Below, one piece after another: positions 1 to 64,000 of a DNA stretch of 64,000 nt. The first letter of the stretch is position 1. Each line of letters begins with the position of its first letter. Below the pieces are notes generated by a model. The model was not told the origin of the DNA. It saw nothing but the letters and a program-made list of their open reading frames with translations, and did no database searches. Source of the DNA: Alicyclobacillus sp. (GTDB lineage Bacteria > Bacillota > Bacilli > Alicyclobacillales > Alicyclobacillaceae). The translations under genes and the position numbers were made by a program. The stretch covers positions 124,001 to 188,000 of the forward strand of contig JAIMBT010000001.1 in NCBI GenBank assembly GCA_023511295.1, read 5' to 3'.

Positions 1-2
1 GG

Positions 3-1034
3 GTGTACCCGCGGTACGCAACGCAGTATGCCGGCATCGATGGACAGTGGGCAGTCCTCGGCACGTGCTTGATTGGGTTGGTGATAGCGTGGCTGCACGG
101 ACAGTTGTGCCGCCGACTGCGCCGAGTGCCAGGAGAGTATATGGCCGACGTCGCATTCGGGCGCGTGGTGGGGCGCGTCACAGCGTTTCTGTTCCTTCCG
201 GGCTACCTGCTGTTTCTCGGCGTGAGCGTCTATTCGTTCTCCATCACCATGCAGTCCGTGTTGCCGGCGACGCCGAGGCTCGCCACCGTGACCGCCTTGA
301 CCTTGGTCGCCGTCGTCGGCGCCCTGTACGGTCTGGAGGCGTTGGGCCGTGTCGCGGTTCTGATTCTTCCGCTCACGTTGGTCATCCTGTACACCACCTG
401 TCTGTACATGGTGATCTCGGGCAACATGGTGGGCATCTACCTGCACCCTGTCGACATCGGCGCGTCTGCTGTCGCTGCGGTCCGTCTCGTCCCCATCTTC
501 TTTGGAATCAACATCTTCCTGATGTTCAACACGCACTTCGACCACCGCGGCAACAACCCTGTGACATTGGCTGTTTTATCCATGGTCTTCTCCAGTGTGA
601 GTCTGTTGCTGGTGTACGTCACGGTCATGATGTCGGTCGGTTGGGAAGGCACGAGGACCTTGGCGCACCCGATTGAATTCGTCCTGCAGGCAGCTCAGGT
701 CCAGGGCAACATCGTCCAGCGTTTCGGCATCCTGTTTGTATTCCTGGTGACGTCGTTTGAGACGCTGTTCCTCAGCAACCACCTGTGGGCGCTCTCCGAA
801 TTGACAGCGGGTGTGTTTGGTGCCGGAGACCAGCGCCGCGCTTGGCCGACCTTTCTCTTGGCGCTGTTGGTCATCTGCATTTACCTGTTCATCCCCAACC
901 AACAAGCGGCGGACTGGATGGTGAACTGGATGCTGCTGCCGCTCTCCTGGCTGTACCTGTTTGTGGAGCCGGCCGTCAAACTGGCGACCATCTGGCTCCG
1001 TCGGCTTGACCCAGAACGGACGGTGTATCGGTGA
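3..1034 (+). CDS. GerAB-type spore germination permease, 5' end cut by window edge
   Basis: This is an integral membrane protein of the APC-superfamily endospore germination permease group (GerAB/GrkB). In that family the protein sits in the spore inner membrane as the B subunit of a germinant receptor. About ten hydrophobic segments are visible across 343 residues, ending in a short basic tail after LATIWLRRLDPERTVYR. The frame is open to the first base. The family normally has about 20-25 residues before the YAGIDGQWAVL-like segment, so the true start lies outside the window and the GTG at 3 is not a credible start. GerA or GerC partners are not visible and may lie to the left. A proton- or amino-acid-transporting relative is the alternative. 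Confidence 0.8.
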   Translation: MYPRYATQYAGIDGQWAVLGTCLIGLVIAWLHGQLCRRLRRVPGEYMADVAFGRVVGRVTAFLFLPGYLLFLGVSVYSFSITMQSVLPATPRLATVTALTLVAVVGALYGLEALGRVAVLILPLTLVILYTTCLYMVISGNMVGIYLHPVDIGASAVAAVRLVPIFFGINIFLMFNTHFDHRGNNPVTLAVLSMVFSSVSLLLVYVTVMMSVGWEGTRTLAHPIEFVLQAAQVQGNIVQRFGILFVFLVTSFETLFLSNHLWALSELTAGVFGAGDQRRAWPTFLLALLVICIYLFIPNQQAADWMVNWMLLPLSWLYLFVEPAVKLATIWLRRLDPERTVYR

Positions 1035-1088
1035 CGGTGTCAGGTTTGCGTCCATGGGGGGCTGACACATGTATGGCGATATCTCTTC

Positions 1089-1130
1089 AAAAAAAAGCCG
1101 GCTTCCCTCCTGACATCTCAGGGGAACCGG
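1089..1130 (-). terminator. Rho-independent terminator of the tRNA-Pro gene
   Basis: Read on the minus strand, CCGGTTCCC pairs with GGGAAGCCGG (one bulged G) and is followed by a run of eight T. It lies about 85 bases downstream of the tRNA, where a terminator is expected. No gene lies between the two. Confidence 0.75.
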
Positions 1131-1213
1131 TTGTTCGTGTCCACAGGTGCCGCAGCACCTCGCTTGAGCATCTCACGGACGAAACGCGTTCACGTTGCTT
1201 TACAAAGAAACGA

Positions 1214-1289
1214 TGGTCGGAATGACAGGACTCGAACCTGCGACCTCACGGTCCCGAACCGTGCGCTCTACCACCTGAGCTACATTCCG
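1214..1289 (-). tRNA. tRNA-Pro (anticodon CGG)
   Basis: The minus strand folds as a 76-nt tRNA. The acceptor stem is CGGAATG/CATTCCG with discriminator A and an encoded CCA. The D arm contains AGCTCAGGTGGTAGAGC, the T arm contains GGTTCGAGTCC, and the anticodon loop is TTCGGGA. Anticodon CGG reads the proline codon CCG, a codon used often in this G+C-rich window. It is a single-gene unit between the germination permease and pcrA, pointing away from pcrA. Confidence 0.95.
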
Positions 1290-1459
1290 ATGAGAGGTCG
1301 TCTGCGGTAAAACCGGGCGGTGCAACCGCCACCGTCGAATTCGACAGGAGCTACTATACCACGGCGGAAAATCATCCGTCAACCGCACAGCCCGGGCGCC
1401 CAGAACTTTACATCCATCGGCGGCGGTCAGCCGGCGGGATCAGACGTACTTGAATGGAC

Positions 1460-1465
1460 TATAAT
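1460..1465 (+). promoter_or_regulatory. Candidate -10 box for pcrA
   Basis: A perfect TATAAT lies 33 bases before the preferred pcrA start. No convincing -35 hexamer is seen. If the box is used, transcription begins near 1472, downstream of the ATG at 1454, which supports the GTG at 1499 as the translation start. Confidence 0.45.
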
Positions 1466-1498
1466 GAAAAGACATCAACCGGAGGGGTGGAGGCACGG

Positions 1499-5883
<4,385 letters not shown>

Positions 5884-5900
5884 GCCGGCGGTTTGAGGAA

Positions 5901-5917
5901 CCGTCGGCTACCGACGG
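5901..5917. terminator. Short hairpin after ligA, possible weak terminator
   Basis: CCGTCGG-CTA-CCGACGG forms a 7-bp stem with a 3-base loop between the converging ends of ligA and the small reverse-strand gene. No T tract follows on either strand, so terminator activity is uncertain. Confidence 0.3.
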
Positions 5918-5945
5918 GTGTGGGTGATGGCCAGAAGGGGGGCCG

Positions 5946-6092
5946 TTACTCCCGGCCCCGTACAAATTCTGGCAGTGTGTAGCGCTCTTCAGACTTGGCG
6001 TGGAACCAGGTGACCCGGGTCGACAGACGGCCGAGGGCGAACACAATCGGGATGCCAATCACGATACTGACGATGAGTTCATTGTGGGTCAT
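5946..6092 (-). CDS. Small membrane protein of unknown function (48 aa)
   Basis: A 48-residue protein starts MTHNELIVSIVIGIPIVFAL, giving one N-terminal membrane helix. A charged cytoplasmic-type tail ends LPEFVRGRE. The ATG is preceded by AAAGGGGGTAGCTGG, a strong ribosome site at good spacing, which is the main reason to believe it is real. It lies opposite to both neighbours in the ligA-tagO gap. I do not recognise a family. Confidence 0.6.
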   Translation of the reverse strand: MTHNELIVSIVIGIPIVFALGRLSTRVTWFHAKSEERYTLPEFVRGRE

Positions 6093-6450
6093 CCAGCTAC
6101 CCCCTTTCCACCATCATCGGCGCCGCACGGGACGGCCCGCAACTGATGTGTATGCGGTGGCCGTGCCAGACATGCCCGAACAGGCAATGGCGTTGCATGC
6201 GAGGTGGCGTGCTGGCCGATGCTACATCCAACGGCCCCCGTGCTATAATGGGAGTTAACTGCTGCGGGACGGGCGACAGGTGGGCTGTGTGCACGCGGGC
6301 ACAGCCTGTCCACCCCCGGAACGACAGTACAACGTGCGAACCCTAACAGGAGCGTCCCGCCTTGAACGGGGGCGAAACGCACAAGCCGCAGCCGGCCCCA
6401 CGCGTTCCCGTGACGGGAGTTGGTTCGGCGAATCAGGAAGGGTGACCTCG
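6093..6450. other. Intergenic region between the 48-aa gene and the tagO-like gene
   Basis: No convincing gene is seen in these roughly 360 bases. The stretch holds the leader of the reverse-strand small gene on the left and the extended -10 promoter at 6241-6249, which would give the tagO-like gene an untranslated leader of about 200 bases. I see no clear riboswitch fold in the leader. Confidence 0.5.
6241..6249 (+). promoter_or_regulatory. Extended -10 promoter for the tagO-like gene
   Basis: TGCTATAAT matches the extended -10 pattern TGnTATAAT exactly. No good -35 is visible at 16-18 bases upstream, as expected for extended -10 promoters. Confidence 0.6.
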
Positions 6451-7413
6451 GTGCACGCGCACAGCGCCTTGTACTACGTCCTATGCTTTGCACTCGCGTT
6501 CGTATTCGTCTATGTGACCGTCCCGCCCATGCGCAAGCTGGCGATTCGATACGGTTTTGTCGACCGACCCAATCAGCGAAAGATCCATACGGAGCCCATC
6601 CCGCTCCTCGGCGGGTTGCCGCTGTACGCGGGCTTCGTACTGACCGCCGGCATCTTTGGCCAGGCGGGTCGGACGTTTTGGGGCATTGCGGTGGGCGGCT
6701 TCGTCATCCTCGCCATCGGCGTGCTGGACGACTACTACAAGACCCGCGGCCGCGACTTTAAGGCCTGGCCGAAGTTTTTGATGCAGATTGTGGCGGCTGT
6801 GATTCTGGTTTGCTTCGGCGTGCAGATTGGCGGTATCACCTTGCCGCTGCACCACGGGTTCTACGTGTTCCCACTGTGGTTATCCGTACTCACCACCGTG
6901 CTGTGGGTGGTCGCCCTGACGAACATGCTCAACTTTCTCGACGGCGTCGACGGACTGGCAGGCGGGATTTCGGCCATCTCCGCCGTGACGTTGTTCTTCA
7001 TCGCGCTGCTCAAGGGGCAGCCCGCCATGGCGGTGTTCGCCATTGCCCTGATGGGCTCTGCGCTGGGGTTCCTGCGCCACAACTTCCATCCCGCCCGCAT
7101 TTTCATGGGCGATGCGGGTGCCACGTTCCTCGGCTTCGTCCTGGCGGCCGTGGCGGTGGAAGGTGCATTCAAGAGCGCCACGTTGGTTTCGCTGGTGGTG
7201 CCGGTGCTCGCGCTCGGCGTCCCCATTCTCGACACGCTCTGGGTCATCATTCGCCGGTTCAAGGAGAACCGGCCCATCTACGTGGCGGACAAGGGGCACA
7301 CCTTCCACATGCTGATGAAGTCTGGGCTGACCCAGATTCAAACCGTCGCGTTCTTGTACCTGCTGGGGCTGTGTTTTTCACTCGCTTCGATTGTCGTGTT
7401 GTTGGTCAGTTAG
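6451..7413 (+). CDS. tagO: Undecaprenyl-phosphate GlcNAc-1-phosphate transferase (TagO/WecA type)
   Basis: This is a polytopic enzyme of the MraY/WecA family. It moves a sugar-1-phosphate from a UDP-sugar to undecaprenyl phosphate, the first step of wall-polymer or surface-glycan assembly. The 320 residues show GLPLYAGF, the DDYYKTRGRD loop (metal-binding DD), NFLDGVDGLAGG, FMGDAGATFLGF, and a late cytoplasmic loop with DKGHTFHMLMKSG. The HxxH-type loop fits TagO/WecA rather than MraY. GTG 6451 is chosen with AGGAAGGG 8 bases upstream; GTG 6442 is too close to that site. It could supply the lipid-linked primer for the glycan locus near 30-37 kb, which is inference. Confidence 0.85.
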   Translation: MHAHSALYYVLCFALAFVFVYVTVPPMRKLAIRYGFVDRPNQRKIHTEPIPLLGGLPLYAGFVLTAGIFGQAGRTFWGIAVGGFVILAIGVLDDYYKTRGRDFKAWPKFLMQIVAAVILVCFGVQIGGITLPLHHGFYVFPLWLSVLTTVLWVVALTNMLNFLDGVDGLAGGISAISAVTLFFIALLKGQPAMAVFAIALMGSALGFLRHNFHPARIFMGDAGATFLGFVLAAVAVEGAFKSATLVSLVVPVLALGVPILDTLWVIIRRFKENRPIYVADKGHTFHMLMKSGLTQIQTVAFLYLLGLCFSLASIVVLLVS

Positions 7414-7471
7414 CGGCGCCGCAGGCACATCTTGGTACGGCTCGCCGCCCCATGGGTAAGGAGGACAAACG

Positions 7472-7762
7472 TTGCAGATCACGCATGACACCGTTCGCGA
7501 CGTGGCGCGACTCGCCCGCCTCGCCGTCAGCGAGGCCGAGGCGCACGCGCTCGCGCCGCAACTCTCGGCCATCATCTCCTACGCGGAGCAACTCCAGTCC
7601 GTGGACCTCACCGAAGTACCACCTACCAGTCATCCACTCGCTCTCATGAACGTCTTTCGGGCGGACGAACCCCGACCCAGCCTGCCTCGCGAAGTGGCGC
7701 TTGCCCAGGCGCCGGACAGCGATGGGGGGCAGGTCCGAGTGCCTGCGGTATTGGAGGGATGA
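7472..7762 (+). CDS. gatC: Asp-tRNA(Asn)/Glu-tRNA(Gln) amidotransferase subunit C
   Basis: GatC is the small bridging subunit of the GatCAB complex that turns mischarged Glu-tRNA(Gln) and Asp-tRNA(Asn) into Gln- and Asn-tRNA. The 96 residues show the family pattern VRDVARLARLAVSEAEA, then LSAIISYAEQL. A near-C-terminal segment FRADEPRPSL wraps GatA in known structures. The start is TTG, chosen because TAAGGAGG lies about 6 bases before it. The stop overlaps the gatA ATG (ATGA), so the subunits are translationally coupled. Confidence 0.93.
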   Translation: MQITHDTVRDVARLARLAVSEAEAHALAPQLSAIISYAEQLQSVDLTEVPPTSHPLALMNVFRADEPRPSLPREVALAQAPDSDGGQVRVPAVLEG

Positions 7763-9207
7763 AGCACGTGTTGCCGACCATTCGTGAAATCGCAGATTCG
7801 CTGCGCCGAAAGGAGACCCAGCCGTCCGAGTGGATGGCGCAATCCCTTGCGGCCGTGCGCGAGCGGGACGGGGCCATCGGCGCGTTCCTGACCCTCGACG
7901 CAGACGGTGCCGTCGAGCGGGCTCGCCGATTGGACGGGCAACCGCAGACGAATCCGATGTTCGGCGTGCCGTTCGCGCTGAAGGACAACATCTGCACGGA
8001 GGGACTGCGGACGACCGCCGCCAGTCGCATCTTGGAATCGTACATACCCCCGTACTCCGCCACCGCCGGTCAACGGCTCGCCGACGCGGGCGCGGTGCTG
8101 ATTGGGAAAACCAACCTCGACGAATTCGCGATGGGTTCGTCCACAGAGAACTCCGCATTCCAAAAGACCCGCAATCCGTACCACTCGGACGCTGTACCGG
8201 GCGGGTCCAGCGGGGGGTCCGCCGCCGCGGTGGCGGCCGGACTCGTACCGTTTGCGCTCGGTTCGGACACAGGCGGTTCCATCCGTCAACCCGCCGCCTT
8301 CTGCGGCGTGGTGGGCTTGAAGCCAACCTACGGCCGCGTCTCGCGCTACGGGCTGATTGCGTTCGGCTCCTCATTAGACCAGATTGGCCCGCTCACTCGC
8401 ACGGTTGAGGATGCGGCTTTGGTCCTGCAGGCCATCGCCGGGCATGATCCCAACGACTCCACGTCCGCACCGCAACCTGTGGACGATTGGATGGCTGCGC
8501 TCGAGCGCGGAGTCCGCGGCCTGCGCATCGGGGTCGTCCGCACGGGGGAAGAAGAAGGAGTCCATCCGGGCGTCCAAGCCGCGGTCGACGCTGCCCTACG
8601 CACGTTGGAGGGCGCCGGTGCGGAGATTGTCGAAGTCGCGCTGCCGCATGCGCAGTACGCGGTGGCATCGTACTACCTGGTTGCGCCAGCCGAGGCGTCG
8701 GCGAACCTTGCGCGCTTCGACGGGGTCCGCTACGGCCGCCGCGTCGTTGGCGAGACGCTTACGGACATGTATGAGCGCAGCCGCAGTGAAGGCTTCGGCC
8801 TCGAGGTGAAGCGGCGCATCATGATTGGCACGTACATCCTCTCGGAGGGCTACTACGACGCGTATTACAAACGGGCGCAGCAGATGCGCACGCTGATACG
8901 TCAGGACTATGAAGCGGCGTTCGAGAGATGCGACGTCGTGGTCACCCCGACCGCACCCACTCCGGCGTTCCGGTTTGGCGAGAAATCGGATCCGCTGCAG
9001 ATGTACTTGACCGACCTGTTCACCATTCCGGCGAACCTGGCGGGCCTGCCAGGCCTCAGCGTGCCGTGCGGGATGGTGGACGGCCTGCCTGTAGGTATTC
9101 AGTTTGTCGGGCGGGCGTTCGACGAGGCGACCTTGTTGCAAATTGGGCACGCGTACGAACAGGAGCGCGGCTTTCCGATGCCCACACCGGAGGTGGCAGG
9201 GCAGTGA
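7759..9207 (+). CDS. gatA: Glutamyl/aspartyl-tRNA amidotransferase subunit A
   Basis: GatA is the glutaminase subunit; it releases ammonia that is channelled to GatB. This amidase-signature protein of 482 residues has the Ser-cisSer-Lys triad. The lysine is in FALKDNI (K75), the cis-serine in [10 protein letters not shown] (S150) and the nucleophile in [11 protein letters not shown] (S174). Length and start agree with the family. The gene overlaps gatC by 4 bases and gatB by 4 bases (GTGA), forming a gatC-gatA-gatB transcription unit. Confidence 0.96.
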
Positions 9208-10676
9208 GTACACAATCCGTTTCCACATCGGCGCCGTTGTTCGAAACTGTCATCGGCCTTGAAGTCCACGTCGAGTTGAAAACCGAGACGAAGATCTTTT
9301 GCGGCTGCAAGACGACGTTCGGCAGTCCGCCGAATACCAACGTCTGTCCCGTGTGTCTCGGGCTGCCGGGCGCACTACCGGTGCTCAACCGACGGGCGGT
9401 GGAGTTGGCAGTCAAAGCAGCGATGGCGCTCGGGTGCCACATCAACCAGGACTGTAAGTTCGACCGAAAGAACTACTTCTACCCAGACCTGCCGAAAGGA
9501 TACCAGATCTCGCAGTACGACCGACCCATCGGCGAACACGGGCACCTGGAGATTGAAGTTGGCGGGGAGCGCCGGCGGATTGGCATCACCCGTGTGCACC
9601 TCGAAGAAGACGCGGGTAAATCTTCCCACGCAGCGGATGGAACGCACACCCTGGTCGACTACAACCGCACAGGCGTGCCGTTGATTGAGATTGTGTCCGA
9701 GCCGGACATCCGGTCGCCGGAAGAAGCGCGGCTGTACCTGGAGGGTATCCGCGCCGTGATGCAGTACTGCGACGTCTCCGACTGCCGGATGGAAGAAGGG
9801 TCCCTGCGGTGCGATGCGAACATCTCCCTGCGTCCGTTTGGCCAGACGGCGTTCGGGCAGAAGATTGAGTTGAAGAACATGAACTCGTTCCGCAACGTGC
9901 AGAAGGCCCTCGAGTTCGAGGTGGAGCGCCAGACGGCGATGCTGCAGCGTGGGGAAGCAGTGGAGCAGGAGACTCGGCGCTTCGACGAGGCGACGCAGAC
10001 CACCGTGCTGATGCGAACGAAGGAAGAGGCCCACGACTACCGGTACTTCCCAGACCCTGACTTGGTCCCACTGGCCATCGACGACGCCTGGTTGGGACAA
10101 CTGCGCGCGGAGTTGCCGGAGCTCCCGGCAACCAAACGCCGACGGTACGTGGAGGAGCTCGGCCTGCCTCCGTACGACGCGGGTGTTTTGACGAGCGATC
10201 CGGCCCTCGCCCATTACTTCGAAGCGGTCGTGGCGGCGGGTGCCGACGCGAAGCAGGCGAGCAACTGGGTGATGGGGGACCTCCTGGCGTACCTGAACAA
10301 CCGCGGACGCTCGGTGGCGGACGCTCCGCTAGCGCCGGAACACCTCGCTGCACTGATTGGCGAAGTGGCACGCGACACCATCTCCAGCAAACAGGCCCGA
10401 GAAGTATTCCAAATCTCGTGCGAGACGGGAACGGACCCGCAGACGGTCATCCGCGAGCGCGGGATGGCGCAAATCAGCGACGCGGACGCCCTCCTCCCGG
10501 TGATTGACCAGGTGATTGCGGAGAACCCGAAGTCGGTCAGCGACTATCTCGGTGGCAAGCAGAAAGCCATCGGGGCGCTTGTCGGCCAGGTGATGAAGGC
10601 AACGCAGGGAAAGGCGAATCCCGGAATGGTCAACCGCCTCATCGCCGAGCGGATTGCGGCGGCGTCGGAGTCGTGA
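9204..10676 (+). CDS. gatB: Aspartyl/glutamyl-tRNA amidotransferase subunit B
   Basis: GatB is the kinase/transamidase subunit: it phosphorylates the mischarged amino acid and adds ammonia. The 490 residues begin shortly before [14 protein letters not shown], have the zinc-site cysteines in FCGCKTTFG and [11 protein letters not shown], and continue with [18 protein letters not shown] and HLEEDAGKS. They end with the YqeY-like tail domain ([19 protein letters not shown]). The open frame extends far upstream inside gatA. GTG 9204, overlapping the gatA stop and following GGAGG, is the expected start. Confidence 0.96.
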
Positions 10677-12229
10677 GCCCGGCAGGTCAGGGGCCGTCGC
10701 ATCGTCGCCGCCCAGCTACGGACCGCAGGCTCCAGCGCAGCGCGGTTGGCGGTCGCGATGGGAAGCGTGATGGCCACGCCGCGACAGCGGCGAACGACGT
10801 CGGCCCGGACGTGGCGGTGGGCGAACAGGGGACCATCCTGGTGGAGCGCTTGAACGACGATGGCGACGGGGTCGGCCGGTTTCGCGGATGGACGGCGTTT
10901 GTGCCTGGCGCACTGCCGGGAGAGACCGTCACGGTGCAGGTGACCGCGGTGCATCGGCGGCATTTGGAAGCTGTCGTGATGGACGGATCAGTCCACCCAC
11001 GGTCTCCACTCCGGGCTACGCCGCTGTGCGGGGTGTTCAGCCAGTGCGGAGGCTGTCAACTGCAACACCTCACGTACGACGCCCAACTGCGACAGAAGCA
11101 GGCGGTGGTGGTGAACGCCCTTCGCCGCATCGGGCGGTTTGCAGTGGTCCATCCCGATGGGACCACAAACCCGGCATCAGATCTGGCGCCCAATGAGGGC
11201 CTCGAACCCTTGGCTATCCGTGTGCGCCCGACCCTCGGGATGGCGTTTCCGTGGCGGTATCGCAACCAGATTCAGGTTCCTGTGACCTGGGATGACGCCA
11301 CCAAGCGCTTGAAACCTGGCTTCTTCGCAGCCCGCAGCCACCGCCCAATTCCGGTGTCTGCGTGCCACCTTGTGCCGGAAGACGTGGAGCGCAGCATGAA
11401 CGACGTTCCCGCTGAACTCAGCCGTACGCTCGGCACGGGGGCTGCCGACATTCACCACCTCGTGTTCCGCCACTCCCGCGCGACTGGCGAACAGATGCTG
11501 ATTGTCTGCGCCCGCCGCGACACCCCGGCGCTGCGGGCTGCCTGCCGAAGCTTACAGCGAGACCCCATCGTATCCGTCGCGCTGACCATCCAGCCGCAGC
11601 CGACCGGACCCATCTGGGGGAACGAGGTAGACGTCCTGGCCGGCAAGTCGGCGCTCACGGAACGGCTCGGTTCCGTGGAGTACCTGGTGTCCCCGCGGTC
11701 GTTCTTTCAGGTGAATACGGAACAGGCAGAGGTCTTGACGCAGTTGGTGCGGCAGATGGCTGGGTCGGCTCTGTTGCACTCCGTATTGGATGCATACTGC
11801 GGGACGGGAACGTTCAGTCTCGCCTTGGCCCCGTGCGCGGAGCAGGTGATGGGGATTGAGGCCGTGGCCGCCGCCGTCGCGGATGCCCGACGGAACGCGG
11901 TGCATAACGGCATCGGAAACGCCCAGTTCACCGCGGGCGAGGTGGAACACGTCCTGCCGCGATGGGCGGAGGAGGGGCGGACGTTTGATCTGGCCGTGAT
12001 CGATCCGCCCCGCAAAGGATGCCGCAAGGAGGTGCTACAGGCCCTTCGTCACGCGCGCATCCCGCGCATCGTGTACGTCTCCTGCAACCCGTCCACACTT
12101 GCCCGCGACCTGCGGTGGTTGGTCGACGATGGCTACACCGTCTCGGACGTGCAACCTGTCGACATGTTCCCCCAGACGGCGCATGTGGAGTGCGTGGTGG
12201 TACTGAATCTGGCTGTTGTAGCCAAATAA
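10673..12229 (+). CDS. rlmD: 23S rRNA (uracil-C5)-methyltransferase, RlmD/RlmCD type
   Basis: This is a TrmA-family enzyme methylating uridines of 23S rRNA with SAM. In order it has a TRAM domain ([20 protein letters not shown]), an Fe-S cluster site ([10 protein letters not shown]), and the SAM site [22 protein letters not shown] and the catalytic cysteine in [13 protein letters not shown] follow. The first 45 residues are basic and poorly conserved-looking. GTG 10673 overlaps the gatB stop, and I see no better ribosome site further in. In Bacillus the equivalent gene (yefA, rlmCD) also follows gatCAB, so RlmCD activity on both classical sites is plausible. Confidence 0.9.
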
Positions 12230-12363
12230 CAATCTCCTGCAATCCCAAATAAACCCCTGCTCCAGACATCATAAACACCGGATACAAGCCAGATTGAAAG
12301 CACTTTGGAGAGGGGATGTTAGACAGCGTTTTGGACTTGATCTGCCCAGGGGGTGGAGACGGG

Positions 12364-12885
12364 ATGCAAATTCACAGGATGAAGTCGTACTCAATGTCGA
12401 TCTTGGGGATGTTGGTTGGTCAATCGGCAATCGTCTTTGTACTTTACTTAATATGTAACGTGATTACTTTGTTTACATTCCCATTTGCAGGCTACCTTGT
12501 TGGGGGATTGGTTACGTTTTCCTTGTATGCGCTTGTCTGGTCGCTGATATGGTGGATTCTTTATATGAAACATGGTATCAAGCAATTCTCTCTTCAATTA
12601 ACCTTCGCCACGCTCCCCCTCATTGGTTTCACAACGTGGTACATCTGGATGCACCCTACGCCAAACTATCAAATGATGATTCCTCTATTGCCATCGGACA
12701 TTCATTGTTATTTTGCGACCGCTGTAACGGGTACATTGTTATTCCCTTGGTATTCAATAGCTCTAAGACAATTTTTCTCGAAAGAGCATAAGTGGTTGCG
12801 ATTTCTCTGGATGATGTCGCCTGTGGCAATCGGAGGACTTATCAGCTTTACGTTGTGCTTCAAACTCCTTCCTGCTCAGTGGTAG
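12364..12885 (+). CDS. Hypothetical membrane protein in an AT-richer patch
   Basis: This 173-residue protein of unknown family has about five hydrophobic segments (for example MLVGQSAIVFVLYLIC, TFPFAGYLVGGLVTF and LLFPWYSIALRQFF). ATG 12364 follows GGTGGAGACGGG at good spacing; an ATG at 12316 in the same frame is less well placed. Codon use is visibly more A/T-rich than in rlmD and the genes after 12.9 kb, suggesting separate acquisition. It stands alone, with no neighbour that hints at a job. Confidence 0.6.
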   Translation: MQIHRMKSYSMSILGMLVGQSAIVFVLYLICNVITLFTFPFAGYLVGGLVTFSLYALVWSLIWWILYMKHGIKQFSLQLTFATLPLIGFTTWYIWMHPTPNYQMMIPLLPSDIHCYFATAVTGTLLFPWYSIALRQFFSKEHKWLRFLWMMSPVAIGGLISFTLCFKLLPAQW

Positions 12886-12948
12886 CGATCACCCAGGTGG
12901 TGTCTGAACAGCTTCAGGGGAAACTCCCAATGGGAATGGAGGTCTCCG

Positions 12949-13458
12949 ATGGAACTGGTGTCTCAACCCATGGGCACGACGGATGCTCGCGTGGTCGCTG
13001 GGTGGGTGTACGATCCCCCGTACGATTTCTACAACGTGGGCGGAACTGACGAGGCAATCGCCGAACTCGTTGACGGGTCGTATCGGCTCGTTCAATCGAC
13101 AGATGGAGACGTCATCGGATTCTACTGTGTCGGCCAATCCGCCCAAGTTCCGTCCGGTGTGGGGGCTGGGGTCTACGCGATGGGCCGCGATGTGGTGGAC
13201 GTCGGGATTGGCATGCGGCCGGAGTTGACAGGACGGGGACTCGGTACCACATTCTTCGCGTTTGTGGTTCGCGAGATCCTTCGACATCACCCACGTGCTC
13301 AGCTTCGGCTGACGGTCGCCACGTTCAACAAGCGGGCCATCCGGCTATACGAGAAGTTTGACTTTCGGGCGGTGGCGGAGTTTGAACATCAGGGTATGAG
13401 ATTTCAGGTCATGACGAGGTCAAGCGACGTCTTCGCCCACAACGCGAACGAGAGCTGA
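12949..13458 (+). CDS. GNAT-family N-acetyltransferase
   Basis: This 169-residue acyl-CoA-dependent acetyltransferase has the acetyl-CoA pyrophosphate loop RPELTGRGLGTTFF, the beta-strand DVGIGM before it, and the motif B region NKRAIRLYEKFDF. The substrate cannot be read. The ATG has GGAGG 8 bases upstream. It precedes the PaiB-like regulator. In Bacillus subtilis paiA (a GNAT polyamine acetyltransferase) precedes paiB, so a PaiA-like role is possible, though the sequence is not obviously PaiA. Confidence 0.8.
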   Translation: MELVSQPMGTTDARVVAGWVYDPPYDFYNVGGTDEAIAELVDGSYRLVQSTDGDVIGFYCVGQSAQVPSGVGAGVYAMGRDVVDVGIGMRPELTGRGLGTTFFAFVVREILRHHPRAQLRLTVATFNKRAIRLYEKFDFRAVAEFEHQGMRFQVMTRSSDVFAHNANES

Positions 13459-13551
13459 GGGTCTTGACGGACGGCGAGTCAGCGGTTCATCATCGGTGAT
13501 GGCCGCTCCTATAGGAATATTCGTGCGATGACGAGAGCGGAGGAGAACGCT

Positions 13552-14172
13552 GTGTACATTCCAAAGCTGTATCGCTTGGACCGCGATGAAGCCGTGCAGA
13601 TAATGAAATGGTACCCGTTTGCCATTCTGGTGACCGTTGACCGTGGGACCCCCATCGCCACCCACATTCCTGTCGAGATTCGTGAAGCAGGGGACAAAAT
13701 TTTCGCTTTGGGGCATATCGCTTACGGCAATGCGCAGAAGCACACCATCCCGCACAACGACAAGGTTCTCCTCATCTTCCAAGGGCCCCACACCTACATT
13801 TCATCCAGCTGGTACGAGGCAGAGAACGTGCCGACGTGGGATTACGTGGCTGTTCACGCGTATGGGACGTCGCGTGTGATCTCCGGTCACGAGTTGGAAG
13901 ACCACCTGTCCGCTCTGCTCGAGCGATACGAATCGAACCGACCGAATGGGCGACGTTGGGACACCCTCAGTTGTGAACTGCTCCAGGGTCAGATGAAAGG
14001 CATCGTGGCGTTTCAGATAGAGATCACCGCCATTGAAGGCTCAGCCAAACTCAGTCAGAATCGGAACGACCGAGACTACAAAACCATTGTCGGCAAACTG
14101 GAAGAGTCAGGCGAAGAGAACGCGCGTCACGTTGCAGAGTGGATGCGCGGTCGGCGCCCTCATCTGTTCTGA
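13552..14172 (+). CDS. paiB: PaiB-type FMN-binding split-barrel regulator
   Basis: PaiB proteins carry a split-barrel flavin-binding fold and in Bacillus subtilis reduce protease synthesis and sporulation. The 206 residues start VYIPKLYRLDRDEA and contain GTPIATHIPVEI, GHIAYGNAQK, the very typical FQGPHTYISSSWYE and a late KLSQNRNDRDY. All these are family hallmarks. GTG 13552 is preferred because CGGAGGAG sits 6-7 bases before it and known members begin at this Tyr-Ile-Pro. An in-frame ATG at 13528 lacks a site. Confidence 0.85.
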   Translation: MYIPKLYRLDRDEAVQIMKWYPFAILVTVDRGTPIATHIPVEIREAGDKIFALGHIAYGNAQKHTIPHNDKVLLIFQGPHTYISSSWYEAENVPTWDYVAVHAYGTSRVISGHELEDHLSALLERYESNRPNGRRWDTLSCELLQGQMKGIVAFQIEITAIEGSAKLSQNRNDRDYKTIVGKLEESGEENARHVAEWMRGRRPHLF

Positions 14173-14203
14173 CAACCGGTTGAAACGGAGGTGGGATTCA
14201 GCG

Positions 14204-14872
14204 ATGCTGGCGCTCGTCATCACCGCTTTTGGAATGGGGTTCGTCTACAGCGCGGCGCCAGGGGCGGTCAACACTGAAGCGCTGAGAAGAGGGCTGCAAA
14301 GAGGATTTGTGCCGGCTTTTTTGGTGCAAGTTGGCGCCTTGATTGGAGATCTCATGTGGGCTGGGATTGGTTTGACAGGCGTGGCGCTGGTGTTTCGGTT
14401 TTGGCCCGTTCAGGTCATTCTTGGAATCGCTGGTGTGGCGTTTCTGCTTCGGATGGCCTGGCTGTCTTTTCTGGATGCTCGGAAATCCATCGCTTGGACC
14501 ACGGACGCCAAGCAGCGGGAGCAACGGCATTTCGTCACTGGGATGATCTTCTCTGTCGCGAACCCGTTTGGCTTCGCGTTTTGGGGCGGGATTGGCGGAA
14601 GTTTTGCCACGCAGATGGCCAGTCTGTCGCTCATCGATAAGTTAGCCACTTTGTTTGTCGGCTTTGCCGTCGGGGCCTTCGCGTGGTGTATCGGCATTTC
14701 CGCGTTGGTCGGATGGTCGCGCCAATTTGTGGGTCCTAAGGTGTTGCGCGGTGTGTATACCGTGTCGAGTCTGGCGATGGCCTACTTCGCGCTGGAAATG
14801 TTGTGGACACTCGTCCACCACACGCTCTACCCTCTGTTTGTACATCGTTGGCGGTTTCGGGCGTCCTCGTAG
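14204..14872 (+). CDS. LysE/RhtB-family amino-acid exporter
   Basis: A 222-residue inner-membrane exporter with about six hydrophobic segments. The N-terminal signature MGFVYSAAPGAVNTEALRRG matches the LysE family motif around the first helix, where a conserved proline-glycine stretch precedes an N or T. The ATG lies 10 bases after CGGAGGTGG. The transported compound cannot be told from sequence. It follows the PaiB gene closely, on the same strand. Confidence 0.8.
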   Translation: MLALVITAFGMGFVYSAAPGAVNTEALRRGLQRGFVPAFLVQVGALIGDLMWAGIGLTGVALVFRFWPVQVILGIAGVAFLLRMAWLSFLDARKSIAWTTDAKQREQRHFVTGMIFSVANPFGFAFWGGIGGSFATQMASLSLIDKLATLFVGFAVGAFAWCIGISALVGWSRQFVGPKVLRGVYTVSSLAMAYFALEMLWTLVHHTLYPLFVHRWRFRASS

Positions 14873-14930
14873 AAGTGGCTGATGGTGGCTGTCCGTCACC
14901 GGTTGAGGAGTTTTAGGGACATCCCAAACG

Positions 14931-15116
14931 GTGGTCGGGCGCAATTCGTACCCGGAGCTGTTCCAGGTTTCGCGCGTCGATTTTGGTGACTACGATGCCG
15001 TCATTGACAACGTGGCGTACACCCCGGAAGACTGCCGAATGCTCCTCGAGTCTTTACGGGGTCGTATGCGCCACTACTTGGACGCGTTCTACCAGCATGC
15101 GGCGCCAGGCTGGTAA
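14931..15116 (+). CDS. Possible small protein (61 aa), unrecognised
   Basis: A GTG-started frame of 61 residues has an acidic, protein-like composition (VDFGDYDAVIDNVAYTPEDC) and ends HAAPGW. An AGGGAC site lies about 10 bases upstream. I do not recognise it; it may be a genuine small gene or the remnant of a larger one. It fills the gap between the LysE exporter and the converging MgtC-like gene. Confidence 0.35.
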   Translation: MVGRNSYPELFQVSRVDFGDYDAVIDNVAYTPEDCRMLLESLRGRMRHYLDAFYQHAAPGW

Positions 15117-15157
15117 ACGTCCAGAGCACAAGAACTCACCTGGCAACGTCGCCTACG

Positions 15158-15838
15158 TTAAGACTCTGCACCAAACGCCACCTGCTCGACGCCGTCAATC
15201 TCGGCAACGCGTTCGACCACGCGCGCCATGCTGACGGCCTGCTTCTGAAACCGCAGGTACAGCTCGATTTCCATGACCTCTCGCTCTTCGTCGGCCCGTT
15301 CCACAGAGACCTGTTCGATGCTGAGACCCAACTGTTCGAGCTCAGCACTCAGTCTGCCAATCAACCCCGGCTTGTCGTGCGCCGTGACGAGGATTGGCCG
15401 GATGTTTCGAATAAAGCGCTGTTCCAGCGGCTTGAGCGCGATGAACCCAACCAGGACGAGGATGGTGCACGCGATGCCAATCATGTATTGGCCCGCCCCC
15501 ACGGCGAGGCCAATTCCTGCTGTCGTCCACACGCCTGCCGCCGTCGTCAGTCCGCGGATGGCATTTCTGCGGAAGATGATGACACCCGCGCCGAGGAAGC
15601 CGATCCCGCTGACGACCTGAGCAGCGATTCGACTCGGGTCGAGGACGGCAGTGTGGCCGTCGATAATATCCGCAAACGCATACTTCGAGACAATCATGAT
15701 GAGGGCACTCCCCACGGCCACGACGAAGTGCGTCCGAACGCCCGCCTGCTTGTAGTGGGCCTTCCGCTCAAAGCCGATGGTTGCTCCCAGTATGCCGGAG
15801 ACGACCAAGCGCAAGATGAACTCCCAGTTCTGACCCAC
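15158..15838 (-). CDS. MgtC/SapB-family membrane protein
   Basis: MgtC-family proteins are inner-membrane proteins linked to magnesium limitation and control of ATP synthase. The 226 residues carry the conserved block GILGATIGFERKAHYKQAGV near the start, VVSGIGFLGAGVI and GLTTAAGVWTTAGIGLAVG. A soluble C-terminal ACT-like domain runs from ILVTAHDKPGLIGRL onward. GTG 15838 gives the usual start just before NWEFILRL; an upstream ATG at 15874 in the same frame has no ribosome site. Confidence 0.85.
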   Translation of the reverse strand: MGQNWEFILRLVVSGILGATIGFERKAHYKQAGVRTHFVVAVGSALIMIVSKYAFADIIDGHTAVLDPSRIAAQVVSGIGFLGAGVIIFRRNAIRGLTTAAGVWTTAGIGLAVGAGQYMIGIACTILVLVGFIALKPLEQRFIRNIRPILVTAHDKPGLIGRLSAELEQLGLSIEQVSVERADEEREVMEIELYLRFQKQAVSMARVVERVAEIDGVEQVAFGAES

Positions 15839-15966
15839 AGCATCACCCCACACAGCTCTTTGGCATCCCATCATAGCAAACTTCAGCGGAGATGGACACC
15901 AGCCGGGACGGGGGGACGGCCGCCGACATACCCTGCATCATCGCGCAAGGGGAGGAGGTGCGTGGC

Positions 15967-16089
15967 ATGTACGGATGCTTCGGAGGGTACACCCGCTGGG
16001 CGGTGGTGTTCCTCATCATCTTCGTGCTCTTCTTCCTGCTGGTACCGGGCTACGGTGCCGCCGCGGGTGCAGCTGCTCCCGCGTATTGA
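15967..16089 (+). CDS. Tiny membrane peptide, family A copy 1 (40 aa)
   Basis: MYGCFGGYTRWAVVFLIIFV begins a single membrane helix, then a Pro-Gly-Tyr and Ala-rich end. The length and Gly/Tyr start followed by one helix resemble the YjcZ/SscA small sporulation peptides of Bacillus, but this is a resemblance, not a proven family match. GGAGGAGGTG lies about 7 bases before the ATG. Two further copies lie at 16170 and 20932, with the core nearly identical even in DNA, so the group is under selection or recently duplicated. Confidence 0.7.
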   Translation: MYGCFGGYTRWAVVFLIIFVLFFLLVPGYGAAAGAAAPAY

Positions 16090-16169
16090 GGATGACGTGA
16101 CGTCGGCGCCCATCAACAGGTATCGAGTCGCTTTGATTGAACAACGTGCAGACAGGGAGGTTATGCAGC

Positions 16170-16295
16170 ATGTACGACGGCGGTGCTTTCGGAGGGTACA
16201 CCCGCTGGGCGGTGGTGTTCCTCATCATCTTCGTGTTGTTCATCCTGCTGGTTCCGTATTACACCACCACGTGCACGACCACCCCGGTGTATTGA
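16170..16295 (+). CDS. Tiny membrane peptide, family A copy 2 (41 aa)
   Basis: MYDGGAFGGYTRWAVVFLII leads one hydrophobic helix, then a Tyr/Thr tail TTTCTTTPVY that replaces the Ala-rich tail of copy 1. About 55 bases of the core are almost identical to copy 1, while the flanks differ. GGGAGG lies about 11 bases upstream of the ATG. It is directly followed by a strong hairpin and then the Gly/Tyr-rich gene, the same order as in the second cassette at 20.9 kb. Confidence 0.7.
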   Translation: MYDGGAFGGYTRWAVVFLIIFVLFILLVPYYTTTCTTTPVY

Positions 16296-16314
16296 TGGCG
16301 TGTATCGTGGAAGG

Positions 16315-16346
16315 AGGCTGCGGGTTCTCCCGCAGCCTATTCATTT
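16315..16346 (+). terminator. Perfect hairpin between the tiny peptide and the Gly/Tyr-rich gene
   Basis: AGGCTGCGGG-TTCT-CCCGCAGCCT is a perfect 10-bp stem with a 4-base loop, followed by ATTCATTT. It could be a partial terminator that lowers expression of the following gene relative to the peptide genes. Confidence 0.6.
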
Positions 16347-16364
16347 ACGGAGGGAGTGGACGCT

Positions 16365-16706
16365 GTGTGTACGAGGGCGGAGTGTGCGCGGTATATCGGA
16401 CAGTACGTGCGTTTCCAGACGACCTACGGTTACCACGAGGGGATTGTCGAAGGCGTTCGGGGGAATCGGGCCATCATCTTGTCGCCGCGCCGGTTCATTC
16501 CGCCGCAGTTGGCCAGTCAGTCGACGGAACTCGACGATGAACGCCGGCTGGACCTGGCACTGGCCTGGGGCCGCGGCTATGCGCCAGCCTACGGTGGGTA
16601 TGGTGGATATGGGGGATATGGGGGATACGGCGGTTACGGCTGGGGTTGGGGGCGTTGGGCCGTCTCCTTCCTCATTATCTACGCGCTGTGGGGGTTGTGG
16701 TGGTAG
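16365..16706 (+). CDS. Gly/Tyr-rich membrane-tailed protein, family B copy 1
   Basis: A 113-residue protein in three parts. The first is a cysteine-bearing N-terminus with a likely small beta-barrel (GQYVRFQTTYGYHEGIVEGV, then RAIILSPRRF). The second is an acidic helix (DDERRLDLALAWG) that leads into a GGY tandem repeat (about five units). The third is a hydrophobic end GRWAVSFLIIYALWGLWW. That end echoes the RWAVVFLII helix of the adjacent tiny peptides. GTG 16365 is preferred over GTG 16356 because GGAGGG is 10 bases upstream of the former. Its paralogue is at 21124. Function unknown; a spore-surface or envelope structural role is a guess. Confidence 0.7.
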   Translation: MCTRAECARYIGQYVRFQTTYGYHEGIVEGVRGNRAIILSPRRFIPPQLASQSTELDDERRLDLALAWGRGYAPAYGGYGGYGGYGGYGGYGWGWGRWAVSFLIIYALWGLWW

Positions 16707-16754
16707 TCGCCTGGCAGCCGAAGCGACGCACGCCGCCAGGGAATCAACCGTTCG

Positions 16755-16783
16755 ACGGAGGCGCCCAGCCGCGGCGCCTCCGT
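16755..16783. terminator. Hairpin between converging genes
   Basis: ACGGAGGCGCC pairs perfectly with GGCGCCTCCGT (11 bp, 7-base loop) between the converging family B copy 1 and the 63-aa reverse-strand gene. No T tract follows on either side, so it may act as a weak bidirectional terminator or as 3'-end protection. Confidence 0.5.
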
Positions 16784-16788
16784 CCACT

Positions 16789-16980
16789 TCAGCGGTGCCT
16801 CCAGCCCGTCGGGGGGTGATACGGCATCGGGCCAGGCGGCATCGGCGGGACAATGGGCGGATCAAACAGTCCGCGCCGCTTCGCACCGTTGTGTGCAAGT
16901 TTCAGCAGCTCCCGGACCTTCTCGTCCTGCGCGACGCTAAACGCAAGGGAGCCGAGCTTAATCACGGTGTCCAGTTTCAC
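16789..16980 (-). CDS. Small protein with Pro-rich tail (63 aa)
   Basis: A GTG-started small protein begins VKLDTVIKLGSLAFSVAQDE, a likely amphipathic helix, then VRELLKLAHNGAKRRG and a tail dominated by proline (PPIVPPMPPGP). AGGAGGTGAGCGGA directly before the GTG is a strong ribosome site. The frame stays open upstream, but residues there look non-coding. Family unknown. Confidence 0.6.
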   Translation of the reverse strand: MKLDTVIKLGSLAFSVAQDEKVRELLKLAHNGAKRRGLFDPPIVPPMPPGPMPYHPPTGWRHR

Positions 16981-17164
16981 TCCGCTCACCTCCTCACCAG
17001 CGCTTCCGACGTGGTCACTTTCAACGTATGGCAGTGCGTTCTGGCGATGGTTCGGACATTCACCACCGGGCGGTCGCGGAAATGGCTCGTCGCCTGTAGG
17101 AACGTCTCTCCGCCCGCTTCTGTACATAGGATGATGTTGGACAGGTCAGATCGGGAGGCGGGCG

Positions 17165-17788
17165 ATGCGAGACTTCTGGACCATTTTCGTACTCAGCGTG
17201 CTGACGAGCGTCGACAATGCCGTGATTGTCAGTGGGATTGCACGCCGATCTCGGTACAACCTCGTCCTGGTCGGCCTCCTCGCCGCATTGATTCTCTCGG
17301 CGCTGCGCACACCAATGGTACTTGGCGTGGTCTCGGTTCGACACCTAACCGGGCTTCGGCTTTGCCTGGGTATCGCCGTGCTGTGGGTTGCCGTTCGACT
17401 CTGCCGCGTAGAGCCGGATGCCCGCGACGAAATGTCCTTTGGCCGCCTGCTGACGGTGATTGTCGTGACCGACCTCGCGCTCAGCCTCGATACGGTCCTG
17501 GGCCTCGCGGTCGTGGCCCGGAACCCGCTCTTGGTATGGCTCGGTGTGGCGTGCAGTTTGCTGCCGCTGTACGCGCTCTTGCCGGTGTTCGCAGAGGTGA
17601 TGGAGCGCGTGTGGTGGATGCAGATCCTGACTGCCGGGTTCGTTGCAGAGTTGGGGATTGACTCCATCACGGACGATCCGCTCCTACCCCTTCACCTCTC
17701 GGGGCGGCCGGAGATCCTCGTTCGCGCAGCGGCCGCGGCTGTCACCATCGCCTACGGATTCTGGCGAGCCGGGCGGAGGCGCATTTGA
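17165..17788 (+). CDS. TerC-family integral membrane protein
   Basis: A 207-residue protein with about six hydrophobic helices. The N-terminal LTSVDNAVIVSGI matches the TerC/YjbE motif in which an acidic residue and asparagine sit in the first helix; a second copy of the pattern is VTDLALSLDTVLGL in helix four. Some TerC proteins serve manganese export or help metalated secreted enzymes. The ATG follows GGGAGGCGGGCG. No operon partner is evident. Confidence 0.75.
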   Translation: MRDFWTIFVLSVLTSVDNAVIVSGIARRSRYNLVLVGLLAALILSALRTPMVLGVVSVRHLTGLRLCLGIAVLWVAVRLCRVEPDARDEMSFGRLLTVIVVTDLALSLDTVLGLAVVARNPLLVWLGVACSLLPLYALLPVFAEVMERVWWMQILTAGFVAELGIDSITDDPLLPLHLSGRPEILVRAAAAAVTIAYGFWRAGRRRI

Positions 17789-17922
17789 CATCGCAGGGGA
17801 CGCACAATACGATAAAAGTGTAAGTAACCTACGGGTTCAAAGTGAACTCTTCCCCCGCTGGGATTGCGCACAGGTGCGGGCGGCAGCGCCGGGCCGACAC
17901 CACGATTGAAAGGAGCCCACCA

Positions 17923-18945
17923 ATGGCACACCTGTTTACCCCGTTTTCTTTGAAAGGCCTCGAGTTGAAGAACCGGATTGTCATGGCGCCGATGTGCCAG
18001 TACTCCGTGACTGCGAAGGACGGCAAGCCGAACGACTGGCATTACACCCACTACACCAGCCGCGCAGTTGGGGGTACCGGGCTCATCCTGATGGAGATGA
18101 CCAACGTCGAACCGGACGGGCGCATCACCGATTTCTGCTTGGGACTGTGGTCAGACGACCACATCCCGGCGTTTCAGCGGATCATCGAGGCGTGTCACCA
18201 CCACGATGCGAAGATTGGCATCCAGATTGCCCATGCCGGCCGGAAAGCGGAGGATGCGGCCGTGCCGGTGGCGCCGTCGCCGATTCGGTTTGAAGGTGCG
18301 CGGTACAAACAACCGCGGGAACTGTCGGTGGACGATATCCACCGGATTGTGGACGCGTATGGACAAGCGGCGCGGCGGGCGGTGGCGGCAGGCGCGGACA
18401 CGGTCGAGCTCCACGGCGCGCACGGGTACCTGATTCACCAATTTCAGTCGCGGTTGACCAACCAGCGCACAGACGTGTACGGTGATGACCTCTCGCGCTT
18501 CGGTGTCGAAGTCATTCAGGCGGTGAAGAGCGAGTTGCCATCGGACATGCCGCTGTTGATGCGCGTCTCCGCGGTGGAGTACGCGGACGGGGGGTACGGA
18601 ATCGACCATATCATCGACCTGTGCCGGAAGTACCGGGCAGCCGGCGTCGATATGTTTCACGTCAGCTCTGGCGGCGAGGGACGACCTGGCGCGCGGCGGC
18701 CGGGAAACTTCCCGGGTTACCAGGTGCCGTTTGCACGGGCGATTCGCGAGGCGCTGCAGGTGCCGGTGATTGCCGTCGGCATGCTCGAAGACTATCATCT
18801 AGCGGAATCCGTGGTGGCCAACCAGGACGCAGATCTGGTCGCGATTGCACGGGGCATGCTCCGCGACCCCTACTGGGCCATCCACGCGGCCCAGGCGCTC
18901 GGCGCGGAGTTCACGCCGCCGAAGCAGTACGCCCGCGCCTACTGA
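17923..18945 (+). CDS. namA: NADPH dehydrogenase NamA/YqjM (old yellow enzyme family)
   Basis: An FMN-dependent ene-reductase, classically YqjM-like, that reduces activated C=C bonds and nitro compounds and responds to oxidative or electrophile stress in relatives. At 340 residues it matches the family. Visible features are the redox-tuning cysteine and tyrosine in MAPMCQYSVT, the substrate-binding histidines in ELHGAHGYLIHQF, and the FMN phosphate region VGMLEDYHLAE with ARGMLRDPYW. The ATG follows AAAGGAGCCCACCA. It is monocistronic, with a clear terminator after it. Confidence 0.93.
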   Translation: MAHLFTPFSLKGLELKNRIVMAPMCQYSVTAKDGKPNDWHYTHYTSRAVGGTGLILMEMTNVEPDGRITDFCLGLWSDDHIPAFQRIIEACHHHDAKIGIQIAHAGRKAEDAAVPVAPSPIRFEGARYKQPRELSVDDIHRIVDAYGQAARRAVAAGADTVELHGAHGYLIHQFQSRLTNQRTDVYGDDLSRFGVEVIQAVKSELPSDMPLLMRVSAVEYADGGYGIDHIIDLCRKYRAAGVDMFHVSSGGEGRPGARRPGNFPGYQVPFARAIREALQVPVIAVGMLEDYHLAESVVANQDADLVAIARGMLRDPYWAIHAAQALGAEFTPPKQYARAY

Positions 18946-18982
18946 TCTCTCTGCGACCGTCTCCCGGCGCAGCCACGCAGCA

Positions 18983-19017
18983 GAAAACTCGGTCCCAGTA
19001 CGGGGCCGAGTTTTCTT
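18983..19017. terminator. Bidirectional terminator after namA
   Basis: GAAAACTCGG plus TCCC pairs with GGGG plus CCGAGTTTTC (14 pairs including one G-T) around a 5-base loop. It gives a T run after the stem on the plus strand (TTTTCTT) and on the minus strand through the A run. It serves namA and the converging holin-like gene. Confidence 0.85.
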
Positions 19018-19039
19018 ACGGTAGCCCTCCCGTATCCAC

Positions 19040-19432
19040 CTACGACGGCTGCGACGGCCGCTGCCCCGACGGTTCAGACGGCGCCTGCGCCGGCGGCGAC
19101 GACGGTATCACCGGCGGCGACTGAATCAGCGGTGGTGGCTCGGTCGGGAGCTGGACGGCTTTCGGCGTGGTCGACTGCGCCGCCGGACCGGCCCCGGAAT
19201 GGCCGTCCATCCCGCCGTTGGTGGGTGCGCTGCCTCCGCCCGACCCCGTTTTCTTGTCCTGCCGGATGTGGGTCATGATCACGCCAATCACGGTGATCAA
19301 CGCAGCCACGCCGTTGCCAATCGCGTCAATCTGCTGATCTGTGATGATGTTCACGCCGAACGCCTGCAAGATGAGTTTGACTGCGCCGAGGATGGCAATC
19401 GTCAGGGTCACGTAGTTGCGGTTTTGTCCCAT
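19040..19432 (-). CDS. Holin-like protein with long Pro/Ser-rich tail
   Basis: A 130-residue protein starts MGQNRNYVTLTIAILGAVKL and has two hydrophobic helices separated by ITDQQIDAIGNG, the arrangement of small phage phi-LC3-type holins. The second half is a low-complexity Gly, Ser, Pro tail (for example PPAQAPSEPSGQRPSQPS) that normal holins lack. GGAAAGGAGGACCGCG precedes the ATG. No lysin or other phage gene is nearby, so a domesticated envelope role is possible; the holin assignment is by resemblance only. Confidence 0.55.
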   Translation of the reverse strand: MGQNRNYVTLTIAILGAVKLILQAFGVNIITDQQIDAIGNGVAALITVIGVIMTHIRQDKKTGSGGGSAPTNGGMDGHSGAGPAAQSTTPKAVQLPTEPPPLIQSPPVIPSSPPAQAPSEPSGQRPSQPS

Positions 19433-19752
19433 CGCGGTCCTCCTTTCCCGGACCTTCGGTCCTCTCTTCAAAACATGCACGGTCCAAGCCAGATGTGAGG
19501 GACCGACGTCGCATCGGACAATAGTCGGCCGAGGTGCCCGCCATCGGTGCGGCCTGGATGCGGGGCCGCGAACGAACCGGCGCGAGCGAGCAAGGGACGC
19601 CTGCGCTCTGTACGAAACCGATTTCATGGCTGAATTTGCGCGTTGATGTGGCCAGATGGGGGACTATAATCGGGGTTGCAGATGGCGGGCGGCACGCGTC
19701 GTGCGCGCCTGAAACCTGCTCGGGACATTCCGTTTCGCGTGGAGGGTCATGG
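19433..19752. other. Divergent intergenic region
   Basis: These 320 bases separate the leftward holin-like gene from the rightward 135-aa gene. Only the plus-strand promoter at 19643-19670 is clear. A leftward promoter must lie here as well, but I see no strong match. No open frame here has a believable ribosome site. Confidence 0.5.
19643..19670 (+). promoter_or_regulatory. Sigma-A type promoter
   Basis: TTGATG, a 16-base spacer and a perfect TATAAT lie about 80 bases before the start of the 135-aa gene, which shares a transcription unit with the HD-domain gene. Confidence 0.65.
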
Positions 19753-20160
19753 ATGGCACAGATTTTTGCGGAGGGCGACACACGGGTTCAGTGCGAAGCG
19801 GACACCCTCGTCGTATCCTGCAAAGGAGAGACGATGTCTATCCCGGTGGGGCAGTTGGAGACCGTCACCGAGCTGTCACCCTGCGCGACGATGGGAAAAT
19901 TCCTCGACATGCGCGTCGTTGCCCTGAAATCGTCCACGGGTGCGATGATGTTGGTGCCCCTGTCCCGAGGGGGCGCGCATAAACTGCTCACCGCGCTCCA
20001 GCAACTCCGGCTGCAACGCGCCTTCTCGCGGCCAGTCGGCGCACACAGCACTGCAGGGGGAGCGGTTGAATCGTTGAACACGGCGCGGCCATCCGCGCTC
20101 GACTCGACGGACCGTCGCGGGACGGGAGGGATTCCAAACGGAACGCGCACCCCGATTTGA
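19753..20160 (+). CDS. Hypothetical protein upstream of the HD-domain gene (135 aa)
   Basis: The N-terminal half (residues 1-85) looks folded and beta-rich, with two cysteines (VQCEADTLVVSCKG), and ends with a helix KLLTALQQLRLQR. The remainder is low-complexity Ser/Thr/Gly/Pro and probably disordered. GGAGGG is 6 bases before the ATG. Its 3' end overlaps the HD-domain frame by 23 bases, which suggests the two are co-expressed. I do not recognise the family. Confidence 0.6.
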   Translation: MAQIFAEGDTRVQCEADTLVVSCKGETMSIPVGQLETVTELSPCATMGKFLDMRVVALKSSTGAMMLVPLSRGGAHKLLTALQQLRLQRAFSRPVGAHSTAGGAVESLNTARPSALDSTDRRGTGGIPNGTRTPI

Positions 20161-20776
20161 CTATCAACCCTACTGGGAGGCGGCAAGGGCGGCCTCCCTT
20201 TCTGATTCTGCGCACGACTTTCAGCACGTCGCGCGGGTATTCCGAAACGCCGAGGCGCTGCTCGCAGCGGAAGGCGGCCGCGCGCACGTGGTGCTCACGG
20301 CGGTGCTATTGCACGAATTGTTCAACTACCCGAAAGGTCACCCCCTGTCCAGCCGGTCGGGAGAGGTGTGCGCCGAACGCGCAGCCGCTGTCCTTTTGGC
20401 CAACGGTTTTCCGGAGCCAGATCAGCCGCTCGTACTGGCGTGCATCCGGGACCACAGCTTCTCGAAGGGAGTTCGGCCAGAGACGCTCGAAGGGCAGATT
20501 GTGCAGGATGCAGACCGCTTGGACGCCGTCGGTGCGATTGGGATTGCTCGGTGTTTCGCGACGTCGGCGGAGATGCGCCGGCCGTTTTACGACCCGGCCG
20601 ATCCATTTTGTTCCCAGCGTCCGCCCGACGACAAACGCTGGGGTGTCGATCACTTCTATACCAAACTGCTCCGGATTGCCGAACGCATGAACACGCCAAC
20701 CGGCCGACGTATGGCTGAGTCTCGAATTGCGTTCATGCGCGTCTACCTCGAACAACTGAGATCTGAACTGGGTTGA
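20138..20776 (+). CDS. HD-domain hydrolase (YedJ-like) with ACG in start position
   Basis: HD-superfamily metal-dependent phosphohydrolase, about 212 residues. Metal-binding elements seen are HDFQHVARV (first His), HELFNYPKGHP (the usual HD pair reads HE here), IRDHSFSKG, and the last Asp in QDADRLDAVGAIGIARCF. Homology-like sequence clearly starts near RFDYQPYWEA, yet that open frame contains no ATG, GTG or TTG before GTG 20288, which would delete the first metal-binding His. An ACG at 20138 sits 7 bases after GGGAGGG, exactly where an ATG would be expected. I annotate from there: either non-AUG initiation or a start-codon point change. Confidence 0.7.
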   Translation, partial: TERAPRFDYQPYWEAARAASLSDSAHDFQHVARVFRNAEALLAAEGGRAHVVLTAVLLHELFNYPKGHPLSSRSGEVCAERAAAVLLANGFPEPDQPLVLACIRDHSFSKGVRPETLEGQIVQDADRLDAVGAIGIARCFATSAEMRRPFYDPADPFCSQRPPDDKRWGVDHFYTKLLRIAERMNTPTGRRMAESRIAFMRVYLEQLRSELG

Positions 20777-20931
20777 ACGCCTTGAGAGCTGAGGGCAGGA
20801 GCCGACTGCAGCCGGGACAAAACGCCTGGTTCGAACGCCGCTTTTCCGCCGGATGCGGGCGAGTATCGTGCCCTCGTCCGGCGTCGCTGTGTACTGTGCA
20901 GTATCCGGTGTTCAGAAGGGAGGCGCGTACG

Positions 20932-21039
20932 ATGTATGGAGTATTTGGCGGATACACCCGGTGGGCGGTGGTGTTCCTGATCATCTTCGTCCTGTTCTTC
21001 CTGCTGGTTCCGGGCTACGGCGCGGGCGCAGCCTACTAA
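20932..21039 (+). CDS. Tiny membrane peptide, family A copy 3 (35 aa)
   Basis: MYGVFGGYTRWAVVFLIIFV starts one helix, then LLVPGYGAGAAY. Protein identity to copy 1 is nearly complete, while the DNA shows several silent changes (for example GGA to GGC and CGC to CGG). This indicates selection on the peptide rather than a very recent copy event. AAGGGAGG lies about 9 bases before the ATG. It opens the second peptide plus Gly/Tyr-rich cassette. Confidence 0.72.
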   Translation: MYGVFGGYTRWAVVFLIIFVLFFLLVPGYGAGAAY

Positions 21040-21056
21040 TCGGCGACCATTCCATC

Positions 21057-21098
21057 TGACAAACGGCGGCTCCCTCCTCCTGTTGCCGCCGTTTGTCA
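21057..21098 (+). terminator. Long perfect hairpin inside the second cassette
   Basis: A 14-bp perfect stem (TGACAAACGGCGGC with its complement) around a 14-base pyrimidine-rich loop lies between the tiny peptide and the Gly/Tyr-rich gene. It is in the same place as the hairpin of the first cassette, but with unrelated sequence. No T tract follows, so it may modulate message stability or ribosome access rather than stop transcription. Confidence 0.5.
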
Positions 21099-21123
21099 AC
21101 CTTGTGGAAGGGAGGGTTTGCGG

Positions 21124-21462
21124 ATGTGTCGTCGCTGCGATGCAGAGAAAGCCTTGGGCCAGTGGGTCCAATTTGGTACGCCTTGGGGAACGCACCGCGG
21201 CATCGTGGAACAGGTCACCCCGCGGGCCGTGTTGGTCCGTGTTCCGCGTCGGTATGCACCGGCCGGATTGGTCAGCTCCGAACGCCAGGGGACGACGGAC
21301 GAGGAGAAGCTGGACCTTGCCTTGGCCTACGGCGGCTACCCTGGCTACGGATACGGGTATGGAGGCCGTTGGGGCTACCCCGGCTACGGCGCCTGGTGGG
21401 GCGGCTGGTGGTGGTGGTGGCTCGCGTTCGCGTGGATTTTCTGGCTGGCGTTCCTCTGGTAG
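21124..21462 (+). CDS. Gly/Tyr-rich membrane-tailed protein, family B copy 2
   Basis: A 112-residue paralogue of the protein at 16365. It has the cysteine-bearing start MCRRCDAEKALGQWVQFGT, the barrel-like repeat GTHRGIVEQVTPRAVLVRV with PRRYAPAG, the acidic helix DEEKLDLALAYGG, and a Gly/Tyr/Trp-rich segment. It ends in a very Trp-rich hydrophobic tail (WWWWWLAFAWIFWLAFLW). The ATG follows GGAAGGGAGGG at good spacing. The order of domains is conserved while the tail has diverged. Function unknown. Confidence 0.7.
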   Translation: MCRRCDAEKALGQWVQFGTPWGTHRGIVEQVTPRAVLVRVPRRYAPAGLVSSERQGTTDEEKLDLALAYGGYPGYGYGYGGRWGYPGYGAWWGGWWWWWLAFAWIFWLAFLW

Positions 21463-21485
21463 TCAACCGCATCCAACCGGCCAGC

Positions 21486-21516
21486 GATGGGGCGGCCTCA
21501 GCGCCCCATCTTCTTT
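21486..21516 (+). terminator. Terminator of the second cassette
   Basis: GATGGGGCG pairs with CGCCCCATC across a 7-base loop and is followed by TTCTTT, 24 bases after the Gly/Tyr-rich gene. Confidence 0.7.
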
Positions 21517-21645
21517 GCGTTGCGCGACCCGCGGCGCATGCTCTCCGGACCGACTCCTCCGAATCGAACAGCAAGACTTCGAAAGATCTGCCCTGGATGG
21601 GCCTGGTATACCGAGATCGAATCCCATCTGGAAGGAGTTCGTCTC

Positions 21646-22284
21646 GTGCACAAAATCGTCCATCCGAAAATCTTCTATTTTGGTACACCGGTCGTCCTCA
21701 TCAGCACTCGAAACGCAGACGGGTCCGCCAACCTCGCTCCAATGTCATCCGCATGGTGGCTGAACGAGTCGTGCATGCTTGGAATGAGCACCCGCTCGCA
21801 AACGGTGCAGAACGTGCTGCGCGAGCGAGAATGCGTGCTCAATCTGCCCTCGGTTGATTTGGTGGGGGCGGTGAATCGGCTGGCGCTGCTGACCGGCCGG
21901 AATCCGGTGCCCGACTACAAGGCCCAGCAGGGATACCGGTTTGAACCCGATAAGTTTGGCGTCGCGGAACTCACGCCGGAGCCTTCCGACATCGTGAAGC
22001 CGCCGCGCGTCGCGGAGTGTCCCGTGCAACTGGAGGCCGTCGTTCAGCAGGTACACGGTTTCGACGAGCCGAGTGCTTGGCTGGCCGCCATCGAAGTGCG
22101 AATTGTGCGGTCGCACATCGACGAACAGATCTTGATGCCGGGTGAGAAAGACTACATCGACCCGGAAAAGTGGAACCCTCTCATCATGAACTTCTGCGAG
22201 TTTTTCGGGTTGTCCCGGAAAGTGCACCCCTCTCGCTTGGCGACCATCTTCGCCCCGCCTTCGCGGCACGTGCAACCCCAGTGA
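21646..22284 (+). CDS. Flavin reductase-like (split-barrel FMN) protein
   Basis: A 212-residue protein of the flavin reductase-like domain family. The N-terminal VVLISTRNADGSANLAPMSS is the family's FMN-binding strand-loop, followed by SQTVQNVLRERECVLNLPS. A central region contains KPPRVAECPVQLEAVV and a dimer-side strand with IVRSHIDEQIL. GTG 21646 lies 8 bases after GAAGGAG. It may bind FMN and reduce an aromatic or flavin partner; the substrate is not predictable. Confidence 0.75.
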   Translation: MHKIVHPKIFYFGTPVVLISTRNADGSANLAPMSSAWWLNESCMLGMSTRSQTVQNVLRERECVLNLPSVDLVGAVNRLALLTGRNPVPDYKAQQGYRFEPDKFGVAELTPEPSDIVKPPRVAECPVQLEAVVQQVHGFDEPSAWLAAIEVRIVRSHIDEQILMPGEKDYIDPEKWNPLIMNFCEFFGLSRKVHPSRLATIFAPPSRHVQPQ

Positions 22285-22335
22285 CCGCTCGCGCGTCTAA
22301 TGAAGGGACAGCAGCTGTCCGAGAGGGGTTGAAAC

Positions 22336-22881
22336 ATGACCCAACAGGGGGATTTGGCCAAATCCATCGATGACCTGTACGACCGATATGCGGACGAACT
22401 GTACCGGTACGCCCGTTTTACACTTGGGGACGCGCACCTGGCCGAGGACGTGGTGCAGGAAGTGTTCATCCGCGCCATCCGCGGCTGGACGTCTTTCCGC
22501 GGCGACGCGGCGGCGCGAACCTGGTTGTGGCAGATTGCGCGCAACCACATGCGCGACCTGATGCGCCGGAGACAGGTGCGAAACCGATACAGCGCTCCGA
22601 ACCCAGTCGAGGACTACGACGTCGAAGCGCCCTTCGAGAGCCTGGTCGAGTTGGAAGATCAGCTCGCCAGGTTGAAATCGGACCAGCGACAGGTGTTCGT
22701 CCTGCGCTGCATGCAGGACCTGTCGGTCAAGGACACGGCGGAGATCTTGGGCTGGAGTGAGGCGAAGGTGAAGACGACGCTGAGCCGCGCACTGGCGAAA
22801 CTGCGCGCCGACCTCGCAGAGATGGGGCGGATCTCGGCGGCGCCTGTGCGCAAAGGGGGTGAACCGCGTGGGGTGGAGTGA
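22336..22881 (+). CDS. ECF-type RNA polymerase sigma factor
   Basis: A group 4 sigma-70 factor of 181 residues. Region 2 is YADELYRYARFTLGDAHLAEDVVQEVFIRA with TWLWQIARNHMRDL. Region 4 is LKSDQRQVFVLRCMQDLSVKDTAEILGWSEAKVKTTLSRAL, including the DNA-recognition helix. It overlaps the next gene by 14 bases, the usual layout for a sigma factor and its membrane-bound regulator. The target promoters cannot be read from one locus. Confidence 0.88.
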   Translation: MTQQGDLAKSIDDLYDRYADELYRYARFTLGDAHLAEDVVQEVFIRAIRGWTSFRGDAAARTWLWQIARNHMRDLMRRRQVRNRYSAPNPVEDYDVEAPFESLVELEDQLARLKSDQRQVFVLRCMQDLSVKDTAEILGWSEAKVKTTLSRALAKLRADLAEMGRISAAPVRKGGEPRGVE

Positions 22882-24328
22882 CGAGATTAAACCGTTGTTT
22901 GATGCGCTGAATCAACACGTTTCCTTGCGCCCCGATGCGAAACGTCGCATTCGCGAGCGGTTGCACGAGGAGATGGATGCACGCGTTGCGACAAGCCCCG
23001 ATGCGGGCGGAGAGCGGGTGCGCCAGCGCCGCGTGCGGCTTCGGGTTGCACTGCCGACGGGTGCGGCCGTCGCTGCTGCCGCTTTGGTGGTGGCCGTCCT
23101 GCAATGGCCAGGTGCACCGTGGAAGAACGGGCCTGCCGGCGGAAGGCCAGGCGTGGCGGTTGGTTCCGGATCGGTCTCCGGCCCCGTCCAGTCCGTGCAA
23201 AAGGGTGGGAGCACCAATGGGCTGACGAACGTGTCCTCGGGTTCCCAGGGAATCTCCTCTGCTGGCCCCAACCAGGCCATCTCCCTGCAAGCGCCGCAGT
23301 TGTTGACGCTCACCCGTCCGCTCGCGATGTTTGGGGCCGACGGGTGGCGAATGCAACCGGGCGCGTTGCAGCACACCAGGGATGGCGGCCAGACGTGGCG
23401 GACCGTCCAAACCTGGACGGTGAGCGCGGGCACGCCCGCCGTCGGCGCGGCCATCGATGGCAACGAATTGCGGCTGGCGTTGGGTCAGGTGACGGCGCAG
23501 GGGGGCGGTCGAACGGAAGTCCTGCGCACCGAAAACGGTGGTCAGACGTGGGAGTCGGCGACGGTGGCCGATACCCGACCGAGCGACCCCGCGGGCCACA
23601 TCCCCGCTTCCATCGCATTCAGTGACGCGCGTCACGGGTGGCTGACGACCTCGGCCATGAATCCAGGCATGGGGGGAACCGTCCCGGGTGGGTTGTACCG
23701 TACGACGGACGGTGGAGCGACGTGGCACCTTGTGCCCAATCCGTTTCCAACTGGCCTCGACGCGTTCCCGTGGGTGCAGTTCACGTCAGGGACGCTCGGT
23801 TTCACGGAGGCCGCCCCGCAGGCGGCTGCGGACGTCGGTGTCAGCACCGGTCAGTACCGCCTCTTCCGCACGACGGACGGCGGCGCGCACTGGCAGCCGG
23901 TCACCCCTGCTCCGTCAGGGGCGGAGAAGGTGGACTGGTTGCCGCCACAGGTCGCGGGGGGGCAACTGTACACCGCCGCGCTGGAGTCTGTGGCCGGCGG
24001 AGCTCGAACCTTGGTGGTTTACCGGTCGGACGACGAGGGCCGGACCTGGCAGGCGATTCACACCTTTCCCGCAGCGTCGAGCCTTGCCGCACTGGCGGCC
24101 GACCGCCAGGGTATCTGGGTGGACTGGGCGGGTGAACTGTGGACGTCCGCCGACGGCGGCCAAACGTTCACGCGCACGCCCGCGCCGCCGGGCGCCGTCA
24201 CCGGCTTGGCGGTGAACCAGGCGGTGCTCTACGCCTTCGTCACACCGCGCCATTCGTCGGCGCAGACGGCTGCGAGCGATGTCTACCAGACGGTGAATGG
24301 CGGGGCGACCTGGCAGAAGGTGAAGTGA
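22868..24328 (+). CDS. Membrane-anchored beta-propeller protein, probable sigma regulator
   Basis: A 486-residue protein. A cytoplasmic N-terminus of about 60 residues (EIKPLFDALNQHVSLRPDAK) is followed by one membrane helix (ALPTGAAVAAAALVVAVL). A large exported region then has several Ycf48/BNR-like repeats such as TRDGGQTWRTV, TENGGQTWESA, TTDGGATWHLV, TTDGGAHWQPV and SDDEGRTWQAI. The position right behind an ECF sigma gene suggests an anti-sigma or sensor role. The N-terminus is not a clear zinc anti-sigma domain. GTG 22868 has AAAGGGGG about 8-9 bases before it; GTG 22859 is too close to that site. Confidence 0.7.
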   Translation: MGWSDEIKPLFDALNQHVSLRPDAKRRIRERLHEEMDARVATSPDAGGERVRQRRVRLRVALPTGAAVAAAALVVAVLQWPGAPWKNGPAGGRPGVAVGSGSVSGPVQSVQKGGSTNGLTNVSSGSQGISSAGPNQAISLQAPQLLTLTRPLAMFGADGWRMQPGALQHTRDGGQTWRTVQTWTVSAGTPAVGAAIDGNELRLALGQVTAQGGGRTEVLRTENGGQTWESATVADTRPSDPAGHIPASIAFSDARHGWLTTSAMNPGMGGTVPGGLYRTTDGGATWHLVPNPFPTGLDAFPWVQFTSGTLGFTEAAPQAAADVGVSTGQYRLFRTTDGGAHWQPVTPAPSGAEKVDWLPPQVAGGQLYTAALESVAGGARTLVVYRSDDEGRTWQAIHTFPAASSLAALAADRQGIWVDWAGELWTSADGGQTFTRTPAPPGAVTGLAVNQAVLYAFVTPRHSSAQTAASDVYQTVNGGATWQKVK

Positions 24329-24342
24329 CGTTGGCGCATCGG

Positions 24343-24372
24343 GGCGGCCCGTTCGCTCAAAAACGGGCCGCC
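24343..24372. terminator. Strong hairpin between converging genes
   Basis: GGCGGCCCGTT and AACGGGCCGCC form a perfect 11-bp stem with an 8-base loop between the beta-propeller gene and the converging aminotransferase gene. No long T tract lies outside the stem on either strand. It probably acts as a shared 3' end element. Confidence 0.55.
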
Positions 24373-24448
24373 GGATGTCAGACGGCACCGGGCGCCAGGC
24401 CGGGCCGCGTCCGCCGGTGCCGGGCCGTCGACCCGCCAGCGGCCAACC

Positions 24449-25630
24449 CTAGACGCTGGTGGGGCGCACCTGGAGCGCGCGGCCAATCCGGCGCGCGGCT
24501 TCGCGCAGCCGCGCTTCCGGTTGGACGAGGGCGATGCGCACGTACCCTTCGCCTTCTCGGCCAAACGCGTCGCCAGGTGTGACCACGACGCCAGCCTCCT
24601 CGATGAGGTGAATGGCGAACGCCTGCGACGTCCAGCCCGCTGGGATGCGGGCCCATACAAACATGGTCGCCGGTGGGCGGTCCACGTTCCAGCCTACCGA
24701 CTGCAACGCATCGGTGAGCGCATCGCGCCGCGCCTGGTACACCTCGGCCTGTGCAGCCAGCGAGTGATCGTCAGTCTGCAATGCGACGCACGCCGCATGC
24801 TGAATGGGCAGGAACACGCCGTAGTCGATGTGCGACTTCAGTGTCGCGAGGGCGGACAAGACCTGCTCGTTGCCGACGGCGTAACCGATGCGCGCGCCGG
24901 CCAGGTTGAACGTCTTCGAGAGGGAGTTGAGTTCTATGCCGACCTCGTTCGCACCGGGGATGGACAGGAAACTCACCGGCCGCCGTCCATCGTAGACCAG
25001 TTCCGAGTAGGCGAAGTCGTGCACGACGACGATGCCGTGCTGCCGGGCGAACGAGATGGCTTGCTCGAAGAATCCACGTGTCGCCATGCTGGGGACCGGA
25101 TTACCCGGGTGGTTCAAGATCATCAGCTTGGCCCGTGCTGCAATTTCCTGGGGAATGATGTCGAATCGCGGCAAGTTGCCGTATTCTGGGCGGATCGGCA
25201 TCAAGAACAGATCTGCGCCGGCAATCTGCACGCTGCTGTGGTAGATGGGGTATCCCGGGTCCGGCGCGAGCACCACTTCCCCGGGGTTCACCAGCGCCAT
25301 GGCCAAGTGCGCCAGGGCGTCCTGGGAACCCGCCACCTGCAGCACTTCGCGATGGGGTTGAAGCGCCACCCCGTACCGCCGCCGGTAGAAATCGGCGACC
25401 GCCTGATGGAACGCGGCGGTGCCGCTGAGGGCGTAACCGTACTGCGCAGGGTCGGCGACCGCCTGAGCCAACGCGTCCCGTACAGCCGGTGCGGGCGGCA
25501 GGTCCGGGCTGCCGATGCTGAGGTCAATCACGTCGACGCCGCGTGCCTGTGCCGCCGCTCGTCGCCGGGCCACTTCGGCGAAGACGCTGGTTGGGAGTTG
25601 CCGGAGTTTATCCGACGGTGCAATCTGCAT
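24449..25630 (-). CDS. Class I/II aminotransferase, probable LL-diaminopimelate aminotransferase (DapL-like)
   Basis: A PLP fold-type I aminotransferase of 393 residues. It shows IDLSIGSPDLPP near the N-terminus, YGYALSGTAAFHQAV, the NHPGNP motif, the PLP lysine in SLSKTFNLAGARIGYAVG, and a C-terminal arginine region GEGYVRIALVQPE. The beginning (DKLRQLPTSVFAEVARRRAA) is like that of DapL and other DAP-pathway aminotransferases. It is divergent from lysA, so a role in meso-DAP and lysine synthesis is likely. PatA-type N-acetyl-DAP aminotransferase is the main alternative. GGAAGG precedes the ATG by 9 bases. Confidence 0.75.
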   Translation of the reverse strand: MQIAPSDKLRQLPTSVFAEVARRRAAAQARGVDVIDLSIGSPDLPPAPAVRDALAQAVADPAQYGYALSGTAAFHQAVADFYRRRYGVALQPHREVLQVAGSQDALAHLAMALVNPGEVVLAPDPGYPIYHSSVQIAGADLFLMPIRPEYGNLPRFDIIPQEIAARAKLMILNHPGNPVPSMATRGFFEQAISFARQHGIVVVHDFAYSELVYDGRRPVSFLSIPGANEVGIELNSLSKTFNLAGARIGYAVGNEQVLSALATLKSHIDYGVFLPIQHAACVALQTDDHSLAAQAEVYQARRDALTDALQSVGWNVDRPPATMFVWARIPAGWTSQAFAIHLIEEAGVVVTPGDAFGREGEGYVRIALVQPEARLREAARRIGRALQVRPTSV

Positions 25631-25655
25631 GTTCTGCCATCCTTCCCCGAGCATC

Positions 25656-25681
25656 TGGCTGGGTCCGCGTGGGCCCAGCCA
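25656..25681 (-). promoter_or_regulatory. Hairpin in the leader of the aminotransferase gene
   Basis: TGGCTGGGTCC pairs with GGGCCCAGCCA (11 pairs, one G-T) about 26 bases before the aminotransferase start, between the likely promoter and the ribosome site. It is not an L-box or T-box that I can recognise. It might influence translation or message decay. Confidence 0.35.
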
Positions 25682-25778
25682 ATTGATTCTCTGCATGAAT
25701 GTACTACTATGATAAAGCAGGCGGGCGCAGGCGTATAGCGGCGCCTCGGGGGCAATTGCGGAAGCGGGAGTGGAGACC

Positions 25779-27116
25779 ATGCAGATGCAAATAGAGACGC
25801 CGGTGCGCGGACCGTGGGGGACGATGCGGGTAGACGAAAACGGCCATCTCTCCATCGGCGGGTGTGATCTTGTCGATCTCGCCGCGCGCTACGGCACGCC
25901 GCTGGTGGTGTACGACGAACAGTGGCTGCGCGAGCGTATCCGCTGCTTTCGCGCGGTTCAGCGGCCTGGTTGGACGGTCAAGGTGTCCTACGCCGCCAAG
26001 GCCTTCTGCACGCTGGCGATGTGTCAGCTGGTGGCGGAGGAGGGGCTCGGCCTCGACGTGGTTTCGGGGGGCGAACTGTTCACAGCCTTGAAGGCGGGCG
26101 TCGAGCCAGCACAGATCCACATGCACGGCAACAACAAGACGTGGCAGGAACTGGCGTACGCGGTGGAGAGCGGAATTGGCCTTATCATCGTGGACAACGC
26201 GGTAGAACTGAACATGTTGGCGGAGATTGCGGAGCGCGCCGGCCGGGTCGTCGACATCCTCATCCGCGTCGCGCCCGGGGTCGAGGCTCACACGCACGAC
26301 TTCATTTCGACGGGTCAGCAGGATAGCAAGTTTGGGTTTGACCTCGCGAGTGGACAGGCGGACGACGCGCTGCAGCGTTTGGCAGTGGAGCCGCGTCTGC
26401 GCTGTGTGGGGCTGCATTCCCACATCGGATCGCAAATTTTCGAAGCGGATGGGTTCACGCTGGCCATCCAGCGGATGGGACAACTCTACGCGCGCGGGTT
26501 GCGCCTCGGACTGCCCCTGCGCATTCTCAACGTGGGGGGTGGATTCGGCATCCGGTACACGGAGGAGGACCAGCCACAGCCGATTGTCGACTCGGTGGAC
26601 GGCATCCTCGACGCGGTCGCGGCGGTGGTGCGCGAGACCGGCATCCCGCAACCGGAGGTGTGGTTGGAACCGGGGCGCTCCATCGTCGGGCCGGCGGGGA
26701 CGACGCTGTACACGCTCGGCACGCAAAAGCGCGTGCCGGGCGTGCGCAACTATGTGTCCATCGACGGGGGCATGTCTGACAACCCGCGACTGGCGTTGTA
26801 CGGCGCGAAGTACGACGCCGTACTGGCCAACCGCGCGAAGGACACGGGCGGGGACGCCTGGGCGGTCGCGGGCAAGTGCTGCGAGAGCGGCGACATGCTG
26901 ATCTGGGACGCGGAGCTTCCGAACCCGCAACCGGGCGACTTGCTGGCGGTGTTTTCGACGGGTGCCTACACCTACTCGATGGCCAGCCACTACAACCGAA
27001 ATCCGAAACCGGCGGTGGTGTTCGTCCGCGACGGGCAGGCCCAAGTCGTGGTGGAACGCGAGACGTGGGCGGACCTGGTGCAGCACGATCGGCTGCTGCA
27101 GCCGTGGAGGTCGTGA
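25779..27116 (+). CDS. lysA: Diaminopimelate decarboxylase
   Basis: A PLP-dependent fold-type III enzyme converting meso-DAP to lysine, the last step of lysine synthesis. The 445 residues show the PLP lysine in SYAAKAFCTLAM, LDVVSGGELFTA, HGNNKTWQEL, GLHSHIGSQI, the phosphate loop NVGGGFGI, EPGRSIVGPAG, and the partner-subunit cysteine motif CCESGDML. ATG 25779 has GGGAG 8 bases upstream; a GTG at 25770 in the same frame is less well placed. The next gene begins 1 base after the stop. Confidence 0.93.
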   Translation: MQMQIETPVRGPWGTMRVDENGHLSIGGCDLVDLAARYGTPLVVYDEQWLRERIRCFRAVQRPGWTVKVSYAAKAFCTLAMCQLVAEEGLGLDVVSGGELFTALKAGVEPAQIHMHGNNKTWQELAYAVESGIGLIIVDNAVELNMLAEIAERAGRVVDILIRVAPGVEAHTHDFISTGQQDSKFGFDLASGQADDALQRLAVEPRLRCVGLHSHIGSQIFEADGFTLAIQRMGQLYARGLRLGLPLRILNVGGGFGIRYTEEDQPQPIVDSVDGILDAVAAVVRETGIPQPEVWLEPGRSIVGPAGTTLYTLGTQKRVPGVRNYVSIDGGMSDNPRLALYGAKYDAVLANRAKDTGGDAWAVAGKCCESGDMLIWDAELPNPQPGDLLAVFSTGAYTYSMASHYNRNPKPAVVFVRDGQAQVVVERETWADLVQHDRLLQPWRS

Positions 27117-27117
27117 G

Positions 27118-28050
27118 GTGATTCGGCCGATGTTTGCGCTGCTCTTGGTGAGTGCCATCTGGGGCAGCCATCCGGTGGTGGGGAAGTTGGTGGAGGGCCA
27201 GATGTCGCCCCTCACGCTGACGGTATGGCGGTTCACAATCGGTGCCCTCTGTTACCTGCCGTGGTTCGGGCGAGCGCGGCGCATCGTTCGGCAGCCTGCC
27301 CCGGTGCTCGGCCGGCTCGCGGCCACGGCGGTCTTCTGGTGCATCCTCTACCCGCTCCTCTACTACCAGTGCCTGCGGTTTCTCCCTCCGCTCGACGCCC
27401 TTCTCATTGTGAACACGGCGCCGCTCCTTGCGGCGCTCCTCGCTTGGGTGTTCCTGCGGGAACAGATTGCTTGGCGCGAGTGGGCCGGCATCGCCCTGGC
27501 CATCGCGGGGGTGGTCGTGCTCACCGGCCGGCAGCTGAACCTCCACGCATCGTGGGTCGGTGTGGTGTTGGCGGGGCTCGCCGCGGTGTCGTTTGCGGTC
27601 TACACCGTACTTTCGCGCCGTCTGTTTCAAGAGCTCGCGCTGTTTGACGTGCTGTTGGGAACGAGCGTCATGGGCGCCGTCGGACTGTGGTTGGTCGCGC
27701 TGTGTACAGGTTCCATCTTGCAGGTGGTTCCCGCCATCGGTGCCCTCTCGGCAGGGGGATGGTGGCAGTTCCTCTACATCGCCGTCGTTGTCAGCACGGC
27801 CGCCTACGTGCTCTACGGATACGGGCTCGGACGGCTGCCAGCGGCCATATCCTCAGCGGTCACGTTCTATCCGCAGGTCGTGTTCGCGGGCCTCATCCAG
27901 TGGCTGTGGCTCGGTGCAGCCCCGCCCGCCTTGACCTGGGCCGCCGCGGCGTTCATCCTCGCCGGCACCTTTCTCATCAGTTGGAAACCCCGCCGGAAAC
28001 ACCAGCCAAACCATGCGTCAGCGGCCAGCGGCCGAGACGAAGTGTTATAA
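27118..28050 (+). CDS. EamA/DMT-superfamily transporter
   Basis: A ten-helix drug/metabolite transporter of 310 residues made of two EamA halves. The first contains VSAIWGSHPVVGKLVEGQ and VFLREQIAWREWAGI; the second contains AAVSFAVYTVLSRRLF and ends in a basic tail. GTG 27118 follows the lysA stop by one base, with GGAGG 7 bases before it, so it is co-transcribed with lysA. Export of lysine or a related amino acid is a reasonable inference but cannot be read from the sequence. Confidence 0.82.
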   Translation: MIRPMFALLLVSAIWGSHPVVGKLVEGQMSPLTLTVWRFTIGALCYLPWFGRARRIVRQPAPVLGRLAATAVFWCILYPLLYYQCLRFLPPLDALLIVNTAPLLAALLAWVFLREQIAWREWAGIALAIAGVVVLTGRQLNLHASWVGVVLAGLAAVSFAVYTVLSRRLFQELALFDVLLGTSVMGAVGLWLVALCTGSILQVVPAIGALSAGGWWQFLYIAVVVSTAAYVLYGYGLGRLPAAISSAVTFYPQVVFAGLIQWLWLGAAPPALTWAAAAFILAGTFLISWKPRRKHQPNHASAASGRDEVL

Positions 28051-28051
28051 T
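28043..28051 (+). promoter_or_regulatory. Extended -10 promoter for the fumarase gene
   Basis: TGTTATAAT matches TGnTATAAT, about 54 bases before the fumarase ATG and overlapping the last codons of the transporter gene. No good -35 is seen. Confidence 0.6.
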
Positions 28052-28104
28052 GTCCGTTGGACCACAGTTCGTCGAGCGTCCGAACGGGAGAGGAGAGACG
28101 ACGA

Positions 28105-29625
28105 ATGAATGCGATGCAGGAGAGCCTCTATCAACTGATTACCGAGACATCCACCAACTTGCCGCCCGACGTCCGTCGGGCGATTAAACGCGCGGAGATG
28201 CAAGAGGAATTCGGCACGCGCGCCGCACTCGCGCTGCAGACGATTGTCGACAACATCGTTTCGGCGGAAGAGGACGTCCAGCCCATCTGCCAGGACACCG
28301 GCATGCCGACCTTCATCATTCACTGCCCCGTTGGGTTCAACCAACTGGAACTGGAGCGCGATATCAAAGCCGCGGTGGTTGAGGCGACGAAGGCGGGCAA
28401 GCTGCGCCCGAACTCGGTTGATCCGCTGACGGGCAAGAACAGCGGGGACAACCTGGGCCCCGGTACCCCGGTCATCCACTTCCACCAGTGGGAGAAGGAT
28501 GAGCTCGACATCCGCCTCATCCTGAAGGGCGGCGGCTGCGAGAACAAGAACATCCAGTACGCCCTGCCGACGGAACTGGAGGGCCTCGGCCGCGCGGGGC
28601 GCGACCTCGAGGGAATCCGCAAGTGCATCCTGCACGCCGTGTACCAGGCGCAGGGTTACGGCTGCAGTGCCGGCTTCATCGGCGTCGGCATCGGCGGCGA
28701 CCGCACCACCGGGTACGAGCTCGCCAAGGCGCAGTTGTTCCGCGAGCTGGAAGACACCAACCCAAACCCGACGTTGGCTGAGCTCGAGAACTACATCATG
28801 GACAAGGCGAATCACCTCGAGATTGGCACCATGGGCTTTGGCGGAAAGGTGACGTTGCTCGGCTGCAAGATTGGCGTGATGAACCGGATTCCGGCCAGCT
28901 TCTACGTGTCAGTGGCTTACAACTGCTGGGCGTTCCGGCGCCTCGGCATCGTGGTTGATCCCGCTACGGGCACCATCAAACGCTGGCTGTACCGCGATAA
29001 GCCCGAGCAGATGGTGCGGCCCGAGGGCGGCTTTGACACCGACCACGCCATCGTCTTGCAGGCCCCCATCTCAGAGGAACAGATCCGCCAGCTCAAGGTC
29101 GGCGACGTCGTGCTCATCAAGGGTGAGATCCACACAGGGCGCGACGAGATCCACAAGTACCTGATGCACCACGATGCTCCGGTGGACCTGAGCGGCGGCG
29201 TGCTGTACCACTGCGGCCCAGTCATGCTGCAGGACGACGCCGGTTGGCACGTGAAGGCGGCTGGCCCGACGACGAGCTCCCGCGAGGAGCCGTACCAGGC
29301 GGACATCATCGAGAAGTTCGGCATTCGGGCCGTGATCGGCAAAGGTGGAATGGGGGCGAAAACCCTGGCCGGTCTGCAGAAATCCGGCGCTGTGTACCTC
29401 AACGCGATTGGCGGCGCGGCGCAGTACTACGCGCGTTGTGTGAAGGCGGTGAACGGCGTCGACTTCCTGGAACAGTTCGGCGTGCCGGAAGCGATGTGGC
29501 ACCTGGAGGTCGACGGTTTCCCGGCCATCGTGACGATGGACGCGCACGGCAACAGCTTGCACAAGGAGGTCGCCGACGAGTCACTCCTCAAGCTGGAGGA
29601 TTTGAAGGAACCGGTGTTCAGCTGA
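28105..29625 (+). CDS. fumA: Class I fumarate hydratase (4Fe-4S, single-chain)
   Basis: Interconverts fumarate and malate with an oxygen-sensitive 4Fe-4S cluster. The 506 residues cover both the alpha and beta domains in one chain, as in FumA/FumB. Cluster cysteines are visible in PICQDTGMPTF, QGYGCSAGFIG and TLLGCKIGV. The beta domain carries GEIHTGRDEIHKYL, GGVLYHCGPVM and the GKGGMG loop. ATG 28105 follows AGGAGAG at 8 bases. It is monocistronic. Many aerobic Bacilli rely on class II FumC, so whether both occur here needs the rest of the genome. Confidence 0.93.
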   Translation: MNAMQESLYQLITETSTNLPPDVRRAIKRAEMQEEFGTRAALALQTIVDNIVSAEEDVQPICQDTGMPTFIIHCPVGFNQLELERDIKAAVVEATKAGKLRPNSVDPLTGKNSGDNLGPGTPVIHFHQWEKDELDIRLILKGGGCENKNIQYALPTELEGLGRAGRDLEGIRKCILHAVYQAQGYGCSAGFIGVGIGGDRTTGYELAKAQLFRELEDTNPNPTLAELENYIMDKANHLEIGTMGFGGKVTLLGCKIGVMNRIPASFYVSVAYNCWAFRRLGIVVDPATGTIKRWLYRDKPEQMVRPEGGFDTDHAIVLQAPISEEQIRQLKVGDVVLIKGEIHTGRDEIHKYLMHHDAPVDLSGGVLYHCGPVMLQDDAGWHVKAAGPTTSSREEPYQADIIEKFGIRAVIGKGGMGAKTLAGLQKSGAVYLNAIGGAAQYYARCVKAVNGVDFLEQFGVPEAMWHLEVDGFPAIVTMDAHGNSLHKEVADESLLKLEDLKEPVFS

Positions 29626-29710
29626 GGCGAAACGCGACCGCCCGCCTTCGGGGGCGGATTCGGCGCTATCCTTTGCCACGGAGACGGCTGGCGAATGGCG
29701 CGCACGGCAA

Positions 29711-29751
29711 GAGGGTCCAACCCGCCACGCACGACGGCGGATTGGACCCTC
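29711..29751. terminator. Long inverted repeat between converging genes
   Basis: GAGGGTCCAA-C-CCGCC pairs with GGCGG-A-TTGGACCCTC (15 pairs with one mismatch) around a 9-base loop. It sits between fumA and the converging sulfotransferase-APS kinase gene and probably terminates both. T tracts are short. Confidence 0.6.
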
Positions 29752-29754
29752 GCT

Positions 29755-30984
29755 CTATCGGCCGGAGACGTTGTGGAAGACGTTCAGCAGTGTCTCCACG
29801 CACGTGTGGACACTCCAGCGGTCCGTGGGAAGTACCACGTCCGGCTGCGCCGGCGCCTCGTACGGCGCATCGACCCCTGTCATTCCGCTTATCAATCGCT
29901 GCTTCACCCGCTCGTACAGGCCTTTCGGGTCCCGCTTCATACACGTTTCCACTGGGCAGTCGACGTACACCTCGACAAAGCTTCCGGGTTCAAACAGGGA
30001 TTTGGCAAACGCCCGACTTTCTGCGAACGGTGCGATGCACGTGACGAGGACGTGAATCCCCGCATCGCATAACGTCTTTGCAAGATAGGCGATGCGTCGT
30101 ACGTTCTCCTTTCGGTCGACGTCCGTGAAGCCGAGGTCGCTGTTCAATCCGTTCCGCACGACATCCGCATCGAGCACGTACGCGTGCACACCGGCAGCCT
30201 GCAGCCGCCGTTGCAGTGCCGTCGCCACCGTCGTTTTACCCGCACCGGAGAGCCCAGTGAACCAGAAGCACACGCCGTGCCGTGGCCGGACTTCCACGCC
30301 ATCGCCGTCGATGTCGCGCAGGAGTCGTCTGCGTACGTATTCGTACAGCACCATGTCCAGCCGGTTGTGGTCGAGGATCTTTTGAATCACGCGTGCCGGC
30401 AGGTGCTCGAATCGCGGCCGGGTACTGACGTTGAGCGGCGTGTATCCGATGTTGCGCCAACCCAAAACCTGCTGCATCCGCGCGATGGATGCATCGAACC
30501 ACTCCGTGACGCCGACCGCAGCAAAGTCCGATTCCACGTGCCGTATCGCGAGAGACAGGTCTGGTTCGGCTCGCCCGCTGAGGAACCGCGTCTGGACGTT
30601 GGAGTGCTCCAGGGTGTAGGCGGGATCTGCGAGGTACGCTTCGATATCCCCGCGATACCGGGGATATCGAGGGTTCTGATAGCGAAAGTTGAACCACGAT
30701 AGAACCTGCTCCACGGGGTGGCGGAGCACCGTGATGTAAGTGTACGGGCGCGACGTGTAGCGGTGCACGCCGTACCAGAAGTGCCCGCAAAACGCGTCTG
30801 CGGCGTCCATCTGTACGCCGAGCGCGGCCGCCCCTTCGGGTTCAATCCCGTAGCGGTCGACGTCGTACAGCAGGGTGCGCGGATAGTGGCGCATGAGGAG
30901 ATCTGTCAAGGTCGTACCGCCGGTTTTCGGGATGTGTAGAAAAATCACCAGCGGGCGCATCGCCCGGTCTGTCTCTGAACTCAA
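29755..30984 (-). CDS. Sulfotransferase fused to adenylylsulfate (APS) kinase
   Basis: One 409-residue chain with two enzymes. Residues 10-230 form a sulfotransferase with the PAPS 5'-phosphosulfate loop HIPKTGGTTL and the 3'-phosphate region VLRHPVEQVLSWFNFRYQ. Residues 236-409 form a CysC-type APS kinase with Walker A GLSGAGKTT (about 244-252), LDADVVRNGLNSDLGF, DRKENVRRIAYLAK and the lid DPKGLYERV. The chain could make PAPS from APS and use it at once to sulfate an acceptor, probably a sugar, given the neighbours. The start is TTG 30984, overlapping the previous gene's stop (TTGA) with GGAGGGG upstream; ATG 30999 has a tight site. No ATP sulfurylase is in the window. It is last in a three-gene leftward operon. 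Confidence 0.85.
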   Translation of the reverse strand: MSSETDRAMRPLVIFLHIPKTGGTTLTDLLMRHYPRTLLYDVDRYGIEPEGAAALGVQMDAADAFCGHFWYGVHRYTSRPYTYITVLRHPVEQVLSWFNFRYQNPRYPRYRGDIEAYLADPAYTLEHSNVQTRFLSGRAEPDLSLAIRHVESDFAAVGVTEWFDASIARMQQVLGWRNIGYTPLNVSTRPRFEHLPARVIQKILDHNRLDMVLYEYVRRRLLRDIDGDGVEVRPRHGVCFWFTGLSGAGKTTVATALQRRLQAAGVHAYVLDADVVRNGLNSDLGFTDVDRKENVRRIAYLAKTLCDAGIHVLVTCIAPFAESRAFAKSLFEPGSFVEVYVDCPVETCMKRDPKGLYERVKQRLISGMTGVDAPYEAPAQPDVVLPTDRWSVHTCVETLLNVFHNVSGR

Positions 30985-32126
30985 CGCATACCCCTCCATT
31001 GGTCCTTCGCTACGATGCCCTGCGACGAACGCCGGACCGTCTCCGCAATCCATTGGACGTCGGGTTCGGTCAAGTCCGCATACGTCGGCAGGTTCAACCC
31101 AGATGCAGCGACCCGGTTCGCCACGGGGAAATCCGCATCCGGTTGCAGTCCGCGGTACGGTGGCAGGACATGCATGGGGTAGAAGAACGGTCTCGTTTCA
31201 ATCCCATCCGCTGCGAGCGCGTGCATGAGTTGATCTCGCTCTCGGGTTCCCCCGTGAGCCAGGAGGATGCTGAACATCCAGCAAGCACTCTTCGCCCACG
31301 GACGTTCCACCGGCAAGACGATGGCGTCACAGTCCTGCAGCGAGCGGACATACGCCGCCGCGACGCGTCGCCGCTGTGCGATGTGCCAGTCCAGATGTTC
31401 CAACTGGCCGACGCCGATGGCGGCTTGCACGTTGGTCATGCGGTAGTTGTAGCCAACCTCGTCATGCCAGTATCGACGCGACGGATGCGATGCGTGCGCG
31501 CGAAGTCGACGCATGCGCTCCGCCAGCTCGGCCTGCTGCGTCGTGACGGCACCGCCTTCGCCGGTGGTGACAATCTTGTTGCCGTAGAAACTGAATGCGG
31601 CTGCGTGGGCGAGTTGTCCGACGGGCCGGTTTCGGTACAGGGCGCCGATAGCCTCGGCGGCATCTTCGAGGACGAACAGTCCGTGACGGTCCGCAATCGC
31701 GTGGAGCGCGTCCATGTCGGCCGGATGACCGAACAAGTGCACGGCAATCACCCCCTTCGTCTGGGGAGTCACCGCCGCCTCGACGCGTTCCGGGTCGATG
31801 TTCCACGTCAGCGGATCAACGTCGACGAACACGGGCTTCGCCCCGCAATAGATCACGGCGTTGGCCGTGGCCACAAAGGTCAAGGTCGGCAGAATCACCT
31901 CGTCACCCGGGCCCGCGCCGAGGGCGACCAGGGCCAGGTGCAGCGCGGTGGTGCCGTTGCTGCACGCGACGGCGTACGACGTCTGGCAATGCGCGGCCAG
32001 GGCTGCCTCAAACCGCTCGACGTACGGTCCGTTGGAAGACACCCAGCCAGAGTCGAGGCAGTCGAGCACATATCGACGCTCGTTACCCCGAAGTGCGGGA
32101 CGGGACACGGGATACCGGAAATTCAT
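30981..32126 (-). CDS. DegT/DnrJ-type sugar aminotransferase, GDP-perosamine synthase-like
   Basis: A PLP-dependent nucleotide-sugar aminotransferase of 381 residues. It starts YPVSRPALRGNERRYVLDCL and has SGWVSSNGPYVERFE, DEVILPTLTFVATANA and the PLP lysine in FSFYGNKIVTTGEGG. Further on are RYWHDEVGYNYRMTN and IETRPFFYPMH. From memory of RfbE/Per sequences, these blocks match GDP-perosamine synthase closely. That enzyme converts GDP-4-keto-6-deoxymannose to GDP-perosamine, which fits the nearby GDP-mannose dehydratase-like and acetyltransferase genes. GGAGG lies 9 bases before the ATG. Confidence 0.82.
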   Translation of the reverse strand: MNFRYPVSRPALRGNERRYVLDCLDSGWVSSNGPYVERFEAALAAHCQTSYAVACSNGTTALHLALVALGAGPGDEVILPTLTFVATANAVIYCGAKPVFVDVDPLTWNIDPERVEAAVTPQTKGVIAVHLFGHPADMDALHAIADRHGLFVLEDAAEAIGALYRNRPVGQLAHAAAFSFYGNKIVTTGEGGAVTTQQAELAERMRRLRAHASHPSRRYWHDEVGYNYRMTNVQAAIGVGQLEHLDWHIAQRRRVAAAYVRSLQDCDAIVLPVERPWAKSACWMFSILLAHGGTRERDQLMHALAADGIETRPFFYPMHVLPPYRGLQPDADFPVANRVAASGLNLPTYADLTEPDVQWIAETVRRSSQGIVAKDQWRGMR

Positions 32127-32154
32127 TGCACGCGTCCTCCATTCATAAACAGGT

Positions 32155-32793
32155 TTACGTGAACCGTTTCACCACACGGGCGGGGACACCGAGTACGAGG
32201 GCGCGGTCCGGGACGTTGCGGGTGACAACCGCTCCGGCGCCCACCACGGACCGACTGCCAACCGTCACGTTCGGCAGGATGCTCGCCCCCATGCCGACAA
32301 ATGCTCCGGGTCCGACCTGAACGCCCCCCGCCAGATGCGCACCGGGTGCGATGTGGCACGATGGGCCGACCGAAGCGTGGTGGTCAACCGACGCACCGGT
32401 GTTGACGATGGTATTGTCCATGACGTATGCTGCCGTCCCCACCACCGCGCCGGGCATGACCACCGTTCCGTCACCCAATCGGGCAGACGGGGCCACAAAC
32501 GCAGCCGAACTGACCACCGTAATCAGCCGGAAACCGATCTCCAACAACCGCTCCGCCAAGCTGGCCCGCAGAGCGTTGTCCCCAACGGCAATCAGCGCAT
32601 GTTGGGTGCCTTGGCTGTAGAGGCTCGGCAGGATGTCGTCGCCTCCGAGCCACGGGACCCCCAGGTCTCGCCGCACCGTCGGCCCTACGCACCCAAGGAC
32701 CCGATACCGCGAATCCGCATCGAGCAGCTCCGCAACGGCGGCTGCGTGACCGCCCGCTCCGACCACCACGACGTCCAAACCGCTATCTTGCAT
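32155..32793 (-). CDS. NeuD/PglD-type sugar O/N-acetyltransferase
   Basis: A 212-residue protein: an N-terminal Rossmann-like nucleotide-sugar domain (VVVVGAGGHAAAVAELL) and a left-handed beta-helix of hexapeptide repeats (from APSARLGDGTVVMPGA to the end), with a catalytic-type histidine in SVDHHASVG. Such enzymes acetylate the 4-amino group of a UDP- or GDP-amino sugar. First gene of the leftward operon, followed by the perosamine-synthase-like aminotransferase, so it most likely makes the N-acetyl form of that sugar. GAGGTGGAAGAAC precedes the ATG. Confidence 0.85.
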   Translation of the reverse strand: MQDSGLDVVVVGAGGHAAAVAELLDADSRYRVLGCVGPTVRRDLGVPWLGGDDILPSLYSQGTQHALIAVGDNALRASLAERLLEIGFRLITVVSSAAFVAPSARLGDGTVVMPGAVVGTAAYVMDNTIVNTGASVDHHASVGPSCHIAPGAHLAGGVQVGPGAFVGMGASILPNVTVGSRSVVGAGAVVTRNVPDRALVLGVPARVVKRFT

Positions 32794-32920
32794 GTTCTTC
32801 CACCTCGCATGTCTATACGTCTTCAGCAGCGCTCGAATATCTATAGGTCACTCGGGACGGCGTCTGCCGCGCGCGTTCCGCCGACAACGGTTTGGGACAT
32901 ACCCTTCAGGAGGTAGAGTC

Positions 32921-34090
32921 ATGGACATCGGCATCTTGCTCATGTACGACACACGGGTTCCAATGGACGGGGAGGGCATCGGCCGCTACGTCGTCCGACT
33001 CACCCACGGCCTGCTGCAACACCCCGGCATCACCGTGCACGTTCAGACCACCCCAGAAAACCTCAGCGAAGTGCACAAAGTCCTACGCAACGAACTCGTC
33101 ACACATCCGTCCCGTCTGCTCGTGCATCACGAAAGGACCATTCAAGCGGTGAACCGAAATGTCCGCGTCAGCGCGTGGATTGTGCCATACGTCGGCATGG
33201 CAGCTGCCGCAGAACTGACGCAACCGTTCATCGTGTGCCTGCACGACCTCATCCATCGGCACTTTCCAGACCTCTATCTGGCGAATTACGGAGCGTTCTT
33301 TCGGCGCATTGACCAAATTGCCGAAGACGTCGTGCGGCGCGCGGCCGCCGTCGTGTTCTCGTCGGAGTTCACACGCAACCACGAGGGGGCGGCGTTTCTG
33401 CACCTGCCGGAGACTCAGATGCACGTCATCCGCCCTGCCTCTCCGACGGAGGAGTACAGCGAGTTTCCGCTTCCGCCGGAGCCGACGTTCCGCGCCAAAT
33501 ACCAGCTTACGGGCGAGTATTTTGTCTTCCCTTCTGCCATCCGCCTGCACAAGAACCACGACCGACTGATAGAGGCGTTCTTTCAGTTTCGCCGCACACC
33601 GCTGGGCCGGGCCTCCAACCTGCAGCTGGTGTTCACGGACCACCACACGCCGGGACCAAAATCCGCCGAGATTGTCACCCTGCTCAACCGCTGCCCTGAA
33701 CCAGAGATCCGCAACAGCGTGCGTTTTATCGGGCGCCTTCCGGCGAATGATGTTCCATCCTTGTACCGGTACGCAGCGGGAACTGTCGTGCCGACCTTGT
33801 TTGAAGGCAGCTGCCCATTCCCCATCTTGGAGTCGCTCGTCATGCAGACCCCGGTGGCGGTCAGTGACATCGCCGTCGCGCGGGAGGTCATTCCGCAGAT
33901 GGACGCGTTTCTCCCGTTCGACCCCTACGCAACGGACCAAATGGCAAGGTCCATCGCCGCTCTCTGGAGACAAGGCCGCCAACTGGTGACGCGCCAGTTG
34001 CAGGTGCTGGCTCCCGCGCTACAACGCTCATGGACGCTCGTGGCGCAAGAATTTCTCGACATCGTCCGGATGGTTCAGGACCGGGGATGA
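32921..34090 (+). CDS. Glycosyltransferase, GT4-like (GT-B fold)
   Basis: A 389-residue cytoplasmic or peripheral glycosyltransferase. The N-terminal acceptor domain begins MDIGILLMYDTRVPMDGEGI with GIGRYV. The C-terminal donor domain has the strand YFVFPSAIRLHKNHDRLIEA and the E-x7-E region FEGSCPFPILESLV typical of family 4 enzymes. AGGAGG lies 7 bases before the ATG. It is divergent from the acetyltransferase gene over a 127-base promoter region. Donor and acceptor are not predictable, but the locus offers a GDP-4-amino-6-deoxymannose donor. Confidence 0.83.
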   Translation: MDIGILLMYDTRVPMDGEGIGRYVVRLTHGLLQHPGITVHVQTTPENLSEVHKVLRNELVTHPSRLLVHHERTIQAVNRNVRVSAWIVPYVGMAAAAELTQPFIVCLHDLIHRHFPDLYLANYGAFFRRIDQIAEDVVRRAAAVVFSSEFTRNHEGAAFLHLPETQMHVIRPASPTEEYSEFPLPPEPTFRAKYQLTGEYFVFPSAIRLHKNHDRLIEAFFQFRRTPLGRASNLQLVFTDHHTPGPKSAEIVTLLNRCPEPEIRNSVRFIGRLPANDVPSLYRYAAGTVVPTLFEGSCPFPILESLVMQTPVAVSDIAVAREVIPQMDAFLPFDPYATDQMARSIAALWRQGRQLVTRQLQVLAPALQRSWTLVAQEFLDIVRMVQDRG

Positions 34091-34096
34091 CGCGCG

Positions 34097-35101
34097 TCAC
34101 CCCGCCGTGCCCGTTTCCCGACGAGTATCGAGGGATGCGTCACGGCGCGCGGCCAACTTCGTTCGCCAGTAATGGAGCGTGTCTTCGAGCGTCCGCTCCA
34201 GCGGGATCTGCGGCTTCCACCCGGTTTGCCGGTGAAACCGGGTGGGATCTGCGCACAACAACTCGACGTCGGACGGGCGCAAGCGGCTGGCATCGACACG
34301 GACTTCGACCGACAAGTCCGTGAGCTGCAACAGCCTGTCGACACACTCCGAGATGCGCCACGTGACGCCGCTGCCGATGTTGTAGACCTCGCCTGGTTCG
34401 CCCCGTTCCAGGGCCAGCCAGTATGCGCGCACCATGTCACGAACATCGGTGAAATCCCGCTTCGATGCGAGGTTCCCGACATGGAGCACGGGCGGCCGGA
34501 GCCCGTATTCCATCTCCACAATCTGCTTGGCGAAATTGGAGAGAACGAACACCTCCCCGCGCCGAGGACCTTCATGGTTAAAGCACCGTGTGCGGACGAT
34601 GTGCAACCCGTAGCTTCTGTGGTACTGGTACCCGAGCAGGTCTTGGGCCACCTTGCTCACGGCGTAGGTGCTGAGCGGCCGCAGCGGGTTGCTCTCGGCA
34701 ATCGGGGTCTCTTCCGGTCGTACAAGTCCGTATTCCTCACTCGAGCACGCTACTTGGATCTTGCACGGCAGATCCGCCTCACGGACAGCCTCCAAGAGGT
34801 TGAGTTCGCTCACGACGTTGTTGTGCAGCGTGTCCATCGGCGAATTCCACGACGTAGGGACAAAGCTCTGCGCCGCGAGGTGAAAGATCCAATCGGGTTG
34901 AACCGTGCGGATGAGCCGACGGACAGAGTACGGGTCTCGCAGTTCGCACTCCACCAACTGCACTTGGTCGAGCAGGTGTTCGATGTTCTCCAGTGGGCTG
35001 CGGATGCGGCGGGTTCCATACACTGCGATTCCCTGGCGCAACAGGAATTCCGCCAAATGACTGCCGGCAAACCCGGTGATGCCCGTGATCAATGCTTTCA
35101 C
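34097..35101 (-). CDS. GDP-mannose 4,6-dehydratase-like SDR protein
   Basis: An extended short-chain dehydrogenase of 334 residues. It has the NAD(P) loop ALITGITGFAGSHLAE, the HLAAQSFV block, a dehydratase-like SSEEYG, the YAVSK catalytic Tyr/Lys, RCFNHEGPRRGEVFV, and NIGSGVTWRISECVD. The acidic residue in SSEEYG and the PRRGE segment favour a GDP-mannose 4,6-dehydratase; a GDP-4-keto-6-deoxymannose reductase is the alternative. GTG 35101 follows GAAGGAAG. Its likely product, GDP-4-keto-6-deoxymannose, is the substrate of the perosamine-synthase-like neighbour. It converges with the glycosyltransferase with 6 bases between. Confidence 0.8.
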   Translation of the reverse strand: MKALITGITGFAGSHLAEFLLRQGIAVYGTRRIRSPLENIEHLLDQVQLVECELRDPYSVRRLIRTVQPDWIFHLAAQSFVPTSWNSPMDTLHNNVVSELNLLEAVREADLPCKIQVACSSEEYGLVRPEETPIAESNPLRPLSTYAVSKVAQDLLGYQYHRSYGLHIVRTRCFNHEGPRRGEVFVLSNFAKQIVEMEYGLRPPVLHVGNLASKRDFTDVRDMVRAYWLALERGEPGEVYNIGSGVTWRISECVDRLLQLTDLSVEVRVDASRLRPSDVELLCADPTRFHRQTGWKPQIPLERTLEDTLHYWRTKLAARRDASLDTRRETGTAG

Positions 35102-35318
35102 GCCTGCCACTTCCTTCGTCATCGGATGCTGCACACATCGCCCGTCGCGCAGTGTCTTCAAACGGGTTCTGCACGCCGTTGCCGGTGTACAAGGTGTGCT
35201 TGTTCGTTGCTATCGACGGTATGCGGACTGGAGGGGATGCGTGTGGGGAGGAGCCGAGGGCCTGTCAAGGTTGTACCGGATGGCTGGGGGGGCAGAGGTG
35301 CCCGGCGCAAAAGAGGGG

Positions 35319-35342
35319 CGGACAAGATGAACAATTTGTCCG
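35319..35342. promoter_or_regulatory. Palindromic operator-like sequence
   Basis: CGGACAA and TTGTCCG form a 7-bp inverted repeat with a 10-base centre, about 50 bases before the start of the coiled-coil small protein and near the likely promoter. No known regulator is assigned. The rest of the roughly 290-base gap back to the dehydratase gene shows nothing else I can support. Confidence 0.35.
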
Positions 35343-35394
35343 ATGCGAGCGGTCAAGCCTCGACATACAGTGGCGCGTAAGGAGGGAGATGGAG

Positions 35395-35832
35395 ATGGCA
35401 AAGAACATCCGAACCATGCGCGTTCGCACACTCACAGCGAAGAAGTTGGAAGTTGGGCACATCGTTCGCCACGACCACCATCATGAGGCGAAGAAACTGC
35501 ATGAGCTCCGTCGGAAGCTCCGCCACTTGCGCCACGAGCTCAAAGAGGATAACCGCGAGTTGCGGCGGCTTGAGCGAATCTTCGCGGGTCGTGTGGCGAC
35601 CCTGCAGGGCGAGATTGCCGCGTTGCGTCGAGTGGTTGAATCCGGCTTGGCCCCAAACCCCGCATTGCAAGCGACGTTCACGGCTCGTATCGGCCAGACG
35701 GTCACCGTCACGACCCCGGCTGGCGCCGTGAGCGGCACGGTGATTGCGGCGGGTACGGATGCCGTTGAGCTTCGCGAAGCCAGCGGCGACGTGGTTGTGA
35801 TTCCGTATGCGAAGATCACGGCGGTGCAATGA
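35395..35832 (+). CDS. Coiled-coil protein with C-terminal small beta-barrel domain (145 aa)
   Basis: Residues 30-75 form a strongly charged, His-rich coiled coil (HDHHHEAKKLHELRRKLRHL and onward). Residues 95-145 form a small Sm-like barrel (IGQTVTVTTPAGAVSGTVIA, then GDVVVIPYAKITAVQ). AAGGAGGG lies 8-9 bases before ATG 35395. The barrel resembles that of the next gene, and DUF2642-like spore proteins of Bacilli in general shape; that link is a guess. It lies between two glycan genes on the opposite strand. Confidence 0.65.
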   Translation: MAKNIRTMRVRTLTAKKLEVGHIVRHDHHHEAKKLHELRRKLRHLRHELKEDNRELRRLERIFAGRVATLQGEIAALRRVVESGLAPNPALQATFTARIGQTVTVTTPAGAVSGTVIAAGTDAVELREASGDVVVIPYAKITAVQ

Positions 35833-35868
35833 CCAGACCGTACCGGGATGGAAGAACGGAGGGATACG

Positions 35869-36066
35869 ATGAACTTCGAAGGGTTTCTCACAGCATTTGT
35901 CGGCAGAACGGTGGAGGCGGCGACCATTAGCCAGTCGTTCACCGGGACCCTTCAACAGGTGACCACGACGACGCTGCAACTGGCGGAGGCGCCGACCCCG
36001 TACGGCCCAGGTGCCACTGTCATCGTCCCCACCGTCAACGTGGACTACGTGCGCGCGTACCTGTAA
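35869..36066 (+). CDS. Small beta-barrel (Sm-like) protein (65 aa)
   Basis: The protein is essentially one barrel: FVGRTVEAATISQSFTGTLQ, then TTTTLQLAEAP and VIVPTVNVDYVRAYL. GGAGGG precedes ATG 35869 by 6 bases; the upstream in-frame ATG at 35848 is less likely. It lies 36 bases after the coiled-coil gene, so the two are probably one unit. A spore-coat or envelope adaptor role is possible but unproven. Confidence 0.65.
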   Translation: MNFEGFLTAFVGRTVEAATISQSFTGTLQQVTTTTLQLAEAPTPYGPGATVIVPTVNVDYVRAYL

Positions 36067-36142
36067 GTGCGCTCTGTATCGCGTGAACGGACGACCGCAT
36101 GCAGGCGGCGATGGAATGTCGCCGCCTGCCGCGCGTTCGCAC

Positions 36143-37465
36143 CTACCTCCGGCGCCCGAAGCCAAAGAAGTCATTCAACACCACGCGGTAGGGTTCAAAG
36201 TCCGAGGCGCGGATACGCAGTAAACCGCTGGGCCCCACCTGGTTGCCTCGGCAGAACCACCACACATACCCGAAAAACGACAGTACGTAAGATCCCGTCG
36301 ACGCAATCGCCCCGCCCATCATCCCGATGGTGGGTAACAAGATGCAGCAGAGGATGGCGTTGATGACGGCGGAACTCCCGTTCATCACGATGGTGGTCTG
36401 GGGTCGCCCAAGCTGGTTTGTATAGAATTGCAGCAGCACCTGGCTGGCTGCCTTGAACACCAAACCCGGCAGAAGCACGTAGAACGGGGGCAAGGCACCG
36501 GCCCACGCGCGGCCAAACGCAGCCGGAATCAGCCACGGGAAGACGATGTACATGAGAACGGCCACCAACGCCGACGAGAGGAGTGCCTGCCGCGTCGATA
36601 CCTCGGTGATGGCCACCGCCTCGCGCCGGGACGCGGCGGACATGCGGGTATACACCACAGACGTGATGGACTGCGAAATGTTGAGCAGGACCTCGGATGC
36701 CACGACGGCTATCGTGTAGTCCGCCGCCCGGTTCCCGGGAATGAACGCGGCCACCAGCCAGAAATCCATCCGGTAGTTCGCGTAGTTGACGAGGTTCGAG
36801 ATGGACAACCACTGTCCGTATCCCAGGATACCGCGCCACTGTTCTCGCCAGAACCGCCACTGCCAGACGGCGTTTCGGCGAATCGTCCGGTAGCCAATCC
36901 AGAGTCCGCCCGCAGCGGCGGCGACGAAGCTCAGGGTCCAAGCGGCGTACGTCACAGGCAGGCGCTGCGCCAACGGGACTCGGCCCGCCAGGAACAGCGG
37001 CAGGTACAGGAGGAGAAAGACCAGTGGCTGCGCCATGTTCAGGCGGTTCAACCAGCTGATTTCGTTCATCCCCTGCAGCAAACGCGTGGCGTAGTTGACC
37101 ATGAAGCAAAACGGCATCGCTACGCCGGCCCACATCCAGGCGTGGAAGGCGGGTCCCAGCGCGACGCGCAAGCCGAGGGTCACCAGCCAGATGAGCAAAC
37201 TGGCGAGGAACAGGAACAAGTTCCCCATCTGCACCGTGCGCACGGCGTCCTCCGGTCGTCGCGCGAGGGCGTAGGAGATGTAGCCGTTGTACCCGCCGAG
37301 GAAGGTCATGCCCGTATTGCTGATGCTCGATGTGAACTGAAATTCAAGCCGGTCGACGCGCACCGCCTGAAAGTAGCGCGCGGTCAGCACGCTGTTGATG
37401 AAATTGATGAGCGATAACACGCCTTTGTTGAGAAAGGTCAGGAAGGTGGTGCGCGACCGACTCAT
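36143..37465 (-). CDS. Polysaccharide flippase (MOP/Wzx-like)
   Basis: A 440-residue integral membrane protein with about twelve hydrophobic helices. It starts MSRSRTTFLTFLNKGVLSLI and has the SVLTARYF stretch after helix one that is common in the oligosaccharide flippase (PST) family. Cytoplasmic basic loops (RTIRRNAVWQWRFWREQW) alternate with helices. It would move lipid-linked glycan units across the membrane and completes the glycan locus. GGAG lies 8 bases before ATG 37465. Longer upstream frame is non-coding in character. Confidence 0.82.
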   Translation of the reverse strand: MSRSRTTFLTFLNKGVLSLINFINSVLTARYFQAVRVDRLEFQFTSSISNTGMTFLGGYNGYISYALARRPEDAVRTVQMGNLFLFLASLLIWLVTLGLRVALGPAFHAWMWAGVAMPFCFMVNYATRLLQGMNEISWLNRLNMAQPLVFLLLYLPLFLAGRVPLAQRLPVTYAAWTLSFVAAAAGGLWIGYRTIRRNAVWQWRFWREQWRGILGYGQWLSISNLVNYANYRMDFWLVAAFIPGNRAADYTIAVVASEVLLNISQSITSVVYTRMSAASRREAVAITEVSTRQALLSSALVAVLMYIVFPWLIPAAFGRAWAGALPPFYVLLPGLVFKAASQVLLQFYTNQLGRPQTTIVMNGSSAVINAILCCILLPTIGMMGGAIASTGSYVLSFFGYVWWFCRGNQVGPSGLLRIRASDFEPYRVVLNDFFGFGRRR

Positions 37466-37667
37466 GCGTTCAACTCCATTCGCCGCATCCCCCCGTAGAT
37501 CCCGTTTCGACAGTACCACGCCCGCATGGCGCTCGCAATCGCGAAGGAGCATCGGTCCGCGAGATGTGGTACCATGTTCTGTACGAATGCGCCGCCCACA
37601 GCCGGCCGAATCGGCGCCTGGGGACTGCTGGCGCACGGACACGTCGGAGTTTGTGGGAGGGTGGCCC

Positions 37668-39473
37668 ATGCGGACAGTGGATTTGATACATAAGAAACGG
37701 CTCGGCGAGCCGCTCACGGCGGATGAGATCACCGGGCTCATTGCCGGCTACGTGGCGGGCGAAGTGCCCGACTACCAGATGAGCGCCTTCGCGATGGCGG
37801 TCTGCTTTCAAGGTATGACAGCGGCGGAGACCGCGGCCCTGACGCAGGCGATGGTGGCGTCCGGAGAGCGTGTGGACCTCAGTGAGATTGCCGGGACGAA
37901 GGTGGACAAGCACAGCACCGGCGGGGTGGGCGACACGACGACGTTGGTCCTCGGCCCGCTGGTGGCCGCGCTCGGCGTACCGGTGGCGAAGATGTCAGGC
38001 CGAGGTCTCGGCCACACCGGGGGAACGCTGGACAAGATGGAAGCCATCCCGGGCTTGCGCACAGACCTAACGGTGGAACAACTGGTTGCCCAGGTGCGCG
38101 ACATCGGGCTGGCAGTCGCCGGCCAGACGGCGGACCTCACACCGGCGGACAAGAAGCTGTACGCGCTGCGCGACGTGACGGACACGGTGCAGTCGATTCC
38201 ACTCATCGCCAGTTCCATCATGAGTAAAAAACTGGCGAGCGGGGCGGACGCCATCGTGCTCGACGTCAAGGTGGGCGACGGGGCGTTCATGAAGGACCTC
38301 GACGACGCCCGCACGTTGGCCCGGACCATGGTCGAGATTGGACGGCGGGCGGGTCGCAAGACGGTGGCGCTGCTCACGTCGATGGAGGAGCCGCTCGGCC
38401 GAGCCGTCGGCAATGCCCTCGAGGTCCGCGAGGCCATCCAGACGCTGCGCGGCGAGGGGCCAGAAGACCTGACGGAACTGTGTCTGGCCCTCGGGGCGGA
38501 GATGGCGGTTTTGGCTGGGGCCGCCCACTCGCCCGAGGAAGCCCGGCGAACGTTGCTGGCGGTCATCGAGAACGGGCAGGCGCTCGCCAAGCTGAAAGCG
38601 TTTATCGCGGCACAGGGAGGGGACAGCCGCGTGGTGGACGACCTGTCGCTGCTGCCGAAGGCGCCCGTGGTGGCGACGTGGACGGCGCCGCGCGCGGGCT
38701 TCGTCGCTGCGCTGCACGCGGAGGAGATTGGCCGGGTCGCGATGCGGCTCGGGGCCGGGCGCGCGAAGCACGACGACGTGATAGATCCCGCCGTCGGCCT
38801 GGTTCTCTTGCGCAAGGTCGGACAGACCGTGCAGGCGGGGGAAGCCGTGGTGGAGGTGCACGCCGCGCGGGAGGCGGACGCGCAGCGCGCGCTCCGCGAA
38901 CTCGATGACTGTGTGGTCCTCAGCGATGCCGCGGTCTCGCCCATCCGACTGATCTTGGACACCGTCCGGGACGTTGAGACGGCGCCTGAAGTAGGCCCGG
39001 CGGCCAGTGAAGCGGGCCAAGCAGCGAGCGAAGCGCGCCCGGCGAACGCGCCGGAAGCGGACCCGGACGGGCTGCTGGCAGCAGCGCAAGCGGCGATGGT
39101 ACACGCGTACGTGCCTTACTCTGGCTTCGCGGTCGGCGCAGCGCTGCGGCTCTCGAACGGCGAGATCATCACCGGCGCGAACATCGAAAACGCGTCCTAC
39201 GGACTGACCAACTGCGCGGAACGCACGGCGCTCTTCCGCAAGCGCATGCAGGTCCCGGAGGACGTGGCCATCGTGGCGGTCGCGGTGGTGGCGGACAGCA
39301 GCGATGGCCCCGTTTCGCCGTGCGGCGCCTGCCGGCAAGTCCTGGCGGAGTTCTGTCAACCGGACGTGCCGGTGTGGCTTGCGGACCTGAACGGGCACCG
39401 CATGCAAACCACGGTCGCGGAACTTCTGCCGTACGCGTTCCAGAAGGGGCAGATGGACGGGGCGCGGGTCTAA
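37668..39473 (+). CDS. Pyrimidine-nucleoside phosphorylase fused to cytidine deaminase
   Basis: A 601-residue bifunctional protein. Residues 1-433 are a Pdp/DeoA-type phosphorylase with the phosphate site KHSTGGVGD (81-89), GRGLGHTGGTLDK, and a C-terminal biotin-like domain (GAGRAKHDDVIDPAVG). A 30-residue Ala/Glu/Pro linker (GPAASEAGQAASEARPA) follows. Residues 465-601 are a cytidine deaminase with zinc ligands in NCAERTA and PCGACRQVL. Deamination of cytidine or deoxycytidine and phosphorolysis of the uridine produced would occur in one chain. In Bacilli the two are normally separate genes. ATG 37668 follows GGGAGGG. Confidence 0.9.
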   Translation: MRTVDLIHKKRLGEPLTADEITGLIAGYVAGEVPDYQMSAFAMAVCFQGMTAAETAALTQAMVASGERVDLSEIAGTKVDKHSTGGVGDTTTLVLGPLVAALGVPVAKMSGRGLGHTGGTLDKMEAIPGLRTDLTVEQLVAQVRDIGLAVAGQTADLTPADKKLYALRDVTDTVQSIPLIASSIMSKKLASGADAIVLDVKVGDGAFMKDLDDARTLARTMVEIGRRAGRKTVALLTSMEEPLGRAVGNALEVREAIQTLRGEGPEDLTELCLALGAEMAVLAGAAHSPEEARRTLLAVIENGQALAKLKAFIAAQGGDSRVVDDLSLLPKAPVVATWTAPRAGFVAALHAEEIGRVAMRLGAGRAKHDDVIDPAVGLVLLRKVGQTVQAGEAVVEVHAAREADAQRALRELDDCVVLSDAAVSPIRLILDTVRDVETAPEVGPAASEAGQAASEARPANAPEADPDGLLAAAQAAMVHAYVPYSGFAVGAALRLSNGEIITGANIENASYGLTNCAERTALFRKRMQVPEDVAIVAVAVVADSSDGPVSPCGACRQVLAEFCQPDVPVWLADLNGHRMQTTVAELLPYAFQKGQMDGARV

Positions 39474-39514
39474 AGCCGATGGATGGGTCGCGGGCCTAAA
39501 GCCGATGGACGAGG
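39453..39514 (+). repeat. 26-bp tandem repeat across the end of the fusion gene
   Basis: Two 26-base units, differing at three positions, plus a 10-base partial third unit span the stop codon. Each full unit begins ATGGA and carries CTAAAGCCG. The first unit includes the stop TAA, so the duplication does not change the protein. Confidence 0.75.
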
Positions 39515-39579
39515 TGCGCACGTGAACGAGTTTCGGACTGCGCCGGTGGCGCGACGTACTTTCAGAAGGAGGAAGGACC

Positions 39580-41484
39580 GTGTTGAAGAAGGACTGGAAC
39601 GGACTGCAGCATGCAGCGGAGGTCGGCTTTGGCCGCAAGACGGTGCGGTGGAGTGCGGATGAAGGGGCGGCGGGAGCTGCCGTACACGAACTGCCCACTC
39701 GAGACCAGATAGACCCGAAGTACAAGTGGAAGCTGGAGGACATTTATCCGTCCATGGAGGCGTGGCAGCAAGAAGCAGAGGAGGCGCAACAACTCTGCAG
39801 GGAACTCGCGGGGTACCAAGGCCGCCTCGGAGAGTCCGCGGAGACGTTGCTCGCCGCGTTGCGGCTGCAGGACGCGGTCGAGGAGCGCGTCGCGCGACTG
39901 GTCGGCTACGCCCGGATGCACCGGGACGAGGACAACACGAACGCCACCTACCAAGCGCTGACCGACCGCTCCATCTCCATCGCCGTGCAGGTGGCGAGCG
40001 CAAAGGCGTTTGTGGTGCCAGAGCTGCTGCAGATTCCACAGGACACGCTGTGGGGCTACGTGGAGGCGAACGCGGAGCTCAAGGTTTACGAGTTTGTCTT
40101 GCGCGACCTGTTCCGCCAGCAGGAACACGTGCTGTCTGCCGAGGAGGAGCAGCTGCTCGCCGCAGCTGGTGAGGTGTTGGAAGCGCCAGGCCAGATCTTC
40201 ACGATGTTCAACGATGCAGACATGCGCTTCCCGACGGTCCGCAACGACGAGGGCGTAGAGGTGGAGCTGACGCACGGCCGCTACATCGAGTTGATGGAGA
40301 GTCGCGACCGGGCGGTGCGCAAGGCCGCGTTCGACGCGATGTACACCACGTACGAGAAACACCGCAACACGCTCGCGGCGACGTATGGGGCGAGCGTCAA
40401 GAAGGACGTGTTCTACGCGAGCGTCCGCGACTACCCGTCGGCTCGGGCGGCAGCCCTCGACGACGACAACATCCCGATGGCGGTGTACGACAACCTTCTC
40501 GCGGCCGTGCACGACTCACTGCCCGCGCTCGACAAGTACCTGAAGTTGCGGCGCCAGGTGCTCGGCGTCGACGAGCTTCACATGTACGATATCTACACCC
40601 CGCTGGTACCGGAACTGCACGTGAAGATCCCGTACGAGGAAGCGGTGCAGACGGTCATCGAAGCCGTGGCGCCGCTTGGCGAGGAGTACCAGAGGATTGC
40701 GCGAGAGGGCCTCGCCTCGGGCTGGGTTGACGTGTACGAAACCAAGGGCAAGACAAGCGGCGCCTATTCGTGGGGCGTGTACCCGGTGCACCCGTACATC
40801 CTGCTCAACTACCAGGACTCGCTCGACAACGTGTTCACCCTCGCGCACGAGCTCGGCCACGCGATGCACACCTACTTCTCGACGCGCACGCAACCCTTCG
40901 TGTACGCGGGGTACACCCTGTTTGTCGCTGAAGTCGCCTCCACCTGCAACGAGGCTCTGCTCACGGATTACCTGCTGCGTCACACCGATGACCCGCAGAT
41001 GCGCGCGTACGTGCTCAACCACCACCTCGAGACCATTCGCGGGACGCTCTACCGCCAGACGATGTTCGCCGAGTTCGAGAAGCTCACGCACGAGCACGCG
41101 GAGCGGGGCGAAGCCTTGACCCCGGACTGGCTGTCGGAGACGTACTTCAAGCTGAACGAGACGTACTATGGTGGTGCCTGCGTGATTGATCCGCTGATTG
41201 CCATGGAGTGGGCGCGCATCCCGCACTTCTACCGGGCGTTTTATGTGTACAAGTACGCTACGGGGATCTCCGCCGCAACCGCGCTGTCGCAGAAAATCCT
41301 CCGCGGCGGGCCGCAGGATGTGGCCAATTACCTCGGCTTCTTGAGTGGGGGCGGATCAAACTACTCGATTGAACTGCTGCGCGGCGCCGGTGTCGACATG
41401 GCGTCGCCAGAACCGGTGAAGGACACGCTCCGCCAGTTCTCCGATATGGTCGACGAGCTGGCGGATATCCTCGGCAAGCGATGA
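39580..41484 (+). CDS. pepF: Oligoendopeptidase F (M3B metallopeptidase)
   Basis: A zinc metalloendopeptidase for short peptides, cytoplasmic, 634 residues. The active site TLAHELGHAMHTYFS has the HExxH motif (HELGH at 423-427), with a downstream glutamate in AEVASTCNEALL. LHMYDIYTPLVP is typical of M3B enzymes. The first 35 residues are longer than usual. GTG 39580 follows AAGGAGGAAGG. Its stop overlaps the following GNAT gene by 4 bases. Confidence 0.92.
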   Translation: MLKKDWNGLQHAAEVGFGRKTVRWSADEGAAGAAVHELPTRDQIDPKYKWKLEDIYPSMEAWQQEAEEAQQLCRELAGYQGRLGESAETLLAALRLQDAVEERVARLVGYARMHRDEDNTNATYQALTDRSISIAVQVASAKAFVVPELLQIPQDTLWGYVEANAELKVYEFVLRDLFRQQEHVLSAEEEQLLAAAGEVLEAPGQIFTMFNDADMRFPTVRNDEGVEVELTHGRYIELMESRDRAVRKAAFDAMYTTYEKHRNTLAATYGASVKKDVFYASVRDYPSARAAALDDDNIPMAVYDNLLAAVHDSLPALDKYLKLRRQVLGVDELHMYDIYTPLVPELHVKIPYEEAVQTVIEAVAPLGEEYQRIAREGLASGWVDVYETKGKTSGAYSWGVYPVHPYILLNYQDSLDNVFTLAHELGHAMHTYFSTRTQPFVYAGYTLFVAEVASTCNEALLTDYLLRHTDDPQMRAYVLNHHLETIRGTLYRQTMFAEFEKLTHEHAERGEALTPDWLSETYFKLNETYYGGACVIDPLIAMEWARIPHFYRAFYVYKYATGISAATALSQKILRGGPQDVANYLGFLSGGGSNYSIELLRGAGVDMASPEPVKDTLRQFSDMVDELADILGKR

Positions 41485-42389
41485 ACCGGCGGGGTGCGCG
41501 GACGGCCGTTATCTGGTTCACCGCGCTCGCGAACGCTGTCGCGTTGGCGGTGTTGGCGTGGACACTCGCGCACCACACGGGCGACCCGCGTTGGAACCAG
41601 GTACTGATAACGTACGGCATCGTCTTCTGGCTGTTTCTCGGGTTTGATCACGTCGGTCGGTCGCTCGTGGTCCACAGCAACGCGAAGCGGGCGACCGTCG
41701 TGCCGCGCCCGCGTCCGGCTGGAGACGCACTGCCGCTGCCGGGGCCGGTTCCCGCGCGGCCTGAGACGTCGCGCCCGACGGTCCAGTTGCAACGCCTGCA
41801 GGTCGCGGACGCGGCCGGACTGCAGCGATGGCTGGACGCGTGGGCGGCGGAGGTGTGGGCCCTGGAGGACGTCGCCTGGCCGACCGACGCGGCGGGGCAC
41901 GCAGTCGACTACCAGGCGGCGGACTGGCTGGCATGGCCCGGGATGCACGTGTTCGCCATCCTCGCAGACTCGCTCCGCGATGTGGGTGAGGGGGACGTGA
42001 TCCAAAGCCGACGGGACGCGGAAGTGGGATTTGTTGCGGCTGTGCAACGCGACGGGTGCCTGGAGTTGATGGCGGTGTATGTAAATCCCGCTGTCCGCCG
42101 CACCGGCGTGGGCACCGCAGCCCTGGCGGCCTTCGGACAGTTCGCCGGCCTGTTGGTGGGGCACGTCTCCGTGACGGCCTACGTCAGTCGGCGTAACTGG
42201 CGGGCGGCGCAGTTTCTGCGGGAAGTCGGATTCCGTCCTGCGGCTGAGGGTCGCCTTGACGGCGGCGTCAGGCTGCAAGATGGACAGGTTGCGGCCACAC
42301 TGGCGGGTCTACCGGAAACCTCGGCGGGCCTGAAGCCGGTGGGGGTCGATGGGCAGTGGTTGGTTTGGGAGGAGCCGACACGGCGGTAG
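41481..42389 (+). CDS. GNAT acetyltransferase with N-terminal membrane region
   Basis: A 302-residue protein. Two hydrophobic helices lie in the first 60 residues (VIWFTALANAVALAVLAW and VLITYGIVFWLFLGF), then a Pro/Arg-rich linker. A GNAT domain occupies about residues 95-260 with the acetyl-CoA loop VNPAVRRTGVGTAAL and SRRNWRAAQFLREVGF. The ATG overlaps the pepF stop (ATGA), so it is coupled to pepF. The membrane anchor is unusual for this family. Substrate unknown. Confidence 0.7.
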   Translation: MNRRGARTAVIWFTALANAVALAVLAWTLAHHTGDPRWNQVLITYGIVFWLFLGFDHVGRSLVVHSNAKRATVVPRPRPAGDALPLPGPVPARPETSRPTVQLQRLQVADAAGLQRWLDAWAAEVWALEDVAWPTDAAGHAVDYQAADWLAWPGMHVFAILADSLRDVGEGDVIQSRRDAEVGFVAAVQRDGCLELMAVYVNPAVRRTGVGTAALAAFGQFAGLLVGHVSVTAYVSRRNWRAAQFLREVGFRPAAEGRLDGGVRLQDGQVAATLAGLPETSAGLKPVGVDGQWLVWEEPTRR

Positions 42390-42419
42390 TGCGGGACAGC
42401 GCAGTGGATGGCCCGGCGT

Positions 42420-43958
42420 TCAGCCGGGAGGCCGACTCCTCGCCAGCGGAAGGACCAGGCGGACCGTCGTGCCGGTTCCGAGTTCACTCGACAGCTCGAT
42501 GGAACCGCCGTGTTCTTGCATGATTTGTCGCGAAACAGCCAGGCCAAGGCCCGTCCCCGTCGGCTTGGTGGTGTAGAAGGGCTGAAATACTTTCGCCTGC
42601 TGCTCCGGGCTGATGCCGCGACCTGTGTCGCGGATGGAGATGACGACGGAAGCGGAGCGAATTCCCGTCGACACCTCAATCCGGCCCCGGCGGTCGCAGG
42701 CGTGCAGTGCGTTCTGCAGCACGTTCAACAGCACCTGCTTCATCTGGTTCGCGTCCGCGTGGATGTACACCGGTTCATTCGAAAGGTCGTGGGCGAGCGT
42801 CACGTCGTTCAGTAAGGCTTCTGGGTGGAGGAAATCCAGCACAGTCCGAATCAAGGCGTGCAGGTCGATATCCTCGTAGAGCGGCGGCACGGGCCGGGCC
42901 AACGTCATAAAGTCCTTCACCAAGTCCTGAATCCGGTTCAACTCGCGAATTGTCAAGTTCAAGTAGCGTTTGTCTGCGTTTTCCCCCTGGCGTTCTGCGA
43001 ACAACTGCAGGAACCCTTTGGCTGTCGTCAGGGGGTTGCGGATTTCATGGGCAATCCCCGCTGCGAGCGACGCCAGGATGGACAGCTTGTCCGCGTCCCG
43101 AACGCGCGACTCCAGGAGCCGCTGGCTGGTGATGTCCCGGAACACGGCCAACCGTCCGCCATCTCCTTCAATCGGGTCTCGCAAGACCCGCAGGTTGCAA
43201 CTGTAGAGATGGTCGCCGACGACGAACTCGCTGTCCCCGTCGCTTCCCTCCCGGGCGTACTCCACCATCTTCCGGCGGACCTCCTCTCGCACCGGGACAG
43301 GGTGATGCGCCTCGATGTGACCGTCCGGGGTCACGCGCACGACGTGGTAGTCGAGGTGGCTGAGCAAGCTCTGGTGCACGCGCTGTGCGTCGCGGCGGTA
43401 CGCCTCCAGCTCCATGTGATGCGCTGCGGCAATCGCACACGACTGAACCAGCGGGGCCAGCAGCGGATGGACCTGCTCATCTCGCTGGATAAACGTCACG
43501 GCACCGCGCATATCCCCCGCCTTATTCCGAATCGGGCAGGCGGCGCTCGCCAGGGGCTGAGGGCTTGTAACGGCGTGCGTACTCAACCTCCCGCACGCCA
43601 GGGTTGCCGCCAAACTCACCATGGCGGGGCAGTCGACCGTCGCCAGGGCGCCGCGGCACAGGCCGAGCGCCTCCAGCTCGCCCATCAAGCTCCGTGGCCC
43701 GACCACGTCCAGGAGGTACCCGTCCACACCTGCGACGGCCACCGCGCAGTGCAGGGAGGGCATGCCCTGAAACAGGTCTCGAACGTGCTGGCGAACCGCT
43801 TTCGTCAGTTCGTACGCCGCCCCAATGGACCCGTTGAAGTCCACCCACGTATCGTTGCAATGTGCCTGCTCAGGTGCCGGAGAGCTGGTGGCGGACCCAA
43901 GCGCGGAACGAGATGTCGGCCACCGGCTCTGCTCATCCGCATACGCGACATCTGTCAT
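42420..43958 (-). CDS. Soluble sensor histidine kinase, sporulation-kinase type
   Basis: 512 residues, with no membrane helix. Residues 55-190 form a GAF domain like those of AcoR-type activators (TVDCPAMVSLAATLACG, then PLASAACPIRNKAGDMRGAV). Residues 195-285 are PAS-like (DYHVVRVTPDGHIEA). HisKA follows with the phosphate-accepting histidine H304 in GIAHEIRNPLTTAKGFLQL, then HATPase motifs QVLLNVLQNALHA, DTGRGIS and GTGLGLAVSRQIM. The H-box is very like KinA. No response regulator is adjacent, so it may phosphorylate Spo0F or Spo0A. It lies downstream of comER on the same strand. Confidence 0.87.
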   Translation of the reverse strand: MTDVAYADEQSRWPTSRSALGSATSSPAPEQAHCNDTWVDFNGSIGAAYELTKAVRQHVRDLFQGMPSLHCAVAVAGVDGYLLDVVGPRSLMGELEALGLCRGALATVDCPAMVSLAATLACGRLSTHAVTSPQPLASAACPIRNKAGDMRGAVTFIQRDEQVHPLLAPLVQSCAIAAAHHMELEAYRRDAQRVHQSLLSHLDYHVVRVTPDGHIEAHHPVPVREEVRRKMVEYAREGSDGDSEFVVGDHLYSCNLRVLRDPIEGDGGRLAVFRDITSQRLLESRVRDADKLSILASLAAGIAHEIRNPLTTAKGFLQLFAERQGENADKRYLNLTIRELNRIQDLVKDFMTLARPVPPLYEDIDLHALIRTVLDFLHPEALLNDVTLAHDLSNEPVYIHADANQMKQVLLNVLQNALHACDRRGRIEVSTGIRSASVVISIRDTGRGISPEQQAKVFQPFYTTKPTGTGLGLAVSRQIMQEHGGSIELSSELGTGTTVRLVLPLARSRPPG

Positions 43959-44062
43959 GAGGAACCACCCAATCTACGAGCCGCAATTTCCTCTATTATC
44001 GCCTTGGTCTGAGGGGGAAACAAGCGGCTTCCCCAAAACCTCCCGCCGTTCGACAAAACCTG

Positions 44063-44893
44063 TTATGATTTGCCATTCTGCGGATGCGCCGACGAGACCA
44101 CGGAAGACTCGGAGCGATGGGCCCCGTGCCGGGCCGTGGTGGCGTGAAGGTGGTCAAACAGGATGGGGCCTTCCGCCCGCAGCTGGGCGAGGCCGGCTTC
44201 CGTGACACCGCCTGGCACCGCCACCTGTTGAACGATGTCCGTGAACTCGTGGCCGGCGCGCAGCAGCTCGGCGACTCCGACCAAGGTGTGGGCCAAGAGC
44301 GACGTCGCTTGGTCCACATCAATCCCGCCCGTTCCCGCAGCGGCCACCGCCCACAGAGTCATGAGTTCCGCGATGAACGCCGGTCCGCAACTGGTCAAAT
44401 CGCTGCACACGCGCAACTGGCTCTCTGCGACGGGCCAGGGCTGCCCAATGGCCGACAGCAGCCGATAGAGGCGTTCCTTGGCTTCCGGACCCATCGACGG
44501 ACCGGGAACGAACAGCAGCACGCCACTTTGCACGGTTTGCACGATACTTGGAATCACCTTCGCCACGCTGGCCGACGTCTGTTCTTCGAGCACCGCCGCC
44601 GGGATGGAACTGATGGTGGTCACGAGTGTCTGTTGTGGGGTCATCTGCGGCCCAATCTCGCGAATCAAGCCGTCCCCATCCCCGGCCTTGGTGCACACAA
44701 ACACGATGTCCGCCTCGCGAACACAGCCCATCGCGTCCCGCGCGACCAGGATATTGGGGTACCCGTCCGCGACCTCCATCGCCTTCTGGACCGTCCGGTT
44801 GTACACGTGCAGCTCCGCGTCCGCAGTGGTCGCGGCGAACGCGCGCGCCAACATGCCGCCCATGTTCCCTGTGCCGATGACGCCTATTCGCAT
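44063..44893 (-). CDS. comER: ComER-like pyrroline-5-carboxylate reductase family protein
   Basis: A Rossmann-fold protein of 276 residues with the NAD(P) loop IGVIGTGNMGGMLARAF, VYNRTVQKA, TTISSIPAAVLEE and the C-terminal helix bundle region SCGPAFIAELM. These fit the ProC family. The divergent late part and the Bacilli context favour ComER, a late competence and sporulation-linked member, over a biosynthetic ProC. GGAGGG precedes the ATG. The histidine kinase follows on the same strand. Confidence 0.75.
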   Translation of the reverse strand: MRIGVIGTGNMGGMLARAFAATTADAELHVYNRTVQKAMEVADGYPNILVARDAMGCVREADIVFVCTKAGDGDGLIREIGPQMTPQQTLVTTISSIPAAVLEEQTSASVAKVIPSIVQTVQSGVLLFVPGPSMGPEAKERLYRLLSAIGQPWPVAESQLRVCSDLTSCGPAFIAELMTLWAVAAAGTGGIDVDQATSLLAHTLVGVAELLRAGHEFTDIVQQVAVPGGVTEAGLAQLRAEGPILFDHLHATTARHGAHRSESSVVSSAHPQNGKS

Positions 44894-45200
44894 GGGGGTT
44901 CCCTCCCATCTGGGCTCATGTTCCTAATGTATTCTACGCAGCGTCTCCCGTGACTCGCCCCGCTTTTCTGGGCTCGGCCGATACGCGCGTGAGCGCCGGT
45001 GGAGACGGGCTTGCGCGGCTGTGGGTGCCAAGCCGCGGGCGGGCAGATGGCCATGTAGCCGACTGGATGCGGGCATAAGCTGAGGAAGGAGCGGCGAAAG
45101 CAGGGGCACGGGCAGGATGGCCAAGCAGGAAAACAAGCCGTGCGCGTCCAATTGTGCAGGTGACGAATCGGTGAGACGGGCATGGCGGGAGGTGACCGCG
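44894..45200. other. Divergent region between comER and rpoN
   Basis: About 300 bases separate the two starts. An ATG at 45117 opens the rpoN frame but has only a weak ribosome site, so the stretch up to 45200 is treated as leader. I see no clear -35/-10 pair for either gene and no RNA structure I can name. Confidence 0.45.
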
Positions 45201-46520
45201 GTGGATCTGTCGTTCTCGGTTCAACAAGTGCAGACACAGCGGCTCGCGATGACGGCCCAGATGCGGCAAGCGTTGCACGTGCTGGAACTCGACCGAGAGG
45301 CGTTGGCCGAATACCTCTCTGAAGCGGCGACCCGCAACGTGTTTCTCGAGCTGCGCGGCAGCCCTCGCGCATCGGGCGGCGCGGGGCATCGCAACGGCCC
45401 CGCGCTGGTGGAAACATTTCCGGCGGCGCCGAGGACCTTGGCAGAGGTGGTTGGACAACAGCTGCGCCTCGACTTTGCCCGGCATCCCGCAGTTGCGTTG
45501 GCGCTCCGGCTCGCGGATGACCTGGATGACCGCGGGTACTTGGACCCGTACTCGGCGGCCATCGGGGCGCGCTTTCGCTGCACGGCGGCCGATTACGAGG
45601 CCGCCGTCCGCTTGATTCAATCGTGTGATCCCGCCGGTGTCGGCGCGCGCAACCTGGAGGAGTGCCTGCGCCTCCAGGTCCACCGCGTGCCGGATGACCT
45701 GCGGGCGCTGGCGGAATACCTCATCCGGCATGCTTTGCCGGCTGTCGCGAAAGGGCAGTGGAGCCATCTGGCGCGACAGATGCGAGTCCCGCAACCGCAG
45801 CTGCAGCGCGCGGTTGATGCCATCCGTCAGCTCAATCCGTTCCCTGGCCGCGACTACCAGATGGACCTCGCGCCGCGGCTTTGGCCGGATATCTGGATTC
45901 AGCGGACGGACGACGGCTACGCGGTCGCGGTGGCGGACACCAGCGGCGGGCTGACCTTCACGGCGGGCGAATACCTCCACATCGGCCGGGAGACGGAGGA
46001 TGGCGAGGTCCGCCAATACCTCTCCCGCATGTACCGCGAAGCGCGTTGGCTGCATCGCTGCATTGTCCAACGCGGGGCGACACTTCAGCGCATCGGCCAG
46101 GCGCTGGTGGAACTCCAGCCCGAGTTCCTGGAGCGCGGCCGCAGTGCACTGCGGCCGATGACGCTCCGAGACCTGGCGGTCCATCTGGGGATGCACGAGT
46201 CGACCATCAGCCGGGCGGTTCGGCACAAGGTGGTGGCGGTTCCGGCCGGTACGTTTGAGCTGCGCAGCCTGTGCTCCGCCGCCTTGCCAGCTCTCGGCGG
46301 CACGGCGCCGGTATCGGCCGAAGCGGTGAAACAGCAAATCCGCCAATGGGTTGCGTCGGAGGACCCCGCCCACCCGCTGACCGATGCCCATCTGGCCGAG
46401 AAGTTGGCAGCCTCCGGCACGAAGGTGAGCCGCCGCACCGTCGCGAAGTACCGCGACGCGCTCGGCATCCCCGGCGCACCCGTCCGAAGGCGAGCCGTCT
46501 CCTGCGATGAAGGCGGATGA
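45201..46520 (+). CDS. rpoN: RNA polymerase sigma-54 factor
   Basis: SigL/RpoN directs transcription at -24/-12 promoters together with enhancer-binding ATPases. The 439 residues show region I (SFSVQQVQTQRLAMTAQMRQ), core-binding region III with CDPAGVGARNLEECL, the helix-turn-helix LGMHESTISRAVRHK, and the RpoN box SRRTVAKYRDALGIP (usually ARRTVAKYR). Start at GTG 45201 is chosen because GGGAGGTGACCGCG precedes it; this gives the usual length. It precedes cggR, an order also found in other Bacilli. Confidence 0.93.
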   Translation: MDLSFSVQQVQTQRLAMTAQMRQALHVLELDREALAEYLSEAATRNVFLELRGSPRASGGAGHRNGPALVETFPAAPRTLAEVVGQQLRLDFARHPAVALALRLADDLDDRGYLDPYSAAIGARFRCTAADYEAAVRLIQSCDPAGVGARNLEECLRLQVHRVPDDLRALAEYLIRHALPAVAKGQWSHLARQMRVPQPQLQRAVDAIRQLNPFPGRDYQMDLAPRLWPDIWIQRTDDGYAVAVADTSGGLTFTAGEYLHIGRETEDGEVRQYLSRMYREARWLHRCIVQRGATLQRIGQALVELQPEFLERGRSALRPMTLRDLAVHLGMHESTISRAVRHKVVAVPAGTFELRSLCSAALPALGGTAPVSAEAVKQQIRQWVASEDPAHPLTDAHLAEKLAASGTKVSRRTVAKYRDALGIPGAPVRRRAVSCDEGG

Positions 46521-46621
46521 GGCGCCGCGGGTGACCGCGGCCCGCAGTTGCGGGATCTCGGGTTGCCAGCCATCGGTTGCGCGCTGGGCGGCTATGGGTG
46601 GTATTGTTCAGCCGGTTGATC

Positions 46622-46627
46622 TACAAT
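46622..46627 (+). promoter_or_regulatory. Candidate -10 box of the cggR-gap operon
   Basis: TACAAT lies 40 bases before the CggR operator and about 140 bases before cggR. No good -35 is found at standard spacing, so this is tentative. Confidence 0.4.
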
Positions 46628-46666
46628 AAACGTGCAAAGACGCTGTGGGTGTGACTTTGCCGCAAT

Positions 46667-46702
46667 CGGGACATCATTTGTATGAGCGGGACGTATTAGG
46701 TC
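46667..46702 (+). promoter_or_regulatory. CggR operator
   Basis: The sequence reads CGGGAC-N6-TGTA-N4-CGGGAC-N6-GGTC. The Bacillus subtilis CggR operator is CGGGAC-N6-TGTC-N4-CGGGAC-N6-TGTC, so both direct repeats and all spacings agree. It lies between the candidate promoter and cggR, which fits repression as a roadblock that fructose-1,6-bisphosphate relieves. Confidence 0.85.
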
Positions 46703-46762
46703 CCTTTGGGTTGCGGTCGCACGCATTCCTGGGATACCGGGCCTGCGAAGGAGGTGGCCACC

Positions 46763-47845
46763 ATGGGGGAGGCAAGCCGGCCGATTCCTGCGCCGGCCGG
46801 GCCGGGGCTGGAGATATCGACCGCCCAGCGCATCGTGCCGGAGCTGTTGGATACGCTCCGTGCGCGCATGCGCATCCTGCACCGCATCCGCCTGTTGCAG
46901 CCCATCGGGCGGCGCGCACTCGCGGCCGAGATGGGCGCGACCGAGCGGGTGCTGCGGGCGGAGGTGGAGTTCCTCCGACAGCAGGGGCTGCTCACAGCCG
47001 GGCCAGCTGGTATGGGGCTCTCCGAAGAGGGGTACGCTCTGCTTGATCAGCTAGATCCGGTGCTGGCTACACTCGAAGGCCGGACGGAACTGGCCGCCTC
47101 CTTGTCGCGCGCGCTCGGTATTGCGCGGGTGACGGTGGTTGTTGGCGACAGCGACGAAGAACCGTGGGTGAAGGACACCCTGGGGCTTCAGGCAGCGTCC
47201 TTGCTACGCGAGGAACTGACAAGTGGCGACGTGGTGGCGGTGACGGGCGGCACGACGATGGCGACTCTGGCTCGGATGATGCCGCGGCGGGGGACGCACC
47301 CCGACGTCCGCGTGGTCCCGGCGCGGGGCGGACTCGGCGAGTCTGCGTCCGTGCAGGCGAACACCATCGCAGAACAGTTGGCGCAGGCCATCGGCGGCTC
47401 GCACACCGTTCTCCACGTCCCAGATCGGCTCGGTGAAGACACGCTCGAGCACCTGATGGCCGAGCCGATGGTCGAGGCGCGCTTGCGGGAGATCCGCTCG
47501 GCCACCGTGGTGGTTCACGGGATTGGCAGCGCACTCGAGATGGCGCGACGGCGGCAGTTGAGCGAGGCGGAAGTGGCGCTGCTCAGGGAACGCCGCGCGG
47601 TTGCCGAGGCGTTCGGGTACTACTTTGACCAGCAGGGGCAACCGGTGTACGCCATGACCACGGCGGGCTTGAAATTGGCAGACCTCGACGGGGTTCGGCT
47701 GGTGATGGGCGTGGCTGGCGGGCACAGCAAGGCCGAAGCCATTGCGTCGGCGGCGCGGGCGTACCGAATGGACGTGCTCGTCACCGACGAAGCAGCCGCG
47801 AAGCGCATCCTCCATGCACAGAGTGGAACCCGTGCGGGACGGTAG
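46763..47845 (+). CDS. cggR: Central glycolytic genes regulator CggR
   Basis: A SorC/DeoR-family repressor of 360 residues. The N-terminal winged helix is RMRILHRIRLLQPIGRRALA with RVLRAEVEFLRQQGL. The sugar-phosphate-binding domain contains VVAVTGGTTMATLARMM and VVPARGGLGESASVQAN, and ends with MGVAGGHSKAEAI. In relatives fructose-1,6-bisphosphate releases it from DNA. The start at 46763 follows GAAGGAGGTGG. It is the first gene of the glycolytic operon and, given the operator upstream, controls itself and the genes through eno. Confidence 0.92.
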   Translation: MGEASRPIPAPAGPGLEISTAQRIVPELLDTLRARMRILHRIRLLQPIGRRALAAEMGATERVLRAEVEFLRQQGLLTAGPAGMGLSEEGYALLDQLDPVLATLEGRTELAASLSRALGIARVTVVVGDSDEEPWVKDTLGLQAASLLREELTSGDVVAVTGGTTMATLARMMPRRGTHPDVRVVPARGGLGESASVQANTIAEQLAQAIGGSHTVLHVPDRLGEDTLEHLMAEPMVEARLREIRSATVVVHGIGSALEMARRRQLSEAEVALLRERRAVAEAFGYYFDQQGQPVYAMTTAGLKLADLDGVRLVMGVAGGHSKAEAIASAARAYRMDVLVTDEAAAKRILHAQSGTRAGR

Positions 47846-48913
<1,068 letters not shown>

Positions 48914-48936
48914 CGGAGCCGGCAACCACGCGCCCA

Positions 48937-48963
48937 TCCGGAGAGGGACAGCCCCTCTCCGGA
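48937..48963 (+). other. Intercistronic stem-loop between gapA and pgk
   Basis: TCCGGAGAGGG pairs perfectly with CCCTCTCCGGA (11 bp, 5-base loop) and no T tract follows. It may be an RNA-stability or processing element that lets gapA message accumulate separately from the downstream genes. Confidence 0.55.
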
Positions 48964-48991
48964 GACCTTCAGCGCAGAGAGGGATGGTGTG

Positions 48992-50185
48992 ATGCGTCGA
49001 CAGTCGCTCGCCGACGTGGATTGGGCAGGCAAGACTGCGCTCGTCCGCGTCGACTTCAACGTGCCCATGGAAGGTGATTCCATCACCGACGACACTCGCA
49101 TCCGGGCCGCCCTGCCGACGGTTGAATACCTGCTCGGCCAGGGTGCGAAGGTGATCTTGATGAGTCATTTGGGTCGGCCGAAAGGGGAGCCGAACGCGAA
49201 GTACAGCCTGCGGCCGGTGGCAGATCACCTGCAGAAGCTGTTGCCCGACCGCGTCGTCCGCTTCGCCGAGGACTGCGTCGGCGCGGGCGCCGAGGCTGCG
49301 GCGCGCGCCTTGGAACCGGGGCAAGTGTTGCTGCTGGAGAACCTCCGCTTTCACCCGGAGGAGGAGCGGAACGACGCCGGTTTCGCCCAACAACTCGCGG
49401 CGCTCGGCGACGTGTACGTGAACGACGCCTTCGGCACGGCACACCGGGCGCACGCCTCGACAGCGGGTGTAGCGGCGCACCTGCCCGCGGTGGCCGGTTT
49501 CCTGATGGAGAAGGAGCTCCGGGTGATGGGCGACGCGCTGGCGAACCCGACGCGGCCATTTGTCGCCATCATCGGCGGGGCCAAGGTGTCCGACAAGATG
49601 GGCGTCCTGAAAAACCTGTTGCCGAAGGTCGATACCCTGCTGATTGGCGGGGGGATGGCGAACACCTTCCTCGCGGCTCAAGGGTACGCGCTGGCCGACT
49701 CGCTGGTCGAGCAGGATACCATTGACCTGGCCAAGGGGCTGCTCGAGCAAGCGACGAGGAGCGGGTGCCGGCTGCTGCTTCCGGTGGACCTGGTGTTTGC
49801 AGACCGGTTTGCACCGGACGCGCCGCACCAGGTTTGTCGCTTGAACCAACTGCCAGATCACGGCATGGCACTCGACATCGGCCCGGAGACGGCGGCCTTG
49901 TACGGTGGCGAGATTCGCCGCGCGCACACGGTGGTGTGGAATGGCCCAATGGGGGTGTTCGAGATGCCCACCTTCGCAGCGGGCACCGTGGCCGTGGCAC
50001 GGGCGGTTGCTGAGGTCGACGGTGTGACGATTGTCGGGGGTGGCGACTCGGTGGCAGCGGTGGAGCAGGCGGGCCTTGCGGACCGGATGACGCACATCTC
50101 CACCGGCGGCGGCGCATCGCTTGAGTTTTTGGAAGGCAAGCGCCTGCCGGGTGTCGAAGCGCTCGCGCCAAAGGAAGGAGCGTGA
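48992..50185 (+). CDS. pgk: Phosphoglycerate kinase
   Basis: Makes ATP from 1,3-bisphosphoglycerate. The 397 residues show [81 protein letters not shown] and the ATP loop [15 protein letters not shown] 48992 has AGAGAGGG 8 bases upstream; GTG 48989 is one codon earlier. It is followed immediately by tpiA. Confidence 0.96.
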
Positions 50186-50190
50186 CGGAG

Positions 50191-50961
50191 GTGGCTCTGC
50201 GAAGGCCGCTTTTGATGGGGAACTGGAAGATGAACAAGACCGTGGCGGAGACGCGGGCGTTTGCTGAGGCGCTGGCACGTGAGACGAGTGCGCTCGATGC
50301 CTCTGCGGACTACGCCGTCTGCCCGCCGTTCACCGCGCTGTCCCTGGCCAAGGTGGTGTTCCCGACGCGCGTCGCGGTCGGCGCGCAGAACGTCCACGAA
50401 GCGGCTTCCGGGGCGTTCACGGGCGAGATTGCAGCGGCGATGCTCAAAGAGCTCGGCGTTACATATGTATTGATTGGCCATTCCGAGCGGCGGCAGTACT
50501 TTCACGAAACGGACGCGGCGTGCGGTCGCAAGGTGGCAGCGGTCCAGGCCGCCGGGATGATTCCGGTTTTGTGCGTGGGCGAGAACGAAGCCGAGCGGGA
50601 CGCTGGCGAGACGGAGGCGGTCGTCGAGCGGCAGACCGAGGCCGGGCTGGCCGAGGCGGCGGAGGGATCTGCCATCGTGATTGCCTACGAGCCGGTATGG
50701 GCCATCGGGACAGGCAAGACGCCGACGCCCGCAGATGCGGAGGCCGTCATCGCCCACATCCGAGCGGTGGTCGAACGCGTCAAGAGCGTGGATTTCGCGG
50801 CGTCCGTCCGCATCCTCTACGGCGGCAGCGTGAAGCCGGAAAACATCCGGTCGTTTACGGATCAGCCGAATATCGACGGGGCGTTGGTCGGCGGCGCGAG
50901 CCTCCAGCCCGAGTCGTTCGTCGCGATGGCCGTCGCGATGACAGGAGGCGAGGTCGAGTGA
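50191..50961 (+). CDS. tpiA: Triosephosphate isomerase
   Basis: A TIM-barrel enzyme interconverting dihydroxyacetone phosphate and glyceraldehyde-3-phosphate. The 256 residues show GNWKMNKT (catalytic Lys), the electrophilic His in [12 protein letters not shown], the catalytic Glu in [13 protein letters not shown], and the phosphate loop [12 protein letters not shown] with [12 protein letters not shown] 50191 is 10 bases after GGAAGGAG; GTG 50182, which overlaps the pgk stop, is only 1 base after that site. The stop overlaps gpmI as GTGA. Confidence 0.95.
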
Positions 50962-52592
50962 GCGGATCGGACTTTGCAGCGCGCGCAGCAGCCGCACCGA
51001 CACCAAAGGTATCGCACGCGGAAGGGGCGTTTACTCGGAAGGAGCGGCCGAGTGGGCGCGGGCCGGTCGCGCTCATCATCCTGGACGGGTTCGGCCTTCG
51101 CGAGGAGACCGCTGGCAACGCGGTGGCGGCGGCTCGCAAACCGGTGTTTGACGACCTGTGGGCGCGCTACCCGCATACCACGCTCCGCGCGAGCGAAGAG
51201 GCCGTGGGGCTCCCGCATGGGCAGTTTGGCAACAGTGAGGTGGGGCACTCCAACATCGGTGCGGGGCGGGTGCTGTATCAGGACCTGACGCGGATTGACA
51301 AGGCGATTGACGAGGGAGCGTTCTTCGAGAACGAGACCCTGCGGGGCGCGATGCAGCATGTGCTCGAGCACGGCACGGCGCTTCACCTGTGCGGCCTTGT
51401 TTCCGAAGGTGGGGTACACAGCCACATCCGGCACCTGCTGGCGCTCCTCAAGATGGCGGCACAGTACCGGGTGCAAAACGTGTTCGTGCACGCGTTCATG
51501 GACGGACGAGACGTGGCACCAACCAGCGGTACGAAGGACATCGCCCGGCTGCTGCAAGCGATGCGCCAGTTGCACGTCGGTCAGATTGCGACCATCGAAG
51601 GTCGCTATTACGCGATGGATCGGGACAACCGCTGGGAGCGGACGGAGAAGGCGTACCGCGCGATGGTGTACGGAGAAGGTGAGCGCGCGACGGACCCGGT
51701 ACAGGCGCTGGAGGACAGCTATGCGAAGCATATCACCGACGAGTTCATCGTCCCGACCGTGATGGTCGACGACGCAGGCCAGCCCGTCGGCTTAATCCAG
51801 GACGGGGACGCCGTCGTGATGTTCAACTTCCGGCCGGATAGAGCCATTCAGATCTCGCGCGTGTTCACCAATCAGGACTTCCGCGAGTTCGACCGCGGCC
51901 CGCGCTTTCCGCAGGTGTACTACGTGTGTATGACCAAGTTCAGCGAGACGGTTGGCGGCTACGTCGCTTACGCTCCGACGAACCTCGACAACACCCTCGG
52001 GGAGGTCCTGGCGCAGCACGGGCTCACCCAACTGCGGATTGCGGAGACGGAGAAGTACCCGCACGTCACCTTCTTCTTCTCCGGCGGCCGAGAGGCGATG
52101 TTCCCCGGCGAGACGCGGGTGCTGGTCCCCTCGCCGAAGGTGGCGACGTACGACCTGCAGCCGGAGATGAGCGCGTACGGCGTCGCGGCGGCGGCGGCGG
52201 AGCAGATTCGCAGCGGCAACATGGATGTCGTCATTCTGAACTTCGCCAACCCGGACATGGTCGGGCATACGGGCGACTTCAACGCTGCTGTGAAGGCGGT
52301 GGAGGCGGTGGACGAGTGTCTCGGCGCCGTTTGGGAGGCGCTGCAGGAGCAAGGTGGTACGGCGCTCGTCACAGCCGACCACGGCAATGCGGATATCATG
52401 GTCGATCCGGTCACAGGTGGGCCGTGTACGACGCACACCTTGAGCGTGGTGCCGTTGATTGTGACAGATCCGCGTGTTCGGCTGCGCTCGGACGGCGTGC
52501 TGGCCGACCTGGCCCCGACCATCCTCGACCTGCTCGCCGTGCCGCAGCCCGCCGAGATGACAGGGCGGACGCTGATTGCCTCGGCGGATTGA
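50958..52592 (+). CDS. gpmI: Phosphoglycerate mutase, 2,3-bisphosphoglycerate-independent (GpmI)
   Basis: A manganese-dependent enzyme of the alkaline phosphatase superfamily. The 544 residues show [11 protein letters not shown] (metal-binding Asp), the catalytic serine in [51 protein letters not shown] and [10 protein letters not shown]. About 30 residues ([20 protein letters not shown] and onward) precede the usual start of the domain. GTG 50958 overlaps the tpiA stop and follows AGGAGG by 10 bases. This form is normal in spore formers, where its manganese and pH dependence matters in germination. Confidence 0.95.
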
Positions 52593-52632
52593 CCGGATGG
52601 GAGCGCCGCTTTAGCGAACGCATTGCGAATGA

Positions 52633-53931
<1,299 letters not shown>

Positions 53932-53939
53932 TGCATCGT

Positions 53940-53968
53940 TTGTCGCCCCACCACATACATGGTAGACT
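53940..53968 (+). promoter_or_regulatory. Promoter of secG
   Basis: TTGTCG, a 17-base spacer and TAGACT preceded by TGG (extended -10) lie between eno and secG, about 65 bases before the secG start. Confidence 0.6.
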
Positions 53969-54031
53969 AGTGGGCAGGACACGCGGTATCGTGCGTCCCG
54001 TTGTTGACCCACGCGGGTGGGGGTGAATAAG

Positions 54032-54274
54032 ATGCTTGCAGCGGCCAAAGTGACACTGGTCGTACTGTCCGTGCTCCTCGTCGTGGTGATTTTGTTCCAA
54101 TCGGGGCGCAGTGCGGGACTGTCCGGTGTCATCACCGGCGGCGGGGACCAAGTGACCAACCGCCGACCGAAAGGAATCGACTCATTTCTGGCCAAAGTCA
54201 CGGTGGTTATCGCAACGTTGTTCCTGTTGGTCACGTTGCTGATTGCATACCTGAGTGCGAACGGCCTGGCGTGA
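54032..54274 (+). CDS. secG: Protein translocase subunit SecG
   Basis: A small membrane subunit of the SecYEG channel. The 80 residues show two helices, LVVLSVLLVVVILFQSG and TVVIATLFLLVTLLIAYL. Between them is the family loop SAGLSGVITGGGDQ, then RRPKGIDSFLAKVT. ATG 54032 follows GGGGGTGAATAAG; a GTG at 54017 lies inside that region. It starts the secG-est-rnr-smpB-ssrA group seen in Bacillus. Confidence 0.93.
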   Translation: MLAAAKVTLVVLSVLLVVVILFQSGRSAGLSGVITGGGDQVTNRRPKGIDSFLAKVTVVIATLFLLVTLLIAYLSANGLA

Positions 54275-54280
54275 CGTGTG

Positions 54281-54310
54281 CGGTGCCGCTGACGCGGCAC
54301 CGTTTGTTTT
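54281..54310 (+). terminator. Rho-independent terminator after secG
   Basis: CGGTGCCGC-TGAC-GCGGCACCG is a perfect 9-bp stem with a 4-base loop, followed by TTTGTTTT. It lies 6 bases after secG, so est must be read from leak-through or its own promoter. Confidence 0.85.
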
Positions 54311-54402
54311 GCAGCACGACTCGCAGCGCGGAGCGTGAACTGCACCGCTCCCTCCGGTAGTGAACGCGCGCGTCCGGCCCAGTTCTGGGAGGGACCATCG
54401 GC

Positions 54403-55140
54403 ATGTCGAAGGGCGTCTGCATCCTCATTCACGGCTTCACCGGAACTCCGCAGGACCTGGAACCGCTAGCGACCGCGTTGCGGGCGCAGGGGTACACGGT
54501 GCACTGCCCGCTGCTGGCGGGTCACGGCGGCACTCGAGAGGACCTCGAATCCGCGACCGCGACGGCCTGGGTGGACTCGGTTGGTCCGCTCGTGCGCACC
54601 GCCCTGACCCAGGGCCCGGTACACCTCGTCGGATTTTCCATGGGCGCCATGATAGCCGCCATCCTCGCGGCGTCCTATCCCATCGCGTCGGTGACGATGC
54701 TCGCCCCTGCCGTCTTTTACGTGGGCACGCAGAAACTGTTTCGCCAGATTGCCGGCGTGATTAAGGAGACCTGGGATGCACCACGGCCGTCCGCATACCT
54801 GAAGGACCGCATCAACCGGATTTCGCAGATGCCGCTCTCCAGTGTCAAACAGTTTCGACGAGTTGTCCTGATGGGCAAGGCCGCCATCCCCAAAATGGTA
54901 GCCCCGCTGTGCATCGTGCAGGGTTTGCTCGACGAGACGGTGGAACCGCGGGGGGCGAACTGGGTGTATCAATATGCCGGCAGCGCGGAGAAGTCGCTCT
55001 ACTGGTTGCCGGCGTCGCGGCACCTCATCTGTCACGGACCGGAAGCGGACAGAGCGGCGGAGATGGTCTGTACCTTCATCCGGTCGCACCCGGCACCACT
55101 GCAAGATCCCGGGATTCCGCAGGAGAACGTGAACGCGTAG
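54403..55140 (+). CDS. est: Carboxylesterase (alpha/beta hydrolase)
   Basis: A 245-residue serine esterase of the Est30/YvaK group. It has the oxyanion strand ILIHGFTGTP, the nucleophile elbow GFSMG, the acid in QGLLDETVEP and the histidine in ASRHLICHGPE. Relatives from Geobacillus hydrolyse short and medium acyl esters. GGGAGGG lies about 11 bases before the ATG. Position between secG and rnr matches Bacillus yvaK. Confidence 0.88.
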   Translation: MSKGVCILIHGFTGTPQDLEPLATALRAQGYTVHCPLLAGHGGTREDLESATATAWVDSVGPLVRTALTQGPVHLVGFSMGAMIAAILAASYPIASVTMLAPAVFYVGTQKLFRQIAGVIKETWDAPRPSAYLKDRINRISQMPLSSVKQFRRVVLMGKAAIPKMVAPLCIVQGLLDETVEPRGANWVYQYAGSAEKSLYWLPASRHLICHGPEADRAAEMVCTFIRSHPAPLQDPGIPQENVNA

Positions 55141-55254
55141 CCCACGCAGCCAACCCCGTGGCCGGCGCGACCGGAGATGGCCGCAGGCGACAATCTCGAA
55201 GGCCAGGGACATGGCCGACGGGGCCGACGGCCCGCGCATGGGTCGCTGCGACCT

Positions 55255-55283
55255 TTGAATCTTCGCCGATTCGTCCATACTAG
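55255..55283 (+). promoter_or_regulatory. Candidate promoter of rnr
   Basis: TTGAAT, a 17-base spacer and TACTAG lie in the est-rnr gap, giving a leader of about 60 bases to the rnr start. Confidence 0.45.
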
Positions 55284-55349
55284 GAGCGGGGCGGTCGGCG
55301 ACGAAATGAATCTCCATCGCCTGTGATGAAAGGGAAGGGAAGTGTTGAA

Positions 55350-57788
55350 GTGGAGATACGGCGCGAAGCGCTGATTGAATTTATGGAACGGGATGCGTAC
55401 CGCCCGCTGACGGTGCAGGAGTTGTGCGAGGCGTTCGACGTCGTGAGCGGCGACGACTTTCGCAGGTTCGTGCAACTGCTCGCGGATATGGAAGAGCGCG
55501 GGGACGTCGTCCGGACGCGGGCCAACCGATACGGGCGACCGGATCGAATGAACCTTGTGGTGGGGCGGTTACAGATGAAAGCCCGTGGGTACGGTTTTGT
55601 CCTGCCGGAGGCCGCCGGAGAGCCGGACGTGTACGTCGCCTCTGGCGACATGGACGGCGCCATGCCGGGCGACAAAGTGATGGTGCGCGTCGAGCGCGTG
55701 GCCAGCGGCGCCCGCCGGGAGGGCAAAATCATTCGCATCCTCGAGCGCGCGGTGAACCGCGTCGTCGGAAAGTTCACCCGGTACAAGGACTACGCCTTCG
55801 TCACTCCGCTGGACAAGCGGTATACACAGGACATCTTCGTCCCGCAGGACCAGATGATGGATGCGCATGACGGGTACGTGGTGGTCGCCGAGATCACCGC
55901 CTTTCCAACGCCCAACCGCGGACCTGAAGGTCGCATCGTGGAGGTGCTGGGGCATCCGGACGCGCCTGGCATCGACATTCTGTCCGTGGTGCGCAAATAC
56001 GGGCTGCCCGAGACGTTTCCGGAGGACGTGCTGGCCGAGGCGGAAGCCATCTCTCTGGAGTTGTCCGAAGCGGACTACAAGGGGCGCCGGGATCTCCGTC
56101 ACGAGACCATCGTCACGATTGACGGCGAGGACGCCAAAGATCTCGACGACGCTGTACACGTGAAGGAACTGGCAAACGGGAACTTCGAGCTCGGTGTGCA
56201 CATCGCGGACGTCGGTTACTACGTCCGCCAGGGGTCAAAGCTAGATCGCGAGGCGTTCAACCGAGGGACCAGTGTCTACCTGGTGGATCGCGTTATTCCC
56301 ATGCTGCCACAGCGGCTGTCAAACATCATCTGTTCGCTCAACCCGCAGATAGACCGGCTGACACTCAGTTGCGTGATGGAGATCTCCCCGCGCGGGCAGG
56401 TGGTCAACCACGACATCTTCCCGAGCGTCATCCGCACCACGGAGCGTATGACGTACACGAACGTACGCAAGATCTTGGTCGACAAAGACCCCGAGGTACG
56501 CGCGCGGTACGAGCGGCTCATCCCAGACTTCGAACGCATGGAGCGGCTGATGGAGATTCTGCGCCGGCGCCGCATGGAGCGCGGCGCAATTGACTTTGAC
56601 TTCGACGAAGTGAAGGTCGTGGTGGATGATCTCGGCCATCCGACGGAGATTGTGCAGCGGGTGCGGTCGGTCGCCGAGCGCATGATTGAAGAGTTCATGC
56701 TCGCCGCGAACGAGACCGTGGCGGAGCACTTTCACTGGCTCGGCGTGCCGTTTGTCTACCGCATCCACGAAGAGCCGGACGCGGGTAAGATGATGGACTT
56801 CAACGAGTTCATCCACAACTTCGGGTACCATGTGAAAGGCGCTGGCGGATCTGTCCATCCGCGCGCCCTCCAGGACGTCCTGCGCCGCATTGAAGGGACC
56901 CGCGAAGAGACGGTCATCTCCCGCCTCATGCTGCGCTCGATGCGGCAAGCCCGGTACGCGCCGGAGTGTGTCGGCCACTTTGGCCTCGCGGCGAAGTACT
57001 ACACGCATTTCACGTCGCCCATTCGGCGCTACCCGGACCTCGTCATCCACCGCATCATCCGAGAAGCCCTGAAGGGCCCGCTCCCTGAAGCGCGGGAGGC
57101 GACGCTCACGGAGTTCGTCGCGGATGCCGCCGCCAGGTCGAGCGAGCGAGAGCGCATTGCTCAGGAGGCGGAGCGCGAAGTCGACCAGATGAAGATGGTC
57201 GAGTACATGCTCGACCACATCGGCGAGACGTACGAGGGCATCATCAGCGGCGTGACACAGTTCGGCCTGTTCATCCAGTTGGACAACGGCGCGGAGGGTT
57301 TGATTCACATCAGTTACCTGACGGACGACTACTACGTCCTGAACCAAAAGCAGATGGCACTCGTCGGCGAGCGCACGCGGCGCGTTTTTCGGCTCGGTGA
57401 CCCTGTGGCCGTCCAGGTATCGGCGGCGAGTAAAGAGGACCTGACGATTGACTTCCAGCTCGTCGAACATCGGCGCGAAGGGACGATGGTTCGACAAAAC
57501 GGCGTCGAGTCGGTGGTGTACGACGAAGACCTGAGTCCCAAGGCTCGGCGCAAACAGGTCAACCAACGCCGCTTCCTCGCCGAACAGCGCGCAGCGGAGC
57601 GCAACCAGCGGAAAGGCCGGGGGGCGGCGCCTGCTCGACGAGCGAGCCCAACCTCGGAGCGCGGTGCAGGCGACGGGACACGCGGAAGCGCACGCTCGCA
57701 CCGGGGCACCGGGCCCCGAGCGGGGCGCAAGGCAGCAGCGCCGCCCCGCGGCAAACGCGGCGGCCGGCGCGCGGCAGGTGTGCGGTAG
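55350..57788 (+). CDS. rnr: Ribonuclease R
   Basis: A processive 3'-5' exoribonuclease that degrades structured RNA, including messages released by trans-translation. The 812 residues run: N-terminal winged helix (LIEFMERDAYRPLTVQEL), two cold-shock domains, the RNB catalytic domain with DGEDAKDLDDAVHV and FTSPIRRYPDL, an S1 domain (GIISGVTQFGLFIQLDNGAE), and a long Arg/Lys/Gly-rich tail. GTG 55350 follows GGGAAGGGAAG and gives the usual N-terminus; GTG 55323 and ATG 55326 lie upstream in frame. Confidence 0.94.
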   Translation: MEIRREALIEFMERDAYRPLTVQELCEAFDVVSGDDFRRFVQLLADMEERGDVVRTRANRYGRPDRMNLVVGRLQMKARGYGFVLPEAAGEPDVYVASGDMDGAMPGDKVMVRVERVASGARREGKIIRILERAVNRVVGKFTRYKDYAFVTPLDKRYTQDIFVPQDQMMDAHDGYVVVAEITAFPTPNRGPEGRIVEVLGHPDAPGIDILSVVRKYGLPETFPEDVLAEAEAISLELSEADYKGRRDLRHETIVTIDGEDAKDLDDAVHVKELANGNFELGVHIADVGYYVRQGSKLDREAFNRGTSVYLVDRVIPMLPQRLSNIICSLNPQIDRLTLSCVMEISPRGQVVNHDIFPSVIRTTERMTYTNVRKILVDKDPEVRARYERLIPDFERMERLMEILRRRRMERGAIDFDFDEVKVVVDDLGHPTEIVQRVRSVAERMIEEFMLAANETVAEHFHWLGVPFVYRIHEEPDAGKMMDFNEFIHNFGYHVKGAGGSVHPRALQDVLRRIEGTREETVISRLMLRSMRQARYAPECVGHFGLAAKYYTHFTSPIRRYPDLVIHRIIREALKGPLPEAREATLTEFVADAAARSSERERIAQEAEREVDQMKMVEYMLDHIGETYEGIISGVTQFGLFIQLDNGAEGLIHISYLTDDYYVLNQKQMALVGERTRRVFRLGDPVAVQVSAASKEDLTIDFQLVEHRREGTMVRQNGVESVVYDEDLSPKARRKQVNQRRFLAEQRAAERNQRKGRGAAPARRASPTSERGAGDGTRGSARSHRGTGPRAGRKAAAPPRGKRGGRRAAGVR

Positions 57789-57822
57789 GCATGGAGTGGT
57801 CAGGGAATGGACTGGAATCCCG

Positions 57823-57851
57823 TTGAAGACCACTTCGCGATTTGATACGAT
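57823..57851 (+). promoter_or_regulatory. Promoter of smpB
   Basis: TTGAAG, a 17-base spacer and TACGAT lie between rnr and smpB, about 85 bases before the smpB ATG. Confidence 0.6.
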
Positions 57852-57936
57852 AAGAGGTACGCGGTGAAGCCTCGGCGGCGGACGGCCTTGGGCGGATGCA
57901 CACACCGTGGCAACTGGAACGGGGAGTGACAAGCCG

Positions 57937-58407
57937 ATGGGCGGCAAGGGGCTGGAGGGCAAGGTCCTCGCACAGAACCGCAAGGCGTACCACGACTATT
58001 TCATCGAAGATACTCTGGAGGCCGGTATCGTCCTGCAGGGCACCGAGATTAAGTCCATCCGCCGCGGTTCGGCCAACCTTCGCGACGCCTACGCTCGCGT
58101 GGAAAACGGCGAGGTATGGTTGTACAACATGCACGTGAGCCCGTACGAGCAGGGCAATCGGTTCAACCACGAGCCGCTCCGGCCGCGCAAGCTACTCCTG
58201 CATCGGCAACAGATTGCGCGGCTCATCGGCGCAGTCCGCGAACAAGGCCAAACGTTGGTGCCGACGAAGCTGTATTTGAAGAACGGCTTTTGCAAGGTTG
58301 AGCTCGGCCTCGCGAAGGGCAAAAAGCTCCACGACAAGCGCGAAGCCGCGAAGAAGCGCGACGCACAGCGGGAGATTGCGAAGGCGTTGCGAGATCGAAA
58401 CCGGTAA
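57937..58407 (+). CDS. smpB: SsrA-binding protein SmpB
   Basis: The tmRNA-binding partner for rescue of stalled ribosomes. The 156 residues show [43 protein letters not shown], the [10 protein letters not shown] block, and a basic C-terminal tail ([20 protein letters not shown]) that lies in the ribosome mRNA path. ATG 57937 follows GGGGAG by 9 bases; GTG 57907 upstream would add ten atypical residues. ssrA follows about 215 bases later. Confidence 0.95.
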
Positions 58408-58623
58408 GCGCCCGGCGCCGAGCGGCGACCGAGCGGGAATCGCCGGATGACAACGCGGGCGGACCGCAGCAGACAGGGCGATGCGGCAAACGGACTACCG
58501 GGAGCCGTGTTGGAAACGGCACCACGAAGCTGCTATTGTGTATGACGACAAACCGACGTATGATGATGGTGTAGCGATGCTTGCCAGTCTTCCGGCGGAT
58601 GTATGCCGTGATGCACCTCACAT

Positions 58624-58998
58624 GGGGGCGTTTTGGATTCGACGGGGATTGTTCGAGCATGAATAGCGGGTCGTGGGGCTGCGAGGCCACGTTAAAAACG
58701 CGGACCTAAGTTTAACTGGCAAAGCAAACCGCTTTACCTCAAACAGCAAGCTCGCCCTCGCTGCCTAATTAGGCTCGAGGCCGTTATCGGGCGTGTCGCC
58801 CATGCACCTCCGGTAACGTCACTCTAGTGGGCTAGCCGACGTCAGGGCTCGCGGGCCGTCGGCGAAATCTCGCGAGCTCGCCTGCCCGCAAGCGCGTGTG
58901 CTCGCGTGCGGCAGGGACATCCCGTAAGCACACTACACCCGTAGAAGTTCATGTGGCGAGGTCTTCGGACGCGGGTTCGACTCCCGTCGCCTCCACCA
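58624..58998 (+). ncRNA. ssrA: Transfer-messenger RNA (tmRNA)
   Basis: The 5' end GGGGGCG pairs with 3' CGCCTCC before discriminator A and encoded CCA. TTTTGGATTCGACGGGG and the T arm GGTTCGACTCC are tmRNA hallmarks. The resume frame starts GGC and ends GCC TAA, giving the tag AGKANRFTSNSKLALAA (first Ala from the charged tmRNA), of the same type as the Bacillus tag ending ALAA. The mature 3' end is the insertion point of the mobile element, and the tmRNA is intact. The last 157 bases are covered on the other strand by the recombinase frame. Confidence 0.95.
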
Positions 58999-60743
58999 AT
59001 CGATTTAACCCGGTCGAAGCATAAAAAAATGTGCTTCGACTTCTTTATGTAGTCGTCCGAGTCCAATAGTGGGCTCGGCCACAGGTATACATCAATCTGC
59101 CGTGTCACAGGGTCCAATTCCATTTTGGCAACGAATGCTCGAATCATTTCACGCTTTTGCTTATTGGTGCCGTACTTCATCACGGAAGCAAGGTCATCCA
59201 ACAACGCCGTCAAATACTTAATATCAATTGGCTCAATGGGTTTTAATTCATGAGCGAGCCTTATGCGCTTATCTTCGAGGTTTTTGATTTCCTGTTCTGC
59301 GGCTCTCAGTTCCTGCGCCAAAGCGATTGATGGTCCAGTTAGTTTGACCGTTTCAATGAGATTTTGAAACACCTTTCGCTGTTTAGCGATTACTTTGTCC
59401 AAGTGTTTGAGGTCATCACTGCCATTGCGATTCGCATCTTCTATGGTCGCATTCACATTTTCCAAGACCGCTTTGACGAACTCATCGCTGCTGTATCGTT
59501 GTATTATGGTATCCACAACATACTTCTCCAAAAAATCCTTGCCTGTTAAGAACAGCGATCCGCATTCTCCAAACTTCCCCTGCGTTATTGCATTGTGACA
59601 CCCATAGAACTTTTGGTCTTTACCTTTTTGATGTCCACGTACATGTCCACCGCACCGTTTACATGTAAACAATGTCTCCCCGTTCCAATTATCTCCGGAA
59701 AAAAGGTATGGGGACTCGTCAGTTCTAGAAACCCCTCCCCATGGACCACGGGTTTCAAGGATTTTGATTGCCGCATCTGCTTCTTCTGGTGTCAATATTG
59801 CCGGATGAGCATTTTCGACCCAGATCCACTCTTCTACCGGCTTGAATTTGCCTGTCTCTCTGCGAAGCACAGTGTCCTTTACGTTTTCCCTATTCCAGCA
59901 GGCCCACCCGGTAGCAACTCTGAGGCGATCCGGTCGTAGCAACTCATGGATTGAGGATTTTCCCCACTTTTTACCGGTAGATGAAGGGATGCCACGTTCA
60001 TTCAGCCAATCTACGATTTGCATAAACCCATATCTCCTGCCAATATACAGTTCAACTACAATATGGCGGAAGATTTCGGCCTGCTCCTCATGCAGTAACC
60101 AAATCGAGCGCTCCGTTGTGTGTCCATTTTTGGTATTGTTCATTTTGACTTTCTGAACACGGTAGCCGTATTGAGGACGGCCACCATTCCGTAAAATGTA
60201 CCCCGTTTCAGGGTCACGTTGGCGAAAGTTTGCCTTCATTCTGCTATGGGTATTTTCTGCAGTCCTCATACTCTCTACATGGGAAAGCCCAGTTTCCACG
60301 CTATCCATCAGGACTCCAGAAGGGGTATTCAAATCGTGATCATTGAGAGCATAATGAATACGAGCCCTGAACTCCTCACTCAGACGATGTCGTACATAAC
60401 CAAGATGGTCAAGGTTACGGCCGAGCCGACTTCGTTGTTCAACGACAACATCACGGATGTGAGGGTTGTGCTCGAGAGCGTCAAATAAATGATCAATGCC
60501 TTGGCGTCGGGATGAGTAGCGAAAGCTGCTATGTTCATCTTCAAACCATTGAACGATTTTCAGCCCTTTTTCAGCCGCTTTTCGTTCAATCGCCTCACGT
60601 TGAGCGGCGAACGAATTTCCAGTCTTGTCTTCTTCACTGCGGCGAAGGTATCCAAAGGCGGGCTTCAGTTCAACGTTCATTTGTGGATTAAGTGCAATAT
60701 CGACTTGCTGACTCGCATTGAGTGTTCTACGCAACTTCGGCAT
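58842..60743 (-). CDS. Large serine recombinase (element integrase)
   Basis: A 633-residue integrase/transposase of the large serine recombinase group. The N-terminal catalytic domain has YLRRSEED with nucleophile S36, RSRLGRNLDHLG and GYRVQKVK. The recombinase domain follows (GFMQIVDWLNERGIPSST and SIHELLRPDRLRVATGW). A zinc ribbon has CKRCGG, YGCH and GECGS, and a coiled coil follows (around KHLDKVIAKQRK). Past KSKHIFLCFDRVKSIGG the last 51 residues or so (GSRTRVRRPRHMNFYGCS and onward) are translated from the complement of host ssrA. AAGGAGG lies about 9 bases before ATG 60743. Confidence 0.88.
   Translation of the reverse strand: MPKLRRTLNASQQVDIALNPQMNVELKPAFGYLRRSEEDKTGNSFAAQREAIERKAAEKGLKIVQWFEDEHSSFRYSSRRQGIDHLFDALEHNPHIRDVVVEQRSRLGRNLDHLGYVRHRLSEEFRARIHYALNDHDLNTPSGVLMDSVETGLSHVESMRTAENTHSRMKANFRQRDPETGYILRNGGRPQYGYRVQKVKMNNTKNGHTTERSIWLLHEEQAEIFRHIVVELYIGRRYGFMQIVDWLNERGIPSSTGKKWGKSSIHELLRPDRLRVATGWACWNRENVKDTVLRRETGKFKPVEEWIWVENAHPAILTPEEADAAIKILETRGPWGGVSRTDESPYLFSGDNWNGETLFTCKRCGGHVRGHQKGKDQKFYGCHNAITQGKFGECGSLFLTGKDFLEKYVVDTIIQRYSSDEFVKAVLENVNATIEDANRNGSDDLKHLDKVIAKQRKVFQNLIETVKLTGPSIALAQELRAAEQEIKNLEDKRIRLAHELKPIEPIDIKYLTALLDDLASVMKYGTNKQKREMIRAFVAKMELDPVTRQIDVYLWPSPLLDSDDYIKKSKHIFLCFDRVKSIGGGDGSRTRVRRPRHMNFYGCSVLTGCPCRTRAHALAGRRAREISPTAREP
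59013..59046 (+). terminator. Hairpin serving as terminator for ssrA, supplied by the element
   Basis: GTCGAAGCA and TGCTTCGAC form a 9-bp stem around an A-rich loop, followed by TTCTTT, starting 15 bases after the tmRNA CCA. It is inside the recombinase coding region on the other strand. Confidence 0.6.
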
Positions 60744-60882
60744 TTGCAACCGCCTCCTTGTGAGATTGAAGGTATCTGAGTACCAAAGTAGCAACGAGGT
60801 TGACTTGTTTAGCCTGGCTTGGCAGTATGGAGACATCCTCGTGAATATGAAAAATGATCGTTGTCTCCAATGATTTTTTCAT
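60727..60882 (-). CDS. Small protein coupled to the recombinase (51 aa)
   Basis: Starts MKKSLETTIIFHIHEDVSIL, a short hydrophobic and acidic protein with ATLVLRYLQSHKEA near its end. GGGAGGGG precedes the ATG by about 9 bases. Its last 17 bases overlap the recombinase start, so the two are translated together. It could be a recombination directionality factor or regulator, which is inference from size and position only. Confidence 0.6.
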   Translation of the reverse strand: MKKSLETTIIFHIHEDVSILPSQAKQVNLVATLVLRYLQSHKEAVANAEVA

Positions 60883-61077
60883 GTTTATCACCCCTCCCAA
60901 GGCATCCAAGTTGAAAACATTGGCCTTAGTCAACCTCATTACTCTAGGCGACAGCTCTTCGCAGATTCGATGCGGCTATCCTTGCGGTGATAATTTCTAC
61001 TCTGACGAATGGATACGGCCTTCCGTTTAGTAGCCTCATGGTACGGAAAACATTTTCCACAAGTCAAAAATTACGAA

Positions 61078-61434
61078 TCACGAGAAAGAGACGCCCGAGT
61101 CAGCAACTCGGACCAGTTCGACTCCTTGTGTGTCACACAATTTCCGGATAGCAGCACTTTCTTCAGAGAGGCGAGACAGCCGGGTGATATCGGTGACAAC
61201 CACAGCGGCAATCCTTCCATTGCGGATGTCATCGATCACTTTTTGAAGAGCGGGCCGGGTCGCATCATGAGCATTCGGGCATTCATCATGGTAAAGCTTG
61301 ACCGTAACTGTTTCGCCGTACAACTCCTTTGCACGAGCGAAGCATTGTTGAATCTGATCTGGAAATGATTTGCCAAATGATTTGTTCAGCGCCGTGCTGT
61401 TTGTGCGAGTGTAAATTGCCACCGTCTTTGTCAT
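61078..61434 (-). CDS. Short resolvase-like protein (118 aa)
   Basis: Resembles the catalytic domain of serine recombinases alone: KTVAIYTRTNSTALNKSFG at the N-terminus, YHDECPNAHDATRPAL, VVVTDITRLSRLSEE, then CDTQGVELVRVADSG. The usual Tyr-x-Arg-x-Ser places the nucleophile two residues after Arg. Here that position is Asn and the Ser is one further on, so activity is doubtful. No DNA-binding domain follows. AAAGGA precedes ATG 61434 by about 10 bases. It may regulate the large recombinase or be a remnant. Confidence 0.65.
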   Translation of the reverse strand: MTKTVAIYTRTNSTALNKSFGKSFPDQIQQCFARAKELYGETVTVKLYHDECPNAHDATRPALQKVIDDIRNGRIAAVVVTDITRLSRLSEESAAIRKLCDTQGVELVRVADSGVSFS

Positions 61435-61918
61435 GTGAACCACATCCTTTCTGCTTTGTTGCCCCCATCCTATCTCATACGTTTTGGTAAAGTCCAAATT
61501 TACGAGCACATTTTTTGAGGAGGCGGATTTGGCAGTTCAACCAGCGTGTATAGTTGGTTTACCGCCGTTGGAACTATGCTAACAAGCGGCGCCTTGATAA
61601 GTCCAAAATTACGCAAAATTTATTTTCGATTCCTTATACGTGCGCCACTTACTAATCATCCTTGTTGTATTTCCACGACTTCCTGGGGCTTAGAAAGTGG
61701 GTTGTTGTGCGCTCGCACAAGCACGGATATAAGCGCAGGCTTCAATGGATATGTGTGCTACATTCATCTTCCAGCCGCAAACCGCATGTCACCACTCATT
61801 CATGTGACCGCAATGGGAAACTTCGCAAGGTGCCTGCTTCACCCCTAAACATGGCTGGATGACAGCCGATAACGGGATGATCCGCTAAACTTATCTGAGA
61901 TGAGTTTTTCCAAAACGA

Positions 61919-61947
61919 TTGACAACCCCAAACCTTGGTAGTACAGT
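61919..61947 (+). promoter_or_regulatory. Near-consensus sigma-A promoter
   Basis: TTGACA, a 17-base spacer and TACAGT make this the best -35/-10 pair in the window. GTAGT and ACTAC form a small inverted repeat around the -10 (61940-61959), a possible operator. Confidence 0.75.
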
Positions 61948-61966
61948 AGTTGTCACTACACAAGAG

Positions 61967-62028
61967 AAGTGGTCAGACATTTCTATCGGAAATCATCGAT
62001 AGGGGTGGATCTGACCACTTTTCGTTTT
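61967..62028 (+). ncRNA. Candidate small RNA or leader attenuator
   Basis: About 13 bases after the predicted transcription start, an 11-bp perfect outer stem (AAGTGGTCAGA with TCTGACCACTT) encloses an inner stem (CTATCG with CGATAG). It is followed by TTCGTTTT, a terminator-like T-rich run. The product could be a short RNA of about 75 bases, or an attenuator that controls the cargo gene downstream. Confidence 0.6.
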
Positions 62029-62222
62029 CCCTACCGATGGGTCCACAGTACCTTGATAACTTGATAGCGAGTGAGCGGAACCAGCCGGGTGCTGAGATGC
62101 ATGCGGAACGCCTGTCAGGCTCACTGCAATGAGAGCGATGAATTGGGAATGCAAAATCCCGGTGGACAACGACTTTGACCAAACAACTTCCATGTACGGT
62201 AGGAGAAGGAGATGGATATAGA

Positions 62223-63230
62223 ATGGAAAACAAGGCGACGCCGATGGAACAACAGTTGGTAGAGGGCATAGCAAGAATTATGTTGTCTCTTTCCCAACGC
62301 TACAACTTTGCCCACGTTGAATACCCAAAGAGGAGATACAGCGAGGGAACCGATGGCGCAGCAGGTGAGTCCCTGGCGACTATGGTGATCCTGGAACTCA
62401 AACAGTGCCGGACATCCTCACTCAAGCACATTGAAAAACCCATTAGCAAGTGGCGGGATGTCTATTCACGCTTCTTCCATTCCAGTGAATTCCGTCAAGC
62501 AGCCAAGTTGTATGGATATACCTGGGCCGTCGAGGAAGAACGAAGACAAGGACGTTACCAAGGTGAACAATGGCTGATGCATTCCATGAATTATTTGCTC
62601 AACGAGGTCATGTCACCCATCGGACTATTGAATGACCTTAGCGAAATCTGGATTCATGGACGATATCTGAGAGTAGGTTCCATCAACGACGTTGAGGATC
62701 TCAAGGATATCTATCGAAGATTGCCGCAATTTGTGGGACTCCTCGATTACATGGACATAGATATACTGGCGACCCTGTGTGACCTGCTCCCATCAAGACT
62801 CGTGTCTCCGACCTGGTACAAAAACCAAGAGTTCAATGGGGAGTCTATTGAAGACGACTTTTCACTATACCAATTGATCACCGAACGATACCCAACGCTT
62901 GAACATCCACATGTGATCGATAATCTCGGAGGGCCGGTAAAGTCTGTCACAGTAATGGAATTCGACAGAGGGCCTTCGCATCGTTGCCTGACAGCGATCC
63001 CATCCTTTGCTGGAACAAACGGGAGTGAAGTGTACATTGCTACTATTGGCCAGCGATTCTCTGGTAGCGGGATGCTGGTAGGTGACCCGGACGGGGATCC
63101 AGGGGCCCAGGTGGTGTACGCCATATTTAAGGCACTTGGACGAGCTATTGAGGAGGAGACGGGCGATAATGTTGACATTGATGTCTTGATAGAGGAACTC
63201 GTTGAAGACATAGATTTCGAAGATGTATGA
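62223..63230 (+). CDS. Unrecognised cargo protein of the ssrA element (335 aa)
   Basis: Starts MENKATPMEQQLVEGIARIM. It is a soluble, mixed alpha/beta-looking protein with a charged middle (WAVEEERRQGRYQGEQWL, then a helical stretch), a later segment SHRCLTAIPSFAGTNGSEVY, and a very acidic end (VDIDVLIEELVEDIDFEDV). No membrane helix, nuclease or NTP-binding motif is evident to me. AAGGAG lies 10 bases before the ATG. It is the only sizeable accessory gene in view and is under the strong promoter and hairpin, so it may be the element's phenotype gene; defence or host interaction is speculation. Confidence 0.75.
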   Translation: MENKATPMEQQLVEGIARIMLSLSQRYNFAHVEYPKRRYSEGTDGAAGESLATMVILELKQCRTSSLKHIEKPISKWRDVYSRFFHSSEFRQAAKLYGYTWAVEEERRQGRYQGEQWLMHSMNYLLNEVMSPIGLLNDLSEIWIHGRYLRVGSINDVEDLKDIYRRLPQFVGLLDYMDIDILATLCDLLPSRLVSPTWYKNQEFNGESIEDDFSLYQLITERYPTLEHPHVIDNLGGPVKSVTVMEFDRGPSHRCLTAIPSFAGTNGSEVYIATIGQRFSGSGMLVGDPDGDPGAQVVYAIFKALGRAIEEETGDNVDIDVLIEELVEDIDFEDV

Positions 63231-63239
63231 GGGATCTGC

Positions 63240-63268
63240 GGTGGGCGGCCTATATCTGGCCGCCCACC
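63240..63268 (+). terminator. Hairpin after the cargo gene
   Basis: GGTGGGCGGCC and GGCCGCCCACC form an 11-bp perfect stem with a 7-base loop, 9 bases after the stop codon. Only CTTT follows, so it is a likely but not canonical terminator. The remaining 280 bases up to 63549 show a further wobble-paired hairpin near 63520-63542 and no believable gene. Confidence 0.65.
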
Positions 63269-63549
63269 ACGCTTTCACAAATCGTACTTTCGTAATTTTG
63301 GATAAAATTGATGTCTGCCATATAAGATACCGTCAATCCAAAGCGAAGGGGTGTACTTTTTCAAACTCATATCATTATGGTGCCCGCTATAGAGAGCACC
63401 AAGAGTCAAACGTTGGGCAAATACAGTTGAGTAGTTGGACATGACCAAGGACGACGGGTATCCCGCCTATCGTTCGTTTTCCAGGCTGTACCGGATTGAC
63501 GACAATGGCGAAATGTATTGGAGGCCCGGTTGTCGGGTCTCCGCTTTCC

Positions 63550-63759
63550 TCATTCTTCCCTTGGCACCTTGGCGTCCATCAGCGCCGCCGCAATTTCCGT
63601 CCAATCGCAAAGGCGGTCCCGCACTGCAACGACCTCTGCTTCAAGCATCCCAAACGATCCACATTTCACCATCTGCGGCACCGCTGCTTGCACCTTATAG
63701 TGTGCGGTGGTCAAGTGTTCCAGCACCTGACTCAACGTATCCATATCCGCTCTTCCCAT
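63550..63759 (-). CDS. Small protein of unknown function (69 aa)
   Basis: MGRADMDTLSQVLEHLTTAH begins a mostly helical acidic protein with AEVVAVRDRLCDWTEIAAAL near the end. GAGGAGAGATGACCG precedes the ATG. A G+C-rich hairpin lies just beyond its stop (63520-63542). I do not recognise it; its richer codon use differs from the cargo gene. Confidence 0.55.
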   Translation of the reverse strand: MGRADMDTLSQVLEHLTTAHYKVQAAVPQMVKCGSFGMLEAEVVAVRDRLCDWTEIAAALMDAKVPREE

Positions 63760-63901
63760 CGGTCATCTCTCCTCGTGCGGTGGACGAAGCATGAACGATC
63801 TTGTTGGGATGATGCAAGCTTTGTGAAATTGTCTCGCACGTAAGTGCCAGCACATGCGTCTCTGATGTTTAGAGGGGGAGATTGTGGAATCCCTGGAAAT
63901 G

Positions 63902-63931
63902 TGGAATCTACATTCTGTCTTGTAGATTCCA
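63902..63931. repeat. Inverted repeat near the right edge
   Basis: TGGAATCTACA and TGTAGATTCCA form a perfect 11-bp stem with an 8-base loop. TGTGGAATC is repeated directly just to the left (63883 and 63900). It might be a regulatory or recombination site; nothing in the surrounding 240 bases is clearly coding. Confidence 0.5.
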
Positions 63932-64000
63932 TGTCGGTGAAATGGATAGGGGTTCAACAAGACGGTCTTGGCCACACACGGCTGTCATAATAGGCGCACG

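Follow-up and report, generated by a model that had tools for sequence, protein, structure and literature searches.

A predicted sulfotransferase–APS kinase fusion protein encoded by the last gene of a sugar cluster in Alicyclobacillus sp.

A minus-strand gene in a 64,000-nucleotide stretch of Alicyclobacillus sp. DNA (the window hereafter) is predicted to specify a single 409-aa protein, with a PAPS-dependent sulfotransferase (ST) as its N-terminal part (residues ~11 to 228) and an APS kinase (AK) as its C-terminal part (residues ~234 to 405). The join looks real and looks rare. Sequence comparisons and a structure model make it rather probable that the product is a bifunctional, PAPS-making sulfotransferase that arose from a rare fusion and has the glycan of its own gene cluster as acceptor. 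If so, a single-chain catalyst would sulfate glycans from APS and ATP, and the fusion would allow a direct test of local PAPS delivery to a sulfotransferase.

RESULTS

One reading frame spans both domains

The gene, its domains and motifs, and the signals flanking it are located in the window as follows.

29755..30984, minus strand: sulfotransferase–APS kinase fusion gene (409 aa, TTG start, TAG stop; translation, Pfam, NCBIfam)
30301..30984, minus strand: N-terminal sulfotransferase domain, residues 1-228, HS2ST/HS6ST-like fold (Pfam, AF2, VIA-align)
30910..30936, minus strand: ST PAPS motif HIPKTGGTT, residues 17-25 (H17, I18, K20, and G23 invariant in 36 sulfotransferases)
30781..30783, minus strand: His68 codon, counterpart of HS2ST His142 (invariant in 36; profile alignment)
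30697..30723, minus strand: ST motif R88 to S96 (R88 and S96 invariant in 36 sulfotransferases)
30286..30306, minus strand: inter-domain link, residues 227-233 (AF2, pLDDT < 50 at 229-233)
29770..30285, minus strand: C-terminal APS kinase domain, residues 234-405 (Pfam, NCBIfam, VIA-align)
30229..30255, minus strand: P-loop GLSGAGKTT, residues 244-252 (sequence and conservation)
30991..30997, minus strand: Shine-Dalgarno-like GGAGGGG, with a 6-nt spacer to the TTG start
29711..29751, no strand: perfect inverted repeat with 10-bp arms (29711-29720, 29742-29751) that separates a convergent fumarase-family gene from the fusion gene

Translation from 30984 down to 29755 yields 409 aa and a stop, and HIPKTGGTTL, VLRHPVEQVLSW, GLSGAGKTT, LDADVVRNGLNSD, and DRKENVRRI are all found in it; a previous sequence-only reading of this DNA had the coordinates and the motif content right and left the strand unstated. 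It had also taken the TTG overlapping the previous stop as a sign of a real single gene, a view borne out by the unbroken frame and the evenness of the coding signal. The TTG start codon at 30984-30982 shares bases with the TGA that ends the aminotransferase gene upstream, the two genes overlapping by 4 bp; an in-frame ATG upstream at 31053 (432 aa) and an internal ATG at codon 9 are alternative starts. Both halves lie in the same frame with alike codon-position GC (0.77 at third positions in the ST half versus 0.75 in the AK half), and codons 200 to 248, which contain the junction, are free of stops in all three frames of the strand. This makes a frameshift where the two halves meet unlikely. 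The downstream inverted repeat is terminator-like, lacks a T-run, and is absent from the pattern-scan listing.

A domain search and a structure prediction, two of the checks proposed by the sequence-only reading, both came out in its favor. Pfam and NCBIfam matches exceed the cut-offs for both halves, and an ATP-sulfurylase part, the trait of PAPS synthases and CysNC, is absent from the 409 residues in the same scans. The AlphaFold model, computed from aligned sequences of 39 sulfotransferases together with 10 kinases, has a mean pLDDT of 91.9 and shows two compact, well-folded domains. Because pTM is 0.65 and residues 229 to 233 fall below a pLDDT of 50, the placement of the two domains relative to each other is uncertain.

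The ST half resembles heparan sulfate sulfotransferases

Pfam recognizes the ST half as Gal-3-O-sulfotransferase (residues 13-229, E 5e-8) and Sulfotransfer_2 (11-113, E 4e-7), both above the cut-offs. By structural alignment (VIA-align 2), its residues 3-227 superpose on heparan sulfate 2-O-sulfotransferase (HS2ST, 4ndz; Z 20.8, rmsd 2.8, 221 aligned) and residues 6-228 on the 6-O-sulfotransferase (HS6ST, 5t03; Z 17.4, rmsd 3.1, 200 aligned), and a PDB sequence search with a profile of 36 ST relatives recovers this same pair. Twelve residues are invariant among 36 aligned STs, the window's included (H17, I18, K20, G23, H68, G72, H74, Y83, R88, S96, A146, and D210), among them those of the PAPS-binding pattern K..GGT and R.......S (K20, G23, R88, and S96). 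Residues 17-25 we take to be the sulfotransferase 5'-phosphosulfate-binding motif, and the stretch from R88 to S96 is presumably the 3'-phosphate-binding motif. Of the 28 columns that are conserved at ≥80% among 96 other STs, the window ST agrees with 26 and departs at Q93 and F98. His68 aligns with HS2ST His142 in the profile alignment; an excerpt of the HS2ST literature describes His142 as the putative catalytic base, with activity below 1% in the alanine mutant (PMC6094399). In its modeled fold and its aligned catalytic-histidine counterpart, the ST half would qualify as an HS2ST-like PAPS-dependent carbohydrate sulfotransferase, whose putative glycan acceptor we infer from the neighboring genes.

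The AK half is predicted to be active and is visibly derived

The C-terminal half matches Pfam APS_kinase (PF01583) at residues 237-385 (E 4e-56; 189.7 bits versus a cut-off of 21.1) and the NCBIfam apsK equivalog TIGR00455 (204.6 bits versus 138.7). Structurally, it aligns with the kinase domain of human PAPSS1 (2ofw; Z 28.6) and with Mycobacterium tuberculosis CysC (Z 27.2; all VIA-align). For the latter enzyme, the part of PMC4373884 available to us names nine contact side chains (K456, D480, R483, F492, R497, C556, R559, K562, and F576), and the alignment shows eight of them kept, as K250, D274, R277, F286, R291, C348, R351, and K354. The ninth, F576, described in that same part as one of two rings that sandwich the APS adenine, corresponds to M368. 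This position is Phe in 67 of 68 other AKs and Met in one. Among columns conserved at ≥85% in the 68, the window domain keeps 46 of 54, including the TG..PYE region, and departs at eight; at two of these, A273 and R363, Gly is found in 68/68. Loss of PAPS- or APS-binding residues, which the sequence-only reading had named as evidence against itself, is therefore partial: Phe576 and two otherwise invariant glycines are changed, and the other contacts are retained.

In the AK tree, the window domain groups with the other 68 AKs, outside a divergent kinase group (100/99), on a long branch (0.54 versus a median of 0.23). From its sequence, the domain is probably active, and its derived state is what most weakens the bifunctional reading. 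Two origins were tried with constrained trees, chosen once the unconstrained tree was known. Descent as a recent copy from the genome's own CysC was rejected (p-AU 0.009), and joint descent with two paired AKs of Paenibacillus was marginally disfavored (p-AU 0.045); the sequence data thus appear to support neither.

The fusion gene closes a sugar gene cluster

Upstream of the fusion gene, the window carries the following genes.

30981..32126, minus strand: DegT-family sugar aminotransferase gene, directly upstream (Pfam; closest in NCBIfam to LegC and PseC, both below cut-offs)
32155..32793, minus strand: NeuD/PglB/VioB-family sugar acetyltransferase (NCBIfam TIGR03570, 211.4 bits, cut-off 160.8)
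32918..34090, plus strand: glycosyltransferase, group 1, start uncertain (Pfam)
34097..35161, minus strand: sugar 4,6-dehydratase, nearest GDP-mannose dehydratase (Pfam; gmd scores highest in NCBIfam, at 183 bits against a cut-off of 415)
35389..35832, plus strand: small protein (57% over 51 aa to its relative in the ALC3 module; DUF2642-like end, weak and short of the cut-off)
36143..37741, minus strand: polysaccharide flippase-like protein (Pfam Polysacc_synt_3, E 2e-7)

The glycan-gene setting that had been proposed is supported, with the fusion gene as the cluster's end member. By sequence, these neighbors would be suited to making a glycan that contains a 4-acylamino-4,6-dideoxyhexose; except for the acetyltransferase, the curated NCBIfam models score below cut-off. 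The same module in Alicyclobacillus sp. ALC3 (G033) shares the dehydratase (73% identity), aminotransferase (61%), glycosyltransferase (44%), acetyltransferase (41%), and small protein. Since a ManC-type nucleotidyltransferase gene belongs to this module and adjoins the dehydratase gene, comparison of the two suggests that the sugar is GDP-mannose-derived and perosamine-like. The small-protein gene is divergent from the dehydratase gene, and its product may belong to the cell surface or the spore coat, which would make it a candidate glycan carrier. Pfam scans of eight window proteins found no phosphoramidate-type genes.

Relatives of the ST are found with and without a linked kinase gene

Within its module, ALC3 has a stand-alone ST (234 aa, 39.6% identity to the window ST). 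No AK adjoins it, and the only APS kinase match in ALC3 lies ~0.95 Mb away. In the ST tree that we relied on (61 hand-chosen rows), the window ST is sister to that of ALC3 (100/89), and the two together form the sister group of a pair of CysC-linked STs from Paenibacillus (100/98). These Paenibacillus pairs (L057 and L058, two species) have the order CysC→ST, the ST start lying 2 bp past the cysC stop. The order is ST→CysC in pairs of genus g305 (L176 to L178, three genomes of another family), with possible cysC starts 9 to 45 bp past the ST stop. No glycan cluster around the Paenibacillus and g305 pairs was recognized by eye in the stretches read. In g305, loci L182 to L184 show two-gene ST–cysC modules that adjoin a formate-dehydrogenase-like gene and, by eye, a CBS-domain regulator-like gene. 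STs of the window's family thus accompany cysC in three or more arrangements, and a fusion was seen in the window alone.

The sequence-only reading had named homologues consistently split at this point as evidence of an artefact. As worded, this is not what the relatives show, given ALC3 without an adjacent kinase and Paenibacillus with the opposite order; the three g305 genomes do have adjacent genes in the window's ST→AK order, which calls for caution. APS kinase was found in 21 of 23 ST-bearing genomes queried; the other two, G975 (genus g305) and G933 (loci L175 and L179), gave no match at E 1e-15, and ST–AK coupling is therefore not universal. The G933 ST appears frame-shifted.

Among other genomes with STs of this family, Candidatus Frackibacter (G079) carries six full-length ST paralogues and a weak seventh within ~14 kb (L047, C41:6001-26000) and a further copy on contig C16 (L048). 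In G195 (L138:13403-15070), an ST of the window's family has a ~320-aa C-terminal extension, and a cysC lies ~5 kb away.

Sulfate activation elsewhere in the host genome

The host genome has one Sat (ATP sulfurylase) match, on contig C9, i.e., on another contig than the fusion gene, and a second, ordinary CysC on contig C35. Because APS must come from an ATP sulfurylase encoded on another contig, the fusion is not self-contained, and because of the second CysC, the fused AK domain is dispensable for PAPS as such. The term "self-contained sulfation module" that had been offered for the fusion was therefore too strong, the second CysC gene also lying near another sulfotransferase gene. At that locus (L046:7596-9823), cysC and a Sulfotransfer_3 gene share a strand, and a single reading frame of the opposite strand lies between them. 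Both APS kinase domains of the genome thus accompany a sulfotransferase.

Surveys find no other fusion with a genuine APS kinase

The sequence-only reading considered the placement in a Bacillota glycan operon unexpected and asked for the same domain order in other genomes. Adjacent ST→AK genes were found in g305, and no other fusion of an ST with a genuine APS kinase was found in surveys of the family, the Bacillota, the class, the Pseudomonadota, the G443 phylum (cyanobacterial), plasmids, phages, and viral contigs; Actinomycetota and other phyla were left out. Within that scope, the window's arrangement is indeed very unusual.

In the family, 33 of 41 genomes matched, and a match spanning both halves was confined to the window's genome (G000). 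The ST domain matched three of 398 Bacillota genomes (G000, G079, and G195) and was fused in G000 only. PF01583 matched at least 151 of these 398 at E 1e-3, and near-full-length AKs among the matches listed included five frames of 299 to 480 aa (G371, G350, G260, G235, and G000), the reading having left out 14 frames of ≥564 aa (CysNC or Sat–AK size). By eye, the four besides G000 are a plain AK, an AK with a partial Sat, and two AK–methyltransferase proteins, none with an ST. The last two, L136:2239-3378 and L137:2071-3210 (G260 and G235), show an APS-kinase-like domain fused to a methyltransferase-like domain. In the class survey (398 genomes), the ST domain matched 20; at the 19 loci besides G000, one per genome (±~1.5 kb), none was fused and 3 had adjacent ST→AK genes. 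Among the matches listed for 299 Pseudomonadota genomes (at least 229 with an AK), the nine odd-length and two G440 frames read contained no ST. The 65 AK-bearing genomes among the 146 of the G443 phylum gave frames of 176 to 245 aa, except two of 605 and 541 aa that were left unread.

Plasmids yielded 531 matching records, none covering more than 80% of the query, and phages yielded five, matching the AK portion only. Viral contigs gave no match for query P0001 and three loci for query A1, with one domain apiece, and a viral fold library gave matches to single domains only. On the contigs of the best 80 of 131 relatives (79 loci), none of their frames combines both domains; this ranking favors kinase-bearing loci, so that the proportion having an AK close by would be a biased estimate of frequency.

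One frame with both domain types besides the window's was met among the loci examined. WP_244442704.1, on plasmid AZO_p6 of Azospirillum lipoferum 4B (L043:4501-7041, 846 aa), has an ST-like N terminus, a middle region of ~400 aa, and a divergent APS-kinase-family C terminus. The ST-like region scores 58 bits with a home-made profile and has no Pfam sulfotransferase match. Its kinase domain clusters with those of two kinase–methyltransferase proteins, apart from 69 other AK rows (100/99). The neighboring genes specify a PEP-utilizing enzyme, a glutamine amidotransferase (GATase), and a nucleotidyltransferase, a setting that we take to resemble a capsule phosphoramidate pathway. WP_244442704.1 may be a phosphoramidate transferase joined to the kinase for its donor; it is apparently an independent parallel and not a second case of the window's fusion.

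DISCUSSION

The scheme that we infer for the two activities, the glycan acceptor, the order of events, and the benefit of the fusion would run as follows. The separate ATP sulfurylase of the genome would supply APS, the C-terminal AK would phosphorylate it to PAPS, and the N-terminal HS2ST-like ST would spend the PAPS on a sugar hydroxyl, with His68 as general base. The acceptor would be the glycan built by the neighboring amino-dideoxysugar cluster. The fusion may have originated when a CysC-type kinase was joined to an ST that already belonged to the glycan module, and it would fix a one-to-one ratio and raise the local PAPS supply where it is used. Against this bifunctional reading count the single instance, the departures in the AK domain, the second CysC, the non-universal coupling, the uncertain inter-domain arrangement, and an acceptor deduced from the neighbors.

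How closely the two active sites would cooperate can be read in two ways. That the enzyme is a self-charging ST, making PAPS from APS and ATP instead of drawing on a shared pool and handing it over between its active sites to serve one surface glycan, strikes us as doubtful; channeling of PAPS to one acceptor, as the sequence-only reading had put forward, is possible, and nothing here favors it over free diffusion. There is close to an even chance that both domains work independently and the fusion brings equal amounts and co-localization, with PAPS diffusing freely. This alternative is compatible with a bifunctional, PAPS-making sulfotransferase and denies the hand-over alone. The disordered link and the modest pTM give no fixed arrangement of the domains, and since tight linkage of two separate genes, whichever comes first, suffices in relatives, co-expression is suggested as what is selected. 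Nothing decisive speaks against independent domains, although a flexible tether could still boost local PAPS.

Other explanations would remove one of the two activities or the gene itself. It is unlikely, although a good deal less so than the two possibilities that follow, that the C-terminal domain is a degenerate AK with a regulatory role, binding APS or PAPS or keeping a dimer together, and leaves PAPS synthesis to the other CysC. Its eight departures at conserved columns, with the APS-stacking Phe and two otherwise invariant glycines among them, its long branch, and the presence of that second CysC are in line with such a loss, for which the part of PMC2275785 available to us offers a precedent in a fungal AK domain, fused to ATP sulfurylase, that is regulatory and not catalytic. 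The domain nevertheless keeps the P-loop lysine, the Asp, Arg, and Lys contacts, and the lid cysteine, and it scores well above the NCBIfam equivalog cut-off. A sequencing or assembly artefact, in which adjacent ST and cysC genes were merged through a lost stop codon, is very improbable. The ST→CysC pairs of g305, with their short gaps, show what such a pair could look like, and the 41 family genomes searched include no second species of the window's genus; frame and codon-position GC are nonetheless continuous across both halves, the stop-free junction makes a frameshift unlikely, and the sister ST of ALC3 has no adjacent kinase. Read-through of a conserved gene pair was judged unlikely on the same continuity and junction, despite the g305 pairs. 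We give least credence of all to a kinase half that acts on another nucleotide, as does cytidine diphosphoramidate kinase (Cj1415), which belongs to capsule phosphoramidate pathways. A divergent type of the APS kinase family does exist in WP_244442704.1 and the two kinase–methyltransferase proteins, the former beside PEP-utilizing, GATase, and nucleotidyltransferase genes. The window domain, however, falls with the 68 other AKs, retains TG..PYE, and exceeds the apsK cut-off, and its scanned neighbors are sugar genes, with none of phosphoramidate type among the eight proteins scanned.

PAPS makers fused to ATP sulfurylase are known (excerpts of PMC2275785 and PMC4921024). These fusions join the preceding step, whereas the window's would join the following one. 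A bacterial cluster for a sulfated polysaccharide has cysN, cysD, cysC, and a sulfotransferase as separate genes, according to an excerpt of PMC11641403, and the portion seen of the main text of a review of polysaccharide sulfotransferases (PMC11625862) lacks the terms "APS kinase," "fused," "fusion," and "bifunctional." Our searches of open-access PMC turned up no description of an ST–APS kinase fusion; subscription papers or domain-architecture databases may hold one. The fusion also draws attention to a group of HS2ST-like Bacillota sulfotransferases, some of them paired with cysC.

Among known systems, stand-alone CysC and the kinase domains of CysNC and PAPS synthases are like the window AK in family, fold (Z about 27 to 29), P-loop, and most APS/ADP contacts; it differs from them in being fused behind a sulfotransferase and not to an ATP-sulfurylase subunit, and in the replacement of the APS-stacking Phe by Met. 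The ST half shares its fold (residues 3-228), PAPS motifs, and catalytic-His counterpart with HS 2-O- and 6-O-sulfotransferases and with the Sulfotransfer_2 and Gal-3-O-sulfotransferase families, although it shows 18 to 26% identity in the structural alignments, is bacterial, and carries its own APS kinase. WP_244442704.1 of Azospirillum likewise has an ST-like N terminus and an APS-kinase-family C terminus in one frame; it is set apart by its ~400-aa middle region, divergent kinase, and phosphoramidate-like gene setting. The Paenibacillus (L057 and L058) and g305 (L176 to L178) pairs have the same two protein families in tight linkage but as separate polypeptides. In humans, PAPSS2 and SULT2A1 also bring a PAPS maker and a PAPS user into physical association, as two separate proteins, as seen by proximity ligation and docking, according to the part of PMC6016456 available to us. 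In the literature searched, local PAPS delivery has so far been approached through these two interacting proteins, whereas the window's gene would hold both functions in one fused chain.
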